A DNA stretch of 64,000 nucleotides, taken from the NCBI RefSeq assembly GCF_902825325.1, contig NZ_CADEAR010000009.1, forward strand, positions 62,001 to 126,000, given 5' to 3'. Under the pieces are notes generated by a model. That model was not told where the DNA came from. It did no database searches and saw only the letters and a program-made list of their open reading frames with translations. Below, in pieces: positions 1-64,000 of this stretch (position 1 is its first letter; every line of letters starts with the position of its first letter). Source of the DNA: Brucella tritici (GTDB taxonomy: Bacteria > Pseudomonadota > Alphaproteobacteria > Rhizobiales > Rhizobiaceae). The position numbers and the translations under genes are program-made.

Positions 1-698
1 ACAAACGTGTCGGTTATGCCGACGACATCGATACCGCGTGCGGCGACAGTTTCGGCCATGGCGACCGTTTCCGGTGAGTAGGGCGAAAACGTAATCGCCA
101 GAAGTACGTCGCCTTCTCGGATAGCATGCAGGTTCTCCAGTTTGCCGACAGCACTGTGCAGCATGGCAGGCACTTGCATCTTTTCCAGCGCGTAAGCCAG
201 GTAGCTAGCGACGGGAAAAGCACGGCGGATGCCGACAATGTGGATTGTCTGTGCACCGGCCAAAAGTTGAACTGCCTTTTCGAGTGCTTCCGGATCAATG
301 GTTTTGAGCAAGCCTTCAAGAGACGTGCGCCCTGCTTCAGCAAATTCGGCAAGGAGGGCCGGCGCGCTGCCCGTTGCGGTCTCACGCAAATGCTGCAGTC
401 TGGTTGAATAGTCAGGCCAACCTCCCGCATAGGAATCCCGGAACAGCTTTTGCATTTCCGAAAAGCCTGAGAACCCCATGATCTGGCAGAAGCGCATGAA
501 GGCGGAACTCTGCACCCCAGCGCCTTCAGCCATCTCGGCGACGGTCGACACTGCGATACGATCCTGGTTGGCAGCAACGAAATCGGCGCACTGTTTCAGT
601 CTCTTCGGTAAACGGTCGGAAACCTCTAGCAGCTTCGCCTCGAATTCCTTGATATTCGTTGGAACGCTGATTGATGACGGTGTAGGGGAATCCATCAT
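1..698 (-). CDS. RpiR/MurR-family regulator, iolR-like, 3' end cut by window edge
   Basis: Reading the minus strand from an ATG at 698 gives at least 232 residues and the frame is still open at base 1. Residues 48-82 form the RpiR-type helix-turn-helix (VSTVAEMAEGAGV...GFSGFSEMQKL). From about residue 138 a SIS sugar-phosphate-binding domain begins (IHIVGIRRAFPVASYLA). GGAGAGG at 701-707 serves ATGs at 698 or 695. The gene is divergent from an inositol-dehydrogenase-like gene and a strong inverted repeat lies between them, so it probably controls that gene and possibly itself, as IolR does in rhizobia. The family is clear from sequence; inositol as effector is inferred from the neighbour. Confidence 0.85.
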   Translation of the reverse strand, partial: MMDSPTPSSISVPTNIKEFEAKLLEVSDRLPKRLKQCADFVAANQDRIAVSTVAEMAEGAGVQSSAFMRFCQIMGFSGFSEMQKLFRDSYAGGWPDYSTRLQHLRETATGSAPALLAEFAEAGRTSLEGLLKTIDPEALEKAVQLLAGAQTIHIVGIRRAFPVASYLAYALEKMQVPAMLHSAVGKLENLHAIREGDVLLAITFSPYSPETVAMAETVAARGIDVVGITDTF

Positions 699-737
699 TG
701 GCCTCTCCATATGATCTCTTGACAAACTTTATGTCAC

Positions 738-765
738 ATTCTAGCAAAATAGAATAAATATTCTA
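738..765. promoter_or_regulatory. Overlapping palindromes, candidate RpiR/IolR operator
   Basis: Two inverted repeats share a half-site: ATTCTA (738-743), N6, TAGAAT (750-755), and a perfect TAGAATA (750-756), AA, TATTCTA (759-765). The second contains GAA-N6-TTC, close to the GGAA-N6-TTCC pattern I recall for rhizobial IolR. It lies between the divergent regulator and dehydrogenase genes. The repeats are directly visible; the binding protein is inferred. Confidence 0.55.
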
Positions 766-817
766 TAACATATCTTCGGCTGACTGAAGGTGGCCAGTTT
801 CCTGGGAGGATGAGGCA

Positions 818-1822
818 ATGGTGACACGTTTGGCACTGCTCGGCGCGGGCCGTATCGGCAAGGTTCATGCCGGCGCAATCGCGGCGGACAAGCGGGCTCA
901 ACTAATCGCCGTTGCGGACGCCAACCAGGCGGCGGCAAGGGCAATCGCCGATTCTGCCGGGGCGGATGTTCGCAGCATTGATGCTATCGAGAAATCAGAT
1001 GACATCGACGCAGTGCTCATATGCACACCGACCAATACACACGCCGATCTTATCGAACGGTTTTCGCACGCCGGCAAGGCTGTTTTCTGTGAGAAGCCGA
1101 TCGATCTTGATATTGCACGTGTTCGAGCTTGTCTCGCTGTCATTCGTGATACCAGCGCGAAGGTGATGCTGGGTTTCAATCGCCGTTTCGATCCGCATTT
1201 TGCGGCAGTCCACAAGGCCATCGAAGATGGACGCATCGGCAATGTTGAAATGGTAACGATTACCAGCCGCGATCCGGGTGCGCCGCCTGCAGAATATATC
1301 AAGGTATCCGGCGGCATTTTCCGTGACATGACGATCCATGATTTTGACATGGCACGTTTCCTTCTCGGTGAGGAAGTCGAGAGTGTATCGGCCTCGGCCT
1401 CAGTGCTTGTCGATCCAAAGATCGGAGTACTCGGCGATTACGATAGCGCGAGCGTCATTTTGACGACTGCTTCCGGCCGTCAGTGCGTTATTTCCAATTC
1501 ACGGCGCGCTTCCTATGGCTACGATCAACGCATTGAAGTTCACGGATCGCTCGGTGCTGTTTCGGCGGAAAACCAGCGTCCGGTCTCGATAGAAATCGCG
1601 TCCAGAGATGGTTATAACCGCCCGCCACTGCACGATTTTTTCATGACGCGCTATACCGCTGCATACGCGGCGGAAATAGCATCGTTTATCGATGCACTTG
1701 ATACAGGCAAAGCACCGCACCCTTCGGCAGAGGATGGATTGCAAGCTTTGGCTCTGGCTGAGGCGGCTCTTCATTCGGTCAAGGAAGGACGCACTGTCAA
1801 AGTTGCGGAAGTTCTCGGATAA
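818..1822 (+). CDS. iolG: Gfo/Idh/MocA oxidoreductase, inositol 2-dehydrogenase-like
   Basis: This 334-residue protein has a Rossmann nucleotide loop GAGRIG at 9-14, the family EKP motif at 92-94 with the usual catalytic Lys93, and the C-terminal-domain signature around GGIFRDMTIHDFDMARF, giving catalytic candidates Asp170 and His174. Length and motifs match myo-inositol 2-dehydrogenases, which oxidise myo-inositol to 2-keto-inositol with NAD+ in the cytoplasm. GGGAGGA precedes the ATG. The divergent RpiR-type regulator supports inositol or an inositol isomer as substrate. No other iol genes lie in the window, so another polyol or sugar is possible. Confidence 0.8.
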   Translation: MVTRLALLGAGRIGKVHAGAIAADKRAQLIAVADANQAAARAIADSAGADVRSIDAIEKSDDIDAVLICTPTNTHADLIERFSHAGKAVFCEKPIDLDIARVRACLAVIRDTSAKVMLGFNRRFDPHFAAVHKAIEDGRIGNVEMVTITSRDPGAPPAEYIKVSGGIFRDMTIHDFDMARFLLGEEVESVSASASVLVDPKIGVLGDYDSASVILTTASGRQCVISNSRRASYGYDQRIEVHGSLGAVSAENQRPVSIEIASRDGYNRPPLHDFFMTRYTAAYAAEIASFIDALDTGKAPHPSAEDGLQALALAEAALHSVKEGRTVKVAEVLG

Positions 1823-1863
1823 GGCGGTAATTTTGTTTGCCTTTTTCCGCAATCGGCTGCGAT

Positions 1864-2943
1864 ATGCGGGGCATGGCCTATAAGATCGATGATTTGCCTT
1901 TTGAAGAGTTTTTCGTACCCGTGAACAAGGCTACGGCGGCTCTGGTGCGGCTGGACGAACGGCTTTCGCGCTCGCCCATTCGCGAAGGTATGGTCGAGCG
2001 GATGCATATGCACGATGCCGTCGCTTCGATGTGGCTTGAAGCTGAGCTTGTGCATATGGAAGACTTGGTCTTGCACGACGCCTTGATGGACAGCCGAATG
2101 CCAAGCCATGCGCTGACCATCGCACATGCCGTATTACGCATGCGCCGACAGATTGCTGGAAGGTCCGCTGACTGGGCTCTTGGCCCGATCGGCATTCAAC
2201 AATTGCTCGGTCGAACGGTTGATACGACACCTCCAGAAATTGAGCCGTCAGAGGGAACGGACGACGAAGTCAATCCGTTGTTTGATGATATTGACAATTT
2301 GCTTGCACGGACTGACGCACTTTTGAAAGGCGGAGTTCCAGGCAAATCCAAACCAGAAACGACTGCGCGGGATACGCTACTTTACGACGATGACTGGGAT
2401 GAGGATGCGCGTTTGCAGGAATGGCGGGATTGTCTTGTTGGGACAAGGCATCTGCCGCCACTTATGCGCGCCGCATTGATCCACGACGCATGGTTTTCTC
2501 TGGAGGTTGTACAGCGATCGTCATGGATTGGCCGATTGCTGACTGCCGCCTTCTTGCGTCAAAGTGGTCTTGCAATGGGGCATCTGCCGGCGATTAGTCT
2601 CGGCCTTCGCACAAAGCGACCGGATGAACGGCGTTCGCCCAACCGTCTGATCCGTCTCAAGGCGTTTTGCGAAAGCATCGAACATGCAGCCGATACGACC
2701 ATGAAGGAGCACGACCGACTGCTTCTGGCGCGCGAACAGATGCAGCGTAAGCTCAAGGGGCGCAGGTCCAATTCGCGATTGCCACAATTGATGGAGATGG
2801 TTCTGCGCAGTCCCGTTATTTCCAGCCAGATGGTGGAGAAGGAACTGCAGGTTACACAACAAGGGGCGCTGAAGCTGATTTCGGAACTCAATTTGCGGGA
2901 AATCACAGGGCGGGGGCGGTTTCGCGCGTGGGGAGTTCTTTAA
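1864..2943 (+). CDS. RHE_PE00001-family protein (DUF1612 with C-terminal helix-turn-helix)
   Basis: About 359 residues from the ATG at 1864; ATG 1873 is an alternative and neither has a good ribosome site. The N-terminal block LDERLRSSP-like (here LDERLSRSPIREG), then ASMWLEAELVHMEDLVLHDALMD, is what I recall for the rhizobial RHE_PE00001/DUF1612 family. The C-terminal 70 residues (LMEMVLRSPVISSQMVEKELQVTQQGALKLISEL) read as a winged helix-turn-helix. Asp/Glu-rich stretches lie mid-protein. It starts about 40 bases after iolG and could be co-transcribed. Its stop overlaps the convergent OxyR-like stop (2940-2943). Function is unknown; DNA binding is an inference. Confidence 0.7.
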   Translation: MRGMAYKIDDLPFEEFFVPVNKATAALVRLDERLSRSPIREGMVERMHMHDAVASMWLEAELVHMEDLVLHDALMDSRMPSHALTIAHAVLRMRRQIAGRSADWALGPIGIQQLLGRTVDTTPPEIEPSEGTDDEVNPLFDDIDNLLARTDALLKGGVPGKSKPETTARDTLLYDDDWDEDARLQEWRDCLVGTRHLPPLMRAALIHDAWFSLEVVQRSSWIGRLLTAAFLRQSGLAMGHLPAISLGLRTKRPDERRSPNRLIRLKAFCESIEHAADTTMKEHDRLLLAREQMQRKLKGRRSNSRLPQLMEMVLRSPVISSQMVEKELQVTQQGALKLISELNLREITGRGRFRAWGVL

Positions 2944-3845
2944 ATCGGCTTCATGCACTTGCTGCGAAGATGGTCAGCGAAGAGCTGAAATTCGTTGCGG
3001 CGAGCGGCGTTGGAGCGCCAGACGAGAACCAGTGAACGGTAATTGTTCCTGCCCTCATAAGGAACGATACTCAGCTCTGTTCCGCGGGTAACTCCGGCTT
3101 TGACCGCGACTTCCGGCAATAGTGTAACCCCCATCCCGAAATCGACGAGTTGTACCAAGGTCATGATGGATGTGGCGTGAACGTCGCCACTCGCTTGAGC
3201 TGGGGTAGAACCTATAGCAGCCATGACGTGTTCACGAAGGCAATGCCCGGTTTCCAGCAAAAGAAACGGCTGGTCCTGCAAGTCGTCTGCGTCGACCCGG
3301 TCGCGATTGGCTAGGGCATGATCGCGTCGCACTGCCAGATAGAAGATGTCCCGACCAAGCTCTGCTACCTCAAATTCATCAAGGTCGTAGGGATGGGCTA
3401 CGAGTGCGACATCTAGCGAACCCGAACGCAAACTGTCGAGCAACGATCGCGTAAGGCCCTCGCGAATGGTCAACTGCAGTTCGGGAAAGGCTTTGGCGGT
3501 GGCTGGCAGGACTTTAGGTAGCAGAAAAGGCGCTATCGACGGAATGACGCCCATTCGCAATCTGGTCGTCAGCGGTCGCTCGGCCTGCCGCGCATGTTCG
3601 GGTAGTTCTTCAATGAGGGCTATGATCGTACGAGCGCGAGCCAAAAAATCTTCACCGGCAGGCAGAAGCTGCATTCTTCGGCCCGAGCGATCGATCAGTA
3701 TTACACCAAGTTCTGTCTCGAGCGTCTGGATCGCCGCACTCAGCGTCGACTGGGTAACGCCCACGACCTCGGCTGCACGCGAAAAGGACCCCGCTTTGAC
3801 AAGGGCCATAAAGTAATGGAGCTGACGGATGCTTATGTTGAGCAT
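2940..3845 (-). CDS. oxyR: OxyR-like LysR-family peroxide regulator
   Basis: The 301-residue protein starts at ATG 3845. Residues 1-60 are a LysR helix-turn-helix (LHYFMALVKAGSFSRAAEVVGVTQSTLS) and the rest is a periplasmic-binding-like effector domain. The OxyR peroxidatic motif GHCLREH is present (Cys202). The position nine residues later, where E. coli OxyR has resolving Cys208, is Ile211; the only other cysteine is Cys297 near the C-terminus. It is divergent from ahpC with an OxyR-type operator array between. It probably activates ahpCD on peroxide, although the single active-site cysteine suggests a different oxidation chemistry from the disulfide switch. The frame stays open upstream, but the LysR domain starts at 3845. 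Confidence 0.85.
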   Translation of the reverse strand: MLNISIRQLHYFMALVKAGSFSRAAEVVGVTQSTLSAAIQTLETELGVILIDRSGRRMQLLPAGEDFLARARTIIALIEELPEHARQAERPLTTRLRMGVIPSIAPFLLPKVLPATAKAFPELQLTIREGLTRSLLDSLRSGSLDVALVAHPYDLDEFEVAELGRDIFYLAVRRDHALANRDRVDADDLQDQPFLLLETGHCLREHVMAAIGSTPAQASGDVHATSIMTLVQLVDFGMGVTLLPEVAVKAGVTRGTELSIVPYEGRNNYRSLVLVWRSNAARRNEFQLFADHLRSKCMKPI

Positions 3846-3866
3846 TGAATCTTTCGATTTTTCTCC

Positions 3867-3903
3867 ATCGTTAAAATCGATGGATTTGATCGTTATAATC
3901 GTT
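3867..3903. promoter_or_regulatory. OxyR-type array of four half-sites
   Basis: Four tetranucleotide half-sites are spaced by exactly seven bases: ATCG 3867-3870, CGAT 3878-3881, ATCG 3889-3892 and CGTT 3900-3903. This reproduces the ATAG-N7-CTAT-N7-ATAG-N7-CTAT layout of OxyR tetramer sites with a different core. It abuts the predicted -35 box of ahpC and sits 22-58 bases upstream of the OxyR-like start, so it could serve autoregulation and activation. Spacing is seen directly; OxyR binding is inferred. Confidence 0.6.
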
Positions 3904-3932
3904 TTGACCGATTTAACAAGAATCCCTATATA
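3904..3932 (+). promoter_or_regulatory. Predicted ahpC promoter
   Basis: TTGACC (3904-3909) and TATATA (3927-3932) are separated by 17 bases and sit immediately downstream of the OxyR-type array, the usual geometry for activation. Transcription would begin near 3939, leaving a leader of about 65 bases. Confidence 0.5.
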
Positions 3933-3943
3933 TGAATCGCAGA

Positions 3944-3973
3944 CGGAAAATTCTGAAAATTCAGAAATTTCCG
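3944..3973 (+). repeat. 14-bp inverted repeat in the ahpC leader
   Basis: Arms 3944-3957 and 3960-3973 pair over 14 positions with one A-A mismatch around an AA centre. It falls in the predicted 5' untranslated region of ahpC, 31 bases before its ATG. It could be an RNA hairpin or another protein-binding palindrome. Confidence 0.5.
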
Positions 3974-4004
3974 CATAACAATTGAATTTACAGGCAGGTA
4001 TAAA

Positions 4005-4559
4005 ATGCTCGGTATCGGCGACAAGCTTCCCTCCTTCAAGGTCACCGGCGTAAAGCCCGGTTTCAACCATCACGAAGAAAACGGCGTTTCGGCATTTGAA
4101 GAAATCACCGAAGCAAGCTTCGCGGGCAAGTGGAAGGTTATCTTCTTTTACCCGAAGGATTTTACCTTTGTGTGCCCGACCGAAATCGCTGAATTTGCGC
4201 GTCTTGCTTCGGATTTCGAAGACCGCGACGCAGTCGTTCTGGGCGGTTCGACCGACAATGAATTCGTGAAGCTTGCATGGCGTCGCGATCACAAGGACCT
4301 CGACAAGTTGCCGATCTGGTCGTTTGCCGATACCAATGGTTCGCTGGTCGATGGCCTCGGTGTTCGTTCGCCGGACGGCGTCGCATACCGCTACACCTTT
4401 GTTGTCGATCCGGACAACACGATCCAGCACGTTTACGCAACCAACCTCAATGTTGGTCGCGCTCCAAAAGATACGCTGCGCGTTCTCGATGCGCTGCAGA
4501 CCGATGAGCTTTGCCCATGCAACCGCGAAGTCGGTGGCGAGACGCTCAAGGCTGCCTGA
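4005..4559 (+). CDS. ahpC: Alkyl hydroperoxide reductase C (AhpE/AhpC-type 2-Cys peroxiredoxin)
   Basis: The 184-residue peroxiredoxin carries the peroxidatic motif DFTFVCPTE with Cys57 and a C-terminal DELCPCNRE with Cys170 and Cys172, one of which would act as resolving cysteine. It reduces hydrogen peroxide, organic peroxides and peroxynitrite in the cytoplasm. Start: ATG 4005 after AGGCAGGT. It is divergent from the OxyR-like gene and followed by ahpD, whose product probably recycles it in place of AhpF. A strong hairpin separates the two genes, so ahpC may be expressed at higher levels than ahpD. Confidence 0.95.
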   Translation: MLGIGDKLPSFKVTGVKPGFNHHEENGVSAFEEITEASFAGKWKVIFFYPKDFTFVCPTEIAEFARLASDFEDRDAVVLGGSTDNEFVKLAWRRDHKDLDKLPIWSFADTNGSLVDGLGVRSPDGVAYRYTFVVDPDNTIQHVYATNLNVGRAPKDTLRVLDALQTDELCPCNREVGGETLKAA

Positions 4560-4580
4560 TAGGCCCTGATTGGTTTGCAG

Positions 4581-4609
4581 AAAGGCGGGTCAAGGCCCGC
4601 CTTTCTTTT
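4581..4609 (+). terminator. Intrinsic terminator/attenuator between ahpC and ahpD
   Basis: Nine-base stem AAAGGCGGG / CCCGCCTTT (4581-4589 and 4596-4604) with a six-base loop, followed by CTTTTA. Its place inside the ahpC-ahpD pair suggests partial termination rather than an operon end. Confidence 0.75.
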
Positions 4610-4643
4610 ATCTAATATCCAAATGACAGATAAAGAGGGTTCC

Positions 4644-5171
4644 ATGTCCATTGATGATCTGAAGTCAAAGATCCCGGATTTCGCCAAGGACGTTCGTCTC
4701 AATCTTTCGTCGATGGCAAGCGACGAAACTCTGACATCGCAACAGAAATACGGTCTGTTTGTCGCCTGCGGCATTGCCTCTCGAAATGCCGATGTGCGCA
4801 AGGCGCTTGTTGCCGAAGCAGCTGCCAAGGTCGATGCTTCCGTCATTCAGGCGGCAAAGTCTGCTGCGTCGATCATGGGCATGAACAACGTCTATTACCG
4901 CTTCGTGCATCTTGCGACCAACAAGGACTATCGCACCATGCCAGCGAAGCTGCGCATGAATGTGATCGGTAATCCGGGTGTCGATAAGATTGATTTCGAA
5001 CTCTGGTCGCTGGCTGTATCTGCGATCAACGGTTGTGGCATGTGCATTGATGCGCATGAGGATGTCCTGCGCAAGGCCAATGTGACGTCGGAAACGATCC
5101 AGACCGCCGTGCGTTTTGCATCGATTATTCAGTCGGTGGCTATCGCGCTGGAAGCTGCAGACACTGAATAA
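4644..5171 (+). CDS. ahpD: Alkylhydroperoxidase AhpD
   Basis: From ATG 4644 with GAGGG upstream the protein is 175 residues, the normal AhpD length. The catalytic CxxC lies at Cys131-Cys134 ([11 protein letters not shown]), with the conserved His138 following. AhpD proteins act as thiol-dependent peroxidases and as the reductant that recycles AhpC, in mycobacteria through lipoylated SucB. Adjacency to ahpC and the absence of ahpF support the recycling role. An in-frame ATG 69 bases earlier lies inside the hairpin region and is unlikely to be used. Confidence 0.93.
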
Positions 5172-5195
5172 GAGCAGCACGCTTTTTTAAAAAAG

Positions 5196-5230
5196 AAAAG
5201 CCCGCGTGGATTAGTCCACGCGGGCTTTTT
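5196..5230. terminator. Bidirectional terminator between ahpD and the MHS transporter
   Basis: A 15-base perfect stem (5196-5210 with 5215-5229) around TTAG, flanked by A and T runs on opposite sides, sits between two convergent genes and can stop transcription from both. Confidence 0.9.
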
Positions 5231-5245
5231 GTTTCGTAGGGTTTA

Positions 5246-6526
5246 TTACTCGTCGCGCTTGAACGAGATGAATGCAAAACCGATCAGCGAGATGACCGCA
5301 GCAACAGACATGTAATAGCCGACATAGTCGAAGCTATAATGCGTTGCGAGCCAGGTCGCGATATAGGGCGCAACCGAAGCACCGAGAATACCCGCCAGAT
5401 TGAAGGTCAGCGAAGCGCCTGTATAGCGGACCGAGGTTGGGAACGGCTCGGCCAGAGCTGCACCGATTGGGCCATAAGTGAGGCCCATCAAACCAAAGCC
5501 GATGATAAGGAATGCGAGAACGCCAGCCGTACCAGCCATGAACAAAGGTGCCATGATGAAGCCGTAGAGGCCGATCAGAACAGTGACGATGATCATGACC
5601 GGACGCATGCCGAAGCGGTCGGACAATAGGGCTGCTACCGGAATCATGAGGCCGAAGAATATCACGCCAACCATCTGAAGAATAAGAAATTCCTCGCGGC
5701 TGTAACCAAGAGCGCGTGTACCCCAGCCGAGTGAGAAGACTGTCATGAGGTAGAACAGGACGAAGGTTGCAACCGCACCGATGGTGCCGAGGAGAAGGCT
5801 CATCTTGTGCTGCTTGAACAGGGTTGCGACCGGTACCTCGACGCGTTCAGCCTTGTCGATTGCCTTTTGGAATTCTGGCGTTTCAGCGATTTTCAGTCGG
5901 ATGAACAACCCGACACCGACCAGAAGGGCGCTGGCGATGAAAGGAATGCGCCAGCCGAAAGCAAAAAACTGTTCTTCAGTGAGAGCTTCAGCCAGGACAA
6001 GGAAGATGCCGGTTGCCAGAATGAAGCCAACCGGCGCGCCGAGCTGCGGGAACATGCCGTACCACGTACGCTTGCCTTCCGGCGCATTTTCAGTTGCGAG
6101 CAGGACTGCACCGCCCCATTCACCACCAAGACCAAGCCCCTGACCCAGACGGCAGAGAGCCAGCAGAAGTGCCGCCCAGACGCCGATGGAGTCGTAGGTT
6201 GGCAGGAAACCAATGGCGACCGTGGAAATGCCCATGGTCATGAGCGCGGCAACCAACGTCGCCTTGCGTCCAACTTTATCGCCGAAGTGACCAAACAGGG
6301 CGCCGCCGATAGGGCGGGCAAAGAAGGCAATCGCGAAGGTCGCGAGTGACTGTAGAAGCGCAGAATTGCCATCACTCGCAGGGAAGAACAGATGCGGGAA
6401 TACGATCACCGCAGCGGTGGCATAAATATAGAAATCGAAGAATTCGATCGTTGTGCCGATCATGCTTGCGGCCAGAACGCGGCGCGCGGAATTTTTCTGC
6501 GGAGAAACCGCTACAGCGACAGTCAT
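5246..6526 (-). CDS. MHS-family MFS transporter (ProP/KgtP/ShiA type)
   Basis: This 426-residue, twelve-helix inner-membrane protein opens with GTTIEFFDFYIYATAAV in helix 1, a hallmark of the metabolite:H+ symporter family. GHFGDKVGRK is the MFS motif between helices 2 and 3, and GLGLGGEWGGAVLLATEN is the helix-4/5 motif of the same family. Members import osmolytes, alpha-ketoglutarate, shikimate or citrate-type acids with protons; the substrate cannot be read from this sequence. It stands alone, convergent with ahpD and divergent from the copper-related genes. Confidence 0.85.
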   Translation of the reverse strand: MTVAVAVSPQKNSARRVLAASMIGTTIEFFDFYIYATAAVIVFPHLFFPASDGNSALLQSLATFAIAFFARPIGGALFGHFGDKVGRKATLVAALMTMGISTVAIGFLPTYDSIGVWAALLLALCRLGQGLGLGGEWGGAVLLATENAPEGKRTWYGMFPQLGAPVGFILATGIFLVLAEALTEEQFFAFGWRIPFIASALLVGVGLFIRLKIAETPEFQKAIDKAERVEVPVATLFKQHKMSLLLGTIGAVATFVLFYLMTVFSLGWGTRALGYSREEFLILQMVGVIFFGLMIPVAALLSDRFGMRPVMIIVTVLIGLYGFIMAPLFMAGTAGVLAFLIIGFGLMGLTYGPIGAALAEPFPTSVRYTGASLTFNLAGILGASVAPYIATWLATHYSFDYVGYYMSVAAVISLIGFAFISFKRDE

Positions 6527-6768
6527 TGTTTCAAATCCAATACTTGCGGGCGTCTAGATTGGGGGAGGAGCCCGAGATGTGGTTTCTTTAAAACCGCAGA
6601 GTATGGAATCGCAAGCAGAAAACGGCTTTTGAGCAACTTTATAAGTTCGGATGCGCTGTTTTGGAAAGAAACGCGAAAATGGATAAAATTCCCGTCATCA
6701 CTCGGCTCGGTCTTTCAATTGTCGTGACTGATGACTAGATTTCCGGTGTCGTCCGTTTGGAAATAAAG

Positions 6769-7194
6769 ATGTATCGAGCAAAGTACGATATCGGAGTAAG
6801 GAGTACAGCGCGAGGCCATGCGGTCTTGCGTTTGCCTTCCCGTGTATTCGTGACATTGCTTTCGTTCCTGTTTCTCGTTTCCGCGCAACTTTGTTATGCG
6901 ATGTCGCATGATACACCATCTGTGCAGACAGTTTCCGAATGCCATGTGAACATTTCGGATCATATGGACGACTCGGCTATGTCGGCGGACAAAGGCAAGG
7001 CTGCACCGATGGATCGCGGTGCCAAAACGCCAAATGCTTGTGTCATGATGACATGTGGCTGTGTTGTCCAGTTGGCAGCGGACTTGCGCGCGTTTGTTCC
7101 AGCACAGGATTTTGGCTTGCCGCCGCTGGTCGCGGCGCTGAACGGCAAGTCTCCAAATAGAGATCTGCGACCTCCAATATCGCTTCAGGCTTGA
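6769..7194 (+). CDS. CopL-like secreted Cys/His/Met-containing protein
   Basis: About 141 residues from ATG 6769 (TTG 6757 is possible). A positively charged N-terminus and hydrophobic stretch at about 24-44 ending in CYA form a signal peptide or membrane anchor. The mature part has metal-ligand-like residues (MSHD, ECHVN, DHMDDSAM) and a CVMMTCGC cluster, and ends in RPPISLQA. This layout resembles the CopL/DUF2946 proteins found before multicopper oxidases in copper-resistance operons. The multicopper oxidase starts 58 bases downstream. A copper-sensing or copper-handling role is inferred from context. Confidence 0.55.
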   Translation: MYRAKYDIGVRSTARGHAVLRLPSRVFVTLLSFLFLVSAQLCYAMSHDTPSVQTVSECHVNISDHMDDSAMSADKGKAAPMDRGAKTPNACVMMTCGCVVQLAADLRAFVPAQDFGLPPLVAALNGKSPNRDLRPPISLQA

Positions 7195-7252
7195 TCTGGA
7201 AATCGCCGTCAAAGGTTTGGCGGCTATTATGATTATTGTCTGGAGAATAACC

Positions 7253-8863
7253 ATGACTGGAATTACACGTCGTCGCCTGCTGACTCTTGGAGCAGGGGCC
7301 GCCTTTATTGCTGCCATTCGCCCTTTTGACATCGGGGCACAGGATGTACATCAGCATATGCGGCACGGTGCAGTCGCCCCATCAACCGCTCGAACCGGCG
7401 GGCCTTTGCCTCTGCCTGCTCTGATCGAACCCGATGCATCAGGTGTCGTTAAGCTGAAAATACAGAAGGGGCGACATAGTTTTGAAGAAGGTAGTGAAGC
7501 GGCATCTGCTGGCATCAATGGCGCTTATCTTGGCCCGCTCGTGCGCTTGAAGAACGGTGAAACGGTCACCCTTTCCGTTGAAAATGGCATGGATGAAGAA
7601 ACCACGCTTCATTGGCATGGGCTGTTTGTTCCGTCTGTCCTCGACGGTGGACCACATAATATGATAGCGGGGGGCACAGTGTGGAAGCCGAAAGTTACGG
7701 TTAACCAGCCGGCTTCGTTCAACTGGTTCCATCCGCATCTGCATGGAAACACCGCTCGGCAGGCGCATATGGGTATCGCTGGTTTGATGGTGGTTACGGA
7801 TGGCAAGGATGCTGAACGCGGGCTGCCTGAAGATTACGGCGTGGATGATATTCCGCTGGTGCTTCAGGATCGCCGGGTGATTGAGGGCGATAAGGTTTAT
7901 CAACCCGATATCATGGACTTGATGCATGGATTCCGTGGTGACAAGCTTATCGTGAACGGTGTCGTTTCACCCGAAGCGCGTGTCCCTGCATCCATCGTTC
8001 GCCTGCGTATTCTGAACGGTGCCAATGCGCGAAATTTTCATGTTCGTCTGAGTGATGATCGGCCTTTACTCGTCATTGCATCGGATGGCGGATTTATCGG
8101 AAAACCTGAGCCAGTCGAAAGGCTGACCATCAGCCCCGGTGAACGTTATGAGATTCTGGTTGATTTCTCCAACGGCGAGGCGGCTGACCTGCTGACCTAT
8201 GGCGATGATAGCGGCGGTGACGATCTACATTTAATGCGGTTTGTCGTAGACGCTGCATTGCAAGGGAAAATCACGACCCTTCCAGATCGCCTTGACGGTC
8301 CTGATACGCCTGATGAAAAACTTTCTGTAAGGCGCCGCTCATTTTTCTTCGATGAGAGGATGGCGGACAACATGAAGCTAATGATGGCGAAGCCGTCAGC
8401 CGATCCTTATGCTGGGCATAATATGGGCAATATGGACATGGACCTAATGCAGTTCGGTGCGATGGATCATGATTTGCATGGCGCCAAAAGTTCTGCCGAT
8501 ACAGGACCGGCGCTTGAAGCTCTGACGTCAGGTGTCGAAATGGCGATTGCGGGTAAGCCATTCGATATGGATCGCATTGATGTCGAGGCTAAACTTGGCT
8601 CTTGGGAGATTTGGGATCTTGCAACAAAAGAGATGCCGCATCCATTCCATATCCATGGGGCATCATTTCGCATTCTTTCCCAAAACGGAGAGGTTCCTCC
8701 AGCACATCAATCAGGATGGAAAGATACTGCATTGATCGATGGAAAGGCCGAAATACTTGTCCATTTTGATCGCGAGGCAGTGAAAAGCCATCCATTCATG
8801 TTTCATTGCCACGTTCTGGAACATGAAGATGTGGGTATGATGGCGCAGTTTGTAACAGTATAG
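7253..8863 (+). CDS. Periplasmic multicopper oxidase, CueO-like
   Basis: The 536-residue protein begins with a twin-arginine signal (TRRRLLTLGAGAAFIAA), so it is exported folded with copper. All four copper-ligand blocks are present: HWHG 120-123, HPHLHG 160-165, HPFHIHG 463-469 and HCHVLEHEDVGM from 518, with Cys519 as type-1 ligand and Met529 as likely axial ligand. A Met/His-rich segment around 395-425 resembles the CueO cuprous-oxidase insert. ATG 7253 follows TGGAGA. It probably oxidises Cu(I) to the less toxic Cu(II); phenol or siderophore oxidation is possible. SodC follows. Confidence 0.9.
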   Translation: MTGITRRRLLTLGAGAAFIAAIRPFDIGAQDVHQHMRHGAVAPSTARTGGPLPLPALIEPDASGVVKLKIQKGRHSFEEGSEAASAGINGAYLGPLVRLKNGETVTLSVENGMDEETTLHWHGLFVPSVLDGGPHNMIAGGTVWKPKVTVNQPASFNWFHPHLHGNTARQAHMGIAGLMVVTDGKDAERGLPEDYGVDDIPLVLQDRRVIEGDKVYQPDIMDLMHGFRGDKLIVNGVVSPEARVPASIVRLRILNGANARNFHVRLSDDRPLLVIASDGGFIGKPEPVERLTISPGERYEILVDFSNGEAADLLTYGDDSGGDDLHLMRFVVDAALQGKITTLPDRLDGPDTPDEKLSVRRRSFFFDERMADNMKLMMAKPSADPYAGHNMGNMDMDLMQFGAMDHDLHGAKSSADTGPALEALTSGVEMAIAGKPFDMDRIDVEAKLGSWEIWDLATKEMPHPFHIHGASFRILSQNGEVPPAHQSGWKDTALIDGKAEILVHFDREAVKSHPFMFHCHVLEHEDVGMMAQFVTV

Positions 8864-8871
8864 GCTTTGAC

Positions 8872-8909
8872 GGGCCGTGAGACACGCATATGTCACGCGG
8901 CCCTTCTTT
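8872..8909 (+). terminator. Terminator after the multicopper oxidase
   Basis: GGGCCGTGA (8872-8880) pairs with TCACGCGGCCC (8893-8903) with a two-base bulge, followed by TTCTTT. Confidence 0.6.
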
Positions 8910-8986
8910 CGACAATTTAATTTCGAACAATTTCAGACAGTGTGCGTTGTCTTTGGGTCACGAAACAATGTGATCAGGAGAAAGAG

Positions 8987-9508
8987 ATGCAACCGTTATT
9001 GATTGCTTCAGCAATGATGCTTTTGACAGTTCCCGCTGTCGCTGCAGATATGAGTGTCAAACTCTACGAAGCTTTGCCGACTGGTCAGGGGAAGGAGATC
9101 GGCACCGTGACGATCTCGCAAACTGCAGAAGGACTGCAATTCAAACCGGATTTGCGCGGCCTTCCCACGGGTGAGCACGGTTTTCATGTTCATGAGAAAG
9201 GAAGCTGCGCGCCTGCCGAGCAAGATGGAAAAACTGTTCCGGCGCAAGCCGCCGGTGGGCATTACGACCCTTCACATTCCAAGCATCACATGGGGCCGGA
9301 AGGCGAAGGGCATCTTGGTGATTTGCCTTTGCTCAAAACTGATGCCGAGGGCAATGTGACCCAAAGCGTTACGGCTCCGCGTCTCAAGTCGCTAGATGAA
9401 ATCAAAGGCAGGGCTTTGATGGTTCATGTTGGTGGCGACAATTATTCCGATGAACCCAAGCCACTTGGCGGCGGCGGAGCGCGTTTTGCCTGCGGTGTGA
9501 TCGAGTAG
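8987..9508 (+). CDS. sodC: Periplasmic Cu/Zn superoxide dismutase
   Basis: From ATG 8987 with AGGAG upstream the protein is 173 residues. Residues 1-20 are a signal peptide ending AVAA. Metal ligands are visible at His67 and His69 (HGFHVHEKGSC), His92 (GGHYDP) and in GHLGDLP (His109, Asp112), with the disulfide pair Cys74 and Cys169. SodC dismutes periplasmic superoxide; in Brucella the enzyme helps against the macrophage oxidative burst. It follows the multicopper oxidase but has its own leader of about 80 bases after a terminator, so separate transcription is likely. Confidence 0.94.
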   Translation: MQPLLIASAMMLLTVPAVAADMSVKLYEALPTGQGKEIGTVTISQTAEGLQFKPDLRGLPTGEHGFHVHEKGSCAPAEQDGKTVPAQAAGGHYDPSHSKHHMGPEGEGHLGDLPLLKTDAEGNVTQSVTAPRLKSLDEIKGRALMVHVGGDNYSDEPKPLGGGGARFACGVIE

Positions 9509-9526
9509 TCCGGAGTGAAGACCTAT

Positions 9527-10855
9527 CTATCCCCAGTTCTCGATGCGGATTTTGGAACCATCGGAGAAGCGCGATATATGAAACGCCGAAGGATCGACGA
9601 TCGGCGTTTCTCCTGTGACCATATCGGCTACAAGTTTACCCGCTCCTGGGCCGATCCCGAAGCCATGTCCTGAAAAGCCTGTTGCCACGATCAATCCTTC
9701 AACGCCAGGAAGAGGTGAAATGACGGGAATGACATCGGGCATCGTATCGATGAGACCTGCCCATTCCTGTGCTATTGTGGCAGATGCGAAAGAAGGGATT
9801 GCCTGCTTCAGTTTCGCAAGCACTTGAGCATTGGCTGCCTTGTGCGGAGCAGGGTCGAGTGTACGGATTTTCTCGAAGACCGAGACCTGATCTGCAGGTC
9901 GGAGCTTCCACTGGAATGCTTCTTCGAAAAACCGTTCGCCAAACCGGAATCGCAATGAGCGCCATTCGGTCGAAAGCGACGGTATGAAATCGCGGAAAAA
10001 CCGGAAACTATCGGGTACGATATCCGCGATGGATCCACCAAGGCTCGCTACCGTATAACCACCATCCAGCCGTTTGCGCAGGGCGAAGTCTGAAAATGCA
10101 ATCGCAGGTTCCACACTGGCCTCGAGAGGTGTCGTACGGAAGACGGAAGAACGGACTTTCAGCTGCGGCAGGTGGGCATTGAATTCAGAAACAATAAGCT
10201 TGGACCATGCCCCTCCCGCGACAACCACCGCCTCACAGCGCAAGCGACCTTTTTCAGTCAGGACAGCGGTGGTTCGGCCATTGGTCGTTTCGATACCGCG
10301 TACAGCACAATTTTGTAAAATGACAGCGCCATCTTCTTGTGCTTTTGCTGCAAATGCGGGAACGGCCTTTTGCGGTTCCGCACGACCGTCGAGCGGCGTA
10401 ATCATGCCACCGGCAAGGCGACGATTGATCCCCGGTGCAAGTGCTGCAACTTGTTTGGTGTTGAGAAGTTCCGTTTCGATACCATGCTCGCGGGCGATTT
10501 TGATCCACTCGGCATAAAGAGCCATTTGCTCTTCTTTTTCAGCCGTGTAAGCAATTCCAGTAACGTGGAAGCCGGTTTCGCGGCCCGTGCGTTTATTCAT
10601 GCCTTCCCATAGTCGCATACTTTCGACGATGAGCGGCATTTCGCGGCTGTCACGACCCGTACGACGACACCAGCCCCAATTGCGGCTCGATTGTTCGCCA
10701 GCGATTTCGCCTTTTTCAAGGAGGGTAACAGGGACGCCTCGCTCGGCCAGAAAGAGAGCCGTGGAAACACCGATGACGCCGCCGCCGATGATGGCGATTT
10801 TGGTTTCCTGCGGCAAGCTTTCGGTTGTCGCCACCTTATCCGTGACCGGCCCCAT
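9527..10855 (-). CDS. FAD-dependent D-amino-acid-oxidase-fold oxidoreductase
   Basis: The 442-residue reading starts at ATG 10855, which has GGAG at a suitable distance; an ATG 72 bases upstream is also in frame. The FAD dinucleotide loop is IIGGGVIGVSTALFLAERG near residues 21-40, and the C-terminal flavin motif is ATGFSGHGFGIGPGAGK. The DAO fold oxidises amines or amino acids such as D-amino acids, glycine, sarcosine or opines. No substrate can be assigned. It is convergent with sodC (18 bases apart) and divergent from the Fe3+ ABC ATPase; it may or may not relate to that transporter. Confidence 0.75.
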   Translation of the reverse strand: MGPVTDKVATTESLPQETKIAIIGGGVIGVSTALFLAERGVPVTLLEKGEIAGEQSSRNWGWCRRTGRDSREMPLIVESMRLWEGMNKRTGRETGFHVTGIAYTAEKEEQMALYAEWIKIAREHGIETELLNTKQVAALAPGINRRLAGGMITPLDGRAEPQKAVPAFAAKAQEDGAVILQNCAVRGIETTNGRTTAVLTEKGRLRCEAVVVAGGAWSKLIVSEFNAHLPQLKVRSSVFRTTPLEASVEPAIAFSDFALRKRLDGGYTVASLGGSIADIVPDSFRFFRDFIPSLSTEWRSLRFRFGERFFEEAFQWKLRPADQVSVFEKIRTLDPAPHKAANAQVLAKLKQAIPSFASATIAQEWAGLIDTMPDVIPVISPLPGVEGLIVATGFSGHGFGIGPGAGKLVADMVTGETPIVDPSAFHISRFSDGSKIRIENWG

Positions 10856-11064
10856 TTCGGTATTCTCCTGCAATGCGATTGGGTGATTTGGCATGTGGAA
10901 GCATTGCGAACATGGCTCGCTTTTCATTCGCGATCAACAAGATAAGCCGTTCTAGAAATACTTAATCACGATATTCCTGAGATATTCTATCCTGTTTTGG
11001 TAGCTTTCTGGAAAATGTATCTCTATATCCGCATCAACTGTAATTTGGATACGCGATCTGGCTC

Positions 11065-12159
11065 ATGGACGCACGCAACCCGTACGACGACAGACAGGTT
11101 TCCGGTCATTCCGGTCCGGCGCTAGCTTTGTCCGGTATCAGCCGTCAGTTTGGCCCGGTGCGTGCTCTCAATGATATCTCTCTGGACGTTCATGCGGGCG
11201 AGATTATCTGTCTGGTTGGTCATTCTGGCTGTGGTAAGACTTCTCTATTGCGCATTATTGCCGGCATTGATGCCCCAGACAGTGGAACGCTCACGATGGG
11301 AGGCAAGACGCTAGTCGGATCGGCGATATTTATTGAGCCGGAAAAGCGCAATGTTGGTGTCGTCTTCCAAGACTACGCCTTGTTTCCGCATTTGACGGTC
11401 AAAGAAAACATCCAGTTCGGCTTGCGGAGAATGCCTCGCGAAAAAGCGAATGTTCGGACAAGAGAGCTTCTAGAACTGGTGTCGCTCTCTCATATGGCGG
11501 ATCGTTATCCGCATATGCTCTCAGGTGGTGAGCAGCAGCGTGTTGCTCTCGTTCGGGCTCTTGCGCCGAAGCCGCATCTTCTGCTGATGGACGAGCCGTT
11601 CTCAAATCTTGATCGAGGTTTGCGTGCCCGGGTTCGTCGTGAGACGGTAGCTTTGTTGAGGGAGCTCGGGACAACCGCGATTATCGTGACTCATGAGGCT
11701 GAAGAGGCACTGTCTACCGGGGACAGAGTTGTGCTGATGCGATCCGGCGAGATCGTTCAGAGCGGCAATGCGCGCGAACTCCATGATCGGCCAGCGAACC
11801 GTTATGCGGCAGATTTTTTCTGTGACTTCAATATGATACCGGGAAAAGTTGAAGGCGATAACTTGGTCACTCCCTTTGGGATTCTCGCCGCGGCTGAAAA
11901 GCTTGAACCAGATGTCGAGGCGTTCGTTTATCTGCGTCCGCGTGATTTTTCCATCCTGACTGACGGCGAGACTGGCGAAGATTCATTGCGAGGTCGCATT
12001 GAATCACGCACGTTTCTCGGTGAAATCGAAGAATTGGTCGTACTGGTGACAGACACAGCTTTTCGTTTGCGAGTACGCACAGAACTGCGGCTTCCCGCAT
12101 CGACTACCAATATTGTTCTGTGCCCGCACTGGGATAAGGCGCTTATTTTCCCCAAATGA
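11065..12159 (+). CDS. fbpC: Fe3+-type ABC importer ATPase
   Basis: This 364-residue ATPase has Walker A GHSGCGKT at 52-59, signature LSGGEQQR at 152-159, Walker B LLLMDEP ending at 178, and a C-terminal beta-rich regulatory domain of about 120 residues, as in FbpC/PotA-type ATPases. It energises uptake through the permease encoded two genes downstream. The order ATPase, binding protein, permease, all on one strand, supports a single operon. Related importers carry Fe3+, thiosulfate or 2-aminoethylphosphonate; iron is favoured by the binding protein's tyrosine motif. Confidence 0.82.
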   Translation: MDARNPYDDRQVSGHSGPALALSGISRQFGPVRALNDISLDVHAGEIICLVGHSGCGKTSLLRIIAGIDAPDSGTLTMGGKTLVGSAIFIEPEKRNVGVVFQDYALFPHLTVKENIQFGLRRMPREKANVRTRELLELVSLSHMADRYPHMLSGGEQQRVALVRALAPKPHLLLMDEPFSNLDRGLRARVRRETVALLRELGTTAIIVTHEAEEALSTGDRVVLMRSGEIVQSGNARELHDRPANRYAADFFCDFNMIPGKVEGDNLVTPFGILAAAEKLEPDVEAFVYLRPRDFSILTDGETGEDSLRGRIESRTFLGEIEELVVLVTDTAFRLRVRTELRLPASTTNIVLCPHWDKALIFPK

Positions 12160-12272
12160 CCGAAAATATATGTGTCAGAGTTGCATGGGTAATTGACCGT
12201 TAGCGAGCCTCACCGTATAACTTGATTACTTCGCTCATAATTCAAAATGAAATAGGTTCATCCGGAGGTAAA

Positions 12273-13289
12273 ATGTCCAAATTTGCGCGTTCTGGTCTCG
12301 CTCTCGTTGCAATAACGCTGTTCGCAGGAGCCGCCCACGCAGATGAAGTGAACATTTACACGACACGTGAGCCGGGCCTCATTCAGCCCTTGCTCGACGC
12401 TTTTAAGTCGTCCACGGGTATTACCGTCAATACCGTGTTCTTGAAGGATGGTCTGGCAGAACGTGTGGCCTCCGAGGGGACGAATTCGCCAGCGGACATT
12501 CTTATGACAGTCGATGCCGGTAATCTGGTTGATCTCGTCGATAAAGGACTCACCCAGCCTGTCGATTCCAAGGTACTGAAAGAGGCTGTTCCAGAGCAGC
12601 TTCGCGATGCAAAGGATAACTGGTTCGCGCTCTCCATGCGGGCTCGCGTTGTTTATGCAGCCAAGGACCTTGAGCTCGACAAGATCAATTATGAAGATCT
12701 ATCTGATCCGAAATGGAAGGGTAAGGTTTGTATCCGTGCAGGCCAGCATCCTTACAATACCGCGCTCTTCGCGGATTTCATCGCGCATTATGGTCCGGAA
12801 AAGACCGAAGAATGGTTGAAGGGGCTGAAAGATAATCTCGCACGCAAGGCTGCGGGCGGGGATCGGGATGGCGCCAAGGATATAGTCGGCGGTATCTGCG
12901 ATATTGCAGTCGCAAATTCCTATTATGTCGGCCTGATGCGTTCGGGTAAGGGCGGTGATGAACAGAAGGCCTGGGGCGAAGGCATCAAGGTTCTGTTGCC
13001 TACCTTCAAGGATGGTGGAACCCAGGTCAACATCAGCGGTGCAGCTATTGCCAAGAATGCGCCGAACAAGGATGCTGCAGTCAAGCTGCTTGAATATCTG
13101 GTGTCTGATGAGGCCCAACAGATCTACGCCAAGGCCAATTTCGAATATCCGGTCAAGCCGGGTGCGCCCCTTGATCCAATCGTGGAATCGTTCGGGGAGC
13201 TGAAAATCGACAGCGTTCCGCTGTCCGAAATCGTCAGCCATCGCAAGCAAGCAAGCGAACTGGTCGACAAAGTCGGTTTTGATAACTAA
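12273..13289 (+). CDS. fbpA: Periplasmic Fe3+-binding protein
   Basis: From ATG 12273 with CGGAGG upstream the product is 338 residues. A signal peptide ends at AHA (about residue 23) and DEVNIYTTREPGL begins the mature protein, typical of the FbpA/FutA/AfuA family. The IAVANSYYVGLM segment holds the adjacent tyrosines that coordinate Fe3+ in this family. It captures free or chelated ferric iron and hands it to the fused permease next door. No lipobox cysteine is present, so it should be soluble. A stable hairpin follows it. Confidence 0.87.
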   Translation: MSKFARSGLALVAITLFAGAAHADEVNIYTTREPGLIQPLLDAFKSSTGITVNTVFLKDGLAERVASEGTNSPADILMTVDAGNLVDLVDKGLTQPVDSKVLKEAVPEQLRDAKDNWFALSMRARVVYAAKDLELDKINYEDLSDPKWKGKVCIRAGQHPYNTALFADFIAHYGPEKTEEWLKGLKDNLARKAAGGDRDGAKDIVGGICDIAVANSYYVGLMRSGKGGDEQKAWGEGIKVLLPTFKDGGTQVNISGAAIAKNAPNKDAAVKLLEYLVSDEAQQIYAKANFEYPVKPGAPLDPIVESFGELKIDSVPLSEIVSHRKQASELVDKVGFDN

Positions 13290-13312
13290 AAGCCGAATGA
13301 CCTAGGCAGACT

Positions 13313-13341
13313 AACGCCGGTGCAGTTCATGCGCCGGCGTT
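13313..13341 (+). terminator. Intercistronic hairpin between fbpA and fbpB
   Basis: AACGCCGG (13313-13320) and CCGGCGTT (13334-13341) form a perfect eight-base stem with a 13-base loop and no T run. It may protect the fbpA 3' end or reduce permease expression rather than fully terminate. Confidence 0.55.
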
Positions 13342-13358
13342 GCATTATAGAGAGCCCA

Positions 13359-15038
13359 ATGGAAACTTTTCCAGTTATGCGGAAACGATTTTTGCAGCCC
13401 GCAAGGGCAGGGCGCAGTTGGCTGTGGTTCTCCATTGTTGTCGCAGTTCTGGTTTTGCTGCCGATCCTCGCCCTTACGTTGGAAGCTATACAAGGCTCAA
13501 CCCGACTATGGGCACATCTGTTCGCGACCAATCTGCCATCTGCTTTTCTCGAAACGGTAGTTCTGCTCACCGGGGTCGGCATTATTGCTGCGATTCTTGG
13601 TACATCGACGGCGTGGCTGGTTACAGCCTATGACTTTCGCGGGCGGGCTGTGTTGGAATGGGCGCTTTTGCTGCCATTGGCTGTGCCAACCTATATTATT
13701 GCTTACGCCTATCTTGATATCCTGCATCCTATTGGTCCGGTCCAAGGCGCGGTTCGTTTCGTGCTGGGATATGATAGCCCGCGCCAGTTGCGGTTACCCG
13801 ATATCCGTTCGATGGCTGGATGTATTCTTCTTCTGGGTTTCGTTCTCTATCCTTATGTTTATATTCCCACGCGGGCTATGTTTCTCACTCAGTCTGCCAG
13901 TCTCATTGAGGCGGCAAGAACACTGGGTGTAAGCCGCAAGGGTATCTTCTGGCGAGTCGCCTTACCGCTAGCCCGGCCCGCTGTGGCGGTCGGAGTTAGC
14001 TTGGCCTTGATGGAAACGCTGAATGATGTGGGCGCCGCAGAGTTTTTAGGTGTTCGTACATTGACCGTATCGATTTACACGACCTGGATAACGCGTTCTG
14101 ATTTACCAGGTGCGGCCCAATTAGCGCTCGCTCTCTTGCTTCTGGTTGTTGCTCTGGTTTCGATCGAGCGTTGGGCCCGGCGCAAACAGCGCTTTGCTTC
14201 CAATATTCGTCACTCACGCGGCTTTGAGCCGTTGAAAGTTAAGCGAGGGCAGGCTGCCTGGTTGTTCTGTCTTTGCTCACTGCCCATCGTCATAGGATTC
14301 GTCATGCCTGCGATCTATCTGGTCGTGGAGGCCATAAAGCGCGTTCGCTTTGCCGGTGTATCCCCCCGATTGGTCGGCGAAGCTTTCAACACAGTCACTC
14401 TGGCTTCAATCGCAACAGTTCTGGTACTGATCTGCGGAATGCTTGTTGCATATGCGGCTCGGCTTTTCCCCATTGCGATTTCACGCTGGTCTTATCGCTT
14501 TTCGACGATGGGTTATGCTGCGCCTGGAACCGTAATCGCTATCGGCATTCTTGTCGTTGCGAGTGGCTTCGATAGCCTCATCAATCAGTTTACATCACAT
14601 ATATTCGGGTTCTCGGCAGGACTGGTGCTGATAGGAACAGGCGCAGCGGTGATCTATGCCTACGTCGTCCGATTTCTCGCCATTTCTGCGGGTGGTATCG
14701 ATTCCGGTCTTGAGCGCATTCCCTTGTCACTGGATCAAGCATCGCGCACCTTGGGACGTGGTGTGACGCAGACATTTTGCGCAGTTCATTTACCGCTTTC
14801 CAAAACGGCTATTGTTGCGGCTGGGCTACTCGTATTCGTTGATTGCGTGAAAGAACTGCCAGCTACACTCTTGCTGCGTCCGCTCAACGTTGAAACCTTT
14901 GCGACGCATCTTTATGGCGAAGCCGCACGTGGGACTTATGAAGAAGCGGCCATTGCCGCGCTCGCCATTGTGGTAGTTGGAATTTTGCCGGTGATATTGC
15001 TTGCCCGTGTCGGGAAACGTTATGGAAAGCGTGCCTGA
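13359..15038 (+). CDS. fbpB: Fe3+ ABC permease, two fused membrane domains
   Basis: From ATG 13359 the protein has 559 residues and about twelve membrane helices. Two inner-membrane-component repeats are present, each with an EAA loop: EAARTLGVSRKGIFWRVALPLARP in the first half and DQASRTLGRGVTQTFCAVHLPLSK in the second. This duplicated arrangement is standard for FbpB/SfuB/HitB ferric permeases. It forms the channel for iron delivered by the binding protein, driven by FbpC. A basic linker around residue 270 joins the halves. Confidence 0.87.
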   Translation: METFPVMRKRFLQPARAGRSWLWFSIVVAVLVLLPILALTLEAIQGSTRLWAHLFATNLPSAFLETVVLLTGVGIIAAILGTSTAWLVTAYDFRGRAVLEWALLLPLAVPTYIIAYAYLDILHPIGPVQGAVRFVLGYDSPRQLRLPDIRSMAGCILLLGFVLYPYVYIPTRAMFLTQSASLIEAARTLGVSRKGIFWRVALPLARPAVAVGVSLALMETLNDVGAAEFLGVRTLTVSIYTTWITRSDLPGAAQLALALLLLVVALVSIERWARRKQRFASNIRHSRGFEPLKVKRGQAAWLFCLCSLPIVIGFVMPAIYLVVEAIKRVRFAGVSPRLVGEAFNTVTLASIATVLVLICGMLVAYAARLFPIAISRWSYRFSTMGYAAPGTVIAIGILVVASGFDSLINQFTSHIFGFSAGLVLIGTGAAVIYAYVVRFLAISAGGIDSGLERIPLSLDQASRTLGRGVTQTFCAVHLPLSKTAIVAAGLLVFVDCVKELPATLLLRPLNVETFATHLYGEAARGTYEEAAIAALAIVVVGILPVILLARVGKRYGKRA

Positions 15039-15226
15039 TCATCAATTCGGCGCGATATTCGCACGGTGTCCCTCTTTAATGGGTAGAAAACACAGATTTG
15101 TATATTACGGAATTCAGATTTGCTTAAATAGTTATTGGTAGTTTTGTCCAGGGAAAAAGCACAGTCTGAGTGATGCCTCTTGTTGTATTTTTATAAGAAG
15201 TGCACTTCGGACTAAAGCGGGGCGGT

Positions 15227-17587
15227 ATGTTTAAAGTCCTGGAATGCGTGGCAGTACAGCACGATCAGCCTTTTGTTGTCTTGGCTGCATCTATTTCATT
15301 TGCAAGTATGTTTGCCTTTTTCCTATTGCTAGCACGTGCGCGAGAATGCACAAAAAGCCGCCGCGACAATTGGCTGGCAACGAGTGCGTTTGCGGGTGGG
15401 TTGGGTGTGTGGGCGACCCATTTCGTAGCCATGCTCGCTTATCGCGGCACGGTGGCTATCGAGTTTGACTTCACAATCACTGTTCTTTCGGCGGTGATAG
15501 CTGTACTTGGCTTTTGGCTAAGTCTGCGATTTCTCAAGGGGCCGACTTTCAGCAATATTCTGATCGCTGCCGTTTCTGCGACGTTATCGATTGCGGCAAT
15601 GCATTTTACCGGCATGAGTGCGATCAAAGCTGCAGCTAATGTGCGCTATGATCTTCCACCGGTCCTCGTCGGCAGCATTATATCGACTCTATTGCTCATA
15701 GCCGCTTTTTGGTTTGTGACAAATGCATCGGGTTGGATGCGTATTGTACTTCCGACTGTTGGAGGGATACTCGCGGTTTGTACGCTTCATTTTACAACTG
15801 TTGCGTCAACTGAGTTGGTTCCGAATCCCACTCTTCCAGCGGCCGATCCGCTTGGCATAGGTCGTCTCTGGTTGATTGGTGCCATAGCTGCAGTTGTTTG
15901 TGTCGTCGCACTAACGACGATTGTTGCCGTATTCGTAGACCGTTACATGACAGACCTTAAGGGATTTGCGAACGCTACGCTGGATGGTTTGGCGGTGATC
16001 CGAGAAGGTGGAATCGTTGAAATGAACGCTCGGTTTTCTGAACTTATGCGACGTAGTGAAAAGGCGCTCGCTGGCGTTGCGCCGGATACCCTGTTATTGG
16101 CGGCTGATGGACTTCCCGTCTGTGCCCCCCGTTCGGAAGCAATTGAGGCCGCGCCGCGATTCCCAAATGACGAGCGCATTTTTGAACTTGCAGTTCACAC
16201 GATTGAGTATCAGGGGCGTCCTTGTGAGGTTCTGGCCGTTCGCGACCTCACCGAAAAACGCACGGCCCAGCGCCAAATCGAACATATGGCGCGGCATGAC
16301 GCACTCACTGATTTACCTAACCGCATGTTTTTTGAGGAGCGTCTTTCGAATGCTGTAGCGCGCCGTAACCGTGAACCTTTCGCTGTACTGGCGCTCGATC
16401 TGGACCGCTTCAAGGCCGTGAACGATATTTTCGGTCATGCAGAAGGCGACCGTGTATTGAAAACGGTCTCCAACATTCTGAAGCGATCCATCAACGGCAT
16501 AGACACAGCTGCACGTATCGGTGGTGACGAGTTTATCATTCTACAGGTGGGGGTGCCACAACCCAAAGGTGCGCGAAAACTATCTGAGAAGATTCTGGAG
16601 ACCTTCCGATCAGAACTGAATACCGTGCTCGATCCGACTGCTGTCGGTGTCAGCATTGGTGTCGCTGTATATCCGAGTGACGGCAAGGACGTTGAAGCAA
16701 TTCGGCATGCGGCAGATATTGCCCTTTATCGGGCTAAGACGGAAGGGCGGGGTACGGTTGCATTCTACTCACCGGAAATGGACCGTGAGATAAGCGAACG
16801 TCGCCAGATGGAGGCCGATTTGCGCCACGCGATGGTTCGCGGGCAGATCAGTATTGCCTATCAGCCATTGTTCGCGACGGCTGACGGAAGCTGCACAGGT
16901 TATGAAGCTTTGGTTCGCTGGAACCATCCAGAGCGTGGCCAGATACCGCCGGAAGTTTTTATCCCAATCGCTGAGGAAACGGGAACAATAATAGCTTTGG
17001 GCGAGTGGGTTCTGCGTGAGGCTTGTCGCACGGCTGCCGGATGGGACAAGCACCTGAACATAGCGGTAAATCTTTCGCCGGTGCAGTTTCGACTGGTTAA
17101 TCTACCCGATACGGTCGGTTCGGCCCTCAAGGAAACTGGTCTGAATCCAGAAAGATTGGAACTGGAGGTCACGGAATCTGCGCTGATGAAGGATCGGTTG
17201 ACGACACTTGAGCTGTTGCGTCGCATGAAAAAGCTGGGTGTTCGTATCGTTATGGACGATTTCGGCACCGGTTATTCCTCGCTCAGCAATCTTCAAAGTT
17301 TCCCGTTCGATAAGATTAAAATAGACCGCAGCTTTATCACCAGTATGGAAACTGATGTTAGTGCGCGGGCCATCGTACGAGCCATCGTCGGATTGGGGCG
17401 TAGTCTGGATCTGCCTGTGGTAGCCGAAGGTATAGAAACCTTCGATCAGCATCGCATGGTGACCGAAGAGGGCTGTGAACAGGTTCAGGGTTTTCTTTTC
17501 GGGCGTCCCGCCAACGCGCCAGCTGCCGTGGACCCATCATTGATGCTTCCCCGCAAGAAGGGCGAGGGGCAAGTAAAAGCCAGCTGA
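15227..17587 (+). CDS. MHYT-GGDEF-EAL cyclic-di-GMP protein
   Basis: The 786-residue reading from ATG 15227 (GTG 15200 also possible) has an N-terminal seven-helix MHYT sensor, about 10-230, with repeated metal-ligand-like motifs THFVAM, MHFTGM and LHFTT. A short PAS-like segment follows, then a GGDEF domain with intact IGGDEF and an EAL domain with YEALVRW, ELEVTES, DDFGTGYSSL, IKIDRSF and AEGIET. Both diguanylate cyclase and phosphodiesterase residues look intact, so it could make or degrade cyclic di-GMP. MHYT domains are proposed to sense O2, CO or NO through bound copper. It is monocistronic. Confidence 0.9.
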   Translation: MFKVLECVAVQHDQPFVVLAASISFASMFAFFLLLARARECTKSRRDNWLATSAFAGGLGVWATHFVAMLAYRGTVAIEFDFTITVLSAVIAVLGFWLSLRFLKGPTFSNILIAAVSATLSIAAMHFTGMSAIKAAANVRYDLPPVLVGSIISTLLLIAAFWFVTNASGWMRIVLPTVGGILAVCTLHFTTVASTELVPNPTLPAADPLGIGRLWLIGAIAAVVCVVALTTIVAVFVDRYMTDLKGFANATLDGLAVIREGGIVEMNARFSELMRRSEKALAGVAPDTLLLAADGLPVCAPRSEAIEAAPRFPNDERIFELAVHTIEYQGRPCEVLAVRDLTEKRTAQRQIEHMARHDALTDLPNRMFFEERLSNAVARRNREPFAVLALDLDRFKAVNDIFGHAEGDRVLKTVSNILKRSINGIDTAARIGGDEFIILQVGVPQPKGARKLSEKILETFRSELNTVLDPTAVGVSIGVAVYPSDGKDVEAIRHAADIALYRAKTEGRGTVAFYSPEMDREISERRQMEADLRHAMVRGQISIAYQPLFATADGSCTGYEALVRWNHPERGQIPPEVFIPIAEETGTIIALGEWVLREACRTAAGWDKHLNIAVNLSPVQFRLVNLPDTVGSALKETGLNPERLELEVTESALMKDRLTTLELLRRMKKLGVRIVMDDFGTGYSSLSNLQSFPFDKIKIDRSFITSMETDVSARAIVRAIVGLGRSLDLPVVAEGIETFDQHRMVTEEGCEQVQGFLFGRPANAPAAVDPSLMLPRKKGEGQVKAS

Positions 17588-17949
17588 TAAACTGCAGACA
17601 TGTGAATAACTGTGCGACCTCGGTGTTGCTGAGGCCATTTTGCTGTGCCGAATTGTTACACCGCTGTCATATGATGCGATTGTGAATGAAATAGCCCAGT
17701 GGAACCTTCTGAGCAGGAAATGCAAATTTCTTTGTTCCTGGAATGGGTTACATGGGGTGAACCCGATCCTGCTCCGCGAATAGATTAATGTTTTCAACAC
17801 GATATTTCGCGTTATCGCAATAATAAGTGAATTTATCCGAAGGAGCTTTCCGTGCTTCTAACACGTTGCGGCCACAAAGCGAAAGCTGAATAGGACGAAC
17901 AGTAACAGTACTTTGGATCGTAGCGAAAATCTCGTAACAGAATTTCTCG
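17588..17949. other. Intergenic region without a recognised gene
   Basis: About 360 bases after the cyclic-di-GMP gene. Only a weak CCTC/GAGG hairpin near 17618-17634 and an AT-rich stretch near 17780-17840 stand out. No coding region, tRNA or convincing promoter was recognised. Confidence 0.5.
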
Positions 17950-18327
17950 ATGCGCATCTTGGTGAAGTGGATGATGGAAACGATGCTTACTTCGCAACAA
18001 TGGCTGCCAGTCGAGTTGCTCAATATCGGGTTGGCCGCTGCCCTTTTCTTCGCCTGCCTTGTACACTCACTGTGGAAGGCTGTCTTTGATGAGATCAACC
18101 CGGTATTCTGGCGGCGCACGGCGTCGTTGCTCTGGGCGGGTATCTTCATTGTTGCACTGAGTGGCGGGATTGAAAGCTTCAACTGGCCACAGGCTATTGG
18201 CTGGCTTCTCGTTCTGGGCGGTGTGGTTGCGACCGTCACACGTACTGGGATGAGCTATTATCGTCAATATTCCGCTCATACATCGCGCGTTGTCCATTCG
18301 GGTCGCACCCGGCTCTCGGGACGGTGA
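17950..18327 (+). CDS. Small inner-membrane protein of unknown function
   Basis: Up to 125 residues; ATGs at 17974 and 17983 are alternative starts. Three hydrophobic stretches suggest membrane helices: LLNIGLAAALFFACLVHSL, ASLLWAGIFIVALSGGI and AIGWLLVLGGVVATV. A short basic tail follows (SGRTRLSGR). I do not recognise the family. Codon use looks coding and a long frame on the opposite strand is poorer in protein-like composition. The next gene downstream is convergent. Confidence 0.55.
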   Translation: MRILVKWMMETMLTSQQWLPVELLNIGLAAALFFACLVHSLWKAVFDEINPVFWRRTASLLWAGIFIVALSGGIESFNWPQAIGWLLVLGGVVATVTRTGMSYYRQYSAHTSRVVHSGRTRLSGR

Positions 18328-18396
18328 TCGCCATGTTTGCAAAGACCGTAGAAATGCCTTTGCGGCTTCACCGCCCTCATAGTTTGCGCTCGTTTT

Positions 18397-18741
18397 TTAT
18401 CCGCGCTTTTGCTGCTGCACGATCCCGTAAATATTCGTAGAGCGTGCACCTGATCGGCAGTAGCCAAGAATGGGTCCTTCGGCTTCATCCAACGCTGCTG
18501 CCATCGCATCCACATCTTCCTGCGTCAACTGCCCGCCAATGACCGGAATGTAATAGGTTGCAAGTCCAGCCTTCTCTGCCACACGTGCAATTTCGCTGAA
18601 TTGAGGTTGCTCGGGGCCACCTTCGCCATCAGGCCGGTTGCAGATGATCGTGCGAAATCCCTCCGCAGCAATATCGCGCACATCGTCGGGTTCGATCTGG
18701 CCCGAAACCGAGTAATTGTCGTCTACTTGGCGAATATCCAT
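18397..18741 (-). CDS. TIGR01244/DUF442 family protein (rhodanese/phosphatase-like fold)
   Basis: From ATG 18741, with GAGG five bases upstream, the product is 114 residues; ATG 18759 is also in frame. The sequence (VSGQIEPDDVRDIAAEGFRTIICNRPDGE, then ILGYCRSGARST) matches the DUF442 family, which shares the dual-specificity-phosphatase/rhodanese fold. The CRSGARS loop has the CX5R signature. Fused DUF442 domains occur in beta-lactamase-like sulfur dioxygenases such as Blh, which suggests a sulfur-transfer role. It is divergent from fdhD, another sulfurtransferase gene; whether that pairing matters is unknown. Confidence 0.8.
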   Translation of the reverse strand: MDIRQVDDNYSVSGQIEPDDVRDIAAEGFRTIICNRPDGEGGPEQPQFSEIARVAEKAGLATYYIPVIGGQLTQEDVDAMAAALDEAEGPILGYCRSGARSTNIYGIVQQQKRG

Positions 18742-18861
18742 CTTTTCCTCACTTGCCATCCAAATTGCGACGGCTTGTCCGGTGGCACCTTACATAAAAG
18801 TTGTTTTCATGCCACATGAAACTGTTGGGAGGATTGATGCGATGGCAGGTAAGCAAGTAAG

Positions 18862-19671
18862 ATGACGATCCACAAGATAAGTCAGAGTGCTGCGCGCCTC
18901 GCGCATCGTGCGTCCAGCTTCCATGAGGGTATACGCATTGTACCGGAAGAAGTACCGGTGGCAGTGAGCTATAACGGCTCAACGCAAGCCGTGATGATGG
19001 CTACTCCTGACAATCTTGAGGACTTCGCGATCGGTTTCACTCTTACCGAGAATATCGTCGATCATGTTTCGGAGATAGAAGCGGTTGAGGTGGTAGCCTT
19101 CGAGAAAGGCATTGACGTTCAGATCAGACTGTCCGAACGCCCCGAGCAGAGACTTGCAGCGCGACGCAGATTTATGGCCGGTCCAGTCGGATGTGGTCTC
19201 TGCGGCATAGATTCCATCGAACACGCTCTGCGGCCGCTTGGGGCGCTCAGCGAGAACAGCCGAAAATTTGCCCCGCGCGATATCTCAATGGCTATCTCGT
19301 CGCTTGCGGAAGGACAACTGCTGAATGCGCAAACCCATGCGGTTCATGCTGCGGGTTTCTACGTTCCACGTGAGGGCCTCATAGCCGTGCGTGAGGACGT
19401 TGGACGTCACAATGCTTTGGATAAACTCGTCGGTGCCGTCTCGCGTATCGGTTCCTCGCCGGAAAGCGGGATCATTGCGATCACCAGCCGTGTATCGGTC
19501 GAAATGGTGCAGAAGGCAGTCATGTTTGGAGCGCCGGTTCTGGCGGCGATTTCTGCTCCGACGGCACTTGCCATTCGGACAGCTCTGGAATCGAATCTGA
19601 CACTTGTTGCGTTGGTGCGAGGCGGTGAGTTCGACGTTTATGCTCACCGAGAACGCGTCGTCGGAGAATGA
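18862..19671 (+). CDS. fdhD: FdhD sulfurtransferase for formate dehydrogenase
   Basis: This 269-residue protein contains the FdhD sulfur-relay pair Cys111 and Cys114 in GPVGCGLCGID and the conserved REDVGRHNALDKLVG motif. FdhD receives sulfur from the cysteine desulfurase IscS and inserts it into the molybdenum bis-MGD cofactor of formate dehydrogenase, in the cytoplasm. No formate dehydrogenase subunit lies in the window, so the client enzyme must be encoded elsewhere. ATG 18862 has only a weak ribosome site (AAGTAAG). Confidence 0.93.
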   Translation: MTIHKISQSAARLAHRASSFHEGIRIVPEEVPVAVSYNGSTQAVMMATPDNLEDFAIGFTLTENIVDHVSEIEAVEVVAFEKGIDVQIRLSERPEQRLAARRRFMAGPVGCGLCGIDSIEHALRPLGALSENSRKFAPRDISMAISSLAEGQLLNAQTHAVHAAGFYVPREGLIAVREDVGRHNALDKLVGAVSRIGSSPESGIIAITSRVSVEMVQKAVMFGAPVLAAISAPTALAIRTALESNLTLVALVRGGEFDVYAHRERVVGE

Positions 19672-19700
19672 CCGGCCTCTACAATAAGGCCGGTCTGAAC
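19670..19700. terminator. Hairpin between convergent fdhD and ribH
   Basis: GACCGGCCT (19670-19678) pairs perfectly with AGGCCGGTC (19687-19695) around an eight-base loop. It overlaps the fdhD stop and lies between two convergent genes, so it can act on both strands although no long T run follows. Confidence 0.65.
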
Positions 19701-19704
19701 ATCT

Positions 19705-20181
19705 TTATGCGAGGGCCGCTATACGGCTGCGTTCACTAATGAGTTGTAACGCCGCATTGGCTGCTTCCACGCCCTTCACCTTGAAGTGGGCATGGAAGAA
19801 GTCATGGTGCTCCTTGCTTTCATGGAAATGATGCGGCGTCAGGACGACGCTGAGAACCGGAACTTCAGTCTCAAGGCCGACTTGCATCATGCCGTCGATA
19901 ACGGCAGTTGCCACGAAATCATGCCGATAAATGCCACCGTCTACGACCAACGCCGCGCCGATGATGGCCGCATACTGGCCGGTCTTGGCGAGGGTTTTGG
20001 CATGGAGAGGGATTTCATAGGCACCAGGAACGTCGAAGATTTCCACTTCCACGCTAGTGCCAGCTTTCGCTGATAGTTCCGCGACAAAGCTCTTGCGGGC
20101 TTCGTCGACAATATCAGCATGCCAGCGGGCTTGAATGAATGCAATCTTGAATGAAGTTTTGTTCGGATAGCTCTGGTTCAT
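19705..20181 (-). CDS. ribH: 6,7-dimethyl-8-ribityllumazine synthase, RibH2 type
   Basis: The 158-residue protein reads [17 protein letters not shown]..., then [32 protein letters not shown] and [17 protein letters not shown]. It closely matches my memory of Brucella lumazine synthase (BLS, RibH2), a highly immunogenic decamer. It condenses 5-amino-6-ribitylamino-uracil with 3,4-dihydroxy-2-butanone-4-phosphate, the penultimate riboflavin step. GAGGAA precedes ATG 20181. It stands alone under an FMN riboswitch, away from the rest of the rib genes, as in Brucella, where a second copy (RibH1) serves housekeeping synthesis. Confidence 0.95.
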
Positions 20182-20257
20182 AGGTTCCTCGCGAAACTAG
20201 AATCAGGGCGCACAAAAGAACGCATAGATAATGCCCAAGGGCATGATCCTGACGCTC

Positions 20258-20414
20258 AATCGCTCTCTTCCATCCGGACTTTAACCGTCGGCCCCGGCAT
20301 CTCACCGGATCTGCTGACCCTGAACTGAAGCCGAATCGGCCTCTGTACAGGCGCTCGCGGGCTCGAAACGTTCGTTTCATACCGCCGGTGGGGAGTTTCA
20401 CCCCGCCCCGAGAA
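20258..20414 (-). ncRNA. FMN riboswitch (RFN element) upstream of ribH
   Basis: On the minus strand the RFN core blocks appear in order: GGGGCGGGGTGAAACTCCCC, ACCGGCGGTATGA, GCCCGCGAGCG, GGTCAGCAGATCCGGTGAGA, CCGGGGCCGACGGTTA and AAGTCCGGATGGAAGAGAGC. These match the conserved FMN aptamer strings. It ends about 75 bases before the ribH ATG. A small palindrome at 20231-20244 in that gap could belong to the expression platform. FMN binding should reduce ribH expression. Confidence 0.95.
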
Positions 20415-21009
20415 CAAGCCCGCACACCATTGTGCAAGCGCCGCGAAACTATGCTCTCGTAACACGCTTGTCCAGTGAATTGAGGAGGATTTCTGTCTCC
20501 GATTTTTCAGGTTGAAGAGGGCATATTGAGGGTGCAATGCAACAGGAAGTGCGATGCAGAGCACTTCGTTGAGGCTAAGTGGTTAATTTATAAGATCTTT
20601 TCCGATGGAAATTCGCTCTTTGATTCTAATCGATTAAATTTCACCGATTTTATCAATCAAGGGATATTGACACCCTGGCGGGTTATGAGCCTATCCTATG
20701 GTCACATCTTGTCTTGCGGATATTTCGCATCCATGAAAGACAACGTTGTCAATTGTGCTGAAGCGGCGTATGAGTGGGATGGAGGATTTCAGGAAAACGT
20801 CGTGAAGGATGGCCGAGCACAGGTGAAAGCAGATGCTTTCGCATCGTATTGCGGCAGTAAATAGCGGGGTCAGCTGTTTGGAGCAGCCGGTTCTGGGTCC
20901 GTGCCGAGGAGGTGCGGATGGGAATGACGAGACGGATTACCATGGAGAAGCAATGGCTTGTCCGGATATCCGATAGTTATGGTTTCGTTTGTTTCTACGG
21001 GAGGTAGAC
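20415..21009. other. Intergenic region with upstream regions of ribH and the sugar importer
   Basis: About 595 bases between divergent units. I see no convincing gene; a 112-codon open frame on the plus strand here has atypical composition and no ribosome site. A perfect palindrome TAATCGATTA lies at 20627-20636, with the central CG usual in LacI-family operators, upstream of the sugar importer. Its role is only suggested. Confidence 0.4.
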
Positions 21010-22275
21010 ATGCATAAACTTTTGAAGCTCGCTGCGATGGGTACGGCCGCCTGTGCTTTGCTCGCCGGAATGGCCCCTGTTGCCAACGCGCAGGACAAGC
21101 AGAATGTTGAAGTTCTGCACTGGTGGACCGCTGGCGGTGAAGCTGCGGCTCTCGACGTTCTCAAGAAAGATCTTGAAAAGAAGGGTATCAGCTGGACCGA
21201 TATGCCGGTTGCCGGTGGTGGCGGTACGGAAGCTATGACAGTGCTGCGTGCGCGCGTCACAGCGGGCAATGCGCCGACGGCGGTGCAGATGCTTGGCTTC
21301 GACATTCGCGACTGGGCGGAGCAGGGTGCCCTTGGCAACCTCGATGAGGTTGCTAACAAGGAAGGTTGGGAAAAGGTCATCCCGGCTCCTTTGCAGGAAT
21401 TCGCCAAATATGATGGCCACTGGATCGCTGCTCCGGTCAATGTTCACTCCACCAATTGGATGTGGATCAACAAGGCGGCACTCGACAAGGCTGGCGGCAA
21501 GGAACCTGCCAACTGGGATGAACTGATCGCTTTGCTCGATAAATTCAAGGAGCAGGGCATCACGCCGATCGCTCATGGTGGACAGCCTTGGCAGGACGCG
21601 ACCATTTTTGATGCGGTCGTCCTGTCTTATGGCACCGACTTTTATAAGAAAGCTTTCATCGATCTCGACCCTGCAACTCTCGGCAGCGATACGATGAAGC
21701 AGGCTTTCGACCGTATGACGAAGTTGCGGTCCTACGTTGATGACAATTTCTCCGGTCGCGACTGGAACCTCGCTTCCGCTATGGTCATTGAAGGCAAAGC
21801 TGGTCTTCAGTTCATGGGCGATTGGGCAAAGGGCGAATTCATCAAGGCTGGCAAGAAGCCGGGCGAGGATTTTGTCTGCATGCGCTATCCGGGTACGCAG
21901 GGCGCTATCACCTTCAATTCCGATATGTTCGCTATGTTCAAGGTCTCGGAAGATAAGGTTCCGGCGCAGCTTGAAATGGCCTCGGCGATTGAAAGCCCGA
22001 CATTCCAGTCGGCCTTCAATGTGGTGAAGGGATCTGCTCCGGCGCGCACCGACGTACCGGACACTGACTTCGATGCTTGCGGCAAGAAGGCTATCGCCGA
22101 CGAAAAGGAAGCGAGTGAAAAGGGCACGATGCTGGGCTCCATGGCCCATGGCTATGCTAATCCGGCTGCAGTCAAGAACGCGATCTATGACGTTGTAACA
22201 CGCCAGTTTAACGGTCAGCTTTCTTCGGAAGATGCCGTCAAGGAACTCGTGTCGGCTGTCGAAGCTGCCAAGTAA
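21010..22275 (+). CDS. Sugar ABC transporter substrate-binding protein (glucose/mannose type)
   Basis: From ATG 21010 behind GGGAGGT the protein is 421 residues. A signal peptide ends at ANA (about residue 24). The mature start [21 protein letters not shown] and the later [19 protein letters not shown] and [10 protein letters not shown] blocks fit family-1 sugar-binding proteins such as GtsA of Pseudomonas and the Thermus glucose/mannose protein. It delivers a sugar, probably glucose or another aldohexose, to the permeases downstream. The gene is followed by a hairpin, as often seen when the binding protein is made in excess. Confidence 0.85.
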
Positions 22276-22285
22276 CAGCATATGG

Positions 22286-22315
22286 GCGTCTGGGATATTC
22301 TTCCCGGACGCTTTT
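22286..22315 (+). terminator. Intercistronic terminator after the sugar-binding protein gene
   Basis: GCGTCTGGGA (22286-22295) pairs with the strand ending TCCCGGACGC (22311) with one G-T pair, followed by TTTTC. It probably gives partial termination before the permease genes 250 bases downstream. Confidence 0.7.
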
Positions 22316-22559
22316 CATTCCAGGCGTTCTGAATATGGGCGCGCATTTTAAAGTGCTGGCAGCAACGGCCAGAAATCAAAACAACAATTGCATGATTTAG
22401 GTCTGCATGTTTCCATCGGAAATTGCAGCAGGCCGAGCTTATTAAGTGCATTCGGTTGCGTGTCATAGAATAGCACCGGATTGCCAATCAAACCGATGTC
22501 CGGATCCTTCGCCAGATAATTGGCCTGGTTTCCGGCGGCGTGAACAGGGTGACGCAAAT

Positions 22560-23441
22560 ATGCAGCGTAACAGCCGATTACAGGAACTGGTGCCAAAGCT
22601 GGTTCTGGGACCGAGCTTTCTGATAGTGCTCGTGTTTGTCTATGGTTTCATCATCTATACAGGTGTTCTTTCGCTAACCAATAGTCGAATGTTACCATCC
22701 TATGGTTTCGTCGCTCTCACGAACTACACCAAACTTTGGGCTTTGCCGCACTGGTGGCGCGCGATCACCAATCTGGCAATCTTTGCATCGCTCTACATCA
22801 TCATCTGTTCGGTTATCGGACTATTTCTCGCAATCCTCCTCGACCAGAAGATTCGTGGTGAAGGCATTCTGCGCCCGATCTATCTCTATCCGATGGCGCT
22901 GTCTTTCATCGTCACTGGTACGGCATGGAAGTGGTTTCTCGATCCGGGCATTGGTCTGGAAAATACAATGCATTTATGGGGTTGGGAGAGTTTCTCCTTC
23001 AACTGGATCAAGAGCAATACCATGGCAATTTACTGTCTGGTGATTGCTGCCGTATGGCAATCTTCCGGATTTGTGATGGCGATGTTCCTCGCAGGATTGC
23101 GCGGCGTGGATAATGAAATCATCAAGGCTGCCCAGATAGATGGAGCATCCACGGGGACCATTTATCGCCGCATCATTATTCCGTTGATGCGTCCGGTTTT
23201 CCTGTCCGCTTTCGTGGTTCTCGCTCATCTGGCGATCAAGGCATATGATCTCGTTATCGCGCTGACCGGCGGTGGGCCGGGCCAGGCCACGGAGTTGCCT
23301 GCGACGTTTATGTATTCTTACACCTTCACACGCAACCAGATGGGCATCGGTGCATCATCTGCAATCATCATGCTTGCAATGATCTTCTCGATCATTATCC
23401 CTTATCTTTACTCTGAAATTCGCGGAGGGTCGCGATCATGA
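22560..23441 (+). CDS. Sugar ABC transporter permease 1
   Basis: A 293-residue inner-membrane protein with about six helices, starting at ATG 22560 after AGGGTGA. The EAA loop reads EIIKAAQIDGASTGTIYRRIIIPLMRP, placing it in the MalF/UgpA class. Its stop overlaps the next start by four bases (ATGA at 23438-23441), showing translational coupling. It pairs with the second permease and UgpC-like ATPase. Earlier in-frame starts are possible but add a non-membrane stretch unlike the family. Confidence 0.88.
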   Translation: MQRNSRLQELVPKLVLGPSFLIVLVFVYGFIIYTGVLSLTNSRMLPSYGFVALTNYTKLWALPHWWRAITNLAIFASLYIIICSVIGLFLAILLDQKIRGEGILRPIYLYPMALSFIVTGTAWKWFLDPGIGLENTMHLWGWESFSFNWIKSNTMAIYCLVIAAVWQSSGFVMAMFLAGLRGVDNEIIKAAQIDGASTGTIYRRIIIPLMRPVFLSAFVVLAHLAIKAYDLVIALTGGGPGQATELPATFMYSYTFTRNQMGIGASSAIIMLAMIFSIIIPYLYSEIRGGSRS

Positions 23442-24319
23442 GCGCCCAGTCGCAAGACAATGCCATCAACAGTGGAAAGCTAACGCGTGCGCTGATCTAT
23501 ACTGCGCTACTGCTCTTCGCTTTCTACTATCTGTTGCCGCTCTATGTAATGCTGGTTAACTCCTTCAAACCCCTTGAAGAAATCCGCCAGGGCGGGATGT
23601 TGAACCTGCCGCAGCAGTGGACCATTGATCCGTGGCTATCTGCCTGGTCGACAGCTCAGATTGGGGTTCAGCCCACCGGGCTGAAGCCGTTCTTCATCAA
23701 CTCGATCCTGATGGTCGTTCCAGCCGTTGCAATCTCAACCATTGTCGGCGCGTTGAACGGTTACGTCCTGACCAAATGGCAATTTCGTGGATCGAACATC
23801 TTTTTCGGCCTGCTGCTTCTGTCGTGCTTTATTCCGTTCCAGATCGTGCTCATTCCGATGGCGCGTGTTCTTGGTTTTCTGGGGATCGCTGGCACGATCT
23901 GGGGACTGATCCTCGTGCATGTGGTTTATGGCATCGGATTTACGACGCTCTATTTCCGCAATTATTATGAAGCCTTCCCAACAGAACTGGTTCGGGCTGC
24001 CCAAATAGACGGAGCAAGCTTCTTCCAGATATTCTGGCGTATTTTGCTGCCATCCTCAGGACCGATCATCGTAGTGTCCGTGATCTGGCAGTTCACCAAT
24101 ATCTGGAACGACTTCCTGTTCGGGGCTTCCTTCTCTGGTGCGAATTCCACGCCGATGACGGTTGCGCTCAACAATCTGGTTTCCTCTTCCACCGGCGTCA
24201 AAGAATACAATGTCCACTTCGCAGGAGCCATCTTGGCGGCTCTGCCGACGCTGATCGTTTATATCGTTTCTGGCCGCTATTTCGTACGTGGTCTGATGTC
24301 CGGTGCCGTTAAGGGATAA
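23438..24319 (+). CDS. Sugar ABC transporter permease 2
   Basis: A 293-residue MalG/UgpE-class permease. About six hydrophobic helices are visible and the EAA loop reads ELVRAAQIDGASFFQIFWRILLPSSGP. A long periplasmic loop between helices 1 and 2 (MLNLPQQWTIDPWLSAWSTAQIG...) is usual in this class. It forms the heterodimeric channel with the preceding permease and contacts the ATPase through the EAA loop. It is overlapped by four bases with the gene upstream. Confidence 0.88.
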   Translation: MSAQSQDNAINSGKLTRALIYTALLLFAFYYLLPLYVMLVNSFKPLEEIRQGGMLNLPQQWTIDPWLSAWSTAQIGVQPTGLKPFFINSILMVVPAVAISTIVGALNGYVLTKWQFRGSNIFFGLLLLSCFIPFQIVLIPMARVLGFLGIAGTIWGLILVHVVYGIGFTTLYFRNYYEAFPTELVRAAQIDGASFFQIFWRILLPSSGPIIVVSVIWQFTNIWNDFLFGASFSGANSTPMTVALNNLVSSSTGVKEYNVHFAGAILAALPTLIVYIVSGRYFVRGLMSGAVKG

Positions 24320-24326
24320 GTTGCAA

Positions 24327-25442
24327 ATGTCTTTTCTGAAAATTTCCGACCTCTACAAGTCCTACGGCAATGTTTCGGTTTTGAAGGATATCAATATCGA
24401 GATCGACGAGGGCGGTTTCCTCGTCCTCGTCGGCCCATCTGGTTGTGGTAAATCAACATTGCTGAACACTATCGCCGGGCTCGAACCAATCACGTCTGGT
24501 GACATTGCTATCAATGGCAAGACGGTTTCCGGCTTGCACCCGTCGCAGCGCGATATTGCGATGGTCTTTCAGTCCTATGCGCTTTATCCGAACATGACAG
24601 TTGCCGGGAATATCGCTTTTGGTATGGAAATTCGTAAGGTTCCGAAGGCTGAACGCGACAAGGCTATTCAGGAAGTTGCCGATATTCTGCAGATCGGTCA
24701 TCTGCTGGACCGCAAGCCGAGCCAGCTTTCAGGTGGTCAACGTCAGCGTGTAGCCATGGGACGCGCTCTGGTGCGCAATCCTCAAGTCTTCCTGTTCGAT
24801 GAACCGCTTTCCAATCTCGATGCCAAGCTGCGTGTCGACATGCGCACTGAGATTAAACGGCTACACAGCCGGATGAAGACCACGATCGTCTATGTAACCC
24901 ATGATCAGATCGAGGCAATGACCTTGGCAACCAAGATTGCAGTTCTGAAGGATGGAATCTTGCAGCAATTCGGAACTCCAGCCGAGATTTACAACAATCC
25001 GGCTAACATGTTCGTTGCTGATTTCATGGGATCACCAGCGATGAATCTGGTGACTGCGCGGGTCGAAAAAAACGGATCGGGTTATGCGATTCATCTTGGA
25101 CGCGGTGAGGACGAGCCGCTGAAGCTGCCATTGAAGGCGGCGCCTCAAGGATTAGGCGCGTACGAAGGCAAGGATATTGTCTTCGGTATTCGTCCTGAAG
25201 CACTCACCGATCTAGATGGAGCTGATCGCAATGCAGACGCTGTCGTGGAAGGGGATTGTCTGATCGATGTTGTTGAGCCAGCGGGATCGGATACATTTGC
25301 CGTCACGCGTCTGGGTGGCAAGCATGTCGTGGCGCGGCTGCGTGCGGATGCCCGCATTACTGCAGGACAGTCAGCCCAGCTTGCATTCAACCTGGATAAG
25401 TCGGTTTTCTTTGATCCGAGCAGTCAGGAAAGAGTTCTCTAA
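24327..25442 (+). CDS. Sugar ABC transporter ATPase (UgpC/MsmK type)
   Basis: From ATG 24327 the product is 371 residues. Walker A is GPSGCGKST, the signature LSGGQRQR, Walker B VFLFDEP, and the switch histidine lies in YVTHDQIEAMT. The C-terminal 130 residues form the MalK-like OB/TOBE regulatory domain. Seven bases separate it from the preceding permease, so it is the last gene of the operon. ATPases of this type can serve several CUT1 sugar importers. Confidence 0.9.
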   Translation: MSFLKISDLYKSYGNVSVLKDINIEIDEGGFLVLVGPSGCGKSTLLNTIAGLEPITSGDIAINGKTVSGLHPSQRDIAMVFQSYALYPNMTVAGNIAFGMEIRKVPKAERDKAIQEVADILQIGHLLDRKPSQLSGGQRQRVAMGRALVRNPQVFLFDEPLSNLDAKLRVDMRTEIKRLHSRMKTTIVYVTHDQIEAMTLATKIAVLKDGILQQFGTPAEIYNNPANMFVADFMGSPAMNLVTARVEKNGSGYAIHLGRGEDEPLKLPLKAAPQGLGAYEGKDIVFGIRPEALTDLDGADRNADAVVEGDCLIDVVEPAGSDTFAVTRLGGKHVVARLRADARITAGQSAQLAFNLDKSVFFDPSSQERVL

Positions 25443-25497
25443 TCATAAGGTACATAGTGCAGCCTCTGCCAAGAGAGCGGAAGCTGCGTGAAACGAA

Positions 25498-25532
25498 AAG
25501 AGCGCTTCCATTTTATTGAAAGCGCTCTTCTT
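25498..25532. terminator. Terminator after the sugar importer, also facing the small membrane ORF
   Basis: AAGAGCGCTT (25498-25507) pairs with AAGCGCTCTT (25520-25529); the stem may extend through a mismatch. A and T runs flank it, so it can act for the plus-strand operon and the convergent 33-codon gene. Confidence 0.8.
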
Positions 25533-25575
25533 CATGTCTGCCTGGAGGGCAAAAAACTTTGTTTAGGGGCACACT

Positions 25576-25677
25576 TTAACGCAAGAAATCTAGCCCGAGA
25601 AGGCCAACCGCAAGCGCTGTGTTGAGTGAAATGATCATCATCCCATAGATGATGGCGGTTCTTGTAATATCGTTCAT
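25576..25677 (-). CDS. 33-residue putative membrane peptide with strong ribosome site
   Basis: The minus strand encodes a 33-residue peptide starting MNDITRTAIIYGMMIISLNT and ending GLLGLDFLR. Residues 8-29 are a single hydrophobic segment flanked by Arg6 at the start and Asp30/Arg33 at the end. AAGGAGGTAG (25681-25690) gives a near-perfect ribosome site with six-base spacing. A GAACCGG/CCGGTTC hairpin (25691-25717) abuts that site and a terminator lies downstream. No family was recognised. The combination of ribosome site, topology and terminator supports a real small gene. Confidence 0.65.
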   Translation of the reverse strand: MNDITRTAIIYGMMIISLNTALAVGLLGLDFLR

Positions 25678-25690
25678 TTCCTACCTCCTT

Positions 25691-25717
25691 GAACCGGAGC
25701 GGCCCCCCACCCGGTTC
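25691..25717 (-). repeat. Hairpin directly upstream of the small-peptide ribosome site
   Basis: GAACCGG (25691-25697) and CCGGTTC (25711-25717) pair perfectly around a 13-base C/G-rich loop. The stem touches the ribosome site of the 33-residue gene, so it could gate translation. Confidence 0.55.
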
Positions 25718-25733
25718 GAAGCCTCGTGAAACT

Positions 25734-25758
25734 GTAACGAAATGTAACAAGCTGTTAC
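25734..25758. promoter_or_regulatory. Three GTAAC/GTTAC elements phased at 10 bp
   Basis: GTAAC 25734-25738, GTAAC 25744-25748 and GTTAC 25754-25758 repeat at exact 10-base intervals; the last two form the palindrome GTAAC-N5-GTTAC. They lie upstream of the small-peptide leader. Regular helical phasing suggests a protein-binding site, identity unknown. Confidence 0.4.
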
Positions 25759-25879
25759 GGGAAGCGCAACCCCGTTTTACGCAAATGTGAACGACTGAAA
25801 TCTGGCGTGAGATACTGGGCAGATTCTACATCGAGAAGGATATTTGGCTCAAAATGGTGATAAATTACTGATTTTATCG

Positions 25880-25897
25880 CACATTCACCGCAATGTG
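25880..25897. promoter_or_regulatory. Inverted repeat upstream of the DHA2 transporter
   Basis: CACATT (25880-25885), N6, AATGTG (25892-25897) is a perfect six-base inverted repeat 65-80 bases before the transporter start. It could be an operator for a repressor not encoded next to it. Confidence 0.3.
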
Positions 25898-25979
25898 ACG
25901 CCGTTCCGACTAGCAATGTTTAGCTCAGCGCGACATAGGATAGTCGGTTCTTTCATATCCGTTGTTTCGGAACATTACC

Positions 25980-27416
25980 GTGAATCGCATCATTCCCCTT
26001 GTGTTGGCTATAGCTCTGTTCATGGAACAGATGGATTCGAACGTGATCTCGACGTCGCTTCCCGCTATCGCTGCTGACATCGGCACAAGCCCTATAGCAC
26101 TCAAGCTGGCGTTGACGGCCTACCTTGTTGCGCTCGCGGTTTTCATACCGGTAAGCGGTTGGATGGCGGATCGCTTCGGTGCCAAAAATGTCTTCCGGGC
26201 GGCGATCGCGGTATTCGTGGTTGGCTCTGTTGCCTGCGCAGCATCGAACTCATTGGCCGCTTTTGTTGTTGCACGGTTTTTGCAGGGCATGGGCGGTGCG
26301 ATGATGACGCCAGTTGGTCGTCTTGTGCTTATTCGTTCGACCCCGCGCAGTGAACTCGTGTCAGCTATGGCTTGGCTGACGATCCCCGCGATGGTCGGCC
26401 CTCTGGTCGGCCCACCGGTTGGCGGCTTCATCACCACCTTTTTGACTTGGCACTGGATTTTCCTGATTAACGTGCCGATTGGCTTCGTCGGCATCTGGTT
26501 CGCGACACGGTTTCTGCCCGACACAGACGAGCGTATCGTAAAGCGCCTTGATTGGACGGGCTTCTTTCTTTCAGGGATCGCAATGTCGGGCGTTGTGTTC
26601 GGACTGTCGGTCGTCAGCCTGCCAGCTTTGCCACCTGCGGTTGGCTTTACAACTCTTGCAATCGGCATTGTCTGTACTGTTCTCTATCTTCACCATGCGA
26701 AGAGAGTTGATGATCCTCTGCTGAATCTTAAGCTTTTCGATAATCAGGTATTTCGTTCTGCCGTTATCGGCGGAAGTATCTTCCGGTTTGGGATTGGCGC
26801 GATCCCATTTCTGCTGCCTTTGATGTTCCAGCTTGGTTTCGGCCTGACGCCGTTTCAGTCCGGTATGATGACTTTCGTTTCGGCGATTGGCGCTATCAGC
26901 ATGAAATTCGGAGCAAAGCGTATTTTTGTCCGTGTCGGCTTCCGGCGCGCTCTGATGGCAGGGTCTCTGATTTCAGCCTGTTTCATTGCCATTAATGGTT
27001 TGTTCACACCGACAACACCCTACTGGATCATCATCGGTTTTCTGCTGGTAGGAGGCTTTGCACGTTCATTGTTCTTCACTGGTGTCAACGCGCTGGCTTT
27101 CGCCGAAATACCGGATGAAAAGACAAGTCAGGCGACGCCTATCACCGCCGTTGCCCAACAGGTTTCCATTGCTATTGGTGTGGCACTGGCAGGTGGTATT
27201 CTAGAAATCAGTACGTCGCTGCGCGGGGCTCCTCTAGAATTGGTGGACTTCCACATCGGATTCTTTGTGGTTGCTGCCGTTTCAGCCCTGGCGTTCCTTT
27301 GGTTCGCTCGGCTCGCACCGGATGCTGGCAAGGAACTTGCCGCACCGACTGTCGTTAAACATCACAGCAAAGAACGCGCAACCGTAGAAGCTGCGAGCAC
27401 CTCCGCCGGAAAATAA
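25980..27416 (+). CDS. DHA2-family MFS drug/metabolite exporter
   Basis: About 478 residues from GTG 25980; a TTG at 25962 is also in frame. Some fourteen hydrophobic segments are visible. GWMADRFGAKNVFR is the MFS motif A and GMGGAMMTPVGRLVLIRSTPR the motif-C-like region of the DHA2 exporters (HsrA/YieO, EmrB relatives). Such proteins export drugs or metabolites in exchange for protons. No regulator or membrane-fusion partner is adjacent, so the substrate cannot be inferred. It is convergent with rlmE, three bases apart. Confidence 0.83.
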   Translation: MNRIIPLVLAIALFMEQMDSNVISTSLPAIAADIGTSPIALKLALTAYLVALAVFIPVSGWMADRFGAKNVFRAAIAVFVVGSVACAASNSLAAFVVARFLQGMGGAMMTPVGRLVLIRSTPRSELVSAMAWLTIPAMVGPLVGPPVGGFITTFLTWHWIFLINVPIGFVGIWFATRFLPDTDERIVKRLDWTGFFLSGIAMSGVVFGLSVVSLPALPPAVGFTTLAIGIVCTVLYLHHAKRVDDPLLNLKLFDNQVFRSAVIGGSIFRFGIGAIPFLLPLMFQLGFGLTPFQSGMMTFVSAIGAISMKFGAKRIFVRVGFRRALMAGSLISACFIAINGLFTPTTPYWIIIGFLLVGGFARSLFFTGVNALAFAEIPDEKTSQATPITAVAQQVSIAIGVALAGGILEISTSLRGAPLELVDFHIGFFVVAAVSALAFLWFARLAPDAGKELAAPTVVKHHSKERATVEAASTSAGK

Positions 27417-27419
27417 GCC

Positions 27420-28142
27420 TTAGCCCTTGAAGTCGCGGGCAAGCAGATAAAGCTCGACGGATTCGGCGCGGGATGCCGGCGGCTTTACATGATGCACGGA
27501 GCGAAATTTCTGCTTGAGTAGTGCCAGGAGTTCGTTTTCCGTGCCACCCTGGAATGTCTTGGTGAGAAAATGCCCGCCCGGCTTCAGAACCGAAATGGCA
27601 AAATCAGCAGCGACTTCGCAGAGATGCACTGTACGCAGGTGGTCAGTACGGCGGTGCCCGGTGGTTGGTGCAGCCATATCTGAAATGACGAGATCTGGCT
27701 TGTCGCCGAGCGCGTCCATCAGCTTTTGCGGGGCCTCATCATCAAGGAAATCCATTTCCAGCAGCACAACTCCGGGCAGGGGATCGACATGTAGATAGTC
27801 GATGCCCACGACATGCGGGTTCTCGTCGGTTGAACCTACGATCTTGGCGGCGATCTGCGACCAGCCACCCGGCGCAGCGCCGAGATCGATGATTTTCTGA
27901 CCCTTCTTGAGCAGATCATAACGATCATTGATTTCAATGAGCTTATAGGCTGCTCGCGAACGATACCCATCCTGCTTGGATTTATGAACATAGGGGTCGT
28001 TCAAGTGACGCTGAAGCCAGCGGCGCGATGATTCCTTGATCGTGCCGGCCTTCTTCTTCACGCGCACCTGCAGATTGCTGGAACCCGCACCACCGCGACC
28101 GCCAGTTTTTACTCCGCCTTTGTTTCCGCTTGCCTTGCTCAT
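27420..28142 (-). CDS. rlmE: 23S rRNA U2552 2'-O-methyltransferase RlmE (FtsJ/RrmJ)
   Basis: This 240-residue protein has a basic N-terminal tail of about 55 residues, then [11 protein letters not shown], the SAM-binding [30 protein letters not shown] and [11 protein letters not shown]. These supply the K-D-K-E catalytic tetrad of FtsJ-like 2'-O-methyltransferases. It methylates the A-loop uridine 2552 of 23S rRNA late in 50S assembly. It starts two bases after the stop of the Ppx/GppA gene, so the two are co-transcribed; this pairing recurs in related alphaproteobacteria. Confidence 0.94.
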
Positions 28143-28144
28143 TA

Positions 28145-29659
28145 TCAGTGCCTGTTTCTAGCGCCTGTCGCGCGATTGTGTCGCCATGCGCCATCGCGCG
28201 ACATCAGTTCGGTCAAAATGCCTTCACGCAGACCACGATCGGCAACAAGTAGTTTCTCACTGGGCCATATTTTGCGTATCGCATCAAGAATAGCACAGCC
28301 TGCCAATACCAGATCGGCGCGGTCTGCGCCAATGCATGGGTTCGCTACACGGGCGTCAAAATCCCACGATAGAAGACGGTTGGTCATCTGCGTCACGTCG
28401 TCGGCACCCATCCACATACCATCAACCCGACGACGATCGTAACGATCGAGACCAAGGTGAATTCCCGCCAGTGTGGTCACCGTTCCCGATGTGCCCAGCA
28501 AGTGGAAACGCGGACTTGCCGCAAGATTTCCAAGACACTGACGCTCAGCAAATTGCGCAAGCAGATCGGTTACATGGGAAACCATGGAATCGAAGCTTTC
28601 CTGCGTGACGTTACGTCCGCCGAACCGTTCCGCCAGTGTCACAACACCGACCGGGAGAGATGTCCAGGCCATTATATGTTCTGCCAGGCGTGGAGAACGG
28701 CGACGGGAAACATCAATCAGCGCGATTTCAGAAGAGCCGCCGCCAATATCGAACAGCACGACGGCATCCGTCTCGCGGGTAACCAGCGTGCCGCAGCCTG
28801 AGACAGCAAGCCGGGCTTCCGTCTGCCGGTCTACGATCTCCAGTTCAAGTCCAGTTTCAGCCAGAACCCGTTCCAAAAACGCTTCGCCATTCGAGGCTGA
28901 GCGGCAGGCTTCGGTGGCTATCAGCCGCGAACGCCGGATTTTTTTGCCTGCAAGTTTGTCACGGCAAATCTTCAGCGCTTCGACGGCACGATCCATCGCA
29001 TTGTCGCTAAGTCGGCCGGTAGCACTCAAGCCCTCTCCCAATCGTACGATACGTGAAAACGCATCCACAACGCGGAATTGGCCGGGTCTCGTCGGCGACG
29101 CAACCAGCAGGCGGCAATTATTTGTGCCAAGATCCAAGGCAGCATAAAGCGGAGCATCGCCCTTTTCGGGGTGCGCGCCGTTAACGGCCCTCAATGTTTG
29201 GCCATTGCTATCCTTACGCTTGTTTTGAGCCGAAGCATGCGGGTTATCCCCACGTGCACCGTTGTGCTGAGCCTTTGCTGTTATCTCGACTACCGGAGGC
29301 GTCTGTCCACCTTGCTGCCGTGCCTGCTTCTTCTTGCGAGCACGACGACGGCGATTCGAGATTTTACCGGGAGATCGCTGTTGGTTGTTTTCTGCCTCAG
29401 TTGCTGTGGGCTTTTGTGCAGAAGATTCGACGACAGGTACGGACTTGCCACGCCGACGCCGACGCGCCCGTTTACGCTGGCTCTGCGAGTTCGTGCCTTC
29501 GGTCTCGTCCTGTGATTTTGAGCGTCCTGAATCGGATGCACTACGGGCATTACCGATATCTATAACGGCTTTTTTGCGCGGTCTGCGCTTGCCGTTATCG
29601 GACGGATTCCGGGCTTGCGAGTTGCCCGATTGTCCGCCGGACGCCCCTTGGTGCACCAT
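28145..29659 (-). CDS. Ppx/GppA-family phosphatase with long Arg-rich N-terminal extension
   Basis: About 504 residues from ATG 29659; the frame is open to a TTG at 29746. The enzyme part begins near residue 170 with [17 protein letters not shown] (ATP/phosphate loop 1) and contains [16 protein letters not shown] and [15 protein letters not shown]. It should hydrolyse exopolyphosphate or the pppGpp 5'-phosphate. Residues 1-168 are low-complexity and strongly basic, with [11 protein letters not shown] and [12 protein letters not shown], unlike the compact E. coli enzymes. The extension may bind RNA, polyphosphate or ribosomes. It is co-transcribed with rlmE. Confidence 0.88.
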
Positions 29660-29862
29660 TTCGGCGGTGCGCTCGTCGGGGTTCTTCAAGGTTCTTGTCC
29701 TTATGGCGCCGCGCGAACCTGTCAGGACGCAAGCAAGGCGCTTCAATTTCTACGTTGTGCATAATGTAACAGTGGTTTTCTGTTTTACCAAGGGGCAGGC
29801 TGTGGGGAGCCGCCGGAAATTTTTGAATGCACGTATGAAATTTGAGGCAACGGCGCGCCCGG

Positions 29863-29887
29863 GGGCTTTCGCTGGTGGCGAAAGCCC
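29863..29887 (-). terminator. Hairpin after the cystine-type ATPase gene
   Basis: GGGCTTTCGC (29863-29872) pairs perfectly with GCGAAAGCCC (29878-29887). It sits just past the stop of the ABC ATPase gene on the minus strand but lacks a T run, so termination strength is uncertain. Confidence 0.55.
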
Positions 29888-29910
29888 TTACTGAGTCGAT
29901 ATATCTAGGC

Positions 29911-30672
29911 CTAGATGTCGTAAGTATGGGCAGCGTTGATTGTCGCAACGAATTGTTTGGTGCGCTCTTGCTTGGGCTTTGTGAAAATCTCGTGTGCAGT
30001 TCCGGTTTCGACGATACTGCCCGACTCGAGAAAGACGACATTTTTTGCAATCTTGGATGCAAGCCGTAGGTCATGCGTAGCAATCACCATGGTCGTGCCT
30101 TCCTTGGCGAGCTTGCTCAAAACATCAACGACTTCAGATGCAAGCTCGGGATCAAGTGCCGAGGTGGGCTCATCGCACAAGAGCACACGCGGTGACGGAG
30201 CCAGTGCACGTGCAATTGCGATACGCTGTTGCTGTCCGCCAGAGAGCGTTGAAGGCCAAGCATCTGCTTTATGCGCCATGCCCACTTTGGTAAGCAGCTC
30301 CATCGCACGTTCTTTTGCTTTGTCTTTTGGCCATTTTAGAACCGTAACAAGGCCTTCCATCACATTCTGGATAGCTGTCTGATGAGGAAAGAGCTGGAAG
30401 TTCTGAAACACCATGCCCGTCTGACGGCGGATTGACTGGATCGCTTGCCAGCTCGGCTTGCGGTCAGGTTCGAAGCTCAGGCTCTGACCACCCAGAATAA
30501 GAGTGCCCGACGTCGGAATCTCAAGCAGGTTTATGCACCGCAACAACGTGCTCTTGCCGCCACCGGATGGACCAACCAGTGCTGTCACTGTGCCTTCTGC
30601 TATCGCAACATTGATATCGTTGAGAATAACAGCGTCGTCAAAGCGCTTTACGATGTGTCGAAGCTCGATCAT
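29911..30672 (-). CDS. Polar amino acid (cystine-type) ABC ATPase
   Basis: This 253-residue ATPase has Walker A GPSGGGKST, the polar-amino-acid signature RRQTGMVFQNFQLFPHQTA, signature LSGGQQQR and Walker B VLLCDEPTSALDPE. It matches GlnQ/TcyC/TcyN ATPases. The start overlaps the permease stop by four bases, indicating coupling. With the permease and binding protein upstream it forms a three-gene importer for cystine or a related amino acid. Confidence 0.88.
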   Translation of the reverse strand: MIELRHIVKRFDDAVILNDINVAIAEGTVTALVGPSGGGKSTLLRCINLLEIPTSGTLILGGQSLSFEPDRKPSWQAIQSIRRQTGMVFQNFQLFPHQTAIQNVMEGLVTVLKWPKDKAKERAMELLTKVGMAHKADAWPSTLSGGQQQRIAIARALAPSPRVLLCDEPTSALDPELASEVVDVLSKLAKEGTTMVIATHDLRLASKIAKNVVFLESGSIVETGTAHEIFTKPKQERTKQFVATINAAHTYDI

Positions 30673-31349
30673 GCGTTTGTCTCCAGTGTGCCGCCATAGC
30701 GTCCGAAGCGCCGTTCAAGCCGCACTTGCAGGGCGGAAAGAACGGAACTCATCACCAGATAGATCAGGGCTGCTTCGATGTAGAGGATGAGAGGTTCGTA
30801 AGTGGTCGCGACGATACGTTGTGCCGACTGGAAAAGTTCAGGCACTGTGATCGCGGCAGCGAGCGATGTGTCCTTTACCAGAGAAATAAAGGAATTAGAG
30901 AGCGGCGGCACCGCAGTCCGGGTTGCCTGAGGCAGGACTGTGCGTGCAAGCGCCTGACGCCAGCTCATACCGATGGAGTATGCGGCTTCCCATTGACCTT
31001 TCGGAACGGCGGATATGACAGCCCGGATAATCTCAGAACTGTATGCGCCGACGCTGAGAGAGAAACCAATCACGGCTGCTGGAAATGCATCAAGATAGAT
31101 GCCTGCGCTTGGCAGACCGTAAAAGATCACGAACAACTGTACGAGGAGAGGTGTGCCGCGGAATATCCAGACATAAAAGCGGGCGACGGACGAAAGCCAG
31201 AGTGGTGCAAACAATCGCACAAGTGCGGTTAGCAATCCCAATGTCAGGCCGAAAGCAAAGGACAAAAGGGTAAGGGGAATGGTGAAGATCAAACCAGCCC
31301 ACAGAAGAGTGGGCAGGGATTCCAACATCAGTTGAAGCCAATCGGGCAC
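30669..31349 (-). CDS. Polar amino acid (cystine-type) ABC permease
   Basis: A 226-residue permease with about five membrane helices. RGTPLLVQLFVIFYGLPS is the family motif after helix 2, and the EAA-like loop reads GQWEAAYSIGMSWRQALARTVLPQATRTAVPPLSN. It resembles TcyL/YecS-type cystine permeases and probably works as a homodimer, since only one permease gene is present. It lies 160 bases after the binding-protein gene, past a hairpin. Confidence 0.88.
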   Translation of the reverse strand: MPDWLQLMLESLPTLLWAGLIFTIPLTLLSFAFGLTLGLLTALVRLFAPLWLSSVARFYVWIFRGTPLLVQLFVIFYGLPSAGIYLDAFPAAVIGFSLSVGAYSSEIIRAVISAVPKGQWEAAYSIGMSWRQALARTVLPQATRTAVPPLSNSFISLVKDTSLAAAITVPELFQSAQRIVATTYEPLILYIEAALIYLVMSSVLSALQVRLERRFGRYGGTLETNA

Positions 31350-31455
31350 GTTTTTCGGCTCCTCATCAATACTTGGAAGTCAGACTGAAATGAAGCTGTA
31401 CGCTCTTATCTTATACAGTCTGGCATTCATGTCTTTGGAATAGTTTTTTAAAATC

Positions 31456-31490
31456 ACAATAAAACGAAGCCGGAAGTAGCTTCCGGCTTC
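31456..31490 (-). terminator. Hairpin between the cystine-binding-protein and permease genes
   Basis: An 11-base perfect stem (31466-31476 with 31480-31490) with a three-base loop; on the minus strand it is followed by GTTTTATTG. It probably makes the binding protein the most abundant product. Confidence 0.8.
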
Positions 31491-31512
31491 GCGCATGAAC
31501 CCGTTACAACGC

Positions 31513-32286
31513 TTACTTGGAGACGTCCTGGCCGAAATATTTCTGCGAAATCTTGTCGTAGATGCCGTCAGCTTTGATTTCGTCGAGAGCCTTGTTGATG
31601 GCTGCTACGAGATCGTCGTCGCCTTTACGGACAATGATGCCCGAAGCGTCTGCATTCTCCTTCTCGGCCACAATTTTTACCGGTGCCTTCGGCTGATGCT
31701 TTTTGAAGTCGAGGAAAGAAAGGCTGTCATTGAGCGTTGCGTCGGCACGGCCCGCCAGAACGAGCTGGATTGACTGGTCGAAGCCATCGGTTGCAACGAG
31801 CTCGGCCCCAGCTTCCTTCGCAAGCTTGCCATAGTTGCTGGTCAGCGATTGCGCGGACTTCTTACCCTTGAGGTCGGCAAAATCCTTGATCGTGTCGTCC
31901 TTGTCATTGACGATCAGAACGACTTTCGAAACGATATAGGGATTGGAGAAGTTGAACTTCTTCTGGCGTTCTTCGGTAATGCCTACCTGATTGATAACAG
32001 CATCATAGCGCTTGGCATCAAGACCTGCGATGAGGCCATCCCATTTGCCTTCCACGAATTCCGGCTTTACGCCGAGCTTGGCGGCAACAGCCTCACCAAT
32101 TTCCACATCGAAACCGACAAGTTTGTTTTCCTTGTCATGGTAGGTAAACGGCGCATACGTGCCTTCGGTGCCGATCTTCAAAACGCCAGCCGACTTGATG
32201 GCGTCGAGATTTTCTCCAGCCATTGCACCAGTGAAGAGGGCTGCCTGAATAATACCTGCGGTAGCGAGAATCTGAGCAAATTTCAT
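31513..32286 (-). CDS. Periplasmic cystine-type binding protein (FliY/TcyA)
   Basis: The 257-residue protein has a signal peptide to about residue 23 (AMA) and the family-3 solute-binding start LKIGTEGTYAPFTYHD, then GFDVEIGEAVAAKLG and RYDAVINQVGITEERQKKF. The sequence resembles FliY/TcyA cystine-binding proteins, including the NDSLSFLDFKKHQP block. It binds L-cystine or a close analogue. First gene of the importer operon, separated from the permease by a hairpin. Confidence 0.87.
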   Translation of the reverse strand: MKFAQILATAGIIQAALFTGAMAGENLDAIKSAGVLKIGTEGTYAPFTYHDKENKLVGFDVEIGEAVAAKLGVKPEFVEGKWDGLIAGLDAKRYDAVINQVGITEERQKKFNFSNPYIVSKVVLIVNDKDDTIKDFADLKGKKSAQSLTSNYGKLAKEAGAELVATDGFDQSIQLVLAGRADATLNDSLSFLDFKKHQPKAPVKIVAEKENADASGIIVRKGDDDLVAAINKALDEIKADGIYDKISQKYFGQDVSK

Positions 32287-32502
32287 TTTGGTATCCGTGA
32301 TCTGGTTGATGTCCTATTGATCGCAGAAATTTAATTCCAATGATGCGTTGAAACCGGGTCGCAATTCCTCTCAATTGAGAGATTATTTCCAATTTTTGAT
32401 AATCACATAGGATTATATTCTATCTGAAGCGTTTGTCCAGATCGGGTGTAGAAGATGCTTCCGCATATAACTGAAAGTGGCGGTCTGCGATAACGAGTTT
32501 GA

Positions 32503-32529
32503 AAACGAAAAAGCCGCCCAAGTGGCGGC
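32503..32529 (-). terminator. Terminator of the 5-oxoprolinase gene
   Basis: GCCGCC (32513-32518) and GGCGGC (32524-32529) form a short GC stem; read on the minus strand it is followed by TTTTTCGTTTTC. Confidence 0.8.
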
Positions 32530-32552
32530 GTTCTCTTCTCAAAAATGCCGGA

Positions 32553-35500
32553 TTACTCCGGCTTGCCGTACCCACCGCCAGTCGGAGTGATGACGGTGAA
32601 GGCTTCGCCTACCTGCAGAACGGTCTGGTCGCAATTGCCTAGCACATCCACTGAACCGTCCTTGCGGCGGACTTCGTTACGACCGGTCTGACCGGCTTCG
32701 CCGCCGTCGAGGCCAAAGGGGGGCACACGGCGATGGCCAGAAAGAATGGCAAATTCGAGTGTCTTCAGCGCGCGGATAGTACGCTTGGTCCCATCGCCCG
32801 CATGCCACTTGCCCTTTCCGCCGGAGTCCTTTCGAATATGGAAGTCTTCCAGCAAGACGGGGAACCGGGTTTCCAGAATTTCCGGGTCGGTCAGGCGCGA
32901 ATTGGTCATGTGGGTGTGCACAGCATCGGCACCGTTGAAACCGGGGCCGGCGGGCGCGCCGGAACAGATGGTTTCGTAATACTGATATTCATCATTGCCG
33001 AAAGTCAGATTGTTCATCGTGCCCTGCGCTGCGGCCATCGCCTTGGTCGCGCCAAACAGGCAGTTGGTGACGGCTTGACTGACCTCAACATTGCCTGCCA
33101 CGACCGCCGCCGGATATTGCGGCGAGAGCATGGAGCCTTCCGGCACAACGATTTTGATCGGCCGTAGACAGCCCGCATTCATCGGAATGTCGCCTTCGAC
33201 CAGCACGCGGAAGACATAGAGCACGGCCGCGCGGGTGACGGGTTCCGGCGCGTTGAAGTTGTCAGAACGCTGTTCTGACGTGCCGGTGAAATCGACCGTC
33301 GCTTTGCGCTTTTCCTTATCGATGGTGACACGCACCTCGATCTGGCAGCCCTGGTCCATCTCATAGGTAAAGTGACCGTCCGGCAGCTTGTCGAGCACGC
33401 GGCGTACGCTTTCGGCGGCATTGTCCTGAACGTGGCCCATATAGGCTTTCACGACATCCTCGCCGAAAAGACCGATCATCTTTTTCAGTTCGGCAACGCC
33501 CTTTTCGTTGGCGGCGATCTGCGCCTTCAGATCGTTGACGTTCTGCGTCAGGTTGCGGACGGGGTAGGTGGCGCCAGTCAGCAAAGCGGCGAGCGCCTCT
33601 TCGCGGAAGGTGCCACGATCCACCAGTTTGAAGTTGTCGATATAGACGCCTTCCTGCTCAATGTTGACCGCAAGCGGCGACATGGAACCCGGCGCTATGC
33701 CGCCAATGTCCGCATGGTGGCCACGGCTTGCGACCCAGAATCGGATTTCGCGATTCTTGTCATCGAAAACTGGCGTGCAGACGGTGAGGTCGGGAAGATG
33801 GGTGCCGCCATTGTATGGTGCGTTAATGAGGAACACATCGCCCGGCTTAATGTCGCTGTTTTCGCGGATGGCAGTGGCGACGGATGCATCCATGGAACCC
33901 AGATGCACCGGCATATGCGGCGCATTGGCGACGAGATTGCCGGCAGCGTCGAAAACCGCGCAGGAAAAGTCGAGACGTTCCTTGATGTTCACCGAATAGG
34001 CGGTGTTCTGAAGCGTCACGCCCATCTGCTCGGCAATAGACATGAAAAGATTGTTGAAAATCTCCAGCATGACCGGATCGGCTTCGGTGCCAATGGCCGT
34101 GCGCGCAGGCAGCGCCTTGATGCGCGTCAGCACCACATGGTCATGGGCGGTCAGGCGAGCTTGCCAGCCATCTTCGATGACGATGGTCTGGTTCTTTTCG
34201 ATGATGATCGCCGGGCCGGTGACGGTCTGGCCGCGCTGCATCTGCTCGCGCAAGACGACGCCCGCATCGTGCAACGTGCCTTGCGAGAAGAAGCGGGTCC
34301 GCTTGGCGGTTGCAGCTTCCAGATCGCTGTCGAGCGATTGGGCGCTTTCGGTCTCGCCTGCGCCACCGCCTACGGCTTCAACTTCCACGGCATCGATAAC
34401 GAGAGCTTTGTTCTCCGCAATGAAGCCAAAGCGACGCTTATGGGCCGCCTCGAACTCGGCGCGAAGACGGTTGGCATTGTCCTCAGCGGGGAAAGTGGCT
34501 TCAATGGAGAGCACCGTGTCGGTGCCCGCATAACGGATATGCGCGCGCAGATGACGCTGTACGGCTGCGACCTCGATACCCTGGGTCAGAAGTTCGGCAA
34601 TGCATTCCTGCGCCAGTTCTTCGCCGAGTTTCTTCAGGGCTGTAGGCGCTGCTGGATCAAGCGCGACGCCGAGCGCCTTTTGACGTGTGGCGCGAATATC
34701 GGCCAGACCCATGCCATAGGCCGAAAGCAGGCCGGACATCGGATGAAGGAGAATATTCTTCATGCCAAGCGCATCGGCCACGAGGCAGGCGTGCTGGCCG
34801 CCTGCACCGCCAAAACAGTTGAGCGCATAGCGCGTCACGTCATAGCCGCGCTGGACGGAAATTTTCTTGATAGCCTCGACCATATTGGCAACCGCAATGC
34901 GGATGAAGCCGTCGGCAACTGCTTCCGGCGAACGACCATCGCCAATCTCAGCTGCGAGCGCGGTGAAGAGTTCACGCACCCGTTCCACATCAAGCGGCTG
35001 GTTCTGTTCGGGGCCAAAGATCGCCGGGAAAAATTCCGGCAACAGCTTGCCCAGCATGACATTGGCGTCGGTGACGGCGAGCGGTCCACCATTGCGGTAG
35101 CAGGCCGGACCGGGATTGGCGCCGGCCGAATCCGGGCCGACGCGAAAACGTCCGGCATCGTAATGCAGGATAGAGCCGCCGCCTGCTGCAACCGTGTGGA
35201 TCAGCATCATTGGTGCGCGTACGCGAACGCCGGCCACTTCAGTTTCGAAGGCACGTTCATATTCACCATCGAAATGCGCGACGTCTGTGGAGGTGCCGCC
35301 CATGTCAAAGCCGATGACTTTCGGGAAGCCAGCCGTTTCGCCGGTACGGGCGAGGCCGACAACGCCGCCTGCGGGGCCGGACAGGATCGCATCCTTGCCC
35401 TGAAACAGATCCGCTGCCGTGAGACCACCCGACGACATCATGAACATGACGCGCGCACCGGTGCGCTCGACATCCAGCTCATTGGAAACCTGCGCAACGT

Positions 35501-36176
35501 AACGGCGGAGAACCGGCGACAGATAGGCATCGACGACGGTGGTGTCGCCACGACCGACCAGCTTGATGAGCGGCGAAACCTCGTGGCTGACGGAGACTTG
35601 TTCAAAGTCGAGACCGCGCGCAATGCGAGCAATTTCAGCCTCATGCGCGGGGAACTTATAAGCATGCATGAGCGCGATGGCGATGGATTTGTAGCCCTGT
35701 TCCTTCAGTGCAACCAGTGCGGCTTCGGCCTCGGAGGGATCGAGAGCCGTTTCAACCGTGCCATCCGCCTGAACGCGCTCATTCAGTTCCACGACCTTTT
35801 CATAAAGCGCTTCCGGCTTGATAATCTCGGTGGCAAAAATGTTCTTGCGTTCCTGATAACCGATGCGCAGCGCGTCGCGGAAACCCCTGGTGATGACAAG
35901 GGCCAGCCGCTCCCCCTTGCGCTCCAGAAGCGCATTGGTGGCGACCGTTGTGCCCATGCGAACTTCGCCGATGGCACCGGCGGGAATCGGTTCACCGGAG
36001 TTCAGGCCCAGATGCAGGCGAATGCCGTGAACGGCGGCATCCTTATAGGCAGACGGGTTTTCGGAGAGAACCTTGCGTGCATGGAGCTGGCCCTGCGTAT
36101 CGCGCCCGATTACGTCTGTAAACGTACCGCCGCGGTCGATCCAGAAGTCCCATACTCCGCGTCCCGTTCCGCTCAT
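32553..36176 (-). CDS. ATP-dependent 5-oxoprolinase, fused HyuA-HyuB type
   Basis: From ATG 36176 with GAGGGAG upstream the protein has 1207 residues. The N-terminal HyuA-like part (about 1-690) opens with [11 protein letters not shown] and contains [11 protein letters not shown] and [32 protein letters not shown]. The HyuB-like part (about 710-1207) has [18 protein letters not shown] and [15 protein letters not shown] single-chain fusion is characteristic of 5-oxoprolinases, which open 5-oxo-L-proline to glutamate using ATP; hydantoinases are usually split. It is divergent from a winged-helix regulator and the peptide-import operon, which supports pyroglutamate metabolism. Confidence 0.88.
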
Positions 36177-36249
36177 TGCCGGCTCCCTCACACAAAATTC
36201 CAGATGCATTGAGTTGTGTATTCTGAAAACACTTCTGAAATTGATAGTC

Positions 36250-36269
36250 ACATTTTATTGACAAAATGT
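36250..36269. promoter_or_regulatory. Inverted repeat between oxoprolinase and regulator genes
   Basis: ACATTTT (36250-36256), N6, AAAATGT (36263-36269) is a perfect seven-base inverted repeat in the 139-base divergent intergenic region. It is the best candidate operator for the adjacent winged-helix regulator. TTGACA at 36258-36263 overlaps it. Confidence 0.5.
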
Positions 36270-36315
36270 CGATAAGATGATGACATAAAATTCACATAAA
36301 AGCGGGAGCGTCAAA

Positions 36316-36924
36316 ATGGGTAAAGATAAGGCTCTTGAGGAAGAGCCTAAGATCGGAGACGAGATGCAGGAGGCTGGCTTCGATGAAGTGACGCTGCCCA
36401 AGCATTTGCGCCCGGTTGCCTCAATCGGCCCTATTGTCTCGTCTGCGCATCTCGCTGAAGGCGGTTCGCCCGGCATGTCCGAGGTTGAATATGGTCTCAT
36501 TCTCGCATCACACGCGTTTTCGCGCTGGATGGTTCGCTGCATGGCTGCGGCGGGATTACCTGGGCTTTCCCCCATCGAAGTGCTGATTCTCCATTCGATC
36601 CGCCACCGCGATCGCGAGAAGAAGCTTGCCGATATCTGCCTCGTTCTCGACATTGAAGACACGCATATTGCCACCTATGCCATCCGCAAGCTTGAAAATG
36701 CCGGCTTGTTGACGACGGGCAAGGCGGCAAAGGAAAAGACGGTGCAGATCACCGCCAAGGGCGCAGATGCCTGCGCGCGCTATGCGCAGATTCGCGAGCG
36801 CCTGCTGGTCGATTCCACGGCCAATGCGCGCCCATCGGAAGAAACGCTTTCCGAAGTGGCTGCCCTTTTGCGCTTCATGTCTGGTGCATTCAATCAGGCC
36901 ACGCGGTCTGCCATCACACTTTAA
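36316..36924 (+). CDS. MarR-like winged-helix transcriptional regulator
   Basis: A 202-residue protein starting at ATG 36316 after GGGAG. Its central part (LPGLSPIEVLILHSIRHRDREKKLADICLVLDIEDTHIATYAIRKLENAGLL) has the helix-turn-helix and wing layout of MarR-type proteins, with an acidic N-terminal extension of about 55 residues. TGKAAKEKTVQITAKG is the wing. The gene lies between the oxoprolinase and the peptide importer and starts the plus-strand operon, so it is the likely local repressor or activator. Its ligand may be 5-oxoproline or a peptide; this is inferred. Confidence 0.8.
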   Translation: MGKDKALEEEPKIGDEMQEAGFDEVTLPKHLRPVASIGPIVSSAHLAEGGSPGMSEVEYGLILASHAFSRWMVRCMAAAGLPGLSPIEVLILHSIRHRDREKKLADICLVLDIEDTHIATYAIRKLENAGLLTTGKAAKEKTVQITAKGADACARYAQIRERLLVDSTANARPSEETLSEVAALLRFMSGAFNQATRSAITL

Positions 36925-36937
36925 GAGGGTTGAAAGT

Positions 36938-38773
36938 TTGAGCGGAACCGAGTTGAGCGAACCAGTTTCAAAACCTCTGCTGACCGTCGATGGCCTCAGT
37001 GTCGAATTTGGCGCGAGCCGTGTCGTTGACGATCTGAGCTTCTCGGTCCATCCCGGTCGTACGCTGGCTGTGGTGGGCGAATCCGGTTCGGGCAAGTCCA
37101 TCACGTCGCTTTCCATCATGCGGCTTGCCGATATGAGCGGCGCGAAATTCCCGTCCGGCCGCATTCTGTTTGGCGAACGCGATCTGCTCAAGGCCGATCA
37201 GAGGACGATGCGCGGCATTCGCGGCAAGGAGATCGCCATGATCTTCCAGGAGCCGATGACGTCGCTCAATCCGGTTTTCACCATCGGCAATCAGCTATCC
37301 GAAGTTTTGATGCTGCATGAAGGCATGACCCAGCAGGCGGCGCTTGCCGAGGGGAAGCGGCTTCTGGAAATGGTGCGGCTGCCGGATGCGGAAGGGCTGC
37401 TGAAGCGCTATCCGCATCAGCTTTCCGGTGGTATGCGCCAGCGCGTCATGATCGCCATGGCGCTTGCCTGCCGCCCGAAACTGTTGATCGCCGATGAGCC
37501 GACGACTGCGCTTGATGTGACCATTCAGGCCCAGATACTGCACATTATCAGAGATTTGCAGCAAGAGCTTGAAATGGCGGTAATTTTCATCACGCACGAT
37601 ATGGGCGTAGTGGCGGAGATGGCCGACGATGTCGTCGTCATGTGGAAGGGCAGGAAGGTCGAGGAAGGCCCGGTCGGGCAGATTTTTTCGAAGCCGGAAC
37701 ATGCCTATACCAAGACGCTTCTGTCGGCAGTGCCGAAGCTTGGCAGCATGACGGGCGAAGCATTCCCCAAGCGAATGCCGGTCATGACCATGCGGGACGG
37801 TGTGCCTGTTCTGACGGGTGAGGAGCGCATTCAGGACACGGCGCGTTATGGCGATAAGCCGTTGCTTTCCGTGGACGATCTCTACGTGCGATTTCCGATC
37901 AAAAAGAACCTGTTCGGCAAGGTCACGCATGTCTGCAACGCGGTGTCGAAGGTCGCTTTCGATATTTATCCGGGTGAAACGCTGGCATTGGTCGGTGAAT
38001 CCGGTTCGGGCAAATCGACCATAGGGCGCACCATCCAGCAATTGCAGACGCCGCTTTCCGGCGATATCCGCTTCAACGGTAAGGCCTATTCGGCCATGAG
38101 CGCTGCCGAGCGTTATGCCATGCGCCGCGAAGTGCAGTATATTTTCCAGGACCCGTTCGCATCGCTCGACCCGCGCAAGACGGTCGGCTTTTCCATTGCA
38201 GAACCCATCCGCACACATGGCCTTCTCGACAATGACAAGGCAATCAATGCACGTGTGGCGGAATTGCTGGAGCGGGTTGGCCTCGGCCCGGAACACGCCA
38301 AGCGTTATCCGCACGAATTTTCCGGCGGTCAGCGCCAGCGCGTCTGCATAGCGCGTGCACTTGCCTCCAAGCCGAAGCTCATCATCGCCGATGAAGCCCT
38401 GTCGGCGCTCGATGTTTCGATTCAGGCGCAGGTCATCAACCTGTTCATGGACCTGCAGAAAGAGCAGGGTCTGGCTTATCTCTTCATCAGCCATGACATG
38501 GCGGTGGTCGAAAAGATGAGCCATCGGGTCGCTGTACTTTATCTCGGCCAGATCATGGAACTCGGCTCGCGACAGCAGGTTTTCGAAACACCGTCGCATG
38601 ACTACACGAAGCGACTTCTTTCGGCTGTGCCGATTGCCGATCCGTCGGCGCGCACCAACCGGCCTGCGCTGGAAGGCGAAATTCCAAGTACGACGCGTCG
38701 GATCGATGACAAGCCGCCGATCTATCACCATCGCGAGGTCGCAGCCGGGCATTTTGTGGCCGAAACCACCTGA
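36938..38773 (+). CDS. Fused dual-domain peptide/glutathione ABC ATPase (GsiA-like)
   Basis: A TTG at 36938, eight bases after AGAGGG, gives 611 residues; the frame is open earlier but overlaps the regulator gene. Two complete ATPase domains are present, each with Walker A GESGSGKS, then LSGGMRQR and [10 protein letters not shown] in the first and FSGGQRQR and [10 protein letters not shown] in the second. In the second Walker B the usual DEP is DEA. The arrangement matches GsiA and other fused DppD-DppF proteins. It powers the importer encoded by the next three genes. Confidence 0.88.
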
Positions 38774-38811
38774 CACACAAAGTTCAACAGAAACCCAAAG
38801 GGGAAAAAACA

Positions 38812-40341
38812 ATGATAAGGAAAACACTTAAAGCCATTCTCATGGCTTCCGCTCTCTCGGCGGCAGTGTTTGCATCTGCTCCGGCTTTCGCTGCCGGAAA
38901 GCTGACCGTTTCGTCGCCGCAGGACCCGGGCAGCTGGGATCCGATCGACACTTTCCTCGTCAACTGGGCTTCTGTCGCCACCAATATTTTCGATGGTCTC
39001 GTCTATCGCGGACCGGACCTCAAGATCGTTCCGGCACTGGCAACCTCATGGGAAGAGCTGGATAACGGCAAGCGGATCCGCTTCCATCTGCGTGAGAACG
39101 TCAAGTTCCATGACGGCGAGCCGTTCAATGCCGAAGCCGTCAAGTTCACCTTTGATCGCCTGCTCGGTGACGAGGGCGCGAAAGGCCCGCAGCGTTCCAA
39201 CTATATCGCCATCGAGAAGGTGGAAGTCATCGACGACAAGACCGTCGATTTCCATCTGAAGGCACCGGATCCTGTTTTGATCACCAAGCTGGCCGGTTAT
39301 GGCGGCATGATCGTTCCGCCGAAATATATTCAGGAAAAGGGCGACGATTATTTCAACACCCATCCGGTCGGCACCGGACCGTTCAAATTCGTTTCCTATG
39401 AGCCGAAGGTGAACATCAAGCTTGAAGCGTTCGCCGATCATTGGGGTGGCGCGCCGAAGCTTTCCGAACTGGAATATCGCTTCATCACCGAGCCTTCGAC
39501 CGCTGTTGCCGAACTTCAGGCCGGTCGCGTCGATCTGGTCATTCCGCCGACCATTCCAATTGGAATGATCCCGACCATTCAGGGCGATCCGAAGCTGGAA
39601 CTCGTCACCGCCTCGGGGCCAACAGTCTATGCCCTGCGCTTCAACACGACTGACGGCATCACCAAGGACGAGCGCGTGCGTAAGGCGCTAATTATGGCTG
39701 TGGATCGCGACGCGATCATTCAGTCCATTCTGGCAGGTCAAGCAGAGCCGATTGCAAGTTTCCAGGGTTCGCTGTCCTTCGGCTTTGACCCGAACATGAA
39801 GCCGCTGCCTTACGACCCGGAAGGCGCAAAGAAGCTGCTCGAAGAAGCGGGTGTTCAGCCCGGCGCAAACGTGCAGATCGACGTGCGTGGTCAGGATGCA
39901 AGCTTCAATGAAGTGGCGCAGGCTATCGCAAGCTTCCTGCAAATGGTCGGCGTCAATGCAACCATCAAGCCTTATGACACCAATGTTCTGCTGAACGATA
40001 TCATCCCGCAGGGCAAGACCGGCGCAATGTTCCAGCAGGCCTGGGGCGGCTGGACTTTCGACTACGATAACACCGCCTATTCCATGTACCATTCCGGTGA
40101 GAAGTGGAACCCGTACGACAAGGACGAAAAGCTCGACAAGATGCTGGAAGCGCAGCGCTCGGTTATTGATCGCGGCGAACGTGAAAAGCTCCTGCAGGAA
40201 ATCGCGCATTACGCTGCCGACCGCGCACTGGAAATGCCGCTCTACAACCTCAAGGCAATCTTCGGCGTCAACAAGCGCGTGAAGAACTTCGTGCCGGTTC
40301 CCGACAGCCGCCTGCGCCTGACGGACGTCACTGTCGAGTAA
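38812..40341 (+). CDS. Family-5 peptide/glutathione-type solute-binding protein
   Basis: The 509-residue protein has a signal peptide ending AFA (residue 27) and the family-5 pattern: WDPIDTF near the mature start, LATSWEELDNGKRIRFHLRENVKFHDGEPFNAEAVKFTFDRLL, and HPVGTGPFKFVSYEP. It resembles GsiB/DppA proteins. GGGG precedes the ATG. Substrate is not readable from sequence; the neighbouring oxoprolinase and carboxypeptidase point to pyroglutamyl or gamma-glutamyl peptides, glutathione included. Confidence 0.86.
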   Translation: MIRKTLKAILMASALSAAVFASAPAFAAGKLTVSSPQDPGSWDPIDTFLVNWASVATNIFDGLVYRGPDLKIVPALATSWEELDNGKRIRFHLRENVKFHDGEPFNAEAVKFTFDRLLGDEGAKGPQRSNYIAIEKVEVIDDKTVDFHLKAPDPVLITKLAGYGGMIVPPKYIQEKGDDYFNTHPVGTGPFKFVSYEPKVNIKLEAFADHWGGAPKLSELEYRFITEPSTAVAELQAGRVDLVIPPTIPIGMIPTIQGDPKLELVTASGPTVYALRFNTTDGITKDERVRKALIMAVDRDAIIQSILAGQAEPIASFQGSLSFGFDPNMKPLPYDPEGAKKLLEEAGVQPGANVQIDVRGQDASFNEVAQAIASFLQMVGVNATIKPYDTNVLLNDIIPQGKTGAMFQQAWGGWTFDYDNTAYSMYHSGEKWNPYDKDEKLDKMLEAQRSVIDRGEREKLLQEIAHYAADRALEMPLYNLKAIFGVNKRVKNFVPVPDSRLRLTDVTVE

Positions 40342-40405
40342 GCAAGAATGACAATACGGCAAGCCGGATATGACCGGCTTGCCGCAGCATTTCGGAGGCG
40401 CACTG

Positions 40406-41329
40406 GTGGCCGGATTTCTGATCAAACGAATTTTGCAGGCGTTGTTCGTGCTTGTCGCGATGACGCTGCTTGTCGCTTTCGCGGTCCGCCTGACAGGCGA
40501 TCCGGCATTGATGCTGACGCAAGGCGCGGGCAGCATCACCGAAGCCGATCTCGCGCGCATCCGCGAAGGTCTCGGTCTCAACCAGCCCTTCTTCGTTCAA
40601 TACTGGCAGTTCCTCAAAGGACTGTTCACGATGGATTTGGGGCGTAGTTTCCTCGGTGGCACGCCGGTTTCAACGCTCGTCGCTGGCGCTCTGCCTGCCA
40701 CGCTGATGCTGGCCTTTGCCTCGCTGTTCGTTTCCATCGTGATTTCCGTTCCACTTGGTATCAAGGCTGCGGTGTCGCGTGGAAAATGGGCCGATCAGCT
40801 CATCCGAATCTGTTCGCTGGTTGGCCTGTCCTTTCCGAATTTCTGGCTGGCGACCATGCTGGTGCTACTGTTCGGTATTTCGCTGCAATGGCTGCCCCCA
40901 AGCGGCATGAGCGGCATTGCAAGCTTCATCATGCCAGCGCTCACCATGGGCATCATCCTGACTGCGACCAATGTCCGCCTCGTGCGCACGTCGATGCTGG
41001 AGACGCTGCAATCGCAATATATCATGGTGGCGCGCGCCAAAGGGCTGAGCGAGAACAAGGTTCTCTACAAGCATGCGCTGCGCAATTGCGCCATCCCGCT
41101 GATCACCTATCTCGGCCTTCAGTTTGGCGGACTTCTCGGCGGTATCGTCGTAGTGGAGCGCGTGTTCAACTGGCCGGGCATGGGCACTCTTGCCTTCGAC
41201 GCCGTCGCCGGGCGCGACTATCCTGTCTTGCAGGCCACCATTGCGATCCTTTCCATGCTGATCATCGGCGTCAATCTTCTCGTGGACATCGCCTATGGCC
41301 TTGTCGATCCGCGTATCCGCACGGAGTAG
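40406..41329 (+). CDS. Peptide ABC permease 1 (DppB/GsiC type)
   Basis: A GTG at 40406, seven bases after GGAGG, gives 307 residues beginning MAGFLIKRILQALFVLVAMTL, the normal DppB start with a single first helix. LPATLMLAFASLFVSIVISVPLGI and the EAA-like loop QYIMVARAKGLSENKVLYKHALRNCAIPLIT are family motifs. It ends six bases before the second permease. An ATG 36 bases earlier has no ribosome site. Confidence 0.88.
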   Translation: MAGFLIKRILQALFVLVAMTLLVAFAVRLTGDPALMLTQGAGSITEADLARIREGLGLNQPFFVQYWQFLKGLFTMDLGRSFLGGTPVSTLVAGALPATLMLAFASLFVSIVISVPLGIKAAVSRGKWADQLIRICSLVGLSFPNFWLATMLVLLFGISLQWLPPSGMSGIASFIMPALTMGIILTATNVRLVRTSMLETLQSQYIMVARAKGLSENKVLYKHALRNCAIPLITYLGLQFGGLLGGIVVVERVFNWPGMGTLAFDAVAGRDYPVLQATIAILSMLIIGVNLLVDIAYGLVDPRIRTE

Positions 41330-41335
41330 GACCCC

Positions 41336-42190
41336 ATGGCAACCAAGACCTCATCCGTTCTGTTTTCGCGCTTTGCGAGCCTTGAATTCGTCGCCGGCGT
41401 TGTGCTGACTGGCTGCATATGTCTGGCCGTGATTTTCTCCGGCTATCTGTTTCCGGGCGGAGCCAACAAGATTGATCTTCTGGCGCGCCTGACGCCGCCT
41501 TTCGTCAATCCGGCACATATTTTCGGCACCGATCCACTGGGCCGTGACGTGCTGGCGCGTGTCGTGACCGGTGGCAAGATTTCGCTGTTTGTCGGGTTCG
41601 TTTCGGTGATCGGTTCTGTCATCATCGGAACAATAATGGGTCTCGTCGCCGGTTATTATCGCGGCTTCTGGGACATGGCGCTGATGCGCTTTGTCGATGT
41701 ACAGCTTGCCATGCCGTTTATCCTGCTCGCTATCACCGTTATGGCTATTCTGGGCGGCGGACTGTTCAACACCATCATTTTGCTGATCGTCTCGCAATGT
41801 GTGCAATATGCGCGACTGGTGCGCGGCTCGGTGCTATCGTTGCGCGAGCGCGAGTTCATCCTGTCGGCCCGTGCTATCGGCGTGAAGGACTGGCGCATCA
41901 TCTTCCAGCACCTGCTGCCAAACCTGCTTGGTCCGGTCATCGTGCTGATGACGCTCAATGTCGCCAACAATATTCTGCTGGAATCGAGCCTGACCTTCCT
42001 CGGTCTCGGTGTTGATCCCACCATTCCAAGCTGGGGCGGCATGCTGGCTGATGGCCGCACCTATCTCCAGACCGCATGGTGGGTGAGCATATTCCCGGGC
42101 CTCGCCATTCTCTTCACTGTGCTTGGCCTCAATCTCCTTGGCGACTGGCTGCGTGACAGCCTCGACCCAACCGGCAGGACTTCCCGATGA
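41336..42190 (+). CDS. Peptide ABC permease 2 (DppC/GsiD type)
   Basis: A 284-residue permease with a short N-terminal helix, then FGTDPLGRDVLARVVTGGKISLFVGFVSV, the standard DppC motif, and the EAA-like loop REFILSARAIGVKDWRIIFQHLLPNLLGPVIV. LLESSLTFLGLGVDPTIPSWGGML near the C-terminus is also typical. Its stop overlaps the start of the peptidase gene by four bases, so import and hydrolysis are translationally coupled. Confidence 0.9.
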   Translation: MATKTSSVLFSRFASLEFVAGVVLTGCICLAVIFSGYLFPGGANKIDLLARLTPPFVNPAHIFGTDPLGRDVLARVVTGGKISLFVGFVSVIGSVIIGTIMGLVAGYYRGFWDMALMRFVDVQLAMPFILLAITVMAILGGGLFNTIILLIVSQCVQYARLVRGSVLSLREREFILSARAIGVKDWRIIFQHLLPNLLGPVIVLMTLNVANNILLESSLTFLGLGVDPTIPSWGGMLADGRTYLQTAWWVSIFPGLAILFTVLGLNLLGDWLRDSLDPTGRTSR

Positions 42191-43932
42191 GCGTGCTTTT
42201 TGAGAAAACTTATCCGCGTACCGTTCATGCGCTTGTCGAGCACTTTCTGAAACCGGAAATGCGCGGCGCGCAGGTAGAAGTCTGGCTGTTCGACGACCAG
42301 CCGAGCCGCTTTGCTGCGGAAGCGAAGCTGCGCGAGGCAGGTGTCGAGGCACGGCTGCGTTCGGCTTACAAACCGTTCCTGCATTTCTTTCTGGAAGAAG
42401 TTGATGGCTCGGCGGTAAAGTCGGCTGCGATCCGATATCCTCGTCATGATGCCTGTGTGCAGAACCGTTTCCTGCTGGAAACCTATCCCTTGTCGGCGTT
42501 GCTGCCGGAGGCGGAAGTGACTTTCGCAGCTTCGGGCAAAGACGATTTTCATTATGACGTCGATCTGGTCTTTGTGGATGGCCATAGCGAGAGCCACCGG
42601 GTTTTTGCACCGAACCGCGTGCATGTGGATTTCATCGGCGAAACGCTTGTGTCGCCAACCGGCTGGCTGACCGTCACACAGGACGGCAAGACCGAAAGCG
42701 CGCGCTATGAGACATCCTATGAAAAGCTGTTTCATGACACGGTTTCAGCCATCGCAGCCCATGACTGGAAGCGCGGCGAACCCTATTTCGATGAGTTGAA
42801 CATCGCCGTCAGTCTGCCGATCACCGACCGCCGCCTGCCTTACGATGAGGAGACGCTGAGCCTCACCGAAGCCATGCACGAGGATATCTATTTCTCGTTG
42901 CTGGAAGTTTTTCAGAAAAAGTCGGGTCGTCCGGTTGGTGACCGCGGCTTGCAACCGGGCCAGATCGTGCCGGAAGTCCGTTTTCGCGATGCCGAACCGT
43001 CAGTCAAAGTGGAAACGCGGCCGCTTTTCACCGATGATGCGCTGACGGCAGAACAGGTCTTGGAGACGGCGCAAGCGCCGCTTTCCGCCGATCAGATACG
43101 CCGTGAAATCGCCAGATTGGGCGGTGAGCCATTCGACGCCAAGACCCGCTCTGGCAGAACGGTGCGCGCGACGTATCGCAAGGGCAGCGATGCCGCGATG
43201 ATGATCAGCGCCGGGCAGCACGCCAATGAAACGACGGGCGTTGTCGGGGCGTTGCGCGCGGCCAACAGGCTTGCTGCGCGCGAAGGCGCGCATTTCACGA
43301 TTTCCCCGCAGGAAAACCCGGACGGATACGAGATACACAAACGGCTTTGCGCACTTCAGCCGCATCACATGCATCACGCGGCGCGCTATACGGCGTTGGG
43401 CGACGATTTGGAATATCGCAATGGCGAGGGACTTTATGAAAAGGCCATTCGCGTTGAGGCGGAAAAGCGGACGGACGCAAAACTGCACGTCAACCTGCAC
43501 GGTTATCCGTCGCATGAATGGACGCGCCCGCTATCCGGCTATGTCCCCCGTTCCTTTGCCATGTGGACCCTGCCGAAGGGCTTTTTCCTGATCATTCGCC
43601 ATCATGCTTCCTGGGAAAGCCAAGCGGAAGAACTGATTGACCGTGTGACGAAACACCTGGCTGCGATTGATGGATTGGTCGCTTATAACAACGCTCAGAT
43701 CAGGCTTTTCGAGCAACATGCAGGCGAAACCGGTTTCCGCATCATCAACGGTTTCCCGTGCCTCGTCGGGGTTGATGACCGGCACACCGTGCCGCTGACG
43801 CTGATCACCGAATATCCGGACGAGACGGTTTATGGCGATGCGTTCGTCAAAGGGCATACGGCGCAAATGGAAACCGTGATGGCATCATATGATGCTTTGC
43901 AAGCACTGTTTCCTTCGGATGCAGTTGCTTAA
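42187..43932 (+). CDS. M14-family zinc metallocarboxypeptidase with long N-terminal region
   Basis: The 581-residue protein has zinc-site candidates His345 and Glu348 in GQHANETTG and His438 in NLHGYPSHEW, with a catalytic-Glu candidate in ITEYPDETVYG, the M14 layout. NPDGYEIHKR is another M14 feature. No signal peptide is seen, so it should be cytoplasmic and act on imported peptides. The first 320 residues match nothing I recognise. It is the last gene of the importer operon and overlaps the permease by four bases. Its stop also overlaps the convergent siderophore ATPase. Confidence 0.82.
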   Translation: MSVLFEKTYPRTVHALVEHFLKPEMRGAQVEVWLFDDQPSRFAAEAKLREAGVEARLRSAYKPFLHFFLEEVDGSAVKSAAIRYPRHDACVQNRFLLETYPLSALLPEAEVTFAASGKDDFHYDVDLVFVDGHSESHRVFAPNRVHVDFIGETLVSPTGWLTVTQDGKTESARYETSYEKLFHDTVSAIAAHDWKRGEPYFDELNIAVSLPITDRRLPYDEETLSLTEAMHEDIYFSLLEVFQKKSGRPVGDRGLQPGQIVPEVRFRDAEPSVKVETRPLFTDDALTAEQVLETAQAPLSADQIRREIARLGGEPFDAKTRSGRTVRATYRKGSDAAMMISAGQHANETTGVVGALRAANRLAAREGAHFTISPQENPDGYEIHKRLCALQPHHMHHAARYTALGDDLEYRNGEGLYEKAIRVEAEKRTDAKLHVNLHGYPSHEWTRPLSGYVPRSFAMWTLPKGFFLIIRHHASWESQAEELIDRVTKHLAAIDGLVAYNNAQIRLFEQHAGETGFRIINGFPCLVGVDDRHTVPLTLITEYPDETVYGDAFVKGHTAQMETVMASYDALQALFPSDAVA

Positions 43933-44687
43933 AGATAATAGACGCCAATACGTTTGCCACTGATGATTTCGACGGCAATCTCCATCTCATAAATGTCTGT
44001 AAGGATTTCCGGATGAATGAGTTCATCCGGACTTCCCTGATGTACCACCTTGCCGTGGCGCATGGCGACTATATGGTCGGAATAACATGATGCGAAATTG
44101 ATATCGTGCAGAACCAGAACGACAGTCTTGCCAAGTTCGTCTGCAGCGCGTCGCAACAGCTTCATCATTGAAGCGGAATGCTTCATATCAAGATTGTTAA
44201 GCGGTTCGTCCAGCAGCACATAATCGGTGTCCTGGCAGAGCACCATTGCCACGAAGGCACGCTGGCGCTGTCCGCCGGAGAGCTCATCCAGAAAACGTCC
44301 ACTCAGATCGCCAAGGCCAAGATAGCTGATGGCCTCTTCGACATGTTTTCGATCATCGTTGTTCGGTCGGCCTTTGGAATAGGGATAACGACCGAAGGTT
44401 ACGAGATCATACACGGTCAAGCGGGAGTTAATCGCGTTTTCCTGCCGCAGTATCGAGAGCCGCTTTGCTAACACATCACCGGATGTCATTGAAACGTCGA
44501 GCCCGTCCACGGTCACGCGGCCCGTGTCCATTGGCAGGAGACGGCTCATCATCGAGAGTAGCGTCGATTTCCCCGCTCCGTTCGGTCCTATGATAGAGGT
44601 TATGCCGCAAGCTGGCAGTTTCAGGGTTACATCATCGACGACAAGTGTGCCGTTGTAGGATTTGCTTACCTGGCTGATTTCTATCAA
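43929..44687 (-). CDS. Siderophore ABC ATPase (FatE/CeuD/YclP type)
   Basis: This 252-residue ATPase has Walker A GPNGAGKST, signature LSGGQRQR, Walker B VLLDEPLNNLD and the switch LVLHDINFAS, all typical of iron-siderophore importers. LRQENAINSRLTVYDLVTFGRYPYSKGR resembles the YclP/CeuD group for catecholate or petrobactin-type siderophores. It overlaps the permease stop by four bases and is the last gene of the uptake operon. Confidence 0.9.
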   Translation of the reverse strand: MIEISQVSKSYNGTLVVDDVTLKLPACGITSIIGPNGAGKSTLLSMMSRLLPMDTGRVTVDGLDVSMTSGDVLAKRLSILRQENAINSRLTVYDLVTFGRYPYSKGRPNNDDRKHVEEAISYLGLGDLSGRFLDELSGGQRQRAFVAMVLCQDTDYVLLDEPLNNLDMKHSASMMKLLRRAADELGKTVVLVLHDINFASCYSDHIVAMRHGKVVHQGSPDELIHPEILTDIYEMEIAVEIISGKRIGVYYL

Positions 44688-45637
44688 CGCGCGTGCCCCC
44701 TGACGAGAAGGATGATGAAGACAAGGCCGCCCAGAAACTCGATAATGACGCTTAGTGCGGTGTTGAACGAGAAAACACGTTCAAGAATGGTCTGTCCGCC
44801 GACTATGCAGAGGATTGCAAGCAAGATGGCTATAGGCAAGATAAACCGGTGTTTTGCCGAACCGGCAAGCATGTAAGCCAGATTAGCGACGAGAAGACCA
44901 AAAAAGGTAATAGGGCCGACCAATGCGGTAGACACGGAAACCAGCACGGTGACCACGAACAGGATCTTGCGCACGATGGGCTGATGATCGACACCCAGAT
45001 TGATTGCCGGATCTCGCCCGAGAGACAGGACATCAAAAACGTATATGAAGCGCAGACCGTACAGCGAAACCGCAGCGACAATGACCACCGATATGATCAG
45101 AATGTCGCTATTGATGGTGTTGAAACTGGCGAAGAAGCGGTCTTGAAGGACAGCGAACAAATTTGGATCAAGCATCCGCTGCATCAGGTTGGAAATGCTG
45201 CGGAAAAAGACTCCGCAGACAACACCGACGAGCATCACGAGATGCAGGCTACGCGCCGCTCCCGAGAAGAGCCAGTAATAGAGCGTACCGGCAAAAACCG
45301 CCATGATGGCGGTTTCAGCTAGAAACCGAACATTTGGCCCCAGCCAGTCGATCTGAACGGCACCGAAGAAGAAGACCACCAACGTCTGGATCAGAATATA
45401 GAGTGCATCGAACCCCATGATTGATGGGGTCAGGATACGGTTGTTTGTGACGGTTTGGAACAATACTGTTGAAACAGCAACCGAATATGCAACCAATATC
45501 ATGGCTGTAAGCTTGGTGCCGCGGAAGGACAGGATAAACGACCAGCTTCCCTTTGCGCCGATTGTCATGAATGCCGTCACTGCAAGCAAAGTGAGTACGC
45601 ACAGCAGCGGAAGGATCAGGGTAGGACGTTTAAGCAA
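44684..45637 (-). CDS. Siderophore ABC permease 2 (FatC/CeuC/YclO type)
   Basis: A TTG at 45637, nine bases after GAGG, gives 317 residues; the alternative start further upstream would add a cysteine-rich stretch from the other permease's coding sequence. About nine or ten hydrophobic segments are visible, as in FecCD-family permeases, with SLGRDPAINLGV and GPITFFGLLVANLAYML as family motifs. It overlaps the end of permease 1 by eight bases and forms a heterodimer with it. Confidence 0.85.
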   Translation of the reverse strand: MLKRPTLILPLLCVLTLLAVTAFMTIGAKGSWSFILSFRGTKLTAMILVAYSVAVSTVLFQTVTNNRILTPSIMGFDALYILIQTLVVFFFGAVQIDWLGPNVRFLAETAIMAVFAGTLYYWLFSGAARSLHLVMLVGVVCGVFFRSISNLMQRMLDPNLFAVLQDRFFASFNTINSDILIISVVIVAAVSLYGLRFIYVFDVLSLGRDPAINLGVDHQPIVRKILFVVTVLVSVSTALVGPITFFGLLVANLAYMLAGSAKHRFILPIAILLAILCIVGGQTILERVFSFNTALSVIIEFLGGLVFIILLVRGHAR

Positions 45638-46634
45638 GGCGTGAACCTCGCCGCAACAGCAGGTAGAGGAAGATTGCACTTCCTACGACCCCCATCATGG
45701 TGCCAATAGGAATTTCGTACGGGAAACGAACCAACCGCCCGACGATGTCACATGCAAGAACAAGTCCCGCGCCGAGAACTGCCACCCATGGCACCGCGCG
45801 CCGCATATTATCACCTATGAACATGCTGACAACATTCGGGACGATAAGACCGAGAAACGGTATCATTCCGACTGTCACAACGACTGATGCGCTAACCATC
45901 GAAACAATAACTAGGCCAAGCGTAACCACGCGCCGGTAATTTAGTCCAAGATTGGTAGTGAAATCCTCACCCAGTCCCGCAACCGTGAAGCGGTCGGCGG
46001 CGATATAGGCAACAACGGTCAGGAAGAATGCAAGCCACAAGAGTTCGTAGCGTCCACGGAGAACACCGGAAAAATCTCCGGTCGTCCAGGAATTGAGCGA
46101 TTGTAGGAGATCGAAGCGGTAAGCGATGAAAGTAGTTATCGCACTGACGACGCCGCCGAGCATAATGCCGACCAATGGCACCACAAGTACGGACCGCAAC
46201 GGAATTGCCCGGAGAATGCGAAGGAAGAGGGCGGTTCCGGCAAGCGCGGTCAAAGAAGCAACCAGCATTTTTCCGATTACAGGCGTTTCCGGTGCAAACA
46301 ATATGACCAGAAGAATGCCAAGACTGGCAGATTCCACTGTACCGGCCGTTGATGGTTCAACGAAACGGTTGCGTGTCAGCATTTGCATAATCATGCCCGA
46401 AACAGCCATGGACATGCCCGCCAAAATGATTGCAAGGGTGCGTGGAATACGGCTGATGAGCAGAATTTCGGTTGCGCGGTCGGTACTTCCGGTTCCGAAA
46501 AGTGTGCCCAGAGACACATCGCTGACACCGATAAACAGGCTGATGACAGCCAGTACGGCAACAACGGCTATGGCTGCTGCAAGTCCCTTCACGCCCATTT
46601 CCTGTTCTATTGCCTGATCGCGAATTCGGGCCAT
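45630..46634 (-). CDS. Siderophore ABC permease 1 (FatD/CeuB/YclN type)
   Basis: From ATG 46634 the protein is 334 residues (ATG 46598 is possible). It is a FecCD-family permease: ISRIPRTLAIILAGMSMAVSGMIMQMLTRNRFVEPSTAG is the conserved block after helix 2, and GMIPFLGLIVPNVVSMFIGDNMRRAVPW the cytoplasmic coupling region. It lies 37 bases after the binding-protein gene. It pairs with the second permease to pass the ferri-siderophore into the cytoplasm. Confidence 0.88.
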   Translation of the reverse strand: MARIRDQAIEQEMGVKGLAAAIAVVAVLAVISLFIGVSDVSLGTLFGTGSTDRATEILLISRIPRTLAIILAGMSMAVSGMIMQMLTRNRFVEPSTAGTVESASLGILLVILFAPETPVIGKMLVASLTALAGTALFLRILRAIPLRSVLVVPLVGIMLGGVVSAITTFIAYRFDLLQSLNSWTTGDFSGVLRGRYELLWLAFFLTVVAYIAADRFTVAGLGEDFTTNLGLNYRRVVTLGLVIVSMVSASVVVTVGMIPFLGLIVPNVVSMFIGDNMRRAVPWVAVLGAGLVLACDIVGRLVRFPYEIPIGTMMGVVGSAIFLYLLLRRGSRLA

Positions 46635-46671
46635 CTGTGGATGGCCCGACCGGATTGGGTTTGGAAAGCTG

Positions 46672-47601
46672 TTACTTCGCTTTGTCGAAAGCCTGTGAAA
46701 GCTGATCGATCGTGCCGTGAAGCGCGCCGAGGCCACCGCCGATCAGATACCAGTTCTGAGCGTTCAGATAGACGAGCTGATCTTTTTTCCAGGCATTGGT
46801 CTGGTGCACGAGTTCGTTATCGAGAACCTGCTTGGCTGAATTACCTTCACGACCAATGGCGGCATCGCGGTCAATGACAAACAGCCAGTCGGGATTGGTT
46901 TCGAGGATGAATTCCGAACTGATGGGCTGGCCATGATTGCCGATTGAAAGATCGGGTGCTGCAGGCTTGACCCCAAAGCTGTCATGCAGGACGCCGAAGC
47001 GCGAACCTGGGCCATAAGCGCTGATCTTGCCGCCGGACGTGAGGATCAGGAGGCCGGCGCCCTTGTTGGCGGCCTTTTCTTTCAACGCAGCAAGTGCGGC
47101 ATCAAGCTTCTCGGCTTCTGCCTTCGCTTCTGCTTCCTTCCCGAAAATCTGGCCAAGTTTCTCGACGTTGGCTTCCGTATCGGCGATGAAATTCTTCGCG
47201 TTGGTCGTCAGATCGATGGTGGGAGCAATTTTTGAAAGCTCACCATATTTTGCGGCCGAACGACCCGCTACGATGATCAGGTCCGGTTCTGCTGCATTGA
47301 CGGCTTCATAGTCCGGTTCGAACAATGTGCCGATTTTAGCATAATCGTCGCTCTGATATTTCTTCAGATATTCGGGGAAGGATATGCCGCTTGGAACACC
47401 CGTTACCTTGACACCAAGACGGTCCAAATTATCGAGAGTGCCGAGATCGAAAACCAATACCTTTGCCGGTGAGGCTGGCACCACTGTCTCACCCTGAGCA
47501 TGCTTGATGGTTAGATCCGCAGCATTTGCAGTTGCAGCAATGCCCATCGCCATGATGGCGGCACCACACAAGCGTGTAACCTGTTGAGCGATATTCAGCA
47601 T
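46672..47601 (-). CDS. Periplasmic siderophore-binding protein (FatB/CeuE/YclQ type)
   Basis: From ATG 47601, with AAGGA nine bases upstream, the protein is 309 residues. A signal peptide ends ANA near residue 27. The mature part (PAKVLVFDLGTLDNLDRLGVKVTGVP, then EPDLIIVAGRSAAKYGELSKIAPTIDLT) fits the family-8 binding proteins of the CeuE/YclQ group, which bind catecholate siderophores and their linear breakdown products. No lipobox cysteine is present. It links the outer-membrane receptor and the esterase to the permeases. Confidence 0.88.
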   Translation of the reverse strand: MLNIAQQVTRLCGAAIMAMGIAATANAADLTIKHAQGETVVPASPAKVLVFDLGTLDNLDRLGVKVTGVPSGISFPEYLKKYQSDDYAKIGTLFEPDYEAVNAAEPDLIIVAGRSAAKYGELSKIAPTIDLTTNAKNFIADTEANVEKLGQIFGKEAEAKAEAEKLDAALAALKEKAANKGAGLLILTSGGKISAYGPGSRFGVLHDSFGVKPAAPDLSIGNHGQPISSEFILETNPDWLFVIDRDAAIGREGNSAKQVLDNELVHQTNAWKKDQLVYLNAQNWYLIGGGLGALHGTIDQLSQAFDKAK

Positions 47602-47674
47602 GGTTTTCGATCCTTTCATCAATCCTGTGCTTTACAGTCAAGTATCTTCTCCGTCAAAGACAGAGAGACAAAAT

Positions 47675-48583
47675 TCAGTTGTTTTTTGCCTCGGGGTTTT
47701 GTCCGAGCAGAATGAAATTGAGGCTGTCTCCAACGGTGAGCGGGATCATCGAGCCGTGGCTTTCATCTTCGAAACGATGAAAGGCAGCATCCATCCGCGG
47801 TAATTCTGAAAGCTCTTTGAAGACATCTGAACCGGAAGGTCCGCCACGGAGTTTTTTAAGCCGTTCATTGTCCTGCTTCGTCTGACCGGGGCGACTCCCA
47901 CGCTTGCCGGAAGTTTCTATGAGCAAACGGATCGGACGAGGGGCATCCTTGAAACGCGTGATGAACTGATCTTTATCGTTTAAAATTGAGCGGTCATTCC
48001 ACCAGATTGACGGGTCTGCCGCACTATAGCTCTGGAAGGAATCCGTGTGGCTGAACAGAGCATAAAGGGTGAACAATCCGCCCAGAGAGTGGCCGAACAG
48101 AGCCTGCCGGTCTTTGTCGACGTTGAAACGCTTTTCGATTTTGGGCTTCACCTGATTGTTTATGAAATCGAAGAAGGCATCCCGTCCTCCCGTATTCGGC
48201 ACATTGAAGTGAACCGGGATCAGGTCGGCAGGCGTCGAAGGTGTAAGGTCAAAATATCTCAGGCGAACAATTTCATCCTGATCGTCCGTCGGGTAGCCGA
48301 TACCGACAAATACAGCCTTTAGGGCGGGGTTTTCTGCCATGAGTTTTGCCGCGATCGGCAACATGCGATTGCCGTCGACCATGTATACGACAGGATAACC
48401 GCCTTCGGGCGCAGTCTCTTTCGGCGCAGCGGTGAATATACGATAGGCGATGCCGTTAGCTTCCAGATCAAAGGACGAAGTGACAGGCCCGGCAGCCTGC
48501 ACGCTGGAAGCTGTAAGTATCCCTGCCATTATCAGGCACACCTTTTTTAAGATATTCGTCAGTACGCTCATATGAGCATCCAT
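47675..48583 (-). CDS. Periplasmic alpha/beta-hydrolase, siderophore esterase-like (IroE/Fes/BesA)
   Basis: The 302-residue protein begins with a signal peptide (ILKKVCLIMAGILTASSVQA). The esterase core has VVYMVDGNRML, the nucleophile elbow GHSLGGLFTLYALF (Ser in GHSLG) and ESHGSMIPL near the end with the catalytic His. This is the D-family esterase fold of IroE and BesA, which linearise enterobactin-type trilactones in the periplasm. Its place between the receptor and binding-protein genes supports that role. Confidence 0.82.
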   Translation of the reverse strand: MDAHMSVLTNILKKVCLIMAGILTASSVQAAGPVTSSFDLEANGIAYRIFTAAPKETAPEGGYPVVYMVDGNRMLPIAAKLMAENPALKAVFVGIGYPTDDQDEIVRLRYFDLTPSTPADLIPVHFNVPNTGGRDAFFDFINNQVKPKIEKRFNVDKDRQALFGHSLGGLFTLYALFSHTDSFQSYSAADPSIWWNDRSILNDKDQFITRFKDAPRPIRLLIETSGKRGSRPGQTKQDNERLKKLRGGPSGSDVFKELSELPRMDAAFHRFEDESHGSMIPLTVGDSLNFILLGQNPEAKNN

Positions 48584-48633
48584 TCAGGGAAAAGGCGCCC
48601 GGCATCGCTGGCAGGCGTCTTGTTGTTGCGATC

Positions 48634-50862
48634 CTAAAAGCGGGAGGTCATACCGACCCAGAGGCGGCGACCGTCGACGACTGTATTGAAGTCGTCTACA
48701 TCGATCTTCTTGTCGAAGATGTTGTAAACGGCAGCGTTCAGGGTGACATTCTCGCTGAAATCGTATGAACCGCCGATATCGAAGGTCGCATAGGGCTTAT
48801 ATTTGCGAGCGATCACCTTGCCGTTTCTGTAGACTGGTTCACCGGCTGTTCCGATACGTGCACCGGCATTGGTTTCTTCGCCGTGGTAATTACCGGCAGC
48901 CCATGCACTCAAGCCTTCAACCGGCGTTATCCAATCTGCGCGCAAGCTGGCCATGTGCTTGGGCGTACGCGTTAGCGGCAATCCTTTATAATCACCTGTC
49001 TGCTGTTCCGAGTCCGTATAGGTATAATTGCCGCGTACGGTAATTGTGTCAGTTGCTTCCCAGTTGAGGGTCAACTCCACACCTTGCATGACGGCTTCAT
49101 CGATGTTGAAACTGTACCAGAGACGATAGTTCGGATCTTCGCTCCAGCGAACCGGATTGCCGTTGGCGTCCGTCACTAATGCGTTGCTGATCTTGTCCTT
49201 GAAATCTGTGTAGAAATAAGTTGCGCCAAGACGAAGCCCGGACTGGTTGTCCCAGAGGACACTGGCTTCATAGCTTGTGCTTTTTTCGGGCTGCAGGTCC
49301 GGATCACCGATGATCACACCGCAGGTGCCGTCCGGTCCGTAGGAGCAACCTGCACCGCCCGTTGTATAAGCATAGCCCGGAGCGATTGTGCGCAGTTCCG
49401 GTGCACGGAAGCCGGTGGAAATACCGCCTTTAAACGTTAGTTGTTCAGTCGCGTGCCAGACGGCATAGCCGCGGGGGCTGAAATGTGAGCCGTAAATTTG
49501 ATGGTCATCCATACGCAGTCCGCCCGTCAGGGCGAAATCCGGTGTGATCCACCATTCGTCTTCAGCAAAGAGGGCCCACTGGCGAACACTGAACTCCTCG
49601 TCCAAGCCTGTGCGGCGTCCTGGATTCTGGTCGGTTAGCACCGATTGTGTGAACTGCCCGCCGGTTACGAGTGTGTGATTGCCGTAGAATTCGAACGGTG
49701 TTGTGAACTTGCCATCGAGCACTGAATTGCGGATATGCGGCGAACGCAGATTCTCGACGTAGCTCTTAGTCTTGTTATCCCAGTTGAAATTGGTGCGTTC
49801 GGCCCACTCCTGCTGGAATGAGAATTCCGATGTGGTCGGTCCCCAGCGGCCAGTATGGCTGATCGACCAATGATCGCGGTCATTATAATTGTAGGAGTCC
49901 GAGCCTGATGCCGCCGTGTTGCCAACAGTCGCGTCGCGGCGGAGGCGAGTCTTGCCCAATTCGAGCATGATATCATGATCTTCATTAGGCGTAAGGGTGA
50001 TGCGCCCGGTAATATCGATGTCTTTCTGTTCAGGCGTACCACTGACGATATTATCTTCCTGGCGCTTGAGACCGCGTCCCCAGACCTGAACACCGACAAG
50101 GTTCGGGACCAACGGCCCGGTCATGTAATAGGACCCCTGCAACGAATTTCCGAATTTGGAATGCTGCTGAACCGTGCCATCGACAGAGAACGAACCGCTC
50201 CACGTATCGGATACTTTTTTGGTGATCACGTTGATGACACCGCCCATAGCGTCCGATCCGTAGAGCGAAGACATAGGGCCGCGAATGACTTCGATCCGTT
50301 CTATGGCATTAGCAGGCGGCAAGAAGCTCTGTTCAAAGCCCGAGTTTCCATTGGTACGTGCATCACGCGTGCTTTGGCGCTTCCCGTCAACGAGCAGTAG
50401 AGTATAAGAGCCGGGGAGACCGCGAATATAGATGTCGCGTTCGGCAGCAGGGCCGGTAACAGCTACGCCCTGAACATCTTTCAAAGCGTCGGTCAGATCG
50501 CGATAGGCGCCTTTTTCCAACTCTTCACCAGGAACCACCGTGATACTCGCCGGAGCGTCAGTGATATTCTGCTCGAACCCGGTTGCAGTGACGACGATCT
50601 GGTTGAGCTTGACGGCACCATCGGCGGTTGTTTCGATGCCCGCTTCTGTTGCCGATGACTTTTTCTTCTTAGCGCTGGCTTCGTCTGAAGTTGCCTCTTC
50701 TGCGGCGTTGGTTGCCGTTTGCGCGATCGCAATCGTTTCGCCCAGGAGTAGTGCTGTGGAAAGACAGGTCCCGGCAAGAAACGCTCTATAAATGAGCGGT
50801 TTGCTGGCCAAACGCCTGTTTTGTGTACCGTCGGCCCACAATCCCCGAAACAAGCTGGTCAT
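48634..50862 (-). CDS. TonB-dependent catecholate siderophore receptor (FepA/IroN-like)
   Basis: About 742 residues from ATG 50862 (GTG 50871 also in frame). A signal sequence ends near IAIAQ (about residue 48). A plug domain follows with a TonB-box-like QIVVTATGFEQN, RDLTDALKDVQGVAVTG, RDIYIRGLPGSYTLLLVDGKRQ and RIEVIRGPMSSLYGSDAMGGVINVITKK. The 22-strand barrel ends in the typical aromatic C-terminus GRRLWVGMTSRF. It binds ferric siderophores outside the cell and imports them with TonB energy. A Cys pair (CSYGPDGTC) may close an external loop. Head gene of the uptake operon. Confidence 0.92.
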   Translation of the reverse strand: MTSLFRGLWADGTQNRRLASKPLIYRAFLAGTCLSTALLLGETIAIAQTATNAAEEATSDEASAKKKKSSATEAGIETTADGAVKLNQIVVTATGFEQNITDAPASITVVPGEELEKGAYRDLTDALKDVQGVAVTGPAAERDIYIRGLPGSYTLLLVDGKRQSTRDARTNGNSGFEQSFLPPANAIERIEVIRGPMSSLYGSDAMGGVINVITKKVSDTWSGSFSVDGTVQQHSKFGNSLQGSYYMTGPLVPNLVGVQVWGRGLKRQEDNIVSGTPEQKDIDITGRITLTPNEDHDIMLELGKTRLRRDATVGNTAASGSDSYNYNDRDHWSISHTGRWGPTTSEFSFQQEWAERTNFNWDNKTKSYVENLRSPHIRNSVLDGKFTTPFEFYGNHTLVTGGQFTQSVLTDQNPGRRTGLDEEFSVRQWALFAEDEWWITPDFALTGGLRMDDHQIYGSHFSPRGYAVWHATEQLTFKGGISTGFRAPELRTIAPGYAYTTGGAGCSYGPDGTCGVIIGDPDLQPEKSTSYEASVLWDNQSGLRLGATYFYTDFKDKISNALVTDANGNPVRWSEDPNYRLWYSFNIDEAVMQGVELTLNWEATDTITVRGNYTYTDSEQQTGDYKGLPLTRTPKHMASLRADWITPVEGLSAWAAGNYHGEETNAGARIGTAGEPVYRNGKVIARKYKPYATFDIGGSYDFSENVTLNAAVYNIFDKKIDVDDFNTVVDGRRLWVGMTSRF

Positions 50863-50916
50863 TTTCGTCACCGTTTAAAGTTGAGTTTTCAACTCTCCTT
50901 ATGTATGCCAGTAAGG

Positions 50917-50931
50917 TGACGTCAATCGTCA
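50917..50931. promoter_or_regulatory. TGA-N9-TCA, possible RirA (IRO) box
   Basis: TGA (50917-50919), nine bases, TCA (50929-50931) matches the minimal RirA iron-responsive box recalled from rhizobia. The pattern is short and can occur by chance; it is listed because it lies beside an ICE-like site in an iron-uptake promoter region. Confidence 0.3.
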
Positions 50932-50934
50932 TGT

Positions 50935-50951
50935 TTTATAAGCGTTCTAAG
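50935..50951. promoter_or_regulatory. ICE-like palindrome, candidate Irr site
   Basis: Twelve of the 14 defined positions match the rhizobial iron-control element TTTAGAA-N3-TTCTAAA (here TTTATAAGCGTTCTAAG). It lies 35 bases before the LysR-TrpD2 gene and about 70 before the receptor gene, so it could control both. Confidence 0.5.
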
Positions 50952-50985
50952 TTTCAAAAATCGCAAATGAGCGAGCAAGAAAGCG

Positions 50986-52461
50986 ATGTCAGGCAAGCAA
51001 GTGAAAACGCAGCAACAAACGGGGAAGAGCGAGAATGAAAGCCTTCGTTTGGGGCAATTGCGCCTGCTGATCGCGCTTGATGCACTTCTTGTGGAAGGCA
51101 GTGTTGGCGGTGCTGCCAAGCAGATGGGTCTAAGCATTGCTGCTATGAGCCGACTGCTTGGCCAGATTCGCGAAAAGTTCAATGATCCCATTCTGGTTCG
51201 TTCCGGTCGAAGCATGATAGCGACGCCGAAAGCCGAAGCCTTGCGTGGACGTCTGCGGCGGCTAGCGAATGAAGCCGAAACGCTGTTGAACCTAGACCTG
51301 ACCGAATTGCCGAAATCGACTTGTACCGGACACCATGGGTGGAAGCGAAGCGCCATTACGGCGCCGCCTCCGCTAGGCATTCGTAAGATCGTAGAGCTCG
51401 AAAACCATCCAACACCAGAACAGCTCGCCGCACAATTCGCGAACATTCAGGGTGAGAACGATCCGGTCAGAAGGCTTGCAAAATACATCGCTGTTGTCGG
51501 GCGGAAGGTCGGGCATACCCGTCCTCTCGAAATGTCGGAAGCCGAGGATGCATTCACGACAATCTTTACGGGTAACGCCGATCCGATGCAGATCAGCGCA
51601 TTGCTTCGGCTCATTCATTATCGCGGAGAAACTGCTCCGGAACTTGCAGGCATGGCGCGTGCGGCGAGACGAATTTATTCGGTGGATCCGGGATTGAACA
51701 TACCGGCACTGGATTGGCCAGCCTATCTGTCACCGAACTCCATGCAGTCGCCCTGGTTCATGCTTTCGGCCTTGCTTGTAGCAAGAGCCGGTTATCCCGT
51801 TGTTCTGCATGGCAACTGCGGCACAGGCGAAGTCTCGGGCAAGCTTGAGATGGCGGCTGAAGCCATCAACCTACCGATTGCAACATCGCATTCGCTGGCG
51901 GAGAGTGCTTTGAGAGCACACGGTATCTGCTTCATGCCGATGGCTGGTTTTGCGCCCCAGATTCACGCGTTGTTTGCGCTTTATCCATTATTCGAGTCAC
52001 GCTCATCGATGAATAGCCTTGTCCATCTGCTGAATCCGATGAGTCTCAAAGCATCATTTCTTGGTGTTACGCAACCTACATATCGCGAATTGCACCGCGA
52101 TGCGGCTGTGCTGCTTGGCACGCCGTCGATTTCGGTTGTTTCAACCAGTCGTGATGTTGCCGAGTTGGTTCCACACAGAACGCATACGATCTACAGGCTT
52201 CTCGAGGGACACGAAACGGAAATGTTGCTTCCCACGCTCTCCAGAGAGAGCAGCGACAAGCATTCCAATTTCAGTTCATTCGAATATTGGTATGGTGTCT
52301 GGTCCGGTGCAGCCGTGGATAAGCGTGCAGAAAATACAATCGTCGCCACGGCAGCTATGGCGATGATGACGGCGGTCTCTGCCGAAAACGAAAGCCACGC
52401 GCAGTTCTTTGAGAGAGCTGAAGAACTTTGGCGCAATCGCCATAACCGAGCAGTGGCATGA
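50986..52461 (+). CDS. LysR-type DNA-binding domain fused to a TrpD2/YbiB-like domain
   Basis: One uninterrupted 491-residue frame. Residues 21-83 are a LysR-type helix-turn-helix (LRLLIALDALLVEGSVGGAAKQMGLSIAAMSRLLGQI...FNDPILVRSG). After a linker rich in Pro/Ala, residues about 140-465 follow the anthranilate phosphoribosyltransferase fold: a helical N-domain, then VVLHGNCGTGEVSGKLEMAAEA, CFMPMAGFAPQIHALFALYPLFESRSSMNSLVHLLNP. The GTGGD phosphate loop of true TrpD enzymes is replaced by YLSPNSMQS, so catalysis is doubtful. E. coli YbiB (TrpD2) binds nucleic acid rather than acting as an enzyme. Divergent from the siderophore receptor, it may regulate it. No LysR effector domain is present. 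Confidence 0.8.
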   Translation: MSGKQVKTQQQTGKSENESLRLGQLRLLIALDALLVEGSVGGAAKQMGLSIAAMSRLLGQIREKFNDPILVRSGRSMIATPKAEALRGRLRRLANEAETLLNLDLTELPKSTCTGHHGWKRSAITAPPPLGIRKIVELENHPTPEQLAAQFANIQGENDPVRRLAKYIAVVGRKVGHTRPLEMSEAEDAFTTIFTGNADPMQISALLRLIHYRGETAPELAGMARAARRIYSVDPGLNIPALDWPAYLSPNSMQSPWFMLSALLVARAGYPVVLHGNCGTGEVSGKLEMAAEAINLPIATSHSLAESALRAHGICFMPMAGFAPQIHALFALYPLFESRSSMNSLVHLLNPMSLKASFLGVTQPTYRELHRDAAVLLGTPSISVVSTSRDVAELVPHRTHTIYRLLEGHETEMLLPTLSRESSDKHSNFSSFEYWYGVWSGAAVDKRAENTIVATAAMAMMTAVSAENESHAQFFERAEELWRNRHNRAVA

Positions 52462-52623
52462 TGTGCAAGTAGCTGCGACTAAGGAACTCAAAACTGTTTT
52501 ACGTTTGAAAAATTTGAAAAAGCTTTCCCTGCGATCATCAAGGACGGCAAGTCCATGCTTTGTCCACTAAATTTATAGGCTTTATCTTCTCTCCATAAGT
52601 TCGATTGCAACAGGGGAGCTTCG

Positions 52624-53799
52624 ATGGTCAATCAAGTGTTCGGCAACGCGGGAACGTCGATTTTCGAGGCTATGTCACGGCTCGCCGTCGAGTGTGGAGC
52701 CATCAATCTGGGGCAGGGGTTTCCAGAAGGCTTTGAACCTGACGAACTTCTTGATGCGGCCGCTCGTGCTCTTCGTGAAACCTCACAACAATATCCACCC
52801 ATGATGGGCCTGCCGGTTCTTCGTCGGGCTGTCGCAGAAAACACTAGACGGTCTCTCGGTCTCGACGTTGATTGGGAAAAGGAAGTTCTGGTGACCTCCG
52901 GAGCGACGGAAGCTCTGGCCGATACGTTTCTGGCACATCTGGATACTGGCGACGAGGTTATTTTGTTCGAGCCGGTTTACGATGCTTATGCAACACTTAT
53001 CCGGCGTGCTGGCGGGAAAGTGGTGCCGGTGCGATTGAGACCACCTCATTGGGAATTGCCGCGAGGTGAACTGGTAAAAGCAATCTCTCCTCGAACCAAA
53101 CTCATTGTCGTCAATACGCCGATGAACCCAATCGGCAAGATATTCGATCCAGATGAGTTGGACTTTCTCGCCGAGCTCGCGATCAAGCGTGACCTTTTGA
53201 TTGTTTCGGATGAGGTCTACGAACATCTCGTGTTCGATGGTCGCCCATTTTATTCTATGTTCGGTGTCGAGAAAGTCCGCGACCGTGTCGTGCGAATTGG
53301 CTCCGCCGGAAAGAGCTTTTCATTGACGGGATGGAAGGTCGGCTATGTGACAGCTTCCACGAAGCTTCTAGCGCCGATTGCGCGTGCCCATCAGTATGTC
53401 ACTTTCACCACGCCGCCGGCATTGCAGTCGGCGATTGCCGTTGGGCTTTCGTTACCTAATAGCTACTTCATTGAGCTCAGGGCATCCCTGGCATCGCGAC
53501 GGGATCTTCTGGTTGATGGACTGAAATCTGCAGGTTTTGATGTCGTGGCGGTCCCTGCCACCTATTTCGTAGTGGCCGATATAGAGGCGCTCGATCCAGA
53601 AGGCGATGATCTCGACTTTTGTCGACGGTTGACGCTTGAAGCAGGTGTAACTCCGGTTCCCATCTCATCTTTTTATGGTGCGCGCGATGTGCGCAGCCAT
53701 GTCCGTTTCTGTTTCGCCAAGCGCGAAGAAACGCTGCTTGAGGCCGTTTCACGGTTGGTTCGCTGGACCAATAAGCACAATTGGCGCGCCGCATCATAG
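52624..53799 (+). CDS. Class I/II PLP-dependent aminotransferase (YbdL/KAT-like)
   Basis: This 391-residue enzyme has the fold-type I pattern: INLGQGFPEGFEPDELLDAA at the start, VTSGATEALADTFLAHLDTGDEVILFEPVYDAY, NTPMNPIGKIF, SDEVYEHLVFDG and the PLP lysine in GSAGKSFSLTGWKVGY. It resembles YbdL and kynurenine/methionine aminotransferases, which transaminate methionine, aromatic amino acids or their analogues. GGGGAGC precedes the ATG. A Met-type ABC importer follows 32 bases later, so it probably acts on the imported compound. Confidence 0.87.
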   Translation: MVNQVFGNAGTSIFEAMSRLAVECGAINLGQGFPEGFEPDELLDAAARALRETSQQYPPMMGLPVLRRAVAENTRRSLGLDVDWEKEVLVTSGATEALADTFLAHLDTGDEVILFEPVYDAYATLIRRAGGKVVPVRLRPPHWELPRGELVKAISPRTKLIVVNTPMNPIGKIFDPDELDFLAELAIKRDLLIVSDEVYEHLVFDGRPFYSMFGVEKVRDRVVRIGSAGKSFSLTGWKVGYVTASTKLLAPIARAHQYVTFTTPPALQSAIAVGLSLPNSYFIELRASLASRRDLLVDGLKSAGFDVVAVPATYFVVADIEALDPEGDDLDFCRRLTLEAGVTPVPISSFYGARDVRSHVRFCFAKREETLLEAVSRLVRWTNKHNWRAAS

Positions 53800-53831
53800 G
53801 CGCGTTCGGAAATCACTACAGGGAAAACAAG

Positions 53832-54629
53832 ATGCATTCAGTTTCATTTTTGCGTGGTGCAGTCACCGCAGCACTCTTTTCAGTGCTCGTCGCTTCACCA
53901 GCGCTCGCGGAAAAAATCCGGTTTGGTGTGACGTCGGGACCGCATGCGGAAATCGCCGCAGCACTCGCGCCCGTTGCCAAGGCAAAGGGGCTGGATATCG
54001 AGATTGTGGAGTTTTCGGACGGCGCACTGATCGACCCGGCAACAAATGACGGCGATCTCGACGCCAATGGCTTTCAGCATACGCCTTATTTCGATCAGCA
54101 GAACAAGGATCGAGGTCTCAACCTCGTGTCCGTTGGTGGACGCACGGTGTTGCTGCCGATGGCTGGTTACTCGCGCAAGTACAAATCTCTTGCTGAATTG
54201 CCTGAGGGGGCGCAAATTTCTGTCCCCAACGATCCCAGCAATGCGGGTCGCGCCTTGAAGCTTCTTGAAGCAGGCGGGGTTATCAAGCTGACGCCGGGTG
54301 TGACTTTCAATGCAACTGAACTCGATATTGTCGATAATCCGAAGAAGGTCAAAATCATTCCGATGGAAACAGCCCAGCTTCCGCGCTCGCTGGAAGACGT
54401 GGATTTTTCCGTTATCACTTCCCATTTTGCACTGAGTGCCGGGTTGGTTCCGACCCGTGATGCGATCCTGATCGAAGACCAGCTATCCGATTATTTCTGC
54501 CTGCTCGCTGTTGCAGAAAAGAACAAGGATGCCCACTGGGTCAAGACGTTGGTCGAAGCCTATAAGTCTCCTGATGTCAAAGCCTTCATCGAGAAGAAAT
54601 TCGATGGCAACATCATAGCGGGTTGGTGA
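53832..54629 (+). CDS. MetQ-like (NlpA family) substrate-binding protein
   Basis: From ATG 53832 the product is 265 residues with a signal peptide ending ALA (residue 26). KIRFGVTSGPHAEIAAALAPVAKAKGLDIEIVEFSDGALIDPATNDGDLDANGFQHTPYFDQ is the NlpA-family start. Unlike E. coli MetQ there is no lipobox cysteine, so it should be free in the periplasm. The family binds methionine or close analogues. The ATPase gene starts two bases after its stop. Confidence 0.87.
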   Translation: MHSVSFLRGAVTAALFSVLVASPALAEKIRFGVTSGPHAEIAAALAPVAKAKGLDIEIVEFSDGALIDPATNDGDLDANGFQHTPYFDQQNKDRGLNLVSVGGRTVLLPMAGYSRKYKSLAELPEGAQISVPNDPSNAGRALKLLEAGGVIKLTPGVTFNATELDIVDNPKKVKIIPMETAQLPRSLEDVDFSVITSHFALSAGLVPTRDAILIEDQLSDYFCLLAVAEKNKDAHWVKTLVEAYKSPDVKAFIEKKFDGNIIAGW

Positions 54630-54630
54630 G

Positions 54631-55764
54631 ATGAACGTGCTGGTGCGGAGCGAATCTGTGTCGAAAGTGGTGCCGGACGAAACGGGTTCGGTTCCGCCAA
54701 TTATCGACATACGCTCGCTGACAAAAACCTATGATGAGAAGGCTGGGGCGGTTATCGATGATGTCTCGCTCAAAATCACGAGGGGAACAATCCATGGCAT
54801 CATTGGTCGTTCTGGTGCTGGAAAAAGTACGCTCGTGCGCTGCCTGAACGGTCTTGTGCATCCAAGCAAAGGAGAAATCTTTGTTTCAGGACGTGAGATC
54901 ACAACATTGCGTCAAGACGAATTGCGACAAGTTCGTCGTGAAGTATCAATGGTATTTCAGCACTTTAGTCTCCTGTCTTCACGAACTGCTTTTGGAAATA
55001 TAGCGCTGCCGTTGGAGCTCGCAGGCATTGGTCGTAGCGCCATAAGAACTCGGGTGAACGATCTGCTCGATCTGGTGGGCCTAAAGGGAAAGGCCGGTGC
55101 CTATCCATCGGAATTGTCTGGTGGTCAGAAACAGCGTGTGGGTATCGCGCGGGCATTGGCTCTGGAACCGAGCGTTTTGCTGTCCGATGAGGCGACATCG
55201 GCGCTTGATCCCGAAACCACAGAACAAATTCTTTCGTTATTGAAAGATATTAATCAGCGGCTGGGACTGACGATTGTGCTCATTACGCATGAAATGGATG
55301 TGGTGCGCCAAATCGCAGACCATGTGACGGTTCTTGATGGCGGCAAAGTCGTTGAAAGCGGAGCAACGTTCGACGTATTTGCCTTTCCGCAATCCCCTAT
55401 CGCCCGGTCGTTTCTGGCAAGCATCGTCGCCCACGATTTACCGCCGGAAGTATCGCAGCGGTTGCTTCTACAACCTGTTGTCGGGTCAGACCCGGTCCTG
55501 CGTATCATATTTTCTGGTGAAGCCGCCCATGAACCGGTCGTTGCGACGCTCGTGAGACGCTTCGGGATAAATCCGAACATACTGCATGGGCGCATAGACT
55601 ATATCGGTGGCAAACCTCTCGGCATCATGACACTCATTGCTGAGGGCGGTTCGGCCGATCTCGCGGACGTCTGCAATTATCTTTCTTCACTCAATCTTCA
55701 TGGAGAGGTCATCGGTCATGTTGTCCGATCTGCTTCCACCGGCGCTCGTCGGGCTTTTGCTTGA
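54631..55764 (+). CDS. MetN-like ABC ATPase with C-terminal NIL domain
   Basis: A 377-residue ATPase starting two bases after metQ. Walker A is GRSGAGKST, the family pattern VSMVFQHFSLLSSRTAFGNIALPLELAG is clear, and the signature LSGGQKQR and Walker B VLLSDEATSALDPE follow; the usual DEP is DEA. The C-terminal 110 residues (VLRIIFSGEAAHEPVVATLVRRFGINPNILHGRIDYIGGKPLGIMTLIAEG) form the NIL ligand-binding domain that in MetN inhibits transport when methionine is bound. The frame runs 47 bases into metI. Confidence 0.9.
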   Translation: MNVLVRSESVSKVVPDETGSVPPIIDIRSLTKTYDEKAGAVIDDVSLKITRGTIHGIIGRSGAGKSTLVRCLNGLVHPSKGEIFVSGREITTLRQDELRQVRREVSMVFQHFSLLSSRTAFGNIALPLELAGIGRSAIRTRVNDLLDLVGLKGKAGAYPSELSGGQKQRVGIARALALEPSVLLSDEATSALDPETTEQILSLLKDINQRLGLTIVLITHEMDVVRQIADHVTVLDGGKVVESGATFDVFAFPQSPIARSFLASIVAHDLPPEVSQRLLLQPVVGSDPVLRIIFSGEAAHEPVVATLVRRFGINPNILHGRIDYIGGKPLGIMTLIAEGGSADLADVCNYLSSLNLHGEVIGHVVRSASTGARRAFA

Positions 55765-56410
55765 ATCGCTGAAGCAGACGGCCACTATGGTGGCCGCATC
55801 TGCCATTTTGTCCACTTTGATCGGCCTGCCGCTCGGTGTTGCACTTGTTGTCACCAGTCCGGGGCAGTTTCTTGAGCGCTCGGTTTTCAATCGCGTTGCA
55901 GGCACTATCGTCAATTTGGTTCGATCTACACCGTTTATCATTCTGATGGTGGCTATCATTCCGTTGACGCGTCTGATCGTAGGAACAACCGTTGGTACTT
56001 ATGCTGCCGTCGTGCCGCTGACAGTGGCCATCACCCCTCTCTATGCGCGTCTCGCCGAAACCGCGATGCGTGAAGTAGACCAAAGCCTGATTGAAGCCGC
56101 CGAAAGCATGGGCGCTACACCCATTCAGATCATCCTCAAGGTGCTGTTGCCTGAAGCGCTGCCCGGAATCATTGCAGGGCAAACGGTTACACTTGTCAGT
56201 CTTGTTGGATATTCTGCGATGGCAGGAACAGTTGGCGGTGGCGGTTTGGGCGATCTCGGAATTCGCTTCGGATATCAGCGCTTTATGCCGGAAGTTATGG
56301 TCGCTGTTGTCATCATTCTGGTTGCAATCGTGCAATCCATTCAGATCACGGGCGACCACGCCGCTCGTTTCGTCAATCACCGCGTGGCGCGCAGCCGTCG
56401 CTCACGCTGA
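55718..56410 (+). CDS. MetI-like ABC permease
   Basis: From ATG 55718, after GGAGAGG, the permease is 230 residues with five hydrophobic helices. VRSTPFIILMVAIIPLTRLIVGT and the EAA loop DQSLIEAAESMGATPIQIILKVLLPEALPGI are MetI motifs, as is SAMAGTVGGGGLGDLGIRFGYQRF. It overlaps metN by 47 bases, so the two are coupled. It forms the channel for the MetN-driven importer. Confidence 0.9.
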   Translation: MLSDLLPPALVGLLLESLKQTATMVAASAILSTLIGLPLGVALVVTSPGQFLERSVFNRVAGTIVNLVRSTPFIILMVAIIPLTRLIVGTTVGTYAAVVPLTVAITPLYARLAETAMREVDQSLIEAAESMGATPIQIILKVLLPEALPGIIAGQTVTLVSLVGYSAMAGTVGGGGLGDLGIRFGYQRFMPEVMVAVVIILVAIVQSIQITGDHAARFVNHRVARSRRSR

Positions 56411-56430
56411 GAGTTTTTCAGGAGGTTTCA

Positions 56431-57489
56431 ATGACTATACACACCACGCCGATCAATCTGCCCTTGCTTGATTTATCCCGTTTCAACGGAAGTGTGGAAG
56501 AGCGCAGCAGTTTCATAGAGGAGCTTCGCCGGACGCTTCACGACCATGGCTTTTTTTACCTGACAGGGCATGGCGTCGATCCGAAACTTGTGGAAGACGT
56601 AGTTGCGACTGCAAAGAGATTTTTCGCGCTTCCTGCGGAAGAAAAACTCAAGATCGAAATGGTGAAATCATCCCATTTTCGCGGTTATAATCGTGCTGGT
56701 TTTGAACGTACTCGTGGCCAGCAGGATTGGCGCGAGCAGCTCGATATCAACACGGAATCGGAGCCCGCTGAGATTGGTCCCGATAGCCCGGCATGGAAGC
56801 GTCTGATCGGCCCGAACCAATGGCCGGAAGCACTGCCCCAACTTAAGCCTTTGCTGCTTGCCTATCAGGCTGAGGTCACGCGCGTTGGCATTGATATTCT
56901 GAAGGCCATTGCCGCGGCTTTGGGACAATCGGAAGACTTCTTCGCTCAAATTTATGAGCCGCATCCATCCCAACTCCTGAAGATTATCCGTTATCCGGGG
57001 CGCGACGTGGCGGAAAGCGAGCAAGGAGTAGGGGCACATAAGGACGGCGGTTTCGTTACCGTGCTGCTGCAGGATGTCGTCCCCGGCCTGCGTGTTCAGC
57101 GGGAAGATGGAGAATGGATTGATGCGCCCCCGGTTCCTGGCACTTTTGTTATCAACACGGGAGAATTGCTTGAACTTGCCACCAATGGGTTCGTGCGGGC
57201 GGATGTACACGGCGTTGTTGCACCTCCAGCTGGCGTGGAGCGCTTTTCCGTCGCCTTCTTCCTGGGTGCTCGATACGATGCAACTATTCCGGTTATAGAT
57301 TTGCCGGATGAGTTGAAGACCAAGGAGCGCGGCGTCACAGTCGATGCGCTGAATCCAATCTTCCGGGAGGTCGGTGCAAATAATCTCAAAAGTCGCCTCC
57401 GGTCGCATCCAGATGTTGCGCGCGCTCATCATGCGGATTTACTGACGCCTGAACAATTGGGAGATCGCACAACCGGATCGGCATATTGA
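56431..57489 (+). CDS. 2-oxoglutarate/Fe(II)-type dioxygenase (isopenicillin N synthase-like)
   Basis: The 352-residue protein starts 20 bases after metI behind CAGGAGG. The N-terminal DIOX_N block is PLLDLSRFNGS...LRRTLHDHGFFYLTGHGVD. The iron triad is His203-X-Asp205 (GAHKDGG) and His260 (ADVHGVV), and RFSVAFF supplies Arg271 and Ser273 for 2-oxoglutarate or substrate carboxylate. Such enzymes hydroxylate, desaturate or ring-close small molecules. Position after an aminotransferase and MetNIQ-like importer suggests modification of an imported amino-acid-like compound; none can be named. Confidence 0.88.
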   Translation: MTIHTTPINLPLLDLSRFNGSVEERSSFIEELRRTLHDHGFFYLTGHGVDPKLVEDVVATAKRFFALPAEEKLKIEMVKSSHFRGYNRAGFERTRGQQDWREQLDINTESEPAEIGPDSPAWKRLIGPNQWPEALPQLKPLLLAYQAEVTRVGIDILKAIAAALGQSEDFFAQIYEPHPSQLLKIIRYPGRDVAESEQGVGAHKDGGFVTVLLQDVVPGLRVQREDGEWIDAPPVPGTFVINTGELLELATNGFVRADVHGVVAPPAGVERFSVAFFLGARYDATIPVIDLPDELKTKERGVTVDALNPIFREVGANNLKSRLRSHPDVARAHHADLLTPEQLGDRTTGSAY

Positions 57490-57930
57490 GAGATTGATCG
57501 TCTTTTCATGGCGTCACGGTCGCGTGATCGTGGCGCATTGTTTAACCCATCCCTTGACGATTAAAGTGCGCTGGTCGCATAAGTCGCCAAGGAACGGGCC
57601 GGGGGTATGCCATTGATCCGCGTTTTCGTGGATCAAGCGACACTCTAACGAGTGACGCCGCTTATATTTCGCCGGATTGCAGAGATTTAAAAGCTGCGAT
57701 TGCTGGCAGGGCGGCGATGAGAGGGGAGGCAGTTCGGTGTCAGTTTTTGACGATTTGTTAGGAAAACGTTACGTCCTCTTTGCAAAAGTTTCGGCAAATT
57801 GATCGTACAGTTGTCATTTTGAACAATTTATCCCCTTTAAATTTAACAAATCCACGGCTTGATCAGTCAAAGCATCGATGGAAATCTCCCTTACCTTATA
57901 TAAGCGTGACGTAGGGAGGGGATCGCTGAA
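57490..57930. other. Intergenic region with tandem hairpins and a possible 21-codon ORF
   Basis: About 440 bases. A ten-base stem TTGATCCGCG/CGTGGATCAA (57613-57636, one G-T pair) is followed closely by CACTC/GAGTG (57641-57654). A 21-codon frame at 57737-57802 starts with GTG after GGGGAGG. No conserved gene or tRNA was recognised. Confidence 0.5.
57737..57802 (+). CDS. Possible 21-residue peptide ORF, doubtful
   Basis: GTG at 57737 begins a short frame (MSVFDDLLGKRYVLFAKVSA...) ending at TGA 57800-57802. A strong GGGGAGG lies seven bases upstream. No family is recognised and nothing shows it is expressed. It could be a leader peptide or chance. Confidence 0.25.
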   Translation: MSVFDDLLGKRYVLFAKVSAN

Positions 57931-59562
57931 ATGCCTGTAATGCCCGAATTGTGTGCCGATACCATAGTATATAACGGTACGATCTGGTGTGGATATGAAG
58001 AGGGCACGGTCGAAGCCCTGGCTATCTGGCAAGGAAAGGTTCTTGCAACGGGTACACGGGACCAGATTTGGTCTTTGAAGGGCGATAATACGCGTTTGAT
58101 CGATCTCAAAGGGCGCTTTGCGACGCCTGGACTGAACGACGCTCACCTGCATCTCATTTCCGTGGGACTGACACTCAAGTGGATCGACGCGACGCCGCAA
58201 GCGGCACCCACATTGCAAAGTTTGCTCGATGCCATTCGCGAACAGGCTGCTTCTGCACCTCCGGGGGCATGGATCAGGGCGCGCGGCTATGACCAGACGA
58301 AGCTCGATGTCGGTCGCCATCCGCATAAGTCGGAACTTGATGCTGTTGCTCCAAACAATCCCGTCATGGTGGTACGCGCATGCGGCCATGTTTCGATCTT
58401 CAATTCAAAGGCATTTGAACTGGCAGGTATTGACGAAAGTTCACCTGTGCCAGAGGGCGGGCTGATCGAGCAGAAAAATGGCACTCTGACTGGTATGGTT
58501 GCCGAGAATGCTCAAGGGGCTGTCCGCAAGGCTATCCCCAAGGCAACGACGGAAGAGATGATCGAGGCCATTGAGGCTGCGGGAAATCTGCTTCTTTCCT
58601 ATGGCATAACCAGCGTCATGGACGCCGCTGTCGGTCAGGTCGCAGGATTCGATGAAATCCGCGCCTATAATCTCGCCAAGCTGGATAAGCGTTTGCCAGT
58701 GCGCACCTGGCTCGTGCTGCTCGGCGATCCGGGGCCTTCCATCGTAGAGGAATGCTATAATGCCGGTCTTGTGTCCGGCGTTGGTGATGACATGCTGACG
58801 GTCGGCGCTGTCAAGATTTTCCTCGACGGCTCTGCAGGCGGACGAACTGCATGGATGAGCAAGCCGTATCTCGGCGACGATAACAATATTGGTGTCCAGA
58901 TATTGCCGGACGCGGAACTGGAAGCGCTGGTGCTGAATACCCATAAAAAGGGCTATCAACTGGCGTGCCATGCTATCGGCGACGCAGCCATCGGCCAGTT
59001 GATCACGGCGTATGAAAAGGCGCTCGCTGCTTATCCCGATCCAGATCGCCGCCATCGTATCGAACATTGCGGTTTCTCTACGGCGGAACAGCATGATCGG
59101 ATGAAAAAGGCTGGCATTTATCCATGCCCACAGCAGGTCTTCATCTACGACTTTGGTGATGCCTACATTTCTGTTCTCGGCGAAGAGCGCGCAATTTCAA
59201 GCTACCCGCTGAAAACCTGGAAAGATCTGGGCTTCAAGCCTGCGACTGGCAGTGATTCACCGGTTTGTCATCCGAATCCCTACCCGAACATCTATTCAAT
59301 GCTGACGCGCGAAACGGGCAAGGGAACAGTGATGGATGCTCGCGAATGCGTGACCATTGAAGAGGCCCTGCAGGTCTACACTGAGTTTGGTGCCTTCTCT
59401 CAGAAACTGGAGAATGTGAAGGGTAAGCTTGTACCTGGACAGGTTGCTGATATTGCGGTCTTTTCACGCAATATGCTCACCGCGAAGCCGGAAGAGATTC
59501 TCAACGACACGCATTGTGTTCTTACCGTGCGTGACGGTGAGGTCGTATTCGAACGGTCATGA
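57931..59562 (+). CDS. YtcJ-like metal-dependent amidohydrolase
   Basis: The 543-residue protein has the Amidohydro_3 layout: DAHLHL (His72, His74) as first metal ligands after PGLND, then VGAVKIFLDGSAGGRTAWM, CHAIGDAAI, HRIEHCGF and TGSDSPVCHPNPYPNIYSMLTRE. KLVPGQVADIAVFSRN is the C-terminal beta-sandwich. No signal peptide is seen, so it works in the cytoplasm on amide, ester or cyclic C-N bonds. GGGAGGGG precedes ATG 57931. A Dpp-type importer follows, whose cargo is probably its substrate. Confidence 0.87.
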   Translation: MPVMPELCADTIVYNGTIWCGYEEGTVEALAIWQGKVLATGTRDQIWSLKGDNTRLIDLKGRFATPGLNDAHLHLISVGLTLKWIDATPQAAPTLQSLLDAIREQAASAPPGAWIRARGYDQTKLDVGRHPHKSELDAVAPNNPVMVVRACGHVSIFNSKAFELAGIDESSPVPEGGLIEQKNGTLTGMVAENAQGAVRKAIPKATTEEMIEAIEAAGNLLLSYGITSVMDAAVGQVAGFDEIRAYNLAKLDKRLPVRTWLVLLGDPGPSIVEECYNAGLVSGVGDDMLTVGAVKIFLDGSAGGRTAWMSKPYLGDDNNIGVQILPDAELEALVLNTHKKGYQLACHAIGDAAIGQLITAYEKALAAYPDPDRRHRIEHCGFSTAEQHDRMKKAGIYPCPQQVFIYDFGDAYISVLGEERAISSYPLKTWKDLGFKPATGSDSPVCHPNPYPNIYSMLTRETGKGTVMDARECVTIEEALQVYTEFGAFSQKLENVKGKLVPGQVADIAVFSRNMLTAKPEEILNDTHCVLTVRDGEVVFERS

Positions 59563-59705
59563 AATACATGTTCCCGGTTTCCGGGGGCGATAAAAAGAAT
59601 TGAAGCTAAACGCTTCGGGGCAATTTCGGGCAGCGAAGTTTCGGCAGAACTGCCCGAACGAACGGTTCATCTGAATCGAAAGAATGATACTTGAAGGGGA
59701 ACAAT

Positions 59706-61301
59706 ATGAGAAAATTTGCATTGCTGGCGGCGCTGTCTGCAGTTCTGTTGGCCGGAACGGCAGCTTATGCTGCGGACGAGCCGCGTTCGGGAGGAGTCAT
59801 CAATTTTGTCGCACCTTACGGCGACAGCTTCTCGACGCTCGACATTCAGGCTTCGCCTGCCACGCAGGACGAGTTCTACGCCAAGGCTATTCACCGCACG
59901 CTCTATGATTGGGATGCCGATCTCAACAAGCCGGTGCTCGGTCTTGCAACTGATGTGACGGTGTCCGACGACAGGCTCGTCTATACCTACAAGCTTCGTC
60001 AGGATGCATTTTTCCACAACGGCAAGCCTTTGACAGCCGATGACATCATCTGGAGTTACACCCGGATAATGGACCCGAAAAAGGCGTTCCCACCGGCACG
60101 TTACATTGCTGAGATCAAAGGGGCTGAAGAATATACGCAGGGCAAGGCCAAGGAAATTTCCGGTCTGAAGAAGATTGATGACCATACGCTCGAAATCACG
60201 CTGAAGCAGCCAATCGATCCGGGCTTCCAGTTTATGCGCAACAATACCGCCATTTACCCGGCGGGTGAGGGCGATAGCGAGGAGTTCCAGCGTCACCCGA
60301 TTGGTCTCGGGCCATATAAGTTTGCGGAATATGTTCCTGGCTCCCGCCTGACAGTCGAGAAGTGGGATAAGTACTACGAAAAGGGCAAGCCCTACGCCGA
60401 CAAGATCAACATCATGATCATGGGTGACGCGGCCGCCCGCGACGTTGCGTTCCGCAACAAGGAAATCGACGTAGCAGTGCTCGGGCCGGCACAATATACC
60501 GCCTATCTTGCCGATCCCGAACTGGCGAAGAATATGGTCGAGGTGGCTGAGGTATATACGCGTGCTGTCGGCTTTAATCCGGATTTTAAGCCGTTCCAGG
60601 ACAAGCGTGTTCGTCAGGCAATCAACTACGCCATCGATAGCGATCTCATCATCAAGCGCCTTGTCAAAGATAAGGCTTATCGTGCTGTTGGTTGGCTTCC
60701 GAACTCATCGCCAGCCTTCGACAAGGATGCGAAACCTTATCCGTATGATCCTGAAAAAGCAAAAGCTTTGCTTGCTGAGGCTGGGTATCCTGACGGCTTC
60801 GAGTTTGAGCTGACGGCAACGCAGAACGAGAGCTGGGGCTTGACCATTGTTCAGGCGATCATTCCAATGCTCGCCAAAGTCGGTATCAAGGTGAAGGCAA
60901 AGCCAGTCGAAGCGTCGGTACTTGCGGATGTGGTTCCGGCTGGTAATTTCCAGGCCTATATGTGGTCGCTCGAAAGCGGTCCGGATGCACTAACTGCCAT
61001 GCAGTGCTTCTATTCCACGACCCCACAATCTGCGTGTAACTACCAGAAATTCTCCAACCCGGAATTCGACAAGATTGTCGATGAGGCAAAGGTGGCGAAA
61101 ACCGAAGAAGAGAAGAACGAACTTCTGAAGAAGGCCAACAATCTGTTGCAGGAAGAAGCGCCGGTGTGGTTCTTCAACTACAACAAGGCGGTCATGGCAC
61201 ATCAGCCATGGTTGCATGGTCTGCAGCCGAACTCGGCAGAGCTCGCAGTTCAGTCCTATGAAAAGCTGTGGGTTGATGACACGGTTCCGTCCGGTCGCTA
61301 G
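59706..61301 (+). CDS. Family-5 peptide/oligopeptide-type solute-binding protein
   Basis: From ATG 59706, after AAGGGG, the product is 531 residues with a signal peptide ending AYA (residue 22). The DppA/OppA pattern is clear: LRQDAFFHNGKPLTADDIIWSYTRIMDP, HPIGLGPYKFAEYVPGS and RQAINYAIDSDLIIKRLV. A CFYSTTPQSACNY segment may form a disulfide near the ligand site. It follows the amidohydrolase by about 140 bases and supplies the two permeases downstream. Confidence 0.88.
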   Translation: MRKFALLAALSAVLLAGTAAYAADEPRSGGVINFVAPYGDSFSTLDIQASPATQDEFYAKAIHRTLYDWDADLNKPVLGLATDVTVSDDRLVYTYKLRQDAFFHNGKPLTADDIIWSYTRIMDPKKAFPPARYIAEIKGAEEYTQGKAKEISGLKKIDDHTLEITLKQPIDPGFQFMRNNTAIYPAGEGDSEEFQRHPIGLGPYKFAEYVPGSRLTVEKWDKYYEKGKPYADKINIMIMGDAAARDVAFRNKEIDVAVLGPAQYTAYLADPELAKNMVEVAEVYTRAVGFNPDFKPFQDKRVRQAINYAIDSDLIIKRLVKDKAYRAVGWLPNSSPAFDKDAKPYPYDPEKAKALLAEAGYPDGFEFELTATQNESWGLTIVQAIIPMLAKVGIKVKAKPVEASVLADVVPAGNFQAYMWSLESGPDALTAMQCFYSTTPQSACNYQKFSNPEFDKIVDEAKVAKTEEEKNELLKKANNLLQEEAPVWFFNYNKAVMAHQPWLHGLQPNSAELAVQSYEKLWVDDTVPSGR

Positions 61302-61319
61302 TTCCGGCTGATCTGGATC

Positions 61320-61343
61320 GGCCCGCTCGTCATCGGGCGGGCC
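61320..61343 (+). terminator. Intercistronic hairpin after the binding-protein gene
   Basis: GGCCCGC (61320-61326) pairs with GCGGGCC (61337-61343) around a ten-base loop; no T run follows. It resembles the hairpins after the other binding-protein genes in this window. Confidence 0.6.
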
Positions 61344-61395
61344 ATTGATCCCCTTTGCTCCAGCGTCTTTTGCGCTGATCCGAAAGGAGGACCAT

Positions 61396-62331
61396 GTGCT
61401 CTACTTTATTCTTCGGCGCGTCCTGCAGATGATACCGACGGTTGTCGCTGTGTCATTGTTGATCTTCGTCATTTTCAGTGTTGTTCCGGGCAGCATCGCT
61501 TCTGGCCTAATTGCCAATGGCAAGGGCATGAACGACCCCAAAATGGTTGAAAAGATCACCCAGGAATTCGGCCTCGACAAGCCAGTCCATGTGCGTTTTG
61601 GCAATTATCTGATTCAACTGGCGCAGTTTGATCTCGGTACGTCCTATCGATCAAGGCAGCCGGTTGTCTCGCTTATTCAGGAGCGCATGTGGCCCACGCT
61701 GAAGCTTGCTTTTGCGGCCATGGGGTTTGCAATCCTGATAGGCGTACCGCTCGGATTTCTCGCCGCACTGAAACCTGGAAGCATTCTCGATAGCGTGACC
61801 ATGATTGGAGCGGTCTCGGGCCTTTCGCTGCCGCAATTTTGGCTGGGACTGCTGGCCATGTATCTATTTGCACTGACACTTGGATGGTTGCCGAGCTTTG
61901 GCTATGGTGATGGTGGTATCCGAAACATTATCCTCCCAGCGCTGACCTTGGGTGTTGCGCCTCTGGCATTACTTGCAAGGACAACGCGCGCAGCCGTGCT
62001 GGAAGTGATGGGCGCTGACTTCATCCGTACTGCCCGCTCGAAAGGTATGAGCAGCTTTCGATTGGTGAAATGGCACGTCATGCGCAATGCGCTGGTGCTG
62101 ATTATCACGACCATCGGCCTACAGTTCGGATCGATGATGGGGCAGGCCGTGGTGGTGGAGAAGCTATTCTCGTGGCCGGGTCTTGGCTCCTTGCTGATCG
62201 ATAGCGTTTCTTTGCGCGACATTCCCGTCGTGCAGGGGGCAATTCTCGTAATCGTATTGTGGTTTCTGGTCATCAATACGATTGTTGACATTCTCTACGC
62301 GGTTATCGACCCGCGCATAAGCCACGAGTAA
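61396..62331 (+). CDS. Peptide-type ABC permease 1 (DppB-like)
   Basis: A GTG at 61396, with AAGGAGG five bases upstream, gives 311 residues starting MLYFILRRVLQMIPTVVAVSLL. A nearby ATG (61394) is out of frame. The coupling loop ADFIRTARSKGMSSFRLVKWHVMRNALVLIITTIGLQFG and GQAVVVEKLFSWPGLGSLL are DppB motifs. It ends four bases before the second permease. Confidence 0.9.
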   Translation: MLYFILRRVLQMIPTVVAVSLLIFVIFSVVPGSIASGLIANGKGMNDPKMVEKITQEFGLDKPVHVRFGNYLIQLAQFDLGTSYRSRQPVVSLIQERMWPTLKLAFAAMGFAILIGVPLGFLAALKPGSILDSVTMIGAVSGLSLPQFWLGLLAMYLFALTLGWLPSFGYGDGGIRNIILPALTLGVAPLALLARTTRAAVLEVMGADFIRTARSKGMSSFRLVKWHVMRNALVLIITTIGLQFGSMMGQAVVVEKLFSWPGLGSLLIDSVSLRDIPVVQGAILVIVLWFLVINTIVDILYAVIDPRISHE

Positions 62332-62335
62332 GCCC

Positions 62336-63157
62336 ATGAAGCTGCGTTTCAATCTCGCATTCGGCGGGTTCGTGTGTATTGTCATTGTGGCAGCGGCTGT
62401 CTTTGCGCCATTGCTGGCACACTATAATCCGGTTCTTGATGCCGACCTGATGAATGCCGAACTTCCGCCTGATGCACAGTTCTGGTTCGGCACGGATGCA
62501 CAAGGCCGCGATGTTTATTCGCGCATCCTCTATGGTGCGCAAGTATCTTTGACTGTTGGTGTCGTCTCGCAATGCATCAACACTGTTATCGGTCTGTGTT
62601 TTGGCATTTCGGCCGGTTATTTCGGCGGATGGTGGGACGATTTCGTCAATGGCCTCACCAATCTGATGCTGGCAATTCCGTCGCTGATCTTTGCGCTGGC
62701 AATCATGGCTGTCCTTGGCCCTGGCTTGCCGAGCCTGCTGCTCGCACTTGGTCTGACGAACTGGTCCTGGACTTGCCGCATTGCGCGGAGTTCTACACTG
62801 TCGCTCAAAAAGCAGGGCTATATTCAGGCGGCCAAGATGCTCGGTTATAGCGATGTCCGCATCATGATCACGCAGATCGTGCCAAACATGATCGGGCCTA
62901 TTCTTGTGATAGGCACGCTCGGAATGGGCGATGCAATTCTTGCGGAGGCAGCACTTTCCTATCTCGGACTCGGGATCAGTCCACCTGATCCAAGCTGGGG
63001 CAATATGCTCACTGATGCGCGCGAGTTGATCGTTAATGCGCCTTGGGCTGCAGTGTTTCCCGGTCTGGCCATCTTCTTCACTGTACTTGGGCTCAACCTG
63101 TTCGGTGACGGTCTTCGCGACTGGCTCGACCCGCATATGAGGACCCGCAAGGTATGA
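62336..63157 (+). CDS. Peptide-type ABC permease 2 (DppC-like)
   Basis: A 273-residue permease with FWFGTDAQGRDVYSRILYGAQVSLTVG, the DppC entry motif, and the loop QGYIQAAKMLGYSDVRIMITQIVPNMIGPILV. LAEAALSYLGLGISPPDPSWGNML completes the pattern. Its TGA overlaps the ATG of the ATPase gene (ATGA at 63154-63157), showing coupling. Confidence 0.9.
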   Translation: MKLRFNLAFGGFVCIVIVAAAVFAPLLAHYNPVLDADLMNAELPPDAQFWFGTDAQGRDVYSRILYGAQVSLTVGVVSQCINTVIGLCFGISAGYFGGWWDDFVNGLTNLMLAIPSLIFALAIMAVLGPGLPSLLLALGLTNWSWTCRIARSSTLSLKKQGYIQAAKMLGYSDVRIMITQIVPNMIGPILVIGTLGMGDAILAEAALSYLGLGISPPDPSWGNMLTDARELIVNAPWAAVFPGLAIFFTVLGLNLFGDGLRDWLDPHMRTRKV

Positions 63158-64000
63158 GCGAACAAGCACTTCTTGAGGTAGAAAACCTTCGGATCGATAT
63201 CGTCTCCGGTTCGAGCAAACATAATGTGGTCGAGGATGTATCGTTCACTATTGGAGCTGGCGAGACATTCGGTCTGGTCGGAGAGTCCGGTTGTGGAAAA
63301 AGCATCACCGCGCTGTCGATGATCGGGCTTTTGCGCAAGCCGCTGTCGATAACCGGAGGAGCGATCCGCTTTAAAGGGCAAGACCTGCGATCCATTTCGT
63401 CGCGCGAAATGCGCAAGCTGCGTGGCAATCGTATAGCGATGATCTTTCAGGAGCCGATGACTGCTCTCAATCCGTTGTCGCCAGTAGGTCGGCAGATTGC
63501 GGAAATGTTCGTGCTGCATCAAGGTGCCACTTGGCACGAGGCTGAGCGCAAGGCGGTCGAAGCGCTTGCGAGTGTTCAAGTTCCTGCGCCAGAGCAACGT
63601 GTGAAGAACTATCCGCATCAGATGTCGGGTGGTATGCGTCAGCGCGTGATGATTGCTATTGCACTTGCATGCAACCCTGATCTGCTGATCGCTGATGAAC
63701 CCACGACCGCACTCGATGTGACGGTTCAGGCGGAAATTTTGCGTCTGATGCAAGAACTTTGCACAGCGCGAGGGACTTCCGTTCTGATGATCAGTCACGA
63801 TCTGGGAGTCATTGCGAAAATGTGCCGTCGCGTGGGTGTCATGTACGCAGGACATCTGGTCGAAGAACGCATAACAGCAGGTCTGTTCCACCATCCGGCG
63901 CACCCTTATGCGCATGGTCTTCTGGCTTCTCTCCCGCACCTCGGTTCGCGTCAGAAGGAGGGGCAGTTGCGGTTACAGGAAATCGAAGGTGTTGTGCCGT
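63154..64000 (+). CDS. Peptide-type ABC ATPase (DppD-like), 3' end beyond window
   Basis: The frame from ATG 63154 is open to the window end, giving at least 282 residues. Walker A is GESGCGKS, then [25 protein letters not shown], signature MSGGMRQR, Walker [13 protein letters not shown] and switch MISHDLGVIAKM. The HPAHPYAHGLLASLPHLG near the end is the C-terminal oligopeptide-ATPase motif that usually introduces a short Cys or zinc-like tail. It could continue as a single DppD or as a fused two-domain protein; the end is not visible. Confidence 0.9.
   Translation, partial: MSEQALLEVENLRIDIVSGSSKHNVVEDVSFTIGAGETFGLVGESGCGKSITALSMIGLLRKPLSITGGAIRFKGQDLRSISSREMRKLRGNRIAMIFQEPMTALNPLSPVGRQIAEMFVLHQGATWHEAERKAVEALASVQVPAPEQRVKNYPHQMSGGMRQRVMIAIALACNPDLLIADEPTTALDVTVQAEILRLMQELCTARGTSVLMISHDLGVIAKMCRRVGVMYAGHLVEERITAGLFHHPAHPYAHGLLASLPHLGSRQKEGQLRLQEIEGVVP

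What the first reader, a model, noticed from the sequence alone, without database searches (positions are those of the whole stretch)
50986..52461. LysR-type HTH fused to a TrpD2/YbiB-like fold, divergent from a siderophore receptor
One continuous frame joins a LysR helix-turn-helix (about 21-83) to an anthranilate-phosphoribosyltransferase-like body that keeps the HGN block but lacks the GTGGD phosphate loop. The LysR effector domain is replaced. E. coli YbiB, a TrpD2 protein, is a DNA/RNA-binding protein, so this could be a regulator whose sensor derives from a nucleotide-sugar enzyme, possibly reading PRPP or a nucleic acid. It shares a short intergenic region with an iron receptor that carries an ICE-like box. 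This is the best candidate here for an undescribed regulatory design.
Basis: partly seen in the sequence, partly recalled or inferred. Interest (0 to 1): 0.75.

Follow-up and report, generated by a model that had tools for sequence, protein, structure and literature searches.

The report
LysR regulator with TrpD-like sensor domain
A bacterial gene switch of a very common type has had its usual sensing half replaced by a reshaped, probably non-catalytic relative of a tryptophan-making enzyme, and it sits head-to-head with an iron-siderophore receptor gene in many related bacteria, so it probably tunes that receptor.

Summary
ORF 50986-52461 (+, 491 aa) joins a LysR-type HTH_1 (25-84) to a two-domain TrpD2-like body (NCBIfam PRK09071, 470 bits) with no LysR_substrate match. 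It is not a join error: one frame holds both parts in 31 of 35 genus genomes at 70% identity or more (Brucella sensu lato, Ochrobactrum group) and in 17 other genera of the family plus one genome of another family. HTH, linker and body are under purifying selection. All 39 fused bodies analysed form one clade among single-domain PRK09071 proteins. In 37 of 40 loci the divergent neighbour is a TonB receptor, in three another siderophore-uptake gene; stand-alone relatives lie in siroheme, dsr or tus neighbourhoods in 22 of 33 loci. An Irr-type (ICE) box lies between the genes. Best reading: a local regulator of catecholate-siderophore uptake whose effector domain was swapped once for a remodelled TrpD-type domain. 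PRPP sensing is unlikely: the phosphate loop was lost before the fusion and the substrate Arg column is Tyr or His in 39/39. Nucleic-acid sensing is less likely but not excluded. Ligand, operator and fold (structure prediction was off) remain untested.

The parts
50986..52461 (+). fusion gene, 491 aa: LysR-type HTH joined to a TrpD2/PRK09071-like body
   Evidence: conserved in one frame in other genomes
51058..51237 (+). HTH_1 DNA-binding domain (residues 25-84)
   Evidence: Pfam PF00126, profile 1-60/60, E 3.8e-10; dN/dS 0.03-0.11 for residues 21-110
51238..51315 (+). probable LysR-type linker helix (residues 85-110)
   Evidence: inference from recalled LysR anatomy; several NCBIfam LysR models match on to about residue 101
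51502..51669 (+). helical bundle domain Glycos_trans_3N (residues 173-228)
   Evidence: Pfam PF02885, E 1e-12
51709..51735 (+). LDWPAYLSP loop (residues 242-250) where TrpD has the GTGGD phosphate loop; S249 and P250 in 39/39 fusions; A 74/75 and G 60/75 in stand-alone proteins
51766..52383 (+). alpha/beta domain Glycos_transf_3 (residues 261-466), with fusion-specific Y333, H347, R389, D390, W435
   Evidence: Pfam PF00591, E 7.8e-11; column counts
48634..50871 (-). divergent TonB-dependent receptor, catecholate type by best hits (PRK13483, PRK13513, IreA, CirA models, below cut-offs), 745 aa from the first GTG
47675..48583 (-). putative (perhaps enterochelin-esterase-like) esterase
   Evidence: Pfam Esterase 3.2e-16; weak PRK10439
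46672..47622 (-). periplasmic iron-siderophore binding protein (Peripla_BP_2; best NCBIfam SstD, below cut-off)
45630..46736 (-). FecCD permease
44684..45679 (-). second FecCD-type permease
   Evidence: same homology cluster c3 as the Pfam-typed FecCD
43929..44687 (-). ABC transporter ATPase
50935..50951 (.). ICE (Irr) box TTTATAAGCGTTCTAAG
   Evidence: 12 of 14 specified bases; related motif in this genome at mbfA-like and rirA-like genes
50917..50931 (.). TGA-N9-TCA dyad (RirA IRO-like, motif recalled), nearly conserved in the genus, not across other genera
50878..50901 (.). element E (AAcTTGAGt-N6-[GC]TCnnCTTA) beside the receptor start; 55-58 bases from the ICE match in 22 of 28 loci

Best explanation
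A local transcription regulator of the divergent catecholate-siderophore uptake genes. The LysR-type winged HTH binds the shared intergenic region. The body, which descends from a stand-alone TrpD2-like (PRK09071) protein, takes the place of the LysR effector domain: it would supply the second dimer contact and a hinged two-domain cleft whose closing on a small molecule alters DNA binding. Iron status is read separately by Irr at the ICE box; the fusion would add specificity, most likely for the siderophore or something derived from it. Shown: architecture, one clade of fused bodies, conservation, pairing with receptor and uptake genes, the Irr-type box, loss of TrpD key residues. Inferred: DNA binding, target, dimer geometry, cleft closing, ligand class.
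For: Domains. HTH and body in one frame in 56 of 146 locus frames scanned (some genomes twice), no HTH found in the other 90; five long stand-alone frames scanned with Pfam show no added domain. 39 fused bodies lie on one side of a branch (SH-aLRT 100; 1 change, shuffled mean 33; quick tree). Immediate divergent neighbour is a TonB receptor in 37 of 40 loci and an uptake gene in 3. In 8 loci of other genera the receptor-fusion pair stands without binding-protein or permease genes nearby (L162, L163, L165, L167, L168, L173, L174, L180). In five loci the receptor is only 28-36% identical to the window's (L047, L166, L171, L175, L185). In the family sample a receptor match (E <= 1e-50) is in 29 of 30 fusion genomes and in 19 of the other 267. 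Identities of fusion and receptor are correlated (r 0.47, 35 loci; r 0.35, 25 loci outside the genus; 0 of 2000 permutations each). Purifying selection on HTH, linker and body. Fusion-specific near-invariant residues S249, P250, Y333, H347, R389, D390, W435. Irr-type box. No DhbA/EntA match over the cut-off in this genome (best 169.5 bits, cut-off 300), so the siderophore may come from outside.
Against: No binding or expression data. No operator is proven for the fusion: an ICE-like box also stands before 5 of 8 close receptors that lack the fusion, weaker forms of element E before most of them, and E also before another TonB receptor of this genome. Receptor matches without the fusion occur in 18 of 297 genomes, nine of them close, so the receptor can exist without it. 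Correlated identities may reflect common descent. The fold and pocket were not modelled. The Arg column that binds anthranilate in TrpD is Tyr or His, which argues against simple reuse of that site for a carboxylated catechol such as 2,3-dihydroxybenzoate.
Confidence: 0.66

Rival explanations
1. The body is only an oligomerisation scaffold. The fusion is a constitutive, ligand-blind activator or repressor of the receptor, and all sensing is done by Irr (and perhaps RirA).
For: TrpD2 and TrpD proteins are homodimers (passages); phosphate loop and substrate-binding Arg are gone; an Irr-type box is present.
Against: Residues at positions that in TrpD are in the phosphate loop (249, 250), the anthranilate Arg (333) and the metal-site region (389, 390) are fusion-specific and nearly invariant in 39 fusions; a mere scaffold would not need them. 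That they line a pocket is inferred from the alignment only.
Confidence: 0.17
2. The body keeps the YbiB/TrpD2 way of working: it binds nucleic acid or an acidic protein tail, and the HTH directs it.
For: The body is TrpD2-like; YbiB binds DNA and ObgE (passages). A basic residue near the YbiB Arg123 column is kept (Lys/Arg at 286 in 35 of 39 fusions). Net charge of fusion bodies (median +1) is not lower than that of stand-alone ones (median -4; window -4).
Against: YbiB Arg92 column is R in 1 of 39 fusions (S 22), against R or K in 44 and H in 14 of 75 stand-alone proteins; column 93 is R or K in 15 of 39 against 71 of 75; columns 333 and 347, basic in 74 of 75 and 75 of 75 stand-alone proteins, are Tyr/His and mostly His.
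Confidence: 0.1
3. A live phosphoribosyltransferase or nucleoside-phosphorylase-like enzyme tethered to a DNA-binding domain (PRPP reader or trigger enzyme).
For: TrpD-type domains by profile; HG motif and Arg339 universal; the metal-site Glu column 393 is E in 29 and Q in 10 of 39.
Against: No GTGG string in any of 39 fusions or 75 stand-alone bodies; Gly390 of the GxDE region is Asp in 38/39; the Asp at 392 is Ala in 38/39 (and lost in the stand-alone proteins too); anthranilate Arg column replaced in 39/39.
Confidence: 0.04
4. The tight neighbourhood is inheritance or co-transfer of an iron island; the fusion regulates something else.
For: One clade of fusions; some transfer (G139 of another family lies inside it).
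Against: The divergent pairing survives rearranged uptake operons, different receptors and deep divergence (fusions of other genera, all but the nearest, 40-51% identical to the window's).
Confidence: 0.05

Closest known systems
LysR-type transcriptional regulators (LTTR)
   Same: N-terminal HTH_1 followed by a probable linker helix; divergent from the presumed target, as LTTRs often are (recalled)
   Different: no PF03466 LysR_substrate domain; a TrpD2-like body instead
TrpD2 family (E. coli YbiB) and stand-alone PRK09071 proteins
   Same: two-domain Glycos_trans_3N/Glycos_transf_3 body, no PRPP loop; PRK09071 model passes its cut-off (470 vs 257 bits)
   Different: carries an HTH; several basic residues replaced; genomic context is siderophore uptake and not dinG (YbiB) or siroheme/dsr/tus genes (PRK09071)
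IrgB-IrgA of Vibrio cholerae (recalled; the paper searches gave none)
   Same: LysR-type regulator divergent from an enterobactin-type receptor
   Different: IrgB, as recalled, is an ordinary LTTR with its own effector domain
ModE (recalled)
   Same: LysR-type HTH joined to an unrelated ligand-binding domain (molybdate MOP domains)
   Different: different sensor fold and ligand

Membership tests
LysR-type transcriptional regulator | N-terminal HTH_1 winged helix | tested here: met
   PF00126 1-60/60, 40 bits, cut-off 26.6
LysR-type transcriptional regulator | C-terminal LysR_substrate (PF03466) effector domain | tested here: not met
   no match at E <= 0.1; the same library finds it in an ordinary LTTR of this genome (L284)
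LysR-type transcriptional regulator | sequence-specific DNA binding and tetramer | not testable with these tools
   needs protein work
TrpD2 (YbiB type) | TrpD-like two-domain fold | tested here: met
   PF02885 and PF00591 above gathering score; PDB sequence matches to TrpD and YbiB; by sequence only, no model
TrpD2 (YbiB type) | no PRPP (GTGGD) motif | tested here: met
   LDWPAYLSP in its place
TrpD2 (YbiB type) | basic groove residues Arg92 and Arg123 of YbiB | tested here: inconclusive
   Arg92 column R in 1 of 39 fusions, S in the window; Arg123 column R in 3 of 39, but Lys or Arg two places on (286) in 35 of 39, which may be its counterpart
PRK09071 (NF006564) | whole-protein score over the curated cut-off | tested here: met
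   470.3 bits against 257
PRK09071 (NF006564) | stand-alone protein in siroheme/dsr/tus neighbourhood (my own criterion, not a curated one) | tested here: not met
   0 of 40 fusion loci have such genes; 22 of 33 stand-alone loci do
TrpD anthranilate phosphoribosyltransferase | GTGGD loop and anthranilate-binding Arg | tested here: not met
   both replaced; TIGR01245 76.6 bits against a cut-off of 199

The most novel reading that the evidence does not exclude
An undescribed class of one-component regulators in which a TrpD-type two-domain fold, stripped of catalysis, has become the sensor of a siderophore (or its breakdown product) and replaced the LysR effector domain in a single event. It would be a domain swap between two hinge-closing folds that created substrate-specific control of iron-siderophore receptors across a bacterial family.
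Probability: 0.35. Interest if true: 0.8.

Novelty: new variant of a known kind. Interest (0 to 1): 0.62.

Why it matters
LysR-type regulators are among the most numerous bacterial regulators, and their effector domain is nearly always the same fold (recalled). A conserved, selected and widespread swap for an enzyme-derived fold shows how new sensors can arise, gives a likely role to a branch of the poorly understood TrpD2/PRK09071 proteins, and supplies a concrete candidate regulator for siderophore receptors in a large family of bacteria. Because the PRK09071 model passes its cut-off, automatic annotation would probably call it a glycosyl transferase (inference).

Tried and rejected
Sequencing or assembly fusion: rejected. 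PRPP sensor: made unlikely. Nucleic-acid groove as in YbiB: weakened, not excluded. 2,3-Dihydroxybenzoate in the old anthranilate site: my own idea, weakened because that Arg column (R193 of the M. tuberculosis enzyme, placed by the alignments) is Tyr or His in 39/39 fusions. Donor of the HTH: the nearest ordinary LTTRs in 12 fetched loci have no match to the window's receptor or uptake proteins within two genes; no donor found. Fusion operator: a search for 4-base dyads gave no convincing cross-genus candidate; element E is undecided (see full report). TGA-N9-TCA (RirA IRO) across genera: 2 of 28, expected 1.8. Defence role: no PADLOC match. RNA element in the intergenic region: none at Rfam gathering scores. 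Papers on dsr genes: the search caught dsRNA and was useless.

Rows left out: the tree used 75 of 87 stand-alone frames (left out: L032, L085, L099, L131, L136 with stop flags; L110-L112, L114, L117, L123, L133 not selected) and 39 fusions. The Mantel test used 35 of the 37 loci given, two lacking a receptor ORF over 600 aa; L039, L045 and L048 were not given. The genus intergenic alignment lacks L158, not located by my script. The element-E matrix was built from 20 of the 28 loci it was then scored on, so its 28 of 28 is partly circular. Shuffle controls used 60 to 100 shuffles per sequence; those keep base content only.

Full report
What is there. The frame 50986-52461 (+) is open for 491 residues. 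Pfam gives HTH_1 at 25-84, Glycos_trans_3N at 173-228 and Glycos_transf_3 at 261-466, all above their gathering scores; no LysR_substrate match was listed. NCBIfam gives PRK09071 (NF006564) over 153-489 with 470 bits against a cut-off of 257; YbiB and TrpD models match more weakly, below their cut-offs. By sequence, solved relatives are TrpD enzymes and YbiB for the body and LysR-type regulators for the N-terminus. Downstream of the divergent receptor (48634-50871, -) lie an esterase, a periplasmic iron-siderophore binding protein, FecCD permeases and an ATPase.

It is real and old. In the genus (named relatives are mostly Brucella and Ochrobactrum records), 33 of 35 genomes match at E <= 1e-60: 31 near full length at 70% identity or more, G001 split by a frame break (85% complete, 7% contaminated) and G1227 at 38%; G012 is 72% complete and G1221 has no such match. 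In a sample of 297 genomes of the family, 36 have a PRK09071-type match at E <= 1e-50. By my reading of frames and HTH matches, 30 are fusions, 5 are stand-alone (G304, G335, G398, G416, G461) and 1 (G347) is a decayed fusion with the receptor also broken. The fusions outside the genus fall in 17 other genera of the family (one). Among 146 locus frames scanned with the window's own HTH, 56 (some genomes twice) carry an HTH in the same frame and 90 show none; the carriers are from this family except G139, of another family of the order. Five of the longest stand-alone frames, scanned with Pfam, show no further domain. PRK09071 matches over the cut-off are found in 27 of 249 genomes of the order sample, 33 of 337 of the class and 56 of 398 of the phylum, the own genome and a few fusions counted. 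A quick tree of 118 bodies puts all 39 fusions on one side of one branch (SH-aLRT 100), among stand-alone proteins of the same class; the branching just below it is unresolved. dN/dS within the genus, where it could be estimated (some pairs are saturated), is 0.03-0.11 for the HTH, at most 0.12 for the linker and 0.04-0.07 for the body.

It is tied to siderophore uptake. In 40 fusion loci (the window, 12 relatives by name, 26 from other genera or families, and G1227) the immediate divergent neighbour is a TonB receptor in 37, the binding protein in 2 and a permease in 1. The pairing survives where the uptake genes are not nearby and where the receptor is of another type. In the family sample a receptor match is in 29 of 30 fusion genomes and in 19 of the other 267, the decayed G347 among them (both drew 297 genomes and list the same handles where visible). 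So the receptor can live without the fusion, but in these 40 loci the fusion was never away from uptake genes. By contrast the stand-alone proteins lie within about 10 kb of dsr genes (next to a DsrP/NrfD-like gene and a CobB/CobQ-like gene), nirB/nasA/cysG, or tus genes in 22 of 33 loci; 0 of 40 fusion loci have such genes.

What the body can and cannot do. The loop that holds the PRPP phosphate in TrpD (GTGGD; passages, PMC9835598) is DW(P/S)xY-AGxxR or similar in stand-alone proteins, SYNGARKQ in YbiB and LDWPAYLSP in the window protein; no GTGG string occurs in 39 fusions or 75 stand-alone bodies, so its loss came before the fusion. The column of the TrpD Arg that binds anthranilate (R193 in the M. 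tuberculosis enzyme; passages, PMC9835598; placed) is Arg or Lys in 74 of 75 stand-alone proteins and Tyr 35 or His 4 of 39 in fusions. Column 347 is Arg in 75 of 75 and His in 37 of 39. YbiB Arg92 and Arg123 matter for DNA and ObgE binding (passages, PMC10123104). The Arg92 column is R in 1 of 39 fusions, but only R 31, K 13, H 14 of 75 in stand-alone proteins. The Arg123 column is R in 3 of 39, yet position 286 beside it is Lys or Arg in 35 of 39, so that residue may be kept with an alignment shift. The overall charge of the fusion bodies is not lower (median +1 against -4; window -4). New near-invariant residues appear: S249 and P250 (39/39), R389 (39/39), D390 (38/39), W435 (37/39). This looks like a pocket rebuilt for a new ligand and not like a decayed one. 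That is inference; no model could be made.

How the region is controlled. The 114-base intergenic region is strongly conserved in the genus. It has an ICE (Irr) box; the consensus TTTAGAANNNTTCTAAA is recalled. In 17 of 28 loci (window included) the best match has at least 11 of 14 bases; in 11 it has fewer. In the window's genome a looser pattern with up to one mismatch is found 22 times per strand against 10 for the reversed control; the window's own box has two mismatches to it and is not in that list. Published work finds Irr boxes at mbfA (passages, PMC3413700) and at rirA-ybaK (passages, PMC10374146). An ICE-like box also stands before 5 of 8 close receptors without the fusion (p <= 0.0125) and before none of 10 distant receptors, so it follows the receptor and is best read as an Irr site.

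A second element, AAcTTGAGt-N6-[GC]TCnnCTTA, lies 55-58 bases from the best ICE match in 22 of 28 loci and covers the probable -10 region and leader of the receptor. Its matrix scores are 21.0 to 34.2 in the 28 fusion loci (20 of which made the matrix), -3.1 to 20.0 before the eight close receptors without the fusion, and 23.8 before one distant receptor without it (L260). In the window's genome the pattern with one mismatch occurs at three further places, one of them before another TonB receptor beside an AraC gene. The strong form thus nearly tracks the fusion, and E may be its operator, part of it, or a RirA-like iron site (TGA-N9-TC); the data do not decide.

Most likely mechanism. LysR-type regulators join an HTH-linker dimer to an effector domain that closes on a ligand and forms a second dimer contact (recalled). 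TrpD is a homodimer with its active site in the hinge between two domains (start of the abstract, passages; PMC9835598), and YbiB is a homodimer (passages). The swap would keep the working logic: ligand closes the cleft, the tetramer shifts on DNA, and the receptor is turned up or down, on top of Irr. Because the genome has no DhbA/EntA match over the cut-off, the natural signal may be a foreign catecholate siderophore. Steps shown: architecture, descent, pairing, iron-control box, residue changes. Steps inferred: DNA binding, target, ligand, sign of regulation.

Novelty. No listing in the held library pointed to it in these searches (titles and starts of abstracts seen only, unless passages are cited above): LysR with anthranilate phosphoribosyltransferase, fusion and siderophore (3 papers); TrpD2 with YbiB; LysR with YbiB; a LysR/phosphoribosyltransferase domain set; LysR with TonB receptor terms; TrpD2 with LysR. 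The defining YbiB paper (2015) is not held, so it may mention HTH fusions. I rate it a new variant of a known kind: a LysR-type HTH with a sensor fold not recorded in what I could search.

Noticed in passing
L186, L188-L191, L193, L198, L200, L202, L204-L211, L213-L216, L218: Stand-alone PRK09071 proteins lie near dsr genes (with a DsrP/NrfD-like and a CobB/CobQ-like gene next to several), nirB/nasA/cysG or tus genes in 22 of 33 loci: a shared siroheme or sulfur-relay link that suggests an unassigned role for this protein.
   Followed up: partly
window 50878-50901; L302 about 1501-1524; L260: Element AAcTTGAGt-N6-[GC]TCnnCTTA at 55-58 bases from the ICE match in 22 of 28 fusion loci; also before another TonB receptor beside an AraC gene in this genome and before one distant receptor without the fusion. 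Operator of the fusion, RirA-like site or leader element.
   Followed up: partly
window 20258-20419 (-): FMN riboswitch (Rfam RF00050, 112.6 bits).
   Followed up: no
L035/L185 (G139, another family of the order): A fusion from another family lies inside the fusion clade, which suggests transfer between families.
   Followed up: no
L268 (G347): Decayed copy: HTH and body in separate short frames and the neighbouring receptor with several stops; described only.
   Followed up: no
L048 (Brucella cytisi), L039 (Brucella oryzae): Several genes broken into short frames in these two assemblies, which looks like sequencing error.
   Followed up: no
L047, L166, L171, L175, L185: The receptor at the fusion locus is only 28-36% identical to the window's while the fusion stays; looks like receptor replacement.
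   Followed up: partly
window 52624-56410 (+): Aminotransferase (PRK08912 over its cut-off) followed by ORFs that look like a methionine-type ABC transporter (not typed); present downstream in only part of the genus.
   Followed up: no
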